Assembly: GCA_002723195.1 (NCBI GenBank)
Contig: PBNR01000054.1
Location: 1 to 42,631, forward strand
DNA: 42,631 nucleotides
Origin: Gammaproteobacteria bacterium
GTDB lineage: Bacteria > Pseudomonadota > Gammaproteobacteria > Pseudomonadales > Pseudohongiellaceae
Direction of reading: 5' to 3'
The first letter of the stretch is position 1; the number at the start of each line of letters is the position of its first letter. Made by a program: the position numbers and the translations under genes. Below, piece after piece: positions 1 through 42,631 of this stretch. The notes under the pieces were generated by a model, which saw nothing but the letters and a program-made list of their open reading frames with translations, did no database searches and was not told where the DNA came from.

Positions 1-83
1 TTTAGAAATAGCCATAGTTGGATGCTATGATAGTCAACCTTTAGTAAATAAGATTATAGAATGTGATCAAGGGAAACAATAAC

Positions 84-1652
84 ATGAATGGGGCCACAGC
101 ATTGATAAATACTCTCGCCAATTGCGGTGTTGAGTTCTGTATAGCAAATCCCGGTACTTCCGAAATGCACCTTGTACAAGCTCTGGATGCAGTGCCAAGA
201 GTTAAATCTGTGCTCGCCCTATTCGAAGGAGTGTGTACCGGTGCTGCCGATGGCATTGGCCGCATGACTGGGAAACCTGCAGCAACTCTCCTTCATCTAG
301 GTCCTGGCATGGCCAACGGTATTGCTAATTTGCATAACGCAAGACGCGCTAATTCGCCTATGATAAATATCATTGGGAATCACCCTAACTTCCATGTCGG
401 CCATGACGCGCCCCTTACATCAAACATTGATACCTTGGCGCACAATTTTTCCTGTTGGATAAAGTCTGAATGTACTGCTGACTCTCTCGCACAGGATGGA
501 GCAGACGCCTACACTGCGACTCTTCGACAATCGACGGGCTCAACAGGACAGATTGCTACATTGATTATGGGTGCCGATGCGGCATGGGGCGATTCACTCG
601 GACCCGTGGAACCTAACGCTGTACCTCAGAGGGCAAAGGTTAATGAATCCGCCATAGATAAAGTAGCGAGCATCATCGAAAAAAGAGGCAGCAATACCGT
701 AATTCTGCTTGAACATCATGGCACTGAACAAGCTGCGATGGCAGCCGCTAGCAAGATTTCTAATAAATATGGGTGCAAGATGTTTAATGGAACATTTCCA
801 GCAAGAGTAGACGGTGGGCCTGGCAGAATTGCGATAGATCGCCTGCCTTATTTCCCAGAACAAGTACTAGGCACACTAAACGGTGTAGAAAACTTAGTGC
901 TTGTCGGTGGCTCGACACCAGTTAGTTTTTTTGCTTATCAAAACTCTCCGGCAGAATTGATCCCTGAAGGGTGCGAAGTTACTCGACTATCCTATATTGA
1001 AGAAGATGCCATCGATGCCATGGAACGTCTCGCAGATCGATTGGGCGCCAGCAAACAAAGTATTACTACCTTCGAAAAGAAGGATATTAGCAAGCCGAAC
1101 GGCGAGTTGAATACCAAAACTATCATTCAATCTCTAGCCGCAACCTTGCCGGAAAACGTTATTGTATGTACTGATTCCGGAGGTGGTAACGCGGCTTACC
1201 CTTTCTGCCAAAGTACTTCTCAGAACAATTGGCTGAGTCTTACGGGAGGAGCAATTGGTCAGGGCGGGCCATGTTCCGTTGGCGCCGCACTCGCCTGTCC
1301 AGATCAAAGAGTATTAGCGATGCTCGGTGACGGCGGAGCGGCATATACCATACAAGCTTTATGGACGCAGGCACGCGAGAACCTAGATATAACAACGGTC
1401 ATTTTTGCCAATAATTCCTACAATATACTGGACGTCGAATACGGTCGCTTAGGCGTTACTAATGTTGGTGATATAGCGGCAAGTCTATTTGATATCGGCA
1501 ATCCTGCCATTGACTGGGTTTCACTGGCAAAAGGTTTTGGTGTTCCCGGCGGCAAGGCGGACACCGGAGAAGAACTTTGCGCCTTACTAGAGAAAAGTTA
1601 CGGGACACCTGGCCCTTTTATTATTCAAGCAAATGGCGAAATAAAACGTTAA
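84..1652 (+). CDS. Thiamine-pyrophosphate-dependent enzyme, acetolactate synthase large subunit / benzoylformate decarboxylase-like
   Basis: ORF 63..1652; ATG at 84 follows an AGGGA-like RBS. N-terminal 'NPGTSEMHLVQALD...FEGVCTGAADGIGRM' and C-terminal TPP-binding 'GDGGAAYTIQALWTQARENLDITTVIFANNSYNIL' are typical of the family. Confidence 0.9.
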   Translation: MNGATALINTLANCGVEFCIANPGTSEMHLVQALDAVPRVKSVLALFEGVCTGAADGIGRMTGKPAATLLHLGPGMANGIANLHNARRANSPMINIIGNHPNFHVGHDAPLTSNIDTLAHNFSCWIKSECTADSLAQDGADAYTATLRQSTGSTGQIATLIMGADAAWGDSLGPVEPNAVPQRAKVNESAIDKVASIIEKRGSNTVILLEHHGTEQAAMAAASKISNKYGCKMFNGTFPARVDGGPGRIAIDRLPYFPEQVLGTLNGVENLVLVGGSTPVSFFAYQNSPAELIPEGCEVTRLSYIEEDAIDAMERLADRLGASKQSITTFEKKDISKPNGELNTKTIIQSLAATLPENVIVCTDSGGGNAAYPFCQSTSQNNWLSLTGGAIGQGGPCSVGAALACPDQRVLAMLGDGGAAYTIQALWTQARENLDITTVIFANNSYNILDVEYGRLGVTNVGDIAASLFDIGNPAIDWVSLAKGFGVPGGKADTGEELCALLEKSYGTPGPFIIQANGEIKR

Positions 1653-3208
1653 TTTGTTTCACTACTCCACGTGAAATCCTTTTGAATACGACCTAGCCTT
1701 CCGTAAAAATCACCAAAATTCGCATTTGCTTTCTTGTTATTTGGAAAGAGGATTGTAAACAATGGCACCACAACCATTGGAAAGATGAAAGTTGCAAATG
1801 CTGGGTCACTCCAGGCACCTATTTGATTATGAAACTCGTAGTACCATTGGGCAAACCCACCAGCTTCAGCATTTTCTGGGCCGTCGAACAACGTGTTAAA
1901 CAACCACATAGTTAGACCACCGACAAACCCCGAAGCCATGCCGTAAAATGCCGCTTTTTCAGAAGTTCGACGCCAGTAAAGCACAAAGCCAACTGAAACA
2001 GCTGGCGGTACCACAAGAGCAAACCCTATAAGCACCAATCCTAACACAGAAGTGATATTGCCTAACCAGGCAACTAGAGCAGCGCCAGCACCGTAGATAA
2101 TAGCTATAACTTTGTACCAACGCAGTTGTTTTTCTTCAGAAAAGTTTTCTGAACCTGGAATCCAATCATTAACAAACATCGTTGAGCTAGCCAATAAAAT
2201 AGGCGCACCCGAAGAAATTACAGCCGCCAGTATTGCAGCCAAGGCAATGCCCCCAAGAATTTCACCACCATCAATCGCCAATTGAGCGATATTCAGATAG
2301 CTACTTAATCCTGACTCCGACCCGTAAGCCGCCATAGTTAAGATCCCAATAAAACCAGCAACTAGGGGCATTAAAGCAGCGATTACACCAGCACCGAAAA
2401 ACCCTGGGATCAAATAATCTTCTTTAGCAGCAGAACTTGCATAATTACAATAAACAGAAGCAGCCGGAGTATGGATCGTTGCCGAAATAAACATAGCAAT
2501 AATGGTGGCGAAACCAATTCCTGTAAAACTCCACCACGATACCTCATTACCGCCGGATTGTTTAAGTTGCTCAGACGTAAGCTCTACCACTACTTCCCAA
2601 CCGCCCATGTTATTCATAGCAACCACACCAACTAATAACAGCCCAAATATAATTACCGAGCAATGGACAATATTTGCGTAAGCCGTGCCTTTCAATCCGC
2701 CGAAAACAGTAAAAGAAATAATTAAGAAGGCACCTATGGCAACACCAACTGGGAATGGAATTCCGGTGAATCCCGATATGATAGTGCCAATAATATAGGG
2801 CTCTATAATATTTACGACCAAATATTCAGCTTGCACACAAAGACTCGTTAGCCACTGACAACGATAAGAACCAAAACGATAATTAAATATTTGACCTACA
2901 CTAACAACTTTCAGACGGCGATAAGGAATGACAAAGAATAAGCCCACTAAAAAAAGTGCAGCAAAGGAATTAAAGCTATACCACATGTGGCCAACACCTT
3001 CTGCAATGACATCTCCAGCAACGCCATAAGTACCTGCCCCACCGATTCTAGTGCCGGCAGCACCCGCTGCTATCATGAATATACCCAGCGTGCTACCTCC
3101 AACCGCCCAATCGGACGCACTGCCCTTCTTAGTATTTAGATAAAACCCAAAAACGGCGAAAGCACCAAGATAGAGAATGATGACAAGAGAAGTAATATTC
3201 ATAAACAA
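1649..3208 (-). CDS. Sodium:solute symporter family (SSS) transporter
   Basis: 519 aa, multiple TM segments; 'GSTLGIFMIAAGAAGTRIGGAGTYGVAGDV' and 'FGGLKGTAYANIVH' are SSS-like. Stop overlaps the convergent upstream gene by 4 bp. Confidence 0.88.
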   Translation of the reverse strand: MFMNITSLVIILYLGAFAVFGFYLNTKKGSASDWAVGGSTLGIFMIAAGAAGTRIGGAGTYGVAGDVIAEGVGHMWYSFNSFAALFLVGLFFVIPYRRLKVVSVGQIFNYRFGSYRCQWLTSLCVQAEYLVVNIIEPYIIGTIISGFTGIPFPVGVAIGAFLIISFTVFGGLKGTAYANIVHCSVIIFGLLLVGVVAMNNMGGWEVVVELTSEQLKQSGGNEVSWWSFTGIGFATIIAMFISATIHTPAASVYCNYASSAAKEDYLIPGFFGAGVIAALMPLVAGFIGILTMAAYGSESGLSSYLNIAQLAIDGGEILGGIALAAILAAVISSGAPILLASSTMFVNDWIPGSENFSEEKQLRWYKVIAIIYGAGAALVAWLGNITSVLGLVLIGFALVVPPAVSVGFVLYWRRTSEKAAFYGMASGFVGGLTMWLFNTLFDGPENAEAGGFAQWYYEFHNQIGAWSDPAFATFIFPMVVVPLFTILFPNNKKANANFGDFYGRLGRIQKDFTWSSETN

Positions 3209-3363
3209 GTCCTACTAGTTTTATTATTTGCCCAGCTATACGTTGATTGATCCTTGGAAATACTATAACAACGAATTAATATACAGTTACAGTAATAATC
3301 AACTTAGTTATTCGCTTTATCTTTGCAACGAACCTTAGAGCTTTATATTTAGAGTAAATTAAC

Positions 3364-4005
3364 TTGCAATTTGATACTCTAATCTTTGATCTGGACGGCA
3401 CCTTATCAGACCCAAAACCAGGAGTAGTGAATAGCATGAACTACGCCCTTACCAGTTTCGGTTACCCGCCACGTAAAGAATCTGAGATTGCACAACACAT
3501 CGGCCCTCCTCTAGAAAAAATAATAAGTCTGCTCACCGATAATACAGACGAAAAACATATTGATGAATTAATCGCTAAATACCGTGAGCGTTATTTCGAA
3601 ATTGGTTATACAGAAAACTCGCTGTATCCAGAAATCCGTCCGATGTTGGAGATGTTAAAAGCAGAAAAGCATCGAATGGGGATATGCACATCGAAACACA
3701 AAACCATTGCCGAGAGAATTGTTCAACGATTCAAAATTGATATATTCTTTGAATTTGTGGACGGTCCGACTAGAAAAGCATCAAAAAAAAGCCAACTTAA
3801 GAAATTGCTCGAAGCAAAAATAATTACAAAGCAATCAATGATGATAGGTGATAGAGCTGTTGATCTAGTGGCCGCCAGAAGCAATTCGCTAGCGAGCGCC
3901 GGCGTTCTTTGGGGATACGGCAATCAAATAGAATTATCCAAAGAAAAGCCAAAATTCCTCTTTAAGACTCCGATAGAGTTAGCACAAAATTTTATCGAGG
4001 GTTAA
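3364..4005 (+). CDS. HAD family hydrolase, phosphoglycolate phosphatase-like
   Basis: TTG start; HAD motif I 'FDLDGTLSDP' and motif IV-like 'MIGDRAVDLVAARSN'. Confidence 0.88.
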   Translation: MQFDTLIFDLDGTLSDPKPGVVNSMNYALTSFGYPPRKESEIAQHIGPPLEKIISLLTDNTDEKHIDELIAKYRERYFEIGYTENSLYPEIRPMLEMLKAEKHRMGICTSKHKTIAERIVQRFKIDIFFEFVDGPTRKASKKSQLKKLLEAKIITKQSMMIGDRAVDLVAARSNSLASAGVLWGYGNQIELSKEKPKFLFKTPIELAQNFIEG

Positions 4006-4411
4006 TTCTTTTTATGACAGCGCTACTATTTAAAATTGGCCTTCCCTCGACACTTAACTCACAACGCGAAAATACCATAGATTTACCTCGTCGAATTATT
4101 TTGCACTCACCTTCCACTAAATCCCCCTCATAAGCAGGTGCGACAAATTCGTTACTGCAACTAACCGTTGCGACACTTTCGCTTTCACCCATATTTGCTC
4201 CCAAACATAAAGTGTAATCAGCAAAAGCCATTAGCACACCTCCATGCACAGATTCGTGCGCATTACAGTTGTGCTCCTGCACCCTAAATGCACTGCGTGG
4301 GGTTTCACCATCAATAAAAAAAAAGAAGGGACCAATATAATCTTCCGCTTGATCGCCAAGCCAATGTTTATAATAGCTAGGAATAGAATAATCTTCGGGC
4401 TTAAAGCTCAT
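3992..4411 (-). CDS. PaaI-family hotdog-fold thioesterase
   Basis: 'NAHESVHGGVLMAFADYTLCLGAN' (HGG...D hotdog motif), 139 aa. Confidence 0.82.
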   Translation of the reverse strand: MSFKPEDYSIPSYYKHWLGDQAEDYIGPFFFFIDGETPRSAFRVQEHNCNAHESVHGGVLMAFADYTLCLGANMGESESVATVSCSNEFVAPAYEGDLVEGECKIIRRGKSMVFSRCELSVEGRPILNSSAVIKRINPR

Positions 4412-4425
4412 GTATGCAATCCATT

Positions 4426-4608
4426 TTAATCTTCATCGTCTTCGGGCACTACCAAATCGACAGTAGCACCCACCACTTTAAAAGGAACTTTAGCGACTTC
4501 GATACCCACATTTGCGACAGCATCGACAACTGAGCTCACACAAGATTGCAATCCAACCAAGATTGTAGCCAAGAATACTATTTCCAAAAAATACCTTTTA
4601 ATATTCAT
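4426..4608 (-). CDS. Small lipoprotein (NF038104-like)
   Basis: 60 aa with signal peptide and lipobox 'VGLQSC' followed by 'VDAVANVGIEVAKVPFKVVGATVDLVVPEDDED'; same strand directly upstream of the thioesterase. Confidence 0.7.
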   Translation of the reverse strand: MNIKRYFLEIVFLATILVGLQSCVSSVVDAVANVGIEVAKVPFKVVGATVDLVVPEDDED

Positions 4609-4937
4609 AGGTTTAGCACTTTCATCTCATATAAACATCTACTGAAATTCTTCAAAAAATCAAGTTATCAGCACGGCTCACTTTTTTCTCATCAACTAGA
4701 GTTGAATTTTAAGACGGTATATATATCGGCTTCTTTTGATTTTATTGGATATCACATAGGTTTAGCACCATTTTGAGAACTAACCTATACCGGTATCTAT
4801 TACCCTAATACACAAAAAATATCTCCGCCCCTATCCCATGGGTTGAATGCTCCTCCAAGATCAGCTAAATCTTCTACAGACCCGCAGCATTGCAACCAAT
4901 CTATCACATGAGCATAAGCATAAATGGCCCCAGCTAG

Positions 4938-6011
4938 TTAACGGTCTCTCAAAGAAATTGGCTTTATGCTATCTATCCCTTTGCCTTGAGTTACTAATGC
5001 CTTCATTTCTTCCGCCAGCTCTGCACTCTTTTCTATCACTCCCTGCCAAACATAAACTCTTTTATCGTAGGAGTATCGCTGAAAATCTTTTCGATCTGGT
5101 ATCTTTGCGCCAGGCAAAGACGCAATAAATTCTGCGCTCGGCGTTAAAAGCACTACGTTATCAAGGTATTCTTCCTTTACCTTACGCCACTTTAGTAATT
5201 TATCGAACCAGCCTGGAATAATTTGTGCACTAAAATGAGGATAGAGGACCAAATCAGATCCTGAGTGAAAGTGCCAATCAAAGTGATAATCGATAATTCC
5301 GCCATCCCAAAAATACCCTTTCTTAGCACCTGAAATATCTTTTACCCCTTCAAGCAAAAACGGAATTGATCCACTAGCAACCATAATATCGACAAGATTA
5401 TTTTTGTTCAACGAGGCTACTGAAGAACTAATATCTTCTAGATTAGCCCACGGTGATTTTATGTGTAAATTTGAAAATAATGTTCTTTCAAAAAATATAG
5501 AAAGAGAGCGACGCGAGACAATATTAAGAATGGCACTTGCACAAAAGCGAAAAGCATTCAGCCATTTTAAGTTAGATGAGCAAATTCCCTTGCTTCGAGT
5601 TGCAACCACATGCGTGCGAAAAGTTGTATTATTTGCTATCTCTTCAACACCATCCGGCCCTAACACTTTGGCCAACATAAGCCTCGCACTATCTGTCACT
5701 TCCCGTACAGTGGGATTTGCAGAGTATCTCTCATAAGAATATAAATGAGCGAGTCGTTCGATACCTTTGACTGGATCTTTCATCGCGAGACAGCACATGC
5801 GCCAAGCGCCTACCGAAGATCCAACGGTAAAAAGCTCAGAGGTTCGGTCTTTAAAGAACTCACCAAACAGATAACGATCCAGCCCCACCAGCACAAACCA
5901 TTTCGGACCACCGGAAGCTCCGACCAGGACTTTGAACAATTCCTGCCTAAACCCCTTTTGTTGAATTTTATCTAGAGCAGTAGCACCCGCGTAAATTTGA
6001 AGAGAAGCCAT
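4938..6011 (-). CDS. Patatin-like phospholipase family protein
   Basis: Nucleophile elbow 'VGSSVGAW' (GxSxG) and catalytic Asp motif 'WDGGIIDYH'. Confidence 0.82.
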   Translation of the reverse strand: MASLQIYAGATALDKIQQKGFRQELFKVLVGASGGPKWFVLVGLDRYLFGEFFKDRTSELFTVGSSVGAWRMCCLAMKDPVKGIERLAHLYSYERYSANPTVREVTDSARLMLAKVLGPDGVEEIANNTTFRTHVVATRSKGICSSNLKWLNAFRFCASAILNIVSRRSLSIFFERTLFSNLHIKSPWANLEDISSSVASLNKNNLVDIMVASGSIPFLLEGVKDISGAKKGYFWDGGIIDYHFDWHFHSGSDLVLYPHFSAQIIPGWFDKLLKWRKVKEEYLDNVVLLTPSAEFIASLPGAKIPDRKDFQRYSYDKRVYVWQGVIEKSAELAEEMKALVTQGKGIDSIKPISLRDR

Positions 6012-6103
6012 AAGAATAGAATGATATAATTCACATCAATTGCAAGCTACTCAATTTTATTATCTTTCCTACCAGTTGATTAAAACTCTGAGCTTCTAAA
6101 AAA

Positions 6104-7309
6104 ATGAATCGACCACTGTTACAAAATCGCAAAACTCTACTTTTTATGTTGGCCATTGGCAACACTATTGCCTTCACGACTTGGCAGGTATTGCTTAACA
6201 ACTTTGTTGTGGAAAGAGCCGCTTTCACTGGAGAAGAAATCGGTATTTTACAGAGCCTTCGCGAAATTCCTGGTTTTCTAGCCTTCACCGCAATACTAGT
6301 GATGATTTTTATAAGACAACAAACCTTTGCCATTCTAGCTCTGATTACACTCGGCATTGGTACTGCTATCACTGCCTTCTACCCAGATGCTCTGTGGCTT
6401 TATTTTACGACGATAGTGATGTCTATCGGTTTTCACTATCTAGAAACGCTTCATAATTCGTTAAGCCTGCAATGGTTAAGCATACATGAAGCACCGCGGG
6501 TATTAGGGCAATTATTGAGCATCAGAGCCATTTGCAACTTAATAGTCTTAGGAACGATATACCTTTACTTCTTATTCTTTACCGCTAATTATTTCTTAAT
6601 CTATATGCTAGCAGGTAGTGCTGCAATCATTATTGCTTTTATTTGCTGGACTGTATTTCCGCATTTCGAAGATCGAGTGGAACAAAAGAAAACCTTATTC
6701 TTACGTCGTGAATATTGGCTTTATTATTTATTAACATTTCTGGCTGGCGCACGCAGACAAATATTTGTAGTTTTCGCGGCATTTCTCATGGTAGAGAAAT
6801 TTGAGTTTCCTATAGCAAACTTAGTGCTCCTAACCCTCGTAAATGCTGTTTTGACTTTTTGGTTCGCTCCAAAAATCGGCGCACTTATCAGTTTTATTGG
6901 TGAGCGCCGTGCGCTAACCATTGAATACGTAGGACTGATAATAATTTTCGTAAGTTATGCTTTCGTAAAAACTATCGAAGTCGCAATTGCTCTTTATTTG
7001 CTGGACCACCTGTTTTTCGCGATGGCAATAGCAATTAAGACTTACTTCCAAAAGATCGCCGATCCATCTCATATTGCCGCAACCTCTTCTATTAGCTTCA
7101 CAATTAATCATATCGCAGCCGTCATACTACCTGCAGTATTGGGCTTTCTTTGGGTAATTGACCACGGAGCAGTTTTCTTAGTGGGAGCAGGCATTGCCGC
7201 CGGCTCCCTAGCACTTACACAGCTTATCCCTGATAAGCCCGAGCAAGGTTACGAAACCCGCTGGGTTCAATGGCCCGTAAATTCGAGAGGGTCCCAAATT
7301 CCAGAATAA
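6104..7309 (+). CDS. MFS transporter
   Basis: 401 aa, about 12 hydrophobic segments, MFS-like layout. Confidence 0.75.
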   Translation: MNRPLLQNRKTLLFMLAIGNTIAFTTWQVLLNNFVVERAAFTGEEIGILQSLREIPGFLAFTAILVMIFIRQQTFAILALITLGIGTAITAFYPDALWLYFTTIVMSIGFHYLETLHNSLSLQWLSIHEAPRVLGQLLSIRAICNLIVLGTIYLYFLFFTANYFLIYMLAGSAAIIIAFICWTVFPHFEDRVEQKKTLFLRREYWLYYLLTFLAGARRQIFVVFAAFLMVEKFEFPIANLVLLTLVNAVLTFWFAPKIGALISFIGERRALTIEYVGLIIIFVSYAFVKTIEVAIALYLLDHLFFAMAIAIKTYFQKIADPSHIAATSSISFTINHIAAVILPAVLGFLWVIDHGAVFLVGAGIAAGSLALTQLIPDKPEQGYETRWVQWPVNSRGSQIPE

Positions 7310-7418
7310 TCTATTCTTTACCGTTTATTAACGCAACTTACCTAGTTTTAGCCTCAATAAAACTATATTTTGGTTTCTTTCTAATGATTCATCTATTTAC
7401 TATAAGTAAGGCGATTAA

Positions 7419-9470
7419 GTGCTATCTCGGTTCATGTCTCAGACGGCTATTATTTGCATAGCTAATATCGTAGCTATTAAACTCGCCTATCCACAGCAGG
7501 GTGAACCTGAAATAGAAGAAGTCGTAGTATGGGGTCGCTCCTTGCAACTACTTGGTACCGCTGACTCAGCTTCACAAGGTGTGGTTGGCTACTCTGATTT
7601 TTCAACTCGACCCATGGCACGGGTAGCGGAATTAGTCGAAGTTGTGCCTGGCATGATTGCTACCCAACACAGCGGACCCGGAAAAGCTAATCAATACTTT
7701 CTAAGGGGATTTAACCTAGATCACGGCTCAGACTTCTCAACCTATTTTGATGGCATGCCGGTTAACTTGCGAACCCACGCCCACGCACAAGGTTACATGG
7801 ACCTCAATTTTATAATACCCGAAATTATTGAACGGGTTGATTTTCAGAAAGGCCCATATTTCGCCGAAACAGGTGATTTCTCTTTGGCCGGATCCAACTC
7901 TATGAAGACCTATGATACATTGGAAGAAGGCTTTACTGAACTAACCCTTGGTTCTCGGGATGAAATTCGCTTCGTAACAGCTAACTCTTTCGACTTCAGA
8001 GAAGGCATGCTGCTATATGCGCTAGAGCATCAACAAACCAATGAATTCTACGACCTTGAACAAGACGTTAGGAAGCTAAATGGGTTCTTGAAATACACGG
8101 GTGATATTAGAGGAGTACCCAGCCGCGTCTCTTTCAGCGCTTACGATTCAGAATGGATTTCGACAAATCAAGTCCCTCTCCGAGCTGTTAGAACCGGTTT
8201 AATAGATCGCTTTGGCTATATCGATCCTGATCTTGGAGGAAAGTCGCATCGCTTCTCATTAACTGGAAATTTTGCGCTCACTGAAAATTGGGCTTTAAAT
8301 CTTTACGCAAGCTCATACTATATGAGTTTGATAAATAACCCGACTTACTTACTGAACGACCCAGTTAATGGTGATGAATTCGAACAAGAAGACAGGCGCC
8401 AATTATTTGGGGGGGCATTACGTAACGAGAAAGAAATTAAACTATTTGGCATTCCAGTCAAACGCGGGATCGGAACCGACATTCGCTATGACGACGTTAG
8501 TGAATTGAATTTATTCAATACCCTTTCCCGCCGCCGAATCGGTAGCATACGCGAAGATGAGGCCAATGAATTTAGTATTGGCGCTTTTGGTGAACTGCAA
8601 TTTCAAGTGACTGATGCATTTAGAACAACCCTAGGTATTCGCTACGACTACTACGACAGCAAAATCGTTGCGCTGCGACCTCAAAACTCAGGCAAAGATG
8701 ATGACTCACTCTGGCAACCCAAATTAGGCTTAGCATACCGAGTCAATGAAAACATGGAACTCTATGCTAACTATGGCCATGGATTTCATTCCAACGATGT
8801 TCGTGCGGCGGTAAATACGATCGATCCTGTCAGTGGCAATCTCACCGAGTCCCTCGATGTTTTAGTGGCTGGTAAAGGTAGCGAATTCGGATTTCGCTAT
8901 GACACACTGGAAGGGTTTAATTTTTCGGTAGCCTATTACACTCTAAAAATGGATTCTGAATTAGTATTCGTGGGCGATGCCGGAACCACAGAACCGGGGG
9001 ATCCTTCCCGCCGCGATGGCATTGAAGTAACCTCCTTTTGGGAAATTAACGAGCATCTTGTATTTGATATTTCTGGCGCGAAATCCGATGGCCACTTTAT
9101 TGGATTACCCTCTGGAGAAAATGCCATACCTGATGCTCATGACCTAGTTTATGGCGCAGGGCTGACTTATGCTGGCTTTAGCAACGGCTGGACTTCTAGC
9201 CTAAGGATACGCCACTTCGGTGATGCCGCACTCTCCGAAGATGAAGTTATAGAAAAAAGCGATTCGACCCTCCTGCATTTTGGAATATCTTATGAACAAG
9301 ATAGATGGGAGATTGGATTGGATGTTCTGAATCTTCTCGATGAAGAAGATGACGACATAGCATACTGGTTTGAATCACAACTTCCGGGAGAAGCAGCGGC
9401 GGTAGAGGATATCCATTTTCATCCTACCGATCCTCGAGCCCTGAGGTTGCTTATGAAGTATAAGTTCTAA
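7419..9470 (+). CDS. TonB-dependent outer-membrane receptor
   Basis: Plug 'VEVVPGMIATQHSGPGKANQYFLRGFNLDHGSDFSTYFDGMPVN', long beta-rich barrel, C-terminal aromatic 'MKYKF'. Start GTG 7419 or ATG 7434. Confidence 0.9.
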   Translation: MLSRFMSQTAIICIANIVAIKLAYPQQGEPEIEEVVVWGRSLQLLGTADSASQGVVGYSDFSTRPMARVAELVEVVPGMIATQHSGPGKANQYFLRGFNLDHGSDFSTYFDGMPVNLRTHAHAQGYMDLNFIIPEIIERVDFQKGPYFAETGDFSLAGSNSMKTYDTLEEGFTELTLGSRDEIRFVTANSFDFREGMLLYALEHQQTNEFYDLEQDVRKLNGFLKYTGDIRGVPSRVSFSAYDSEWISTNQVPLRAVRTGLIDRFGYIDPDLGGKSHRFSLTGNFALTENWALNLYASSYYMSLINNPTYLLNDPVNGDEFEQEDRRQLFGGALRNEKEIKLFGIPVKRGIGTDIRYDDVSELNLFNTLSRRRIGSIREDEANEFSIGAFGELQFQVTDAFRTTLGIRYDYYDSKIVALRPQNSGKDDDSLWQPKLGLAYRVNENMELYANYGHGFHSNDVRAAVNTIDPVSGNLTESLDVLVAGKGSEFGFRYDTLEGFNFSVAYYTLKMDSELVFVGDAGTTEPGDPSRRDGIEVTSFWEINEHLVFDISGAKSDGHFIGLPSGENAIPDAHDLVYGAGLTYAGFSNGWTSSLRIRHFGDAALSEDEVIEKSDSTLLHFGISYEQDRWEIGLDVLNLLDEEDDDIAYWFESQLPGEAAAVEDIHFHPTDPRALRLLMKYKF

Positions 9471-9573
9471 TATAAAACTGCTTAGTTTCAACCAGCCCCT
9501 ATTGATTAATGCATCACGAGGGGATTAGGAAGGGAGCTCTACAATAACCCCCTTCAGGACTTCCTCACTTCAC

Positions 9574-10167
9574 CTAATCGTCTCGGTTAAATACAACCGT
9601 AAAAGATACTGGCACAGCCCGACTGATGCTGGGCAATCCAGCCACTTCTCTTAAAGCTTCGACACCCGACACCAAGTTATGAGTGTCAGCGCTAATGAGA
9701 ATTGGCTTAACAGTCGAAGCAACCACGCCGTTTTGTAACCGAGTTACTAAAATATCAGCACTGTAGGAATTAGACTCGCCATGAACATCTAAGTTAAAAG
9801 ACACCTGCATCAAATGAGTAGCACCAACCGCCAAAGCAGTCACTGACGCCAAATCGATATTCCCACTAATCGTGGCTTCTGGAAATATATTGGTCTCAAA
9901 CAACATATCCCGCATGCGTTCGTTTCTAATATCGATAAGCGTGTTTACACTAGCGAGTTCCACGGTTATCTCAACCATTCCATCATCACTGATAGTTCCT
10001 GACATAAGGTCAAAAGTATGGACTTCACCAACATGATCAGCCTTGATTGTGACAAAGCTTAAAGTGGAAGAGTCATTGACCAGAGACCATTGCCCGTGAG
10101 CCATACTGGTCGTTAACATGGCTACAAGACATAGCGCGATCATTTTAGTTAGGGACTTGAGGATCAT
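9574..10167 (-). CDS. YceI family periplasmic protein
   Basis: Signal peptide; 'DSSTLSFVTIKADHVGEVHTFDLMSGTISDDG...VELASVNTLIDIRNERMRDMLFETNIFPEATISG' is the YceI pattern. Confidence 0.9.
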   Translation of the reverse strand: MILKSLTKMIALCLVAMLTTSMAHGQWSLVNDSSTLSFVTIKADHVGEVHTFDLMSGTISDDGMVEITVELASVNTLIDIRNERMRDMLFETNIFPEATISGNIDLASVTALAVGATHLMQVSFNLDVHGESNSYSADILVTRLQNGVVASTVKPILISADTHNLVSGVEALREVAGLPSISRAVPVSFTVVFNRDD

Positions 10168-10563
10168 CCTCGCTCTCCTTTCTTATTTATAAGGGTTTGC
10201 AATTGATTCCGGACTGCTAAGCTTACCCGATTATATGTTTCAACGTATAGGATTATAACCTCACCTGAAGCGATCCGTATCTAAATTCGCACCTGATACC
10301 ATCATTGATTCATAAACCACGGCTAAACAAGAGCAGTCACATGCACCATAGAAACGGATGGGGGTGGGGGAAAATCTAACAACAAAGATATAGCCGAAGT
10401 CGGAAAAGCATTTCAGCAGCCTAGTACAGAGCTTTATAAGACTGTTATGAATTTCAGCTTCTGCAGCTAGATCTCACCCTCGACAAAGAAATATTCTTTA
10501 TATATAAATTCTGCACCATAGATTTTGGTGTAAACTTACTTATTTTGACTACGCTCATAGTTT

Positions 10564-12828
10564 ATGAAAGCAAACGGCCCAGTTGTGAAGCATTTGGTGC
10601 TCTTAGGCGGCGGACACAGCCACCTAGCAGTACTAAAGCACTTGGGCATGAATCCCGTTTCGGGACTAGCAGTTACTCTAATTAGCAAAGACATGAATAC
10701 CCCTTACTCTGGGTCTCTTCCGAGTTACATTGCCGGTTTTCATGCACATAACGACATTCATATCGACCTGCGCCCCCTCGCACAGTTTGCAAATGCGCGA
10801 ATAATCCAGGCAGAAGTTAAATCAATCAATCTAGAGCGAAAAGAAGTTAAGCTTCCTGGCCGGCCAGCTATTTCATTTGACCTAATATCACTCAACATTG
10901 GATCTAACCCCGACGCAATTAAGATTCCCGGAGCCCAAAACTTCGCCTTCGGGATAAAACCTATTAACGATTTTATAATTCATTTTCAATCAATTCTTAA
11001 GCTCGCTGTAGAAAATTTGAAAAGTCATAAAGAATTCAACATCGCCATAGTAGGTGGAGGTCCAGCGAGCGTCGAACTCGCCTTCGCCCTACAATTTCGC
11101 ATCCACAAGGAGTTAAAGTTAAAAATCACTGATAAATCCTTGTTAAATATTAAGCTTATTAGCGCTGACCAAGAACTACTTTCTTCTCATAATAAAAAGG
11201 TCAGAAAGTTTGCAACAATAGAACTCGAGAAAAGAGGTATTGAGTTAGTTCTGGATACTCAGGTTAAGGCGTTCAAAAAAAATATGGTTGTCTGTGAAAA
11301 CGGCGATTATTTCAACGCTGACAAAATTTTATACGCGACCGGCGCAAGCATACCAAGTTGGCCAGGAGACAGTGGTTTAGCCTTAAGCGAAGATGGATTT
11401 ATTGAAGTTAACAATCATCTGCAATCCACATCCCATGATTTTGTATTTGTTGCAGGGGATGCTGCTACAATTAAAGATAAGGTCCGACCTAAATCTGGGG
11501 TATATGCTGTTCGGCAGGGAACTCCCCTGGCCAAGAACCTTGTTAGGTTTTCCACAGGCAAGCGTTTACTCCGATATAAACCTCAAGCTCACGCCCTGGC
11601 TTTGATGAGCACAGGTAATAAATCGGCAATCGCCTCGCGTAATAATATTTTTTACCACGGCCGAATTATATGGTCTATCAAACAAAAAATTGATGCCGCA
11701 TTCGTTCGCAAGTATTCCCAATTGCCTAAAATGAAAGTCTCACCACAGATCGCGGCAGGCCTAGTTGACAAAGGAACTGAACAGCAATTGATAACACATG
11801 CCATGCGGTGTGCAGGGTGCGGAGCCAAGGTTGCAAGCAATGTTTTAGCGGAAGTACTACAACAGTTACCCGTTATTAGCCATGATGACATCTTGACGCC
11901 CAGCACCATACCTGAAGATGCAGCTACGATAAAACTGAAAGACGGTAGAATACTTGTACAAAGCGTGGATCAGTTAAAAGCATTTATTAATGACCCTTGG
12001 ATATTCGGGCGTATAGCTACCAATCACTGTCTAAGCGATATATATGCGATGGGTTGCAAACCCCATTCCGCATTAGCTGTAGTAGGCTTACCTTTTTCAC
12101 TAAAAGACTATGGGCGCGAACAATTAAAAGAGCTAATGCTTTCTTGCACTGAGACTTTATCCGAACACAATTGCGCCTTAGTTGGAGGCCATTCAGCAGA
12201 AACCGAAGCAATATATTTAGGACTATGTGTCAACGGTTTTATTAACCAAGAGAATCTGCTCACAAAAGGCGGTATGCAAGAAGGCGATGTCCTGATTCTC
12301 AGCAAACCATTAGGAACCGGAACTTTGCTAGCGGCAGATATGCGTTATAAAGCCTCTCATAATTGGATACAAAGTGCCTTAGAAAACATGTTGCTATCTA
12401 ACAGGGAAGTTGCTCAATGCTTTAAAAATAACAACGCTACTGCATGCACTGATGTGACAGGTTTCGGTTTAGCTGGTCATTTAATGGAGATGCTTTCAGG
12501 GCATAATATTGAGGTAGACCTATATTTAAGCGACATTCCTGCATTAGATGGTGCTCTGGAATGCCTAGCGCATAAAATATATAGCTCCCTCCACGAAGAC
12601 AATAAACTAATCACTAATAACGCGTTTAATACGGAAACTGTAGGTTATGATGAAAAATCTGAACTTTTATTTGACCCCCAAACAGCTGGAGGCCTACTTG
12701 CTTCGATACCTGCTGAAAAAGCGGAAAAATGCCTAAAGGAATTGCGCGAGTCAGGTTCCCGCGGAGCCAAAGCTATTGGCCGCGTCACTCGAGTTGGCGC
12801 TAACGTACCATCGATTACTCTAAAGTAG
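10564..12828 (+). CDS. selD: Fusion of an N-terminal pyridine nucleotide-disulfide oxidoreductase (Ndh-like) to selenide, water dikinase
   Basis: N-terminal FAD/NAD motifs 'LLGGGHSHLAVLKHL', 'IAIVGGGPASVELAFAL', 'FVAGDAAT'; C-terminal SelD with active-site 'RCAGCGAKV', 'DVTGFGLAGHLMEML' and 'FDPQTAGGLLASI'. Confidence 0.93.
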   Translation: MKANGPVVKHLVLLGGGHSHLAVLKHLGMNPVSGLAVTLISKDMNTPYSGSLPSYIAGFHAHNDIHIDLRPLAQFANARIIQAEVKSINLERKEVKLPGRPAISFDLISLNIGSNPDAIKIPGAQNFAFGIKPINDFIIHFQSILKLAVENLKSHKEFNIAIVGGGPASVELAFALQFRIHKELKLKITDKSLLNIKLISADQELLSSHNKKVRKFATIELEKRGIELVLDTQVKAFKKNMVVCENGDYFNADKILYATGASIPSWPGDSGLALSEDGFIEVNNHLQSTSHDFVFVAGDAATIKDKVRPKSGVYAVRQGTPLAKNLVRFSTGKRLLRYKPQAHALALMSTGNKSAIASRNNIFYHGRIIWSIKQKIDAAFVRKYSQLPKMKVSPQIAAGLVDKGTEQQLITHAMRCAGCGAKVASNVLAEVLQQLPVISHDDILTPSTIPEDAATIKLKDGRILVQSVDQLKAFINDPWIFGRIATNHCLSDIYAMGCKPHSALAVVGLPFSLKDYGREQLKELMLSCTETLSEHNCALVGGHSAETEAIYLGLCVNGFINQENLLTKGGMQEGDVLILSKPLGTGTLLAADMRYKASHNWIQSALENMLLSNREVAQCFKNNNATACTDVTGFGLAGHLMEMLSGHNIEVDLYLSDIPALDGALECLAHKIYSSLHEDNKLITNNAFNTETVGYDEKSELLFDPQTAGGLLASIPAEKAEKCLKELRESGSRGAKAIGRVTRVGANVPSITLK

Positions 12829-12941
12829 AAAAGACTATCTTGTTAGAAATATTCAAGCATTTTATTCGATCTTTCACAATCTTAATAACTGGCGAAAAAA
12901 GGGGCCGTCCGGTATATTGCCAGCTCGGATAATGACAATTC

Positions 12942-13694
12942 ATGAATATGCAATGGAAACATTATAAGACACCAAAATTGCTCCCATGTGGAGTGGCTAT
13001 TATTGCTGCAATAATTATTGGGCAAAGTGCAAATACCCAGGATTCTGCCAGCAGCGATGTACTCGAACGTTACGGCAGTCTCAACATTTCTAGGGAAGGC
13101 CCAATAATCGATGCTGATTTGGCACAGAAAATGTTTCGCCGCGGCAACACTTACAGTAACTTAAAACGATACGACGATGCCATCGAAGAATATAGAAAAG
13201 CAATTAGCGCGGATCCGAATTTTTCTTCTGCGATTCGTAACCTTGCAAATACATTATATTTTCTCGAGAGGTATGAAGAAGCCAAACCATTGCTCGTCCG
13301 GTACATCCAATTAGAAAAATCCACCAATTCAGGCCTGGTTGCTGCTGTCTCAACCCTCGGCGAACTAGAAAGACAGTCAGGGAATTTCGAAGTCGCTATC
13401 GAATACGACTTGCGTGCGATAGAGCTAGATCCTGGCAATGATTCACAAATTCATATCATGGCTAATACTTACAATAATGCAGGTGAGGCAGAAAAAGCAA
13501 TAGCGGTTTATCGTACAGGTATCGCGGCAATGCCAGAAAACGCATTTTTTTACAGAAGTTTAGGAAGAATTCTGGAACAAGAAGGAAGGCTGGAAGAAGC
13601 TTTAATAGAATACGAATTAGCAGCACAGAAAAACCCTGATTCAGGGTTTTATGCTGGCCTCGTAGAATCTGCCCGGCGCCTACTAGAAAATTGA
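12942..13694 (+). CDS. TPR-repeat protein, exported
   Basis: Hydrophobic N-terminus and several 34-aa TPR units ('RRGNTYSNLKRYDDAIEEYRKAISADPNF', 'RSLGRILEQEGRLEEALIEYELAAQKNP'). Confidence 0.85.
   Translation: MNMQWKHYKTPKLLPCGVAIIAAIIIGQSANTQDSASSDVLERYGSLNISREGPIIDADLAQKMFRRGNTYSNLKRYDDAIEEYRKAISADPNFSSAIRNLANTLYFLERYEEAKPLLVRYIQLEKSTNSGLVAAVSTLGELERQSGNFEVAIEYDLRAIELDPGNDSQIHIMANTYNNAGEAEKAIAVYRTGIAAMPENAFFYRSLGRILEQEGRLEEALIEYELAAQKNPDSGFYAGLVESARRLLEN
13628..13651 (-). terminator. Putative rho-independent terminator of the minus-strand aminopeptidase gene, embedded in the 3' end of the convergent TPR gene
   Basis: AAAACCCTGATTCAGGGTTTT; read on the minus strand it is AACCCTGAATCAGGGTTTTT, 50-70 nt past the stop at 13701. 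Confidence 0.5.
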
Positions 13695-13700
13695 AGACCT

Positions 13701-14768
13701 CTAAAACCGCCCTAATAGTTCCCTTCTTTTGTTGTCAGGAAGAGCTATGATCCGCCTAACCTCAGCATAGAATTCTGGCATAGAGCCATTTGATTGCCCT
13801 AATAAAGTATTAAAGAATGCGACCAAATCGTTATAGGAACTAACAGTCGAGAGTTGTGCATTATTTAGAGAACGGGAAAACCAATTATCGTATCCTGCGT
13901 AGCCCCCCCAACTCAATTTTAGACTTTCATATTCACTAAGCAATTTGGCCTGTAAGGCTCTTTTCCTTTTTCGTTTTTTATTTTCATTTAATTCTTCAGC
14001 ATAAAGCTCATCGAATTGATCGCGGAAATTGACAACCAAATCGATAAATTGTTGTTGTCGATTACGTTCAATTTCCGCGACTCTTATTGTTTCCTCCTGT
14101 TCCATTCTCTCCAACCAACGACGCAATCCCTCCCTTTCTACTGTAGTTGCGAAACTTTCATTAAAAGTGGTATCCCCCGGCAAATAAGCTATTTGATGCG
14201 CTAGTTCGTGAAAAATCAACCCGGCAAGTTGATAGTTTTTGCGTGTCATTACAGTACTAAACAGCGGATCATCAAACCAACCCAGAGTGGAATAGGCATC
14301 GACACCACCGGTATAGACATCAAAGCCTTCTTCAGCAAGTTGATTTGCATAGTTCAACGCTCCTGCTTCAGTGAAATAACCACGATAAGCAACACACCCT
14401 GCGATGGGGTAACACCAATTTAATGGCTTAGTCGAAAATTCCGGCGCCGCAAAAACATTCCAAACCAAGTGATCGCGCTCGACATGCACATAAGCCGAAT
14501 AATTACCTGCGAGCGGCAACGAGAGTTCGTTAGCCGCAAATTCACGAATGCGCATCACTTCATTGAACTGCATTTTCAATCCTGGAGATAGACTAGGATC
14601 GTTTATCAGTCGCTGAATATCTTCTCGCCCCAGCATAATACCCAGGTGACCCCGAACTGCTTGAGTGTAATATCCAATTGTTTCACAAGAAACGAGGAAA
14701 AAAGAAATAGCAATTAAGGAAATTAGCTTAACTAGACTCTTGATTCTAGATTCACAATCAAATTTCAT
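13701..14768 (-). CDS. Putative aminopeptidase lipoprotein (PF10023-type)
   Basis: Lipobox 'FFLVSC'; zinc motif 'FHELAHQIAYLPGDTTFNESFAT'. Start overlaps the yjbQ-like stop by 11 nt (ATGAAATTTGA). Confidence 0.85.
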   Translation of the reverse strand: MKFDCESRIKSLVKLISLIAISFFLVSCETIGYYTQAVRGHLGIMLGREDIQRLINDPSLSPGLKMQFNEVMRIREFAANELSLPLAGNYSAYVHVERDHLVWNVFAAPEFSTKPLNWCYPIAGCVAYRGYFTEAGALNYANQLAEEGFDVYTGGVDAYSTLGWFDDPLFSTVMTRKNYQLAGLIFHELAHQIAYLPGDTTFNESFATTVEREGLRRWLERMEQEETIRVAEIERNRQQQFIDLVVNFRDQFDELYAEELNENKKRKRKRALQAKLLSEYESLKLSWGGYAGYDNWFSRSLNNAQLSTVSSYNDLVAFFNTLLGQSNGSMPEFYAEVRRIIALPDNKRRELLGRF

Positions 14769-15192
14769 GAGATTTGGAACCTTGTATTGTTACAACCAAT
14801 GAACGGGAAGACGCTCGCGTTCGATGCTCTCCTAAACACAGACCCTGCCAAGTCCCAAGGAGTAATTTTCCTTCTCCAATCGGTATGCTTAATTCCGAGC
14901 CCAGTAATCCTGATTTTATATGGGCAGGCATATCATCTGGCCCTTCGTAAATATGCTCATAGTAAGGTGCATTCTCTGGCGCCAACTCATTAAAATGATT
15001 TTCCATGTCTCGTCGCACAGAGCTATCGGCATTCTCATTAATACTAAGGGAAGCTGAAGTATGTTGCAGAAGAAAATGTGCGACACCTACCCTAACTAAC
15101 CGTATTTCTGGAAACTGGCTTATGACTTCTTGTGTCACTAAATGAAAGCCCCTAGGCTTTGGGGAGAGTTGAATTTTTCTTTGCAACCACAT
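14758..15192 (-). CDS. YjbQ / UPF0047 family protein
   Basis: 'LLQHTSASLSINENADSSVRRDMENHFNELAPE' and 'HIKSGLLGSELSIPIGEGKLLLGTWQGLCLGEHRTR' are diagnostic of the family. Confidence 0.92.
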   Translation of the reverse strand: MWLQRKIQLSPKPRGFHLVTQEVISQFPEIRLVRVGVAHFLLQHTSASLSINENADSSVRRDMENHFNELAPENAPYYEHIYEGPDDMPAHIKSGLLGSELSIPIGEGKLLLGTWQGLCLGEHRTRASSRSLVVTIQGSKSHEI

Positions 15193-15212
15193 AGTTATTA
15201 AATTATAAAAAA

Positions 15213-16016
15213 CTAAAAATCCACTAACTCAATTTCGAATAGGTTTGCCCAGTGTTTACCGGTAACAAACAATCTTCCATTCTCCGCATCCCATGCAATT
15301 CCATTCAGAACTGCTTCATTACTACCTAATTGAGTCTCATTACTAAGCCCGGAAAGGTCAACAAACGAAATGACTTCACCGTTCTCTGGATTGATTCTGA
15401 CAATGAAATCTGTTTGCCAAATATTCGCCCATACCTCACCATCAATGTATTCCAATTCATTGATATTCGCCAGAGGATTCCCATTAAAGGTAACTGTAAC
15501 ACTTTTTTGGGGAACAAAATTTTCCGTATCCATAAAATACAAAGTACTGGTACCGTCACTGAGAATTAGAAATTCGCCATCATAAGCCAGCCCCCAACCC
15601 TGGGTGGCATTATAATGAGTACCTAATTGCTCGAAACTGTCTTTATCCCAAACGAATACTATATTTGAGGTCCAGGTAAGCTGGTACACTTTATTATCGA
15701 CAATTTCTATCCCTTCACCAAAGTAGCGGCGATTTAAGCGCCTCCTCATCAATACTTCATTATCTTCGAGGTTGATTTTGCTCAATGAAGATAAGCCGTT
15801 TTTTCCTGTGCCTTCGAACAAAAAGCCTTCATGGTATTTGAGCCCTTGCGTAAAGGCGTTAATATCATGAGGGTACGTGTTAATGATTCGATAACCGTAT
15901 TCTTTTGGCGTTTGTCCGGATTGCCCAATTGCGGCTGAGCTGTTGAGCCCAATGATCAATAAAAGGAGCTCTATAGTAATCTTTAAATATTTTTTCGCTG
16001 TTATAGAATGATTCAT
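15213..16016 (-). CDS. Glutaminyl-peptide cyclotransferase (beta-propeller, PF05096-type), exported
   Basis: 'YPHDINAFTQGLKYHEGFLFEGTGKNGLSSL', 'LTWTSNIVFVWD', 'NELEYIDGEVWANIWQTDFIVRINPENG'. Confidence 0.9.
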   Translation of the reverse strand: MNHSITAKKYLKITIELLLLIIGLNSSAAIGQSGQTPKEYGYRIINTYPHDINAFTQGLKYHEGFLFEGTGKNGLSSLSKINLEDNEVLMRRRLNRRYFGEGIEIVDNKVYQLTWTSNIVFVWDKDSFEQLGTHYNATQGWGLAYDGEFLILSDGTSTLYFMDTENFVPQKSVTVTFNGNPLANINELEYIDGEVWANIWQTDFIVRINPENGEVISFVDLSGLSNETQLGSNEAVLNGIAWDAENGRLFVTGKHWANLFEIELVDF

Positions 16017-16057
16017 CTGCTCGTTTTTACCTATATGCGACCTTAGTGGAGATGCCC

Positions 16058-16405
16058 ATGTCAGACGATTGCCTTTTTTGCAAAATTATTGCCGGTGAAA
16101 TTCCTTCAACCGAAGTCTACCGCGATGATGATGTTTTTGCATTTGAAGATATTAATCCCGTTGCACCGACACATACGCTAGTAATACCTGTAAAACACTT
16201 GACAGACGTAGCAGCGGCCGAAGAAGCGGATACCGAGTTACTTGGCAAATTGGTGATGGCGGCAAATAAAATTGCAGAAAAAAAAGGGCTCGTCAAAGAA
16301 GGCTTTCGCTATGTAATTAATACCGGAAACGATGGTGGACAAACAGTTTATCACCTCCATCTTCATATATTTGGTGGACGAAAAATGAACTGGCCTCCCG
16401 GTTAA
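16058..16405 (+). CDS. HIT family protein (HinT-like)
   Basis: 'CLFCKIIAGEIPS' and histidine triad 'GGQTVYHLHLHIFGGR'; likely start at the internal ATG (ORF 46..405 of this kb). Confidence 0.93.
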   Translation: MSDDCLFCKIIAGEIPSTEVYRDDDVFAFEDINPVAPTHTLVIPVKHLTDVAAAEEADTELLGKLVMAANKIAEKKGLVKEGFRYVINTGNDGGQTVYHLHLHIFGGRKMNWPPG

Positions 16406-16408
16406 ATG

Positions 16409-17488
16409 TTACAGCAGCTTGCTCAAAGACTCTGGGCTGGCTTCAAAAATTCCTTTCTCCGTAATTAGACCAGTGACAAATTCAGCAGGTGTGATATCGA
16501 AACCGTAATTGCTGACAGCGGTTTGAGAGAGAGCAATACGAACTGTCTCCATTTTTCCTTGTTCTGTTTGTCCTCTCATGTGGCTAACTTCTCTATTATC
16601 TCGTTCCTCAATAGGAAATCCTTCCTGGCCACTAAGGATAGAGAAATCGATAGTAGATACTGGCAAGGCGACATAAAAAGGAATATTGTTGTGATTGGCC
16701 GCGAGAGCCTTAAGATAAGTTCCAATTTTGTTGCACACATCTCCTGACAAGCTAGTACGATCGCTCCCGACGACACACAAATCTACCTTACCTGTTTGCA
16801 TCAAATGCCCACCTGCATTATCAACGATCAAAGTATTAGCAACGCCTCGCTCGGCAAGCTCCCAACAGGTCAATGCAGCCCCCTGATTTCGCGGTCTAGT
16901 TTCGTCTACCCATACATGCAAAGGTATACCCGCAAGTTTAGCCTTATAAATAACTGATAGGGCCGTACCCCAATCTACAGCGGCCAGAGCTCCAGCATTA
17001 CAATGGGTTAGCACATTGACTACATCCTGGGAATTTTTTTTTGACTCCCAAATGCCCCGAAGTACAGGCAGACCATTTTCACCAATTGCCTCGCATACAG
17101 CGATATCCTCTTTCTCCATAAGCTGGGCTACCTCAAGCGCTTTACCCACTATATTGTCAACTCCTTCGCCTGCAAGGAACTCTTGAACTCGTTTTAGAGC
17201 CCATTTTAGATTTACAGCCGTTGGCCTCGTCTTTGAGAGAGTATCTAATGCTTCATTGAGGCTATTAACATTACTTCGCAATGAGAGATAAATACCATAA
17301 GCTGCTGTTACACCAATAAGTGGCGCACCTCTAACCTGCATCGATGCAATTGCATAACAAACTTCATCTAGAGATTGCAAACAATTGATCTTTAACTGAT
17401 GCGGAAGCTTCGTTTGATCAATGATACAAACTCCGCCACTTTCGGGCTCAAACCAGATGCTTTGCAAATTTTTACCCTGAAAATTCAT
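16409..17488 (-). CDS. mtnA: S-methyl-5-thioribose-1-phosphate isomerase
   Basis: 'RGAPLIGVTAAYGIYLS', 'LTHCNAGALAAVDWGTALSVIYKA', 'WVDETRPRNQGAALTCWEL', 'VGSDRTSLSGDVCNKIGTYLKALAA'. ORF extends to 17533, overlapping the upstream gene; start 17488 or slightly upstream. Confidence 0.92.
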   Translation of the reverse strand: MNFQGKNLQSIWFEPESGGVCIIDQTKLPHQLKINCLQSLDEVCYAIASMQVRGAPLIGVTAAYGIYLSLRSNVNSLNEALDTLSKTRPTAVNLKWALKRVQEFLAGEGVDNIVGKALEVAQLMEKEDIAVCEAIGENGLPVLRGIWESKKNSQDVVNVLTHCNAGALAAVDWGTALSVIYKAKLAGIPLHVWVDETRPRNQGAALTCWELAERGVANTLIVDNAGGHLMQTGKVDLCVVGSDRTSLSGDVCNKIGTYLKALAANHNNIPFYVALPVSTIDFSILSGQEGFPIEERDNREVSHMRGQTEQGKMETVRIALSQTAVSNYGFDITPAEFVTGLITEKGIFEASPESLSKLL

Positions 17489-17507
17489 TTTCAAAATTAC
17501 TAGTCGT

Positions 17508-19487
17508 TTAGATAACTCGTGTGTTTCCACCATCTACGGGGAGCTGGGAACCAGTAGTTTTAGCTAAGGAGCCCCCGGCAAACAATGCAACTGCTTTAGC
17601 TACATCTGCTGATCTAACTTCCGTTTTTAGGACATTAGCGGTTTTATAGTCTTCAATACTCAAGCCATAGTGCTCTGCTCTCTCAGCAAGCACTTCCTCT
17701 GTCCAGATTGCCGTGTCATAGACAGCATTGGGGTGCACTGCATTTACTCTTATGCCGGACGCACCCAATTCGAGAGCTGCGACCCGAGCCAATTGGGTTA
17801 GACCCGCTTTTGCAGATGAATAAGCCGCTGCCCCAGGCCCAGGCGCTGGCACGTTTTTCGAGGCAACTATGACGACAGCAGGATCAAACCCTAATCTTAA
17901 AAACGGCAGGTACGCGCGCATAACCCGCATATGGGAACTTAGATTAAGCTCGAGTGATTTTTCCCAAGAATTATCATCCATTTTTTCAATTTTTTGGCTG
18001 TCAGGGAAATGTCCGGCGTTACTAACTAAGATATCAATACCGCCGAAATATTGAACACCTTTCTTCAAAGACGATCCAACAGAATCAACGTTTGTCACAT
18101 CACATTTGATGGCAAGCACATTGCCATCGGAAAATTGATTGATAAGTTGTGTATCGATATCTAAAGCGATTACTGCTGCGCCACGAGCAAGAAATTCCTG
18201 CACACACGCTTTACCTATTCCAGAAGCTGCACCGGTGACTACCGCAACTTTACCTTCAAACTCATCCCTGTTTGTATTTATTCGAAGTTTGGCTTGCTCA
18301 AGCTCCCAGTATTCTACGTCAAATAATTCTGCTCTAGGCAAAGCCTTCCACCCCCCCAGCGCTTCACCGTGCTGGATAGCTAGCACAGTATGTTGTGTAA
18401 TATCCTCAACAATTTCCAGGCGTTTCCTATTACCTGCAAAATAAACCATACCTTTGTTGTTCCAAACACCATAACGAGGCATAAGGTCTAGGCATTGATG
18501 CCCATCCTTGGCGTGTTCTGCATAATACTCTTGATAGGCTTTTTCAAAGTCACCAAGCTCAGCTGCAGGATCCTTATCAAAGATAGCCGCGAATGCCTTT
18601 GCGTAAATTGTGTGATCAGGGGTCAGAGGTCCCCGGGTTGCGAGGTCTGACACATTAGGCAACGAAGCGAAACCAGCAGCTAATTCAGAATTGTCCAATC
18701 TTACAAGTACCGGATTACCAAAAAGCTCTCCTGCAGATTTACGCAGCGCTGCCAATTGCAGACAATCATTGTCAGTGACAGAATATAGAGCCCGGATGAC
18801 AGAGCCAGAATCTATTCTACTGGCCACGAAATCCTCAGCCTTAACCACCAACTCTATCATATTGTCATAACTGATTTTTGCGTCTTCGTGAAAAGTAAAA
18901 ATACCATGATGAAGTAGAACGATACCTTTTAGTGCAGACCAATCCGCAAGTTTAGTTGCTTCTGCCACCTGTCGGGCCAACATAAAGCCAGGCATGATAT
19001 ACGGCAGAATAAGCACCTCATCTCCATAAATTTCCTTTAAGAGTTCTTGCCCATTCGGCGTATTACTTATTGTAACTATAGAGTCAGCATGACTATGATC
19101 TACATATCGATGCGGTATAAGAGCATGAAGTATTGCTTCTACTGATGGTGTCGGACCTTTTGGATCTAGCAGAGCTAGGCGCAACTGCCGCATCATCTCA
19201 AGATCACTCAGCGTTTCAAGCTCGCCTAAGCGCAGCAAATAATCTAACTGAACAGGCGGAAACCCCGCCGCGTTAATATTTCTAAGATCCCATCCGGAGC
19301 CTTTAATGAATAATACTTTTATATTATTACCAAATATTGTCTTCATCTCACCTTTTACAGAGGTATTACCACCGCCGTGAAGAACCAAATTCTCTTCTTC
19401 TCCAAGCAGATTCGAGGTGAACACTCTTAAGGCGATTTCATCGTCACCGATTTCAGCTAGCCTGTCTTCATCCCATCGATTTTTCAT
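17508..19487 (-). CDS. Bifunctional class II aldolase / short-chain dehydrogenase (RhaE-W-like fusion)
   Basis: Aldolase half: 'VLHGGGNTSVKGE', 'VDHSHADSIVTIS', 'IVLLHHGIFTF'. SDR half: 'VAVVTGAASGIGKACVQEFLARGA', 'VSNAG', 'AYSSAKAGLTQLARVAALELGASGIRVNAVHP'. Confidence 0.93.
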   Translation of the reverse strand: MKNRWDEDRLAEIGDDEIALRVFTSNLLGEEENLVLHGGGNTSVKGEMKTIFGNNIKVLFIKGSGWDLRNINAAGFPPVQLDYLLRLGELETLSDLEMMRQLRLALLDPKGPTPSVEAILHALIPHRYVDHSHADSIVTISNTPNGQELLKEIYGDEVLILPYIMPGFMLARQVAEATKLADWSALKGIVLLHHGIFTFHEDAKISYDNMIELVVKAEDFVASRIDSGSVIRALYSVTDNDCLQLAALRKSAGELFGNPVLVRLDNSELAAGFASLPNVSDLATRGPLTPDHTIYAKAFAAIFDKDPAAELGDFEKAYQEYYAEHAKDGHQCLDLMPRYGVWNNKGMVYFAGNRKRLEIVEDITQHTVLAIQHGEALGGWKALPRAELFDVEYWELEQAKLRINTNRDEFEGKVAVVTGAASGIGKACVQEFLARGAAVIALDIDTQLINQFSDGNVLAIKCDVTNVDSVGSSLKKGVQYFGGIDILVSNAGHFPDSQKIEKMDDNSWEKSLELNLSSHMRVMRAYLPFLRLGFDPAVVIVASKNVPAPGPGAAAYSSAKAGLTQLARVAALELGASGIRVNAVHPNAVYDTAIWTEEVLAERAEHYGLSIEDYKTANVLKTEVRSADVAKAVALFAGGSLAKTTGSQLPVDGGNTRVI

Positions 19488-19536
19488 AAATAACTGAACC
19501 TACATTGTCCAGCGCAATTTTGGCAGAATACAAATA

Positions 19537-19567
19537 AAAAACGCACCTTCAAATGAAGATGCGTTTT
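19537..19567 (-). terminator. Rho-independent terminator downstream of exbD
   Basis: Minus strand AAAACGCATCTTCATTTGAAGGTGCGTTTTTTATT: stem of about 12 bp with one mismatch, then a U-run. Confidence 0.8.
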
Positions 19568-19590
19568 ATTATCTTAAAAGATCTCTGAAA

Positions 19591-20013
19591 CTAATTGGGC
19601 TCAACGATAGAAATATTCACCATTCCTGCTTGCCGGGCCGCGTCCATTATCATAACCAGCGTAGATACATCAGAGGCATCATTCGGTTGAATTATCACCG
19701 AAGCCGCGGGGTTTTCTGCTTTCAATTGGTCGATATTGGATCGAATTTGAGTTGCAATAATAGGGCGCGGGTTACCATTTAATATAATTTCGTTGTTAGC
19801 ACCGATTTCAAAAAGAATGTTTCTTGCATCATCATCCTCCGGCGGGGGAGGATTATCGTTATTGTTCTCACTGCTTGCTGCATTTATAGCAGTTTCTGAA
19901 AGAAATGTAGCAGTTACAACAAAGAATATAAGAAGAATAAACACCACATCAAGCATGGGGGTTAAATCGATTTTGGCATCATCTTCCGATTTGCGACCAG
20001 CAATTTTTTTCAT
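19591..20013 (-). CDS. ExbD/TolR family biopolymer transport protein
   Basis: 'DAKIDLTPMLDVVFILLIFFVVTATFL' is the ExbD/TolR signature. Confidence 0.93.
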   Translation of the reverse strand: MKKIAGRKSEDDAKIDLTPMLDVVFILLIFFVVTATFLSETAINAASSENNNDNPPPPEDDDARNILFEIGANNEIILNGNPRPIIATQIRSNIDQLKAENPAASVIIQPNDASDVSTLVMIMDAARQAGMVNISIVEPN

Positions 20014-20194
20014 TTTCGTACCCTGTCTAGGCTATTTTCGACGGCTTAAATCCGAATACAGCCCAAAGTATATCAGTGATTTCACCAGAAGCAACAGGTG
20101 CGGGAAAGCATTGTATTAGTTAAAGATAATAGAAGAAATACTCCCTTACCTTGACGATTCTCGCTAAATTTTTACTCATAACTGCAAGATACTG

Positions 20195-20782
20195 TCACTT
20201 TTTTAATGTATTTATACTATGGCTAATGAGTTCTTTTAATTGATTCACATTCTTACCATCTCTGGAGTTTACACGTATCCCGTGCAGCGTATTTATTAAT
20301 ACTTCCGCAGCAAATTCCACACTTACTCTCTTTTTAAGCTTGCCTTTGGCCTTGGCTTCTTTCACCCGTTCGACAATTGCTTTACGGATGACATTGAGGG
20401 AGCCCTTCACAACTTTTTTCATTTGCTTATCATAATTAATACTTTCACAAAGAGAATTAACAAGCAAACATCCCATGCTACGATGTTTGCTTGAAATATT
20501 TAAAACCGCCTCATCGAAATATGCACTAATTGCACTCCAGGCGTCCAAACTATTGTCCTTTAATGAGTTTTCGACCTGAGTATCAATAATCTTATTATAT
20601 TCATCGATACAAGATTTGAAAAAAGTATCTTTATCTCCAAATGAGTTATACAGGGTTCCCCTATTAATACCTGTGCAGTCTAGAAGTTTTTGAACCGAAC
20701 TAGCTTCATACCCTTCTCGCCAAAACTGTTCCATTGCCTTGTATAAAACTTTGCTTTCGTCGAATTCGATTGGTCTTGCCAT
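20195..20782 (-). CDS. TetR/AcrR family transcriptional regulator
   Basis: HTH 'MEQFWREGYEASSVQKLLDCTGINRGTLYNSFGDKDTFFKSCID'. Confidence 0.93.
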   Translation of the reverse strand: MARPIEFDESKVLYKAMEQFWREGYEASSVQKLLDCTGINRGTLYNSFGDKDTFFKSCIDEYNKIIDTQVENSLKDNSLDAWSAISAYFDEAVLNISSKHRSMGCLLVNSLCESINYDKQMKKVVKGSLNVIRKAIVERVKEAKAKGKLKKRVSVEFAAEVLINTLHGIRVNSRDGKNVNQLKELISHSINTLKK

Positions 20783-21186
20783 AATACCTACTCAGAAATG
20801 TCTAACTAAAGATAAAAATTAAGCGGTTAAAAAGCGCTATTCAAATATTCCCACCGAGAATTTGGGGGCGCGCTATTGTATTACAGGCATTTTTAATTTA
20901 CACCAACCTATGTTTAAAATATTGAAATAATTTAAACGCAAGTATTTATCGCCAAAATACATTCGAAACTTACTGCTGAAATAATATACTTCACTTCACT
21001 GGACTACTGCACTGAAATTGAATGGAGATTCAATTACCGTTAACTTTTTGACCAGAAATAGATCAACTGGAGACATTGTGTCCGCCGACAATTAGCCACC
21101 CCACATAACAGAGACAATAAACAGAGGCTCCTCATTATTCCGCTAGCTAACCATAAATCAAGAGGCTCGAGACACATCAAACCATG

Positions 21187-21873
21187 CTAAATATTCGAGA
21201 TTAAAGTAAAAACTAAGCCTATCAATCCTCCAAAGGCGCATCCCCATACCACCAACCAGCCTAAATGTTCCCGAATCATTTCTTGGATAACTTCCTTGAC
21301 CATTTGTGGCGTCATTTGATCTAGCCTTTGATCAATTAATGCTTCTACTTTAAGGCGAATTGTTTCATCATCCAATGCGTTTTTCAAAGCTTGCTGGACC
21401 TGATCTTGGAAACCTAAATTCGCGAACTGGCTTTGGAAATATTCACGCATCTTTTCTACAAAAGGAGATTGCAAAGGGTTAAGTGCATCGCGGCCTCCAA
21501 CCATGTTTAACATGCCACTAAAGGACGATGACATAATTACATCGAGCAAAGCTTCAAACGCCGAATCAAGATCCAAATCCAAAATTGCCTGCTTAAGTGA
21601 ATCACTTATTTTTTCACGGGTATCGTCCGCCCCATGGAAAAAAGCCTCGAGATCGGCTCTATTGAAAAACTGATCCATAATCAATTTGCGAATCCCTATC
21701 TTAAATTCTTCGAAACGCAGTGGGATCACCCCAGACCCATATAAGCCCGGCACACGCTCGAACAGCATATGCACAGCTAACCAGTTAGTAATACCACCAG
21801 ACAAAGCAAAGAGGCCGGTATTAAATAAGTAAATCTGAGAAGGACCAGAAATTACCAAACCGAGCAAAACCAA
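21187..21873 (-). CDS. DUF445 family membrane protein (true start probably ATC at 21912)
   Basis: 'TGLFALSGGITNWLAVHMLFERVPGLYGSGVIPLRFEEFKIGIRKLI' is DUF445-like. Canonical start is only TTG 21873; the frame stays open upstream to an AGGAG RBS. Confidence 0.85.
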   Translation of the reverse strand: MVLLGLVISGPSQIYLFNTGLFALSGGITNWLAVHMLFERVPGLYGSGVIPLRFEEFKIGIRKLIMDQFFNRADLEAFFHGADDTREKISDSLKQAILDLDLDSAFEALLDVIMSSSFSGMLNMVGGRDALNPLQSPFVEKMREYFQSQFANLGFQDQVQQALKNALDDETIRLKVEALIDQRLDQMTPQMVKEVIQEMIREHLGWLVVWGCAFGGLIGLVFTLISNI

Positions 21874-22085
21874 GACAGACGCAACCGTATTGCTAAATAG
21901 GCTCTTATTGATGATTCTGCTCCTGAGGAAAGTGAAAACGAGGCATCATAAATCAGAGATCATATTTATCGCAACTTATACGCGCAATAGCAATTTATCA
22001 TTCGGCGAAAACAAGACTCGCTTAAATATTTACTTTAATAATCATTTTAATTGCGTTAGCTGCAAGTTAAATGTCTAACTACTCT

Positions 22086-24158
22086 CTATTGCGTGAGGGC
22101 CGATTCAGCTTGAGCGCGAATGTAGTGTCGCAAGGATTCAAGCTGTCTATCAGTTAAATCTCTGTAGATTGGCATACCGTTGGAGGAAAGTGCGCCATTC
22201 CTAACTACAGTTTCGAAAGCTTCACGCGACAAAGGGATACCTGACGCTCGCAAATCTGGAGCAATCCCAGCTGCAATTGCTCCGCCACCATGACACATAC
22301 TGCAAGTCCCATTAAACTCTCTTCCCCCCTCTGCCGCCAGATCTGCGTTAACGACGAAATCGGAAGAAGGCAAAGGTTCCGGAACTAATGGGGGTGCCTG
22401 TCGCGGAAGATCCAATGTTCCACTTAAAGAAAAAGCAATTAAGCGTCGTTCCTGAGCTCCATAGGACCACCCTCTTTGTGCTGCACCACGTCCACCCAAT
22501 GCAGCCATTGAACCTCCCCAACCAACTAAAAGCGCCAGATATTGTTTACCTGCCACCGAATAGGTTATGGGTGGTGCAGAAATCCCTAACCCAAGGTCGT
22601 AATTCCACAACTCTTGGCCAGTCTCTGCGTCATAGGCGACTAAATAGCCATCTGCCCTTCCCTGGAATAATAGATTTGTCGTTGTAGTCAAAGTCCCTGC
22701 ATTCCAGGTGTTATCTGCAAGCACTTCCCAAACCTGTTCCTGTCTGACAGGGTCCCAAGCCTGCAAAGACGCTGGCGCATCATTACGAGTACTGCCACCT
22801 GGCCGCTGGTTTACACCAGTACTAAGCCGCCACTGTCCCCTCTGAAATGTTTCTGTATCGATTCCCGTATCACCGTAAATCGTAGAGGTATGAATAGATG
22901 GTATATAAACGAGGCCTGTGTTGGGGTTATACGACATAGCATGCCAGCTATGGGCTCCTACTGGCCCGGGAGAAATTCTTATTGGTTCCGATTCATAGCG
23001 CACACCCGGGAGTTCTGCTGGTCGAGCAGTCTCTATATCAATGTGGGACGCCCATGTAACTTCAGTAATCTTCTCTGCTGAAACTAACTCCCCATTTATC
23101 CGGTTGATCACATAGAAAAACCCGTTCTTGGGCGCCTGCATCAGAGCTTTGATTGTTTCACCTTCAACGCTTAAGTCTGCCAACACTATATCCATATTGG
23201 AATTATAGTCCCACGTTTCTCCGGGCGTATTCTGATGATGCCAAAGGTATTCACCATTATCAGGATTCAGTGCAACTATGGAGTCGAGAAAAAGATTATC
23301 ACCACCAAAAGGACTGCGTATTTTTCTATTCCAAGGCGAACCATTGCCGGTTCCAATGTAAAGTTGCTGAAGCTCTGCATCGTAAGTCCACCCATGCCAT
23401 GAATTACCTCCACCACCATGACGCCACCATTCGCCAGTCCAGGTGTTGGCGGCCATTTCCATAGCGTCATTTTCAAACCCTTCGGCAGGATTCCCAGGTA
23501 CAATCCAAAAACGCCACACTTGTTCACCGGTATTCGCATCGTATGCGGTTACATAGCCTCTATTGGGTCCGTTTTCTGTCCCTCCGTTTCCAACCAATAC
23601 TTTTCCTTCAAAGGCTTTCGGTGCGCCAGTGATATACATCGCTAAATCCGGATCAATGGTTTGAGTACTCCACAGTTGTTCTCCCGTATTACGATCTAAG
23701 CCAATAAGCCGACCGTCCCAGGTAGCTACGAACAATTTCCCTTCCCATATTGCTATACCTCGGCTGTTGTCCCATCCTGCGCGCATGCGTCCAGGCGCGA
23801 TGGTGCCAACTCGAGGGTTAAAAGACCAAAGCTCTTCTCCTGTCTCAGCGTTTAGGGCTCTTACTACATTAAGACTAGCTATAAAATAAATAACCCCATC
23901 AACTACCAAAGGGGTAGAGACCAAACTGCGGCTATTAGGGATTGGAAAATACCAATCGGGCCGCAAACTGGATACGTTTTCTTTTGTGATTTGAGTAAGG
24001 GGACTAAATCGTTGTTCGCTATGGGTGCGACCATAGGACAACCAGTTACCATTCTGATTAACACTTGAAATAGCAACATCGTTTACCAAAGTAGATTGTT
24101 GTGCAAAAGCTCCTACACAGATAATACTTAATAGAAGGATGGTCAAAGCCTGTTTCAT
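22086..24158 (-). CDS. PQQ-dependent quinohemoprotein dehydrogenase (alcohol dehydrogenase type) with C-terminal cytochrome c domain
   Basis: Signal peptide 'MKQALTILLLSIICVGAFAQ'; tryptophan-docking repeats ('AETGEELWSFNP', 'DANTGEQVWRFW', 'DAETGQELWNYDLG'); heme motif 'CSMCH' near the C-terminus. Confidence 0.92.
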   Translation of the reverse strand: MKQALTILLLSIICVGAFAQQSTLVNDVAISSVNQNGNWLSYGRTHSEQRFSPLTQITKENVSSLRPDWYFPIPNSRSLVSTPLVVDGVIYFIASLNVVRALNAETGEELWSFNPRVGTIAPGRMRAGWDNSRGIAIWEGKLFVATWDGRLIGLDRNTGEQLWSTQTIDPDLAMYITGAPKAFEGKVLVGNGGTENGPNRGYVTAYDANTGEQVWRFWIVPGNPAEGFENDAMEMAANTWTGEWWRHGGGGNSWHGWTYDAELQQLYIGTGNGSPWNRKIRSPFGGDNLFLDSIVALNPDNGEYLWHHQNTPGETWDYNSNMDIVLADLSVEGETIKALMQAPKNGFFYVINRINGELVSAEKITEVTWASHIDIETARPAELPGVRYESEPIRISPGPVGAHSWHAMSYNPNTGLVYIPSIHTSTIYGDTGIDTETFQRGQWRLSTGVNQRPGGSTRNDAPASLQAWDPVRQEQVWEVLADNTWNAGTLTTTTNLLFQGRADGYLVAYDAETGQELWNYDLGLGISAPPITYSVAGKQYLALLVGWGGSMAALGGRGAAQRGWSYGAQERRLIAFSLSGTLDLPRQAPPLVPEPLPSSDFVVNADLAAEGGREFNGTCSMCHGGGAIAAGIAPDLRASGIPLSREAFETVVRNGALSSNGMPIYRDLTDRQLESLRHYIRAQAESALTQ

Positions 24159-24196
24159 AATCTTGCCTTCGTTGCTCCTTTTCAGATATTCCACAT

Positions 24197-25174
24197 TTAG
24201 AAAGTAGCTATTGGATTCATCGGTGATCCTGCGCCACCGTCAACAGGTATGGGCGAAGCAGTTAGCATAAATTCCCAGCGATTCTGACGCACTGCTTCTT
24301 TTGCAACGGCTTCTAAATCAAGATTGTCAAACAGACGCATACCTAGAGCCACTATCGTTAACTCATGCACCGGCAAAAGATTACCATCAACTAACGATGG
24401 ATTTACCTCATTTGCATAGTCGCCCCCCAATATAGCCACACCTCTTGCTCTCAGCCAAGGAACAACTGATGCATGAATACCGGAACTTCCTGGGCCAGTT
24501 CCTGTAGGCACTGACCACCGCCCCGTTCTAATTAACAGCACATCGCCAGGCTCAACCTGAACTCCAGCCTCTCGCTCAGCGGCTTCAAGGTCTTCTATAT
24601 AGATAGGAGTTCCTGGATCTAGATAATCGACACCTTTTAGCCGGGCGATATCTAGCAGCACGCCTCGGCTAACAATACCCTGTTTTACTCCGACGATATC
24701 AAGCCTCTCACAACCATTTTCAGTAATTGTATCCTCAGAATACCCATTGTACATTTGCCCATTCTTCAGAACATGACAGAGTGAATCGAGATGACTATGC
24801 AGCAATCCATGGTAAGAAAAAGAAACTCGCTCCATTGCCGCATGCACAGGAGCCTCAATCGTATATACCTGCGAATCAAATGGTGGTGGAGCTCCTAGAC
24901 TGCGATCAACGGTGTAATTATGAGCTAGTGAAACCGAAACACCAGCCTCAACTAGCCTCGCGGCAGATATCCGTTTGTCAGACGTAATTAGATTTAGAGT
25001 GCCTAGTTCGTCTTCCGCCCCCCATCTACCCCAGTTAGACAGTTCTTCCATCCATTGATTAACTTGACCAACAGTGACATCTTGATTTGGTTGAGCATGT
25101 AAAGTAAAAGACCCTAATAAAATTAATAGAAGAGCAATCTGCTGATATTTAAAGACACTTTTTATAACTTTCAT
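24197..25174 (-). CDS. Cyclase family protein (kynurenine formamidase-like), exported
   Basis: Signal peptide; 'SYHGLLHSHLDSLCHVLKNG' (metal-binding HxxxH/D motif variant) and 'VEPGDVLLIRTG'. Confidence 0.87.
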   Translation of the reverse strand: MKVIKSVFKYQQIALLLILLGSFTLHAQPNQDVTVGQVNQWMEELSNWGRWGAEDELGTLNLITSDKRISAARLVEAGVSVSLAHNYTVDRSLGAPPPFDSQVYTIEAPVHAAMERVSFSYHGLLHSHLDSLCHVLKNGQMYNGYSEDTITENGCERLDIVGVKQGIVSRGVLLDIARLKGVDYLDPGTPIYIEDLEAAEREAGVQVEPGDVLLIRTGRWSVPTGTGPGSSGIHASVVPWLRARGVAILGGDYANEVNPSLVDGNLLPVHELTIVALGMRLFDNLDLEAVAKEAVRQNRWEFMLTASPIPVDGGAGSPMNPIATF

Positions 25175-25302
25175 TTCGAATCTCCGATCAAGATTTTCAG
25201 CATAATCCCAGCTGCCTTAGATGTCTAATCTAAATTTAAAGCCAGGGTTCGGTAATAAAGGTTTGTCATAAGAATAATGTGTGATACAAAGCAAAATCAT
25301 TT

Positions 25303-25327
25303 TTGGTTCGCATAATTATGGAACCAA
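25303..25327. promoter_or_regulatory. 25-bp near-perfect dyad (candidate operator) between the divergent cyclase and DUF6644 genes
   Basis: TTGGTTC-G-CATAATTATG-GAACCAA: 7-bp arms around a 10-bp palindrome, 30 nt upstream of the ATG at 25358. Confidence 0.55.
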
Positions 25328-25357
25328 CCAAATGACTATAGGTTATCTGTTACTTTC

Positions 25358-25801
25358 ATGTTCGTTGATTTAGAAAATACTTTTATCGCATCATGGGTTA
25401 GCACCTCTTTATGGGCATACCCCTTCCTGCTGAGTGTCCACATTGTCGGGTTGGCCATCGTCGTAGGTATTTTTGCGACACGAGATCTGCGTCTGCTCGG
25501 ACTCTTTGCCTCATTATCCACTAACACTTTTAAAAATCTCGGTAAATTGGCCGCTGCCGGATTTATGCTAAATGCTGTGTCAGGGTTGCTTTTATTTACC
25601 TCACAAGCCTCAGTCTTTATAACAAGCATTCCATTCTTGACAAAAATTATTTTTATAACAGTGGGCATGAGTCTAGCGTACAGCATTCAAAACCGTTTGA
25701 ATAATTCTGGTACTCGAGAAACCAAGCTACTGGCTTGTATTTCATTGGCTTGTTGGTTAACCGCGATAATCTCAGGCAGATTGATCGCGTATATATTTTA
25801 A
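25358..25801 (+). CDS. DUF6644-like small membrane protein (copy 1)
   Basis: About 4 TM; 'LWAYPFLLSVHIVGLAIVVGIFATRDLRLLG'. Paralogous to the next ORF. Confidence 0.7.
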   Translation: MFVDLENTFIASWVSTSLWAYPFLLSVHIVGLAIVVGIFATRDLRLLGLFASLSTNTFKNLGKLAAAGFMLNAVSGLLLFTSQASVFITSIPFLTKIIFITVGMSLAYSIQNRLNNSGTRETKLLACISLACWLTAIISGRLIAYIF

Positions 25802-25802
25802 T

Positions 25803-26291
25803 ATGTTGATAAATTTTGCAGAATCAATAGTCGACAGCTCCCTCACGCAGTGGGTTCAAGGAACATACTGGCTTTGGCCGGTAATGGAGATCATCCACTT
25901 TATTGGGCTGACTCTTTTGTTCGGCGGGCTAATTACAGTCGATTTGCGCATGGCTGGATTTCTCCGTTCAATCGATCCAGCTAGCACACATAAATTGTTA
26001 CCAATAGTGGTTTTCGGATTTGGATTAAACCTACTTACTGGAATCTTATTTTTCTATGGCGACCCACTGCGCTATGCCGTCAATATTGGATTTCAGATAA
26101 AGTTGGTTTTGGTCATAATCGCAGGCCTTAATGCAGCGCTCTATCACTGGAAAGTCGACCCCCTTCTGCGCACTACTGACCGCAGCCTCCCTCCGCCTGC
26201 CGTTGCCAAATTCGTCGCCTTCATTTCATTAGGCGCGTGGACTGGCGTGCTGGTGTTGGGGCGATTAATTCCGTACGTTGGGACTGGGTGA
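25803..26291 (+). CDS. DUF6644-like small membrane protein (copy 2)
   Basis: 'YWLWPVMEIIHFIGLTLLFGGLITVDLRMAG' aligns with copy 1; starts 1 nt after its stop codon. Confidence 0.7.
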   Translation: MLINFAESIVDSSLTQWVQGTYWLWPVMEIIHFIGLTLLFGGLITVDLRMAGFLRSIDPASTHKLLPIVVFGFGLNLLTGILFFYGDPLRYAVNIGFQIKLVLVIIAGLNAALYHWKVDPLLRTTDRSLPPPAVAKFVAFISLGAWTGVLVLGRLIPYVGTG

Positions 26292-26334
26292 AGACCACTC
26301 GCCATAACAGGCAGAAAATAATATAGAACCCTAA

Positions 26335-26367
26335 TCATACAAAAAAGCCACCAGCAGGTGGCTTTTC
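26335..26367. terminator. Bidirectional rho-independent terminator between convergent genes
   Basis: AAAAAAGCCACCAGCAGGTGGCTTTT: GCCACC/GGTGGC stem with A-run and T-run flanks. Confidence 0.85.
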
Positions 26368-26392
26368 ATATTTCATCGAATAGCCACGCTAT

Positions 26393-27112
26393 CTAATCGT
26401 ATTTCGAAGGGAAAAACTGAACCGAAAGCCGTGAAGCCTCTGGGTCACAATCGTAAGGAGCCAATCTGTAGCTGTCTCCAGCAAGCAACCAACGGGTTGT
26501 ATAAGATACATCACCGTTAAAGAACATTGGATCCTCTACAGTCAACGTTAACCGCAATTCGTCGTCTTCACGCCAATATCTTTCCGTAATTACCTTCTGC
26601 GACGAAGAAGGAATTCCGTTGTAATCATCGAACCCAGCTATGTCGAAAACAAAATGAGTTGTGGTTACATACAAGGCACCATCTTCGTAGTAGCCTCTTG
26701 AAAATCCTTGCAGGCTGAAATCAACGGCACTAGGCTCACTACCATCAAGCCAGATAGTTCTCAACTGGTCGTCTTTTTCATAGCGAAATAAGACACGATC
26801 AGGCCATTGTGTAACCTGCATATGGTAAGGGTCATATTGAATGGCAGGAGAAGAAGCCGGCTGGCAATCATACTTCGGTGCCATAATCTCCTCCCAAACC
26901 TCCTGATAAGCGCGCGCTCGTGCATTTAAGTCGGGAAAGTTATTCTCTCCCCAGGGTACGCTGGGTCCGTTGACCGGGCGAACTCTTGGAGTTCCATCCC
27001 AGATACCGGCAAGATCAGGGATATGGCTATCGACTCCCTGCGCATTTAGCTTCGGATTCATGAAAGCAAGAACCAGTGCAGCAGATACATTAAGAGTGAA
27101 AGTAGGTTTCAT
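26393..27112 (-). CDS. Exported protein of unknown function
   Basis: Start at MKPTFTLNV with signal peptide; acidic, beta-rich; recurrent context next to a DUF6152-type gene. Confidence 0.7.
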   Translation of the reverse strand: MKPTFTLNVSAALVLAFMNPKLNAQGVDSHIPDLAGIWDGTPRVRPVNGPSVPWGENNFPDLNARARAYQEVWEEIMAPKYDCQPASSPAIQYDPYHMQVTQWPDRVLFRYEKDDQLRTIWLDGSEPSAVDFSLQGFSRGYYEDGALYVTTTHFVFDIAGFDDYNGIPSSSQKVITERYWREDDELRLTLTVEDPMFFNGDVSYTTRWLLAGDSYRLAPYDCDPEASRLSVQFFPSKYD

Positions 27113-27162
27113 AATTTTACTTATAATTAGCTTTTCCATTTCAATTCTTTACTCCTGGACTT

Positions 27163-27582
27163 TTAGTTTTGTTCCCGCTCTCTGACAGCGCCACCTTCAA
27201 GCACCGGGCTGCCATCTGCCTTGGTCATACGCACACAACAAACCCCTTGCGAACCTTCAGCTCTGGAGCGTCTTCCAGTGAGCGCTACTTCCATACCGAC
27301 TGGTAAAGTATCTGGAGTCCAACCAATTCTCCGGAGACCAACCGGAGCACCTAGTTCAATCTGCCATTCTGAACCCTGACCATCTTCTTCAGGAACATTG
27401 ATGAATAGAAAAGCATGCGGATTCCTGAAAACGAAGCGGGTAACTGTGCCCTGTAAATCCACGACATTGTCTGGATCATAGAACGGTGTACTTGCATGGT
27501 GGGCTAATACGGGCAACACAAGCATTACTATACCTGCACTAGCTGTAACTGCCAACATGGTCAAGATTCGACGAATGTTCAT
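27163..27582 (-). CDS. DUF6152-like exported protein
   Basis: 'LAHHASTPFYDPDNVVDLQGTVTRFVFRNPHAFLFINV' matches my recollection of the DUF6152 pattern; RBS TCCAGGAGT. Confidence 0.75.
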   Translation of the reverse strand: MNIRRILTMLAVTASAGIVMLVLPVLAHHASTPFYDPDNVVDLQGTVTRFVFRNPHAFLFINVPEEDGQGSEWQIELGAPVGLRRIGWTPDTLPVGMEVALTGRRSRAEGSQGVCCVRMTKADGSPVLEGGAVREREQN

Positions 27583-27787
27583 TCCATACTCCTGGAAGAA
27601 TTATAGATTGGTATGCTGATTGAGAGGGTAAAGTTTATCCTCTCTCGAGTCAACGGGGAAATAGCTCAATTTCACATGCTTTCAACGCTTAGAAATTTAT
27701 AGTTATACATGACCCCTATTAAAAAAGAGCAAAGGAATTTACTTTAAGCTTTGTGTTTGATATTACTGTATTGAAAAATACTTCATA

Positions 27788-28690
27788 ATGGTACCGAATA
27801 TGAGAAAATTCGTTCCTACGCTTAAAAAGTTATCAATGCTTCTCTCCGTCTTTCTGAGCGCCTCGAATATTGCCCAGGAAACTGGGCCTTTTAATCTGGG
27901 GAGCACTGTTAATAGCGCCGCTCGCGATGCCGAGCCTACCTTCACTCCAGATGGCAACACTATGTACTTTAATTGTTTCGACAGAGGAGAAAGAATTGGC
28001 TCGGATATATGTGTAACACATCGCCAAGAAGCAGACTGGTCAGAGCCCCAAATTGTTTGGGAGGTCAGCACACCAGACTACTTGGAAGTTGAACCGCTAC
28101 TTTCTCCTGACGCGCAACAACTCTACATAATGAGTGACCGTCCAGGCGGATTTGGCTCAACCGATATATATGTCAGTAATTGGCTAGAGGACAAATGGTC
28201 GGAACCTCGCAACTTAGGCAAACCTTTTAACTCCCCATATATGGATCACTGTCTTTACTTTAGCGGAGAAAAATGGGAATTCGCCTACTGGACTTCAACT
28301 CGTCCAGGTGGATTAGGCGGAAATGATATCTGGATGTCGGAAAAAGTTAATGAAATATGGCAAGAAGCAACTAATCTTGGGCCGAAGGTTAATTCAGCAG
28401 CCCACGAGCACCACTCACTGCCGTCAGAAGACGGTAAATCTCTGTATATAACAACTACTCGCGAAGAAGGTTTTGGCATGGAAGACATTTATGTTACTAC
28501 CAAAAATAATAACGGCGAGTGGACAGCTCTTACGAACCTAGGACCGGATGTTAATTCTGACCAAGATGATCGTTGCCCAGCTTTCTCGCCTGACTTCGAA
28601 TATTTCTACTTTGATTCAGAGAGATTAGATGGGTTTGGCAATAAAGATATATGGTATATCCCTTATTCCCTTATAAAGGATATCCGGTAA
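27788..28690 (+). CDS. Exported PD40 / WD40-like beta-propeller protein
   Basis: Repeats 'EPTFTPDGNTMYFNC', 'SPDAQQLYIMSDRPGGFGSTDIYVSNW', 'STRPGGLGGNDIWMSEK', 'SERLDGFGNKDIWYIP'. Confidence 0.85.
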   Translation: MVPNMRKFVPTLKKLSMLLSVFLSASNIAQETGPFNLGSTVNSAARDAEPTFTPDGNTMYFNCFDRGERIGSDICVTHRQEADWSEPQIVWEVSTPDYLEVEPLLSPDAQQLYIMSDRPGGFGSTDIYVSNWLEDKWSEPRNLGKPFNSPYMDHCLYFSGEKWEFAYWTSTRPGGLGGNDIWMSEKVNEIWQEATNLGPKVNSAAHEHHSLPSEDGKSLYITTTREEGFGMEDIYVTTKNNNGEWTALTNLGPDVNSDQDDRCPAFSPDFEYFYFDSERLDGFGNKDIWYIPYSLIKDIR

Positions 28691-28706
28691 TTTATAAGTC
28701 AAAAAT

Positions 28707-31700
28707 CTAATTGATTTGACTTTCTTGTGCTGCTTCAGGCGAACCAAAGGCTTGTTTAAACTCTGGCTCCAGGCCTTCCCACGGACCATCGAGGGTGTAC
28801 ACTGCGCTAGTTAAGCTGTCTACTTGCTCGCCAAATATTTGGTCAAAGAGATAGGCGCCAACCGCAAGAGGAATATTAGCGGTTAAAAGCCCCACCCAAG
28901 GGATATTATCGCTTAACGGTAAAGTAACATACATTTCACCAAGAATAGTTTCATCTTCCAAATCCAGTTCACCGGTTATTTGATAGAGGCTAGAAGGTCC
29001 AGAAATTACAAGCCTGTCTTCTATATTTACCAGACCATCTTCAAGATTAAGTTCAGTAGTAATCTCATCATACGCGAAACCACTTCGCACCAAATCATTA
29101 CTTAAACGTGCACGCCGGATTATCGCATCAAAATTTAAAATACTAATAAGACGCAATGCACCTTGTCCTCCAGAACCTTGTAAAAATCTTCCGTTTTCGA
29201 TATCAATATCTATTTCGCCACTAAGATTGGACCCAGCAAAGAAAGCTGGAGTTCCAGGCCAAAAAACATCGGTAAAAAAAATGGCGTTCTCGCTTTCCAA
29301 ACTAGCGGCATAGCCGTTCGCAGTCAGCACATCTGCCATGTTGTCAGCATATAAAATCCCCGTTAGTTCGCTACGATGTTCGCTACCATCGAAAAGCCAG
29401 CTAAATTTTGGCTCAAAACGTGCGGCATATTCATCAATTTCAGTGCCATCAACATAAGGACCTTCCATATTCAGACGCAATCCACGGAAGTCAAACACCA
29501 AGTCGGTCACCTCTGCACCGTTTTCATTAGGCTCGAAAGTAAAAGCAAACTCCCCGTAGGGTCTACTTCCAATAGAAAATTCTTTGGAGGCAAAATACAT
29601 TGGAGGCAATTCTCTAGGATCGATATGGGCCAACACATCAATGCGCTCCTCTTCTATTATGTCTTCTTTTGTCTCGCCGAGAAACGATTCTTCTTCCGGG
29701 TCCCCTGGAAAACGTAAGTATGCTAAATCAATACGCAGGTAGTTTTCCTGATCAAACGGGTAAGCCACCATACCTTGAACCGAATCACTATCTAGCGAGA
29801 TTGCCCAAGAATCTGAACTCTCATCGACCTCAATTTGCATCGACACTTCCGGCAACTCTTGTTCATACAATTCAAAAATATCCAAATGCAAATCGATTAG
29901 TCCAATCGTATTACTCAATTCTCCCGAAGGATTGGTTGTACCAAATAATTCAGGGAGAAATGCTGTCCACTCTTCTAAAACGAAACGATCAAGTTCACCA
30001 ATAATAATAACGCCATCTTCGTCTTTTACAGATAAAGCTGAAATCGGTGCGTCATTCGAGCCTACATACACCACCCCATCGTTCACTGCATCGTCTTGCA
30101 TACTTAATTCAAATTGCAGGTTTTCACCAAAGCTGCCAGTAATCGATTGCTTATTACCAAACTGCATTTCAATATGAAGATCCGTTTCAGCCCTTGCTAA
30201 TTTGCCAAAAGGTTGTGGAAGATTAAGCGATGTACCTTCAAGAGCTGAATCAATGACTAAGGTAGTACCAACTTTACTATCTTCTTTTTGATCCAAACTT
30301 AACCTAGCGGAGTAATCAAGATCTCCTTCCGCCTTTGACAATACATTCTTAACGAAAACACTCTGTTGCGGCCATGCGATAAGCTCGTCTCTAGCGCCTG
30401 CGCCAACAGCTTTTACAAAGATATTTTCTATATCGCCACTATTAACCTGAGAAGACAATTCCAGATCGACCGGCCGACCAAATAATTGCCCATTAAGACC
30501 ACTAGACTCAAGACCAGTCAGAGTATCAAATATGATTGTCCCCGCAAGCTGACTTACATCGAGAGAATAGTCAGGAATCTTTATACTGTTTTCCTCAACA
30601 GAAAGATTGAGACGAACTTCCGGTCGGGAATCGGGTCGATTAAGTGGAATCCTTACTTGTATATCTGCAGTGACATCGCCCTCTGCCTGCCAATTAGAAA
30701 GAGAATCTTTTAATCTTTCGTCTACCGGGGCTTCTTGGAGATAATTAAGCCCATTTGTCGTTAGCCCCGATGCTTGACCACTCAGACTTAACCAATTCTC
30801 ATCCACGCCATTGCGCCTAACCTCACCAATACCTGCACCTAGGTTTAAGTTCAGACTCTCCCCATCAATGACTTTTATGTCGATATTATCGTCATCAGTA
30901 TATACATATCCCGATAGGGAATTTATATTGGGCCAATCATCAGCAAAATTTATTTCACCATCGGCCATTAAATAATAAGACTGGAAAGTTTTCGTATTTT
31001 GTGCGGAGCCTAGATTCGTAGAGTCTCGAAAAAGCACACCACTATCGCGCACTTCACCACTCAGGATAGCGCGGTCCAACCATTCCATACTCTGTCTTAA
31101 AGTATCTTGAATGTTTGGGCCGTCAGGAAGATAGAGAGACTTATACTCCGCATTCACTCTCTCAGCTCCGACCAGCAAATCCAGAAATGCTTCGCGCTCA
31201 CCATCAGGGTATCGGTGCACGCGAGAGGAAAATTGTGTGCGACCATCTACTGCTTCTGATTCAGCAACGATCATACTACTAAGCAACTTAACTTCCTGAC
31301 CATTATTCAGGTCCACAACAAAGTTAAGACGTCCGTTCACATAATTGTAATCCCAAACAGAAGTAAAAATATTAGGCAAGTTTATGCTGAATTCATCAGA
31401 TTCGACCTCCACCAAACCTGAAACTAAACTTTCGGAGCGGTTATAGGCTAGATCTAAGTAACCATTCACGCCCCATAAATTGGGAGAACCGCGCACTGAT
31501 GACGCTTCGACTCCAACAATATTAGATCGTAAGGTAAGAATTTGGTCCGTGCTGTCTGACAATGTTGCACTTAAATTAAGATTTTCGAGCACTCCTCCGG
31601 GCGCATATTGTTCTACTTGTAAACGCGAGGATTCATCTAATAAACCACTCGAAGTTAACAATTGTGAAACCAAAGCTAAATTGATGTTATCTGCAAAAAC

Positions 31701-32741
31701 ATTTAACTCCTGTTCCGGAGTGAAGGTTGTATAGATATTAAATGGACGCCAATAATGGTCTTCCCAATTTATGGACATATTAGCGAACACCATTTCCCAT
31801 TCATTAGAAAGAGTGTCTCTTTTAATCTGTATACCACCTGACACATTCTCCAAGACTAAGGATGGAATCTCCTGCCCTTCCAAAGCAAATCTTTCCAAAT
31901 CTAATTGCACAGTACTACCAATAATTTGACCTCCTGCTATGCTTAACCACAGATCAGCCCCTCCAACCAGTTCTTCTAGTGTAAAACCCGATAGATTTTG
32001 CCCAACAAACGCGTCGGAGTAATCTGTTGCTGGGAAATTGACATGGACAACCCCATTAACTTCTGCTAGTTCGTTTCCAGCAACCTCAAAAGATAAAGCA
32101 ATCTGCTCGTTACTATCTGCGAGATTACCGTTTATATGTAAAAAATGAGAATCATCCAAATTTTGAATTGCAGCGAACCCATTGTTGATGCTGAACGATG
32201 TACCTATATTACTTGCAAAATTGATATCAACATTTCGCAAATTAAGAAAAGAGACTCTTCTTAAGGCCTGAAACAAGTCATCAATATTTAATTCGGTATC
32301 GCTGCTACTTTCCAATCCAGCTAGCTGCCAGCCTCCTTCTTCATCTTGCTCAACATTAATTTCAATGGTTTCTACAATAAAATCTTCGAGAATCCAGCGT
32401 CGCTCCCAAATGCTGCGCGGGATATCAACGATAACAGTTGCACTATCGAAAACCAAAGCACTGGCACTAGCATTTTCACCTTGAACAGTTGCGCCGACCA
32501 ATAGCCGCAAACCATTTACTCGAATCTGAGGATTAAAACCTTCGAACGATCCGGTAAGTGAATCGACGCTAACCGGCACACCTGTATATTCGACGATACG
32601 CTCTTCAAAGAGAGCTGCATAGCGTGATACAGCAGGCATAAATAGCCGCCCTGCACTGACATAAGCAGCCAGCACAATAATAGACACAACTACCAAGACC
32701 ACCAATTGACGATAGAAATACTTGAGAATCTTCAGAAACAT
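28707..32741 (-). CDS. yhdP: YhdP family protein (large AsmA-like envelope protein)
   Basis: 1344 aa; N-terminal TM, 'GFNPQIRVNGLRL', C-terminal 'GALRLISILNFDAIIRRARL' and 'PLSDNIPWVGLLTANIPLAVGAYLFDQIFG'; located after rng as in many gammaproteobacteria. Confidence 0.92.
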   Translation of the reverse strand: MFLKILKYFYRQLVVLVVVSIIVLAAYVSAGRLFMPAVSRYAALFEERIVEYTGVPVSVDSLTGSFEGFNPQIRVNGLRLLVGATVQGENASASALVFDSATVIVDIPRSIWERRWILEDFIVETIEINVEQDEEGGWQLAGLESSSDTELNIDDLFQALRRVSFLNLRNVDINFASNIGTSFSINNGFAAIQNLDDSHFLHINGNLADSNEQIALSFEVAGNELAEVNGVVHVNFPATDYSDAFVGQNLSGFTLEELVGGADLWLSIAGGQIIGSTVQLDLERFALEGQEIPSLVLENVSGGIQIKRDTLSNEWEMVFANMSINWEDHYWRPFNIYTTFTPEQELNVFADNINLALVSQLLTSSGLLDESSRLQVEQYAPGGVLENLNLSATLSDSTDQILTLRSNIVGVEASSVRGSPNLWGVNGYLDLAYNRSESLVSGLVEVESDEFSINLPNIFTSVWDYNYVNGRLNFVVDLNNGQEVKLLSSMIVAESEAVDGRTQFSSRVHRYPDGEREAFLDLLVGAERVNAEYKSLYLPDGPNIQDTLRQSMEWLDRAILSGEVRDSGVLFRDSTNLGSAQNTKTFQSYYLMADGEINFADDWPNINSLSGYVYTDDDNIDIKVIDGESLNLNLGAGIGEVRRNGVDENWLSLSGQASGLTTNGLNYLQEAPVDERLKDSLSNWQAEGDVTADIQVRIPLNRPDSRPEVRLNLSVEENSIKIPDYSLDVSQLAGTIIFDTLTGLESSGLNGQLFGRPVDLELSSQVNSGDIENIFVKAVGAGARDELIAWPQQSVFVKNVLSKAEGDLDYSARLSLDQKEDSKVGTTLVIDSALEGTSLNLPQPFGKLARAETDLHIEMQFGNKQSITGSFGENLQFELSMQDDAVNDGVVYVGSNDAPISALSVKDEDGVIIIGELDRFVLEEWTAFLPELFGTTNPSGELSNTIGLIDLHLDIFELYEQELPEVSMQIEVDESSDSWAISLDSDSVQGMVAYPFDQENYLRIDLAYLRFPGDPEEESFLGETKEDIIEEERIDVLAHIDPRELPPMYFASKEFSIGSRPYGEFAFTFEPNENGAEVTDLVFDFRGLRLNMEGPYVDGTEIDEYAARFEPKFSWLFDGSEHRSELTGILYADNMADVLTANGYAASLESENAIFFTDVFWPGTPAFFAGSNLSGEIDIDIENGRFLQGSGGQGALRLISILNFDAIIRRARLSNDLVRSGFAYDEITTELNLEDGLVNIEDRLVISGPSSLYQITGELDLEDETILGEMYVTLPLSDNIPWVGLLTANIPLAVGAYLFDQIFGEQVDSLTSAVYTLDGPWEGLEPEFKQAFGSPEAAQESQIN

Positions 32742-32841
32742 ACTAGCTAATGTCCGTAAACCTCAGTTTATTGCCGAGTTTTCTTTCAGGAATTCTGTAT
32801 AGCATATTTTCCCCGAACCTAGACTAAAAACGGGGGATACT

Positions 32842-34320
32842 TCAAACAAGAACAACGTCGAACTGTTCCTGAGTATACATAGGTTCCACTTCGAATTTGA
32901 CGGTCTTGCCTGTCAAATCCTCCAACTCTGCAAGAATACCAGACTCTTCGTCTAACAACCTGTCGATCACCATTTGTGAAGCAGTTACGAGCAGGTCACC
33001 ATTCTCATAATTTCGGACAACACGAAGTACCTCTCGAAAAATCTCATAGCAGACCGTTTCTGGCGATTTCATCACTCCGCGCCCTTCACAAATAGGGCAA
33101 TGGCCACTGAGAATCTGACCCAAACTCTCTCGTGTTCGTTTGCGAGTCATCTCAATGAGGCCTAACTGGGAAATTTCTGTAATCGTGGTGCGAGCCGAGT
33201 CTTTTTCTAAAGCTTTAGCAAAAGTACGTTGCAACTGACGCTGGTTATCCTCACCCAACATATCGATAAAATCGATAATGATGATACCTCCAAGATTACG
33301 CAGTCTAAGTTGCCGAGCAATTGTGGTTGCAGCTTCCAAATTAGTTTTCAATACAGTTTCTGAATGATTACGTCGACCTAAGTATCCGCCAGTGTTCACA
33401 TCGATAGTAGTCATGGCCTCGGTCTGTTCGATGACCAAGTCCCCTCCAGATTTAAGTTTTACCTGGCGGGTCAAAGCCTTATTAATCTCATCTTCGATCC
33501 CATAAAGATCAAAAAGTGGACGACACCCTTTATACAACTCGATATTTGTTTCGAATTCAGGAATAAAATCTTCTAGAAATTGTTTTGTCTCTGCGTAAGA
33601 CTCCTGATTATCAATACGAATTTTCTCGATTCGAGGTGTAATTAAATCCCTTAAAGCACGAATATAAAGAGGCGCCTCACGATAAACATTCTTAATATCA
33701 TTATTTTCGATGATGCGTTTGTTAACTATATCCCATAACATTTCTAAAAAACGGATATCTTCCTTAAATTCCGTTTTATTTCCACCTTCAGCTGCAGTAC
33801 GAATGATAAAACCGCCCCGATCATAAAAGTTTTCTTCTGTTAGACTTTCTTTTAACAATAAAAGTAACCGGTCTCTTTCTTCTTCATTTTCTATTCTTTG
33901 CGAAATTCCTAAATGCTTACTCCGAGGCATAAAAACCAAATTACGGGAAGGAAGCGTAATACGAGTTGTTAGCCGCGCTCCTTTAGTACCGATCGCATCT
34001 TTTGCAACCTGAACGAGCAAAAATTGTCCGTCCCTTAACAATTTATCCACACTTTTTTGCTCTTCAGAACGAACCTCGAACCCCTCCGCATCGATTACTG
34101 CAACATCGGAGGAATGGATAAATGCAGCCTTGTCCAGCCCAATATCAACAAACGCGGCTTCCATACCAGGCATAACCCGAACGACCTTACCGATAAAAAG
34201 GTCACCGACAAGTCCCCTTGCATTATGACGTTCGATGAAAATTTCCTGCAGCATGCCATTTTCGATAAGCGCCACTCTAGTTTCCATCAATGTTACATTA
34301 ATGAGTATTTCTTCACTCAT
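32842..34320 (-). CDS. rng: Ribonuclease G
   Basis: 'MSEEILINVTLMETRVALIENG', 'MPGMEAAFVDIGLDKAAFIH', 'TTIDVNTGGYLGRRN', 'LSGHCPICEGRG'. Start assigned to the ATG at 34320. Confidence 0.96.
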   Translation of the reverse strand: MSEEILINVTLMETRVALIENGMLQEIFIERHNARGLVGDLFIGKVVRVMPGMEAAFVDIGLDKAAFIHSSDVAVIDAEGFEVRSEEQKSVDKLLRDGQFLLVQVAKDAIGTKGARLTTRITLPSRNLVFMPRSKHLGISQRIENEEERDRLLLLLKESLTEENFYDRGGFIIRTAAEGGNKTEFKEDIRFLEMLWDIVNKRIIENNDIKNVYREAPLYIRALRDLITPRIEKIRIDNQESYAETKQFLEDFIPEFETNIELYKGCRPLFDLYGIEDEINKALTRQVKLKSGGDLVIEQTEAMTTIDVNTGGYLGRRNHSETVLKTNLEAATTIARQLRLRNLGGIIIIDFIDMLGEDNQRQLQRTFAKALEKDSARTTITEISQLGLIEMTRKRTRESLGQILSGHCPICEGRGVMKSPETVCYEIFREVLRVVRNYENGDLLVTASQMVIDRLLDEESGILAELEDLTGKTVKFEVEPMYTQEQFDVVLV

Positions 34321-34330
34321 TAGATATTTC

Positions 34331-34921
34331 CTACTTATATTGCCAACAAGAAACACCAAATTCCTTCAATAATAGCGCGGTTTCGAACAAAGGAAGCCCC
34401 ACTACTCCACTATAACTGCCAACTATAGATTCAACAAAAACAGCACCCAAGCCTTGAATTGCATAACCACCGGCTTTCCCAGCGGGTTCCCCTGAACCCC
34501 AGTAATAATCGGCTTCGATTTCACTAATTTCTCGAAACACAACAACAGTCTCTGTCAATACTGATTTTTGCTTTTCGGGGCTGGCAACCGTTACAGCTGA
34601 CAAAACACGGTGGCTCTTTTTCGATAAAGATAGAAGCATTTTGATACTTTCATTTTTATTTATAGGCTTTCCTAAAACCTCACCATTGATTACAACAATT
34701 GTGTCAGAAGCAAGAATAACTTTATTATTATCCTTGTGAACAACTAGTGCAGACTTAGCTTTTTCGTCAGCCATGCGCGTCACAAATTTCTCGGGCGATT
34801 CTCCAATGTTACATTTCTCGGTTATATCCTGTGGCATAACTTCAAAACTCAGACCTAATTGCAATAGCAATTCTTCTCTTCGTGATGATGCAGAAGCCAG
34901 AATTAACTTAGGTACAAACAT
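34331..34921 (-). CDS. maf: Maf family nucleotide pyrophosphatase
   Basis: 'LILASASSRREELLLQLGLSFEVMP', 'LASDTIVVINGEVLGKP', 'YAIQGLGAVFVESIVGSYSGVVGLPLFET'. The ORF runs to 35038, but the start at 34921 fits the family. Confidence 0.94.
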   Translation of the reverse strand: MFVPKLILASASSRREELLLQLGLSFEVMPQDITEKCNIGESPEKFVTRMADEKAKSALVVHKDNNKVILASDTIVVINGEVLGKPINKNESIKMLLSLSKKSHRVLSAVTVASPEKQKSVLTETVVVFREISEIEADYYWGSGEPAGKAGGYAIQGLGAVFVESIVGSYSGVVGLPLFETALLLKEFGVSCWQYK

Positions 34922-34931
34922 CAAGCGACCA

Positions 34932-35426
34932 CTAATGAACGCTAAAGCTGCGACGCACTTGCCGCAGAAGTTGAAACAGCCAAGGCCACAAAAATGCGCT
35001 TGTAAGCGCAGATGAAAGAAACAGTAAGTTGGAAGCAAAGGTTTGCCCCGTAATGATTTGCAACCAATGGCAAAGAACTAAATTTAAACCAATCAGAGCC
35101 AGCACCAACCCGGATTGCTGAAGAGATGAAAACATTCTCATGCGCAAATGAAGACTCAGAGTTACATAAGCAACTATTACCAGGGCCATGGCGTTTAACC
35201 CTAGCGCAGACCCTTCGAGAATATCTAACAATAGACCCACACACCAGGCAACACCAATACCAATACGATAGGGTAGAGCCATAACCCAGTAAATGAGCAC
35301 CATAGGCACCCACTCTGGGCGGTAATTCATAGCCCAATCAGGAAAAGGCACAATTGCTAAAAGATAAGCAACAAAGAAACTAAGCACTATTACCCAACTG
35401 GCGCGAGATTGTTGTTGCATAACCAC
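34932..35426 (-). CDS. mreD: Rod shape-determining protein MreD
   Basis: Hydrophobic 164 aa; 'PEWVPMVLIYWVMALPYRIGIGVAWCVGLLLDILEGSALGLNAMAL'; between mreC and maf. Confidence 0.94.
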   Translation of the reverse strand: MVMQQQSRASWVIVLSFFVAYLLAIVPFPDWAMNYRPEWVPMVLIYWVMALPYRIGIGVAWCVGLLLDILEGSALGLNAMALVIVAYVTLSLHLRMRMFSSLQQSGLVLALIGLNLVLCHWLQIITGQTFASNLLFLSSALTSAFLWPWLFQLLRQVRRSFSVH

Positions 35427-35428
35427 TA

Positions 35429-36322
35429 TTACGGTTCTATTGATTCAGTTTTAATTTGTGAGGGCTCCTCAGAGCCTTGGCTTGGAATTAGTTCATCACT
35501 AACCAACTCCTCTGTTCTAGGAGTAGTATCATCCAACTGATCTTTTCCCGTTTGGAAAACAAGCATTACATGTCGGGTGCTAGCAATTTGGGCCAGAGGC
35601 CGTGCGCGTACTGTGGCAAAACCTAGTCCTGGGTCGGTATAAACAGAGATAATTTCTGCGACCGGATAATTCTTAGGATACACCTGGCCCATACCAGAAC
35701 TGACCAACCTATCACCTGCCTGCATGTCTTGAGTTTGAGTTACAAATTCGAGTTCTAACTCATTCGCGGTAACTCTGCTCCCTCGGGCCAACGCCCTTTC
35801 GCCATTTCGGTTCACCTCCACCGGAGTTAAATGAAGCGGGTCCGTGATAAGTAAAGCCCAGCTAGTAAAAGGCAGAACTTCATCTATTTGCCCCATTAAG
35901 CCATTAGCATCTAAAACAGGCTGGCCAAGAAACACATTATCGACTGAGCCTTTATTTACCAATACACGCTTGGAAAAAGGGTCAGGCGATAGGTTTATAA
36001 TTTCAGCGGGCAAGACTTCGCCTTGGATACCCCCAGTAGCCTCATTAAGGGACAAAAGCCTGCTGTTCTCGCTAGCCAAGCTTTCTAGTAATTGAAGTTC
36101 TCTCTGGGCAACCAAAAGTTCTTCACGCAATATTCCATTTTCTTCTAGCAGGTCGGTGCGGGAAACAAAAACGTCATCAAACCATAGCGAAACTCTGGTG
36201 GGAATATCGGCAACCCAGTATATTGGGGTAGTGGCATACCCAAGCCCGTAACGAACTCTATCAAGATAGCCAAAGCGATTATCCGCGAACATTATACAGA
36301 CGGACAAAAGAAGAAAAGCCAA
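35429..36322 (-). CDS. mreC: Rod shape-determining protein MreC (true start probably ATC at 36370)
   Basis: 'FADNRFGYLDRVRYGLGYATTPIYWVADIP', 'VLVNKGSVDNVFLGQPVLDANGLMGQI'. The open frame extends upstream as IDKTLFIKGVALEYRA, preceded by AGGAGG. Confidence 0.93.
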   Translation of the reverse strand: MAFLLLSVCIMFADNRFGYLDRVRYGLGYATTPIYWVADIPTRVSLWFDDVFVSRTDLLEENGILREELLVAQRELQLLESLASENSRLLSLNEATGGIQGEVLPAEIINLSPDPFSKRVLVNKGSVDNVFLGQPVLDANGLMGQIDEVLPFTSWALLITDPLHLTPVEVNRNGERALARGSRVTANELELEFVTQTQDMQAGDRLVSSGMGQVYPKNYPVAEIISVYTDPGLGFATVRARPLAQIASTRHVMLVFQTGKDQLDDTTPRTEELVSDELIPSQGSEEPSQIKTESIEP

Positions 36323-36526
36323 GGCCCTATACTCAAGAGCAACGCCTTTAATGAATAAAGTCTTATCGATGCTAGATTTCCTCCTTTTAGAGAAGTGAGA
36401 TTATATTCTTGCTTCCCCAAAAACGTAAATCTTGGAAAGTAAACAACGAGTTTTTTACAACTAAAAATCTCGGTTTTAGCGCAGACCCCTTATTCTTAAC
36501 TACGCTCTACAACTTACACTTGAACT

Positions 36527-37594
<1,068 letters not shown>

Positions 37595-38013
37595 CTAAAA
37601 TCCCTAGCACCATTAACTATAACTATTAGACGGCAAATTCATCCTGTGATTTAACATTCGCGAAGTCTACTTTTCGTAGCCAATTGCTAGAATTTACGTC
37701 GGGATCTCCTGAAGCTTTCGCCCTTATAGCGTTGATCAAAGTGAATTTCCGAGAAAGCTCTACCTCTCGTTCATATTTCCCGGGTCTCAGACGCAGGAGG
37801 CCTTCTCGCAAGTCGCTGAATACTTGACCTTGACCAAGAAGCGCAAACTACCAACCACCGCTCACCACAATTTCAGTCAGATTAGGCAAATTATTGCCAT
37901 TTGTTTGCCAACCCGCACCTGCAACCTTAAATACCCCATATTTCTAAAAATTTACCAGCCGAGAATTAAAACCCGTATAGAAATTTGAATGGAAAATAGA
38001 AGTCTCCACAAAG

Positions 38014-38019
38014 TATAAT
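38014..38019 (+). promoter_or_regulatory. Candidate -10 box (TATAAT) for gatCAB
   Basis: Exact TATAAT, 158 nt before the gatC start; no good -35 at 17 nt spacing. Confidence 0.4.
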
Positions 38020-38044
38020 CATGAGTTCTCGCGAATAGGACGCA

Positions 38045-38153
38045 CTCTAACAACGGCAATGTGTTAGAGCAAGTGGCAAATGCCCTAATTGTAAATAAAT
38101 TAGGGCTACCCCACATGCAAGTCCCTGTTCTTTCTTGGTATTAATCAACCAAG
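38045..38153 (+). other. Structured 5' leader of gatCAB: three consecutive hairpins
   Basis: CTCTAACA(9)TGTTAGAG at 38045-38069; GCCCTAATT(7)AATTAGGGC at 38082-38106; CTTGGT(8)ACCAAG at 38134-38153. Confidence 0.55.
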
Positions 38154-38177
38154 TGCCAGATTTTTGGGAGCAAATAG

Positions 38178-38465
38178 GTGGGTTTCGACAACTCTGAAGT
38201 AGAAAAAATTGCGGCACTTGCGAAGCTTCATTTAAATGAAGACGAACAAGTAGAAGTGGCCAAACGAATTAGAGACATTTTGTCATTGATTGATGAGATG
38301 CAGTCTGTAGAGACAGAAGCCATAGATCCAATGGCCCATCCATTAGATGCCGAGCAACGTTTGCGAAATGACGAGGTGACAGAAGCCGAAAATCGTGACG
38401 AACTGCAAAGCCTAGCACCGGAAGTATTAGACGGCTTTTACTTGGTACCCAGAGTTATCGAATAA
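38178..38465 (+). CDS. gatC: Asp-tRNA(Asn)/Glu-tRNA(Gln) amidotransferase subunit GatC
   Basis: GTG start with GGGAG RBS; 'EVEKIAALAKLHLNEDE...IDPMAHPLDAEQRLRNDEV'. Confidence 0.95.
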   Translation: MGFDNSEVEKIAALAKLHLNEDEQVEVAKRIRDILSLIDEMQSVETEAIDPMAHPLDAEQRLRNDEVTEAENRDELQSLAPEVLDGFYLVPRVIE

Positions 38466-38501
38466 TCTCCCACATCATTAAGAAACAGCGAACGCATCGA
38501 G

Positions 38502-39959
38502 ATGATTGAGAAAACTGCTGCCGAATTATCAAAAGCCCTTTCTGGCAGAGAAATTTCAAGTGTGGAGCTTACGCAAGCTTTTTTGGACCGTATACGCAAA
38601 CAAAACACAATGCTCAATGCATATATAACCGTATGCGAAGATTCTGCATTAGCTCAGGCTAAGGCTGCTGACAAAAGACGCGCCGAAGGAGATTCCTCAC
38701 CCTTACTTGGAATACCTATCGCGCATAAAGATATTTTCTGCACTAAAGAAGTTACCACAACCTGCGGCTCCAAAATGCTCCATAACTTTATAGCGCCATA
38801 CAATGCAACAGTCGTCGAAAACTGCATTAATGAAGGCGCAGTAACATTGGGAAAGACCAATATGGATGAATTCGCTATGGGGTCTTCTAATGAAACCAGT
38901 TTTTATGGACCTGTAAGAAATCCTTGGGACATAAATAGGGTACCAGGAGGTTCATCGGGTGGCTCTGCCACAGCAGTTGCAGCTGATCTTTGCGCTATTG
39001 CTACTGGGAGCGACACTGGAGGCTCAATTAGACAGCCTGCAGCTTTTTGTGGAATTACTGGATTCAAACCAAGTTATGGCCGCGTATCCCGCTGGGGCAT
39101 GATTGCCTTTGCTTCAAGCCTAGATCAGGCGGGTTCTTTATGCAAAAGCGCTGAGGACGCCGCACTTATGACAAATGTTATGGCCGGCCTAGACAAGAAA
39201 GATTCGACTAGCATAGACAAGCCTGTTGAAAACTACACTGCTTCGCTTAATGATTCACTCAGCGGTTTAAAAATTGGAATACCAAGACAACATTTCGCCG
39301 AGGGCTTAAGTACCGAAATAGAAAAAGGAATTCGCGAAGCACTTAAAGAATATGAAAAGCTAGGCGCATCAATTACCGAAGTCGATCTACCTAACAATCA
39401 TCTTTCTGTATCTGCCTACTATGTAATTGCTCCGGCAGAGGCTTCTGCAAATCTTTCACGCTATGACGGGGTGCGCTACGGATACCGTTGCGAAAACCCA
39501 ATGGATCTAGAAGATATGTACAAACGCTCCCGCAGCGAAGGTTTTGGGGACGAAGTAAAACGACGGATTCTGGTGGGCACCTACGCGCTATCGGCTGGCT
39601 ACTATGACGCATACTACAGGAAGGCGCAAAAAATTCGGCGCCTAATCAAAAATGATTTCATTGAAGCTTTCAAAGAAGTCGATGTCATAATCGGCCCGAC
39701 CTCTCCGAACACTGCATTTGAGCTAGGCGCAAAAAGCGACCCTATCTCCATGTACCTGGAAGATATATACACTATCGCGGTTAACCTTTCCGGCCTACCC
39801 GGAATCTCTATCCCGGCTGGTTTAGCCAATGGCTTGCCATTTGGCATGCACATCATTGGCAAAGATTTCGATGAAGCTAAGATTCTCAATATTGCTCATC
39901 AATTCCAACTGCGAACCAATTGGCATCTAAAAAAACCGAACCTCGAACAGGCTAACTAA
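38502..39959 (+). CDS. gatA: Asp-tRNA(Asn)/Glu-tRNA(Gln) amidotransferase subunit GatA
   Basis: Amidase signature '[51 protein letters not shown]'. Confidence 0.97.
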
Positions 39960-39961
39960 CC

Positions 39962-41392
39962 ATGGAATGGGAATCGATAATAGGCTTAGAAGTTCATGTT
40001 TCACTATCGACAAAATCAAAATTATTTTCTGGCACTGCCTCGGAGTTTGGCGCAGAACCAAATACACAAGCTAACATTTTTGATTTAGCAATACCTGGGA
40101 CCCTTCCGGTTTTTAACAACGAAGCATTAAAAATGGCAGTCCGTTTTGGCCTCGCTATTGGAGCCGAGATTAGCAAAAGATCGGTATTTGATCGTAAGAA
40201 TTACTTTTATCCTGATTTACCGAAAGGTTATCAAGTTACCCAGCTCGATTTCCCAACCGTTGGCAAAGGTTCTTTGAGTATTATTCTTGAAGACGGAACG
40301 GAAAAGATTATCGGGATCACTCGAGCGCATATAGAGGAAAATGCGGGTAAGTCTTTGCACGAAGAATTCAGTGGACAATCGGGCATCGATTTAAATCGGG
40401 CCGGCGAGCCGTTACTAGAAATTGTGTCCGAACCAGAGATTAACAATGCGAAGGAAGCCGTTGCCTATCTAAAAAAATTACATTCTATAGTGCGTTATCT
40501 GGAAATCTCAGATGCCATCATGGCTCAAGGTTCAATGCGCTGTGATGTTAACGTTTCGATTCGACCTAAAGGGGGGACCAAATTAGGCACGCGCACAGAA
40601 ATTAAGAATATTAATTCGTTCCGCTTCGTAGAGAAAGCTATTAACTCCGAAATCCTGCGGCAAAGGGAAGTAATCGAAGACGGAGGCGAAATTCAACAAG
40701 AAACACGTCGCTACGATGCTAACAAAGACACCACCAGCTCTATGCGTAACAAAGAAGTCGCTAATGACTATAGATACTTTCCCGAGCCTGACTTGCTACC
40801 TGTGGTTATTGATGATGAGTTTATCGCCGCTATTCATTCAGAACTTCCTGAACTACCAGATGCCAAAAAAGAAAGATTCACGTTAGAATTTGGGCTTAGC
40901 AATTATGATGCCGGCGTTTTAACCTCAACGCGGGAAATGGCAGAGTATTTTGAAAAAGTCGCAAAGGCTTGCGGGGACTCTAAACTTGCAGCGAACTGGG
41001 TAACAGGAGACCTTCTCGCATTCCTAAACAAAAACGACTTAGAGATTGAAAATTCCCCGATCCAATCTGAACGTCTAGCCGTGTTAGTTAGCCGGATTAA
41101 AGATAATACAATAAGTGGGAAGATAGCTAAGACTGTATTCGAAACCATGATCGAAGATTCAGCGACTGTCGATGAAATAATTGAGAGAAAAGGCTTAAAG
41201 CAAGTTACTGATTCTAGCGAAATAGAAAATTTGGTAGATGAAGTTATTGCCAAAAATCCGGATCAAGTACAACAATTAAAAGATGGCAAAGAACAAGTTC
41301 TAGGTTTTCTAGTTGGCCAGGCCATGAAACTATCTCAAGGGAAAGCTAACCCAGGCAAAGTTAATAAGCTACTTCGAGATAAGACAAAATAA
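39962..41392 (+). CDS. gatB: Asp-tRNA(Asn)/Glu-tRNA(Gln) amidotransferase subunit GatB
   Basis: '[22 protein letters not shown]', '[18 protein letters not shown]', '[13 protein letters not shown]', C-terminal GatB/YqeY tail. Confidence 0.97.
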
Positions 41393-41537
41393 TTAAGTTC
41401 CTTGGAATATCAATACAACTTTGTTCTATCAAATAAGAAACACAATGTTATGAAGAAAAACTAGCGCTTGTCTTACAATTTTAGCTCGCTGTTATAGGGC
41501 CGAACCAAATTTTCTATACATATATAAAGGGTAAATC

Positions 41538-42629
<1,092 letters not shown>

Positions 42630-42631
42630 TA

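Follow-up and report, generated by a model that had tools for sequence, protein, structure and literature searches.

A class II aldolase/short-chain dehydrogenase fusion paired with mtnA as a candidate variant of the DHAP shunt

Gene arrangement and domain composition

The locus described here raises the question of what a class II aldolase fused to a short-chain dehydrogenase (SDR) does directly ahead of mtnA, the gene for 5-methylthioribose-1-phosphate isomerase. The window analysed is the whole 42,631-nucleotide stretch of contig PBNR01000054.1, from a gammaproteobacterium of the Pseudohongiellaceae. On its minus strand, as the initial annotation had described, a gene for a 659-amino-acid fusion (17508..19487, -) is followed by mtnA (16409..17488, -; 359 amino acids from the likely start), and both open reading frames were confirmed at these positions. 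We consider it probable that this pair supplies the later steps of a DHAP shunt, in which the fused SDR removes the aldehyde, most likely by NAD+-dependent oxidation.

The two genes form a tight same-strand pair. The overlap of reading frames that had previously been described is not conserved: a 26-nt overlap requires mtnA to begin at the first ATG of its frame, at 17533 (16409..17533, -), and this ATG is not common to the relatives. The conserved N-terminus of MtnA ('..QSIW..') begins at the ATG at 17488, 19 nt past the fusion stop, which on grounds of conservation is the likely start; in the relatives, the nearest mtnA start is mostly found about 0-80 nt downstream of the fusion stop. In the gap between the fusion and an upstream exbD-like gene (19591..20013, -), a conserved neighbour outside the pathway, there is a hairpin resembling an intrinsic terminator (19538..19567, -), with 13 pairs and a T-rich tail. 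On the other side, 3 nt separate the mtnA stop from the end of a convergent HIT-family gene (16046..16405, +), which is similarly arranged in relatives. The hairpin and the convergent gene together suggest that the fusion and mtnA are their own transcription unit. Scanning the window for Rfam families and tRNAs gave no matches, and neither mtnP nor mtnBCD is visible in the window, as had been reported. The remainder of the window includes an ORF (10564-12828, +) with AIRS and AIRS_C domains of the selenophosphate-synthetase type fused behind a pyridine-nucleotide-disulphide oxidoreductase domain, and a PQQ-dependent dehydrogenase with a C-terminal cytochrome c domain (22086-24194, -) adjoining a putative cyclase gene.

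MtnA scores 387.2 bits against TIGR00512 (cut-off 279), contains the Pfam IF-2B domain and matches PDB entries 1t9k and 2yrf. The fusion belongs to the PRK08324 family, and its closest named model is NF006196 ('bifunctional aldolase/short-chain dehydrogenase', a PRK08324 subgroup), which it matches over its full length with 817.5 bits, missing the curated cut-off of 831 by 14 bits. The aldolase domain (residues 1-225; 18813..19487, -) contains Aldolase_II (PF00596) at residues 31-215, and the SDR domain (residues 410-659; 17511..18260, -) contains adh_short_C2 (PF13561) at residues 419-655, with PF00106 also matching this part. In a comparison of 32 relatives, His131 and His133 of an HxH motif and His194 are invariant and Glu117 is nearly so; we take the three histidines to be the metal site and Glu117 to be the catalytic glutamate of class II aldolases, as in the FucA family. 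In the SDR domain, TGxxxGIG, Asp443, Asn515, Ser543, Tyr556 and Lys560 are invariant or nearly invariant in the same comparison, and Asp443, at the end of beta-2, presumably fits NAD rather than NADP. The AlphaFold model of the fusion is confident throughout (mean pLDDT 90.6). Foldseek places the aldolase domain close to 3m4r, a class II aldolase domain (TMt 0.94, about 220 residues), and matches many SDRs over about 255 residues of the fusion, with alcohol and ketone SDRs as the best PDB folds; this search of the fusion model gave no functional hint closer than that from the sequence.

Comparison with RhaEW

A class II aldolase fused to an SDR, with catalytic residues intact, is a feature that the fusion shares with RhaEW (YuxG), the rhamnulose-1-P aldolase/lactaldehyde dehydrogenase, which has the same two domains and catalytic motifs and provides the precedent for a reaction pulled by NAD+. 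The resemblance to RhaEW drawn in the initial annotation is therefore apt for the architecture, whereas membership of the RhaEW family is not borne out: the fusion scores 407.9 bits against TIGR02632 (cut-off 567.75) and is only 32% identical to a RhaEW from the same genus. A genome-wide search for the RhaA family alone (PF06134) gave nothing above the cut-off in the window's own genome, and no rhamnose isomerase lies beside the fusion. Identification of the fusion as RhaEW was rejected on the score, the identity and the lack of RhaA.

It is nevertheless conceivable that the fusion, next to mtnA only incidentally, acts in the manner of RhaEW on L-rhamnulose-1-P or some other deoxy-sugar phosphate, given the shared architecture, the common PRK08324 superfamily and a Saprospiraceae relative located in an unrelated sugar-type cluster. 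Beyond the low TIGR02632 score and the lack of RhaA, evidence against this comes from one relative (G002) that holds both a true RhaEW (1050 bits), next to a rhamnose isomerase (RhaI family, TIGR02629), and a separate mtnA-linked fusion, showing that these are distinct genes, each with its own partner; the low identity between the two types and an mtnA linkage that appears to have arisen at least twice (see below) also count against it. Such a role is very unlikely.

Conservation of the gene pair

The pair was followed through a group of 37 genomes, consisting of the window's own and 36 relatives placed in the same genus by search, among them Pseudohongiella, OM182 and related MAGs. In 30 of the 37 the fusion immediately precedes mtnA and shares its strand, an arrangement that is far from chance, and no genome of the group has the fusion without mtnA. 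Two genomes keep mtnA beside a broken fusion, with assembly error possible in both: in G013 a decayed fusion adjoins an intact mtnA (L117:3800-4610), and in G033 a 58-codon remnant joining both ends of the fusion lies beside an intact mtnA (L179:7440-7616). Three incomplete genomes (G019, G028 and G034) have neither gene, and in G008 and G032 the contig ends at the locus, so that the status of the pair is not assignable. Apparent breaks in the fusions of G010 and G023 were rejected as mutations, and correspond to runs of unread or masked bases.

A different cluster is present in G013 (L118:4268-9530) and G008 (L119:1073-6334), comprising a FucA-type aldolase, a divergent MtnA-like protein and an MTAP-like phosphorylase, along with genes for a methionine-gamma-lyase-like enzyme and an amino-acid permease. 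In G013 this cluster goes together with the loss of the fusion, which is only suggestive, as it concerns a single lineage whose MtnA-like gene is split over two frames. G010 has another class II aldolase (L129:1344-2000) with a neighbour that by eye resembles the four-carbon acid sugar kinase family, and this locus probably represents a four-carbon acid sugar pathway.

Co-occurrence extends to the class as a whole. Among 369 gammaproteobacterial genomes, mtnA is found in 55 of the 60 that have the fusion (five show no mtnA) and in 173 of the 309 that do not (Fisher p 3e-8). With one genome per family, a sampling that gives a partial rather than a full phylogenetic correction, the positive association is retained (157 families; 23/24 versus 70/133; p 2.5e-5).

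Pathway genes elsewhere in the genome

Family searches of the window's own genome found no acireductone dioxygenase (ARD/MtnD, PF03079) and no second class II aldolase (PF00596), including the MtnB type, leaving the fusion as the only one. This genome is 85% complete, and the absences therefore lean on relatives of 97-100% completeness: none of the 37 group genomes, several of them in that range, has an ARD above the cut-off. The initial annotation had named a rhamnose isomerase/kinase set or a complete mtnBCD pathway elsewhere in the genome as findings that would argue against its proposal, and the genome yielded no RhaA, MtnD or MtnB-type aldolase.

Ordinary methionine salvage was rejected for this genome on the lack of MtnD and of a second class II aldolase. 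A version of it in which mtnBCD were missed and the fusion has some other job might draw on the incompleteness of the genome and on the many fusion-bearing genomes of the class that do have ARD. Set against the absence of ARD throughout the group, the lack of an MtnB-type aldolase and the conserved pairing of mtnA with the fusion, it is extremely improbable.

The only PNP_UDP_1 protein in the genome is an S-methyl-5'-thioinosine (MTI) phosphorylase (NF006599, 294 bits, cut-off 223), the gene for which is cut by a contig end; its PDB relative, 3ozb, was reached via the homologue in G012. There is also an MTA/SAH-deaminase-like protein (NF006549, 640 bits, cut-off 540), whose nearest PDB matches are amidohydrolases, among them 4f0r, which is named as an MTA/SAH deaminase. 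Both genes lie elsewhere in the genome, unlinked to the fusion and mtnA, and the deaminase type adjoins mtnA in several members of the class. With these two genes alongside mtnA and the fusion, a route from MTA via MTI and MTR-1-P to MtnA and the fusion is gene-complete. The earlier description of a two-gene module thus needs widening, since the pathway also requires the unlinked phosphorylase.

Known shunts and independent linkage

In the MtnP/MtnA/Ald2 DHAP shunt of Rhodospirillum rubrum, Rhodopseudomonas palustris and E. coli ATCC 25922, MtnA is likewise followed by a class II aldolase. Deoxynucleoside phosphorolysis upstream and the lack of MtnD in the window's genome are further likenesses, and both an MtnA-type isomerase (TIGR00512) and a phosphorylase predicted to make a 5-substituted ribose-1-phosphate (NF006599) are present here. 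Ald2, however, is a FucA-type protein of 210-220 amino acids, whereas here a PRK08324-type aldolase domain is fused to an SDR, and in place of MtnP the upstream route looks like a deaminase and an MTI phosphorylase. Apart from the fusion, the genome has no PF00596 protein and no stand-alone FucA-like Ald2/DrdA aldolase; the pair works like a DHAP shunt and fails one defining feature of strict membership, the stand-alone Ald2.

The drdK-drdI-drdA system for 5-deoxyribose disposal in Bacillus thuringiensis also pairs an isomerase with a class II aldolase, the same chemistry as proposed here, but no kinase gene is present in the fusion-mtnA unit. In one fusion-negative genome (G066), an mtnA of the window's subtype overlaps a gene for a FucA-type aldolase that matches 6btd (166.9 bits), the structure of DrdA (PMC6079011). 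A DrdA-like aldolase there takes the place of the fusion beside the same MtnA type, so that one MtnA type pairs with either aldolase type; a BLASTP comparison of the G066 aldolase with the fusion aldolase gave no significant match. Gammaproteobacterial MtnA sequences (seen in L191-L210 and L016-L045) fall into two deep types. The window's type is common to G066 and the alphaproteobacterial gene row described next, and several sequences of the other type adjoin an MTA deaminase.

That row is found in MarineAlpha5 (L012), an alphaproteobacterium, in the order MTAP-mtnA-fusion, with the genes adjoining or slightly overlapping and the phosphorylase just reaching the MTAP cut-off (275.8 versus 274.85). 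The fusion there is 33% identical to the window's and is placed in a different clade, where L012 is a long branch whose exact position is unsure; no mtnA was seen within 1.5 kb of the fusions that share this clade. The association of fusion and mtnA consequently appears to have arisen at least twice. Directly after the row (L012:4079-4495) there is a gene for a 138-amino-acid protein, cupin-like by eye, with no NCBIfam match.

Proposed pathway

The core of the initial annotation's proposal, a variant DHAP shunt acting through the fusion, is supported by the lack of MtnD, RhaA and any other class II aldolase, by the phosphorylase and deaminase, by the MarineAlpha5 row and the aldolase exchange in G066, and by the co-occurrence data; its substrates and the direction of the SDR reaction, along with the order of steps, are ones that we infer. 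By homology, the deaminase and MTI phosphorylase would convert MTA to 5-methylthioribose-1-phosphate, which MtnA would isomerise to 5-methylthioribulose-1-phosphate. The aldolase domain would then cleave this to DHAP and 2-(methylthio)acetaldehyde, and the 5-deoxy analogue to acetaldehyde, 5'-deoxyadenosine probably being a second SAM by-product handled in addition to MTA. Lactaldehyde had been suggested as a product from 5-deoxyribulose-1-P; the product is acetaldehyde (PMC6079011).

The aldehyde would be removed immediately by the fused SDR, which most likely oxidises it to the acid with NAD+, as RhaEW does. Against this reading, interconversion of alcohols and carbonyls is in general a more frequent SDR activity than the oxidation of aldehydes to acids. 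It may instead be that the shunt operates as proposed but with a reductive last step, in which the SDR uses NADH to turn the aldehyde into 2-(methylthio)ethanol or ethanol and so stands in for the alcohol dehydrogenase of the known pathway; SDRs often act as carbonyl reductases, and the best PDB folds for this domain are alcohol and ketone SDRs. The RhaEW precedent and the presumed NAD-type Asp443, which is taken to speak against reduction, lead us to favour oxidation. Rhodopseudomonas and E. coli have indeed been seen to form 2-(methylthio)ethanol through an unassigned alcohol dehydrogenase (PMC5893883, PMC10986504), but the only measured fusions, the RhaEW proteins of Chloroflexus and Bacillus, oxidise with NAD+, and in RhaEW without NAD+ neither DHAP nor lactate was formed, the SDR making the acid (PMC3870299). 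Reduction is thus an unlikely direction for the fused SDR.

Oxidative removal of the aldehyde would both detoxify it and pull the aldol cleavage, for which the equilibrium favours condensation (constant about 1e-4; PMC6079011). In the known shunt the aldehyde step is left to a putative alcohol dehydrogenase (PMC5893883), and fusing a dehydrogenase to the aldolase would take care of the reactive product and of the uphill cleavage alike. The pathway would also explain the handling of MTA in marine bacteria with mtnA but without MtnD, and predicts that (methylthio)acetate or (methylthio)ethanol is released instead of methionine being recycled directly. The open-access literature searched (subscription literature was outside its scope) contained no report of the fusion as part of the DHAP shunt.

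Distribution beyond the group

Across the class, ARD is commoner with the fusion (25/60 genomes) than without it (50/309), and a class-wide rule that the fusion excludes ARD was rejected as false. This enrichment suggests that some homologues, found beside a normal methionine salvage pathway, may act on a different substrate. In the loci read outside the group, the fusion stands alone, with no conserved neighbours in 17 class genomes, and among its closest relatives in the class (47-51% identity across the aldolase part) ARD is present in one of eight. These three observations make a specialised use of the fusion the best reading for the mtnA-linked clade.

That class homologues occur alongside ARD, in genomes already able to process MTA, also bears on the choice of substrate. 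The main substrate could be 5-deoxyribulose-1-P, derived from the 5'-deoxyadenosine of radical-SAM enzymes and cleaved to DHAP and acetaldehyde, with MTA secondary, and DrdA does prefer acetaldehyde (PMC6079011). This is possible but doubtful, as no other route for MTA is visible in the window's own genome and the unlinked enzymes resemble an MTI phosphorylase and an MTA/SAH deaminase. For the broad PRK08324 branch, in Gammaproteobacteria and independently in marine Alphaproteobacteria, we lean slightly towards a bifunctional enzyme that is both a 5-(methylthio)ribulose-1-P/5-deoxyribulose-1-P aldolase and an aldehyde dehydrogenase, its products being DHAP, NADH and either (methylthio)acetate or acetate. 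A widespread family whose annotation goes no further than 'bifunctional aldolase/short-chain dehydrogenase' would thereby gain a function.

A Saprospiraceae MAG (L013:1-4174) also has a fusion relative (57% across the SDR half) in another context, where the downstream genes look, by eye, like those for Tm-1-type and sugar-phosphate isomerase/epimerase proteins.
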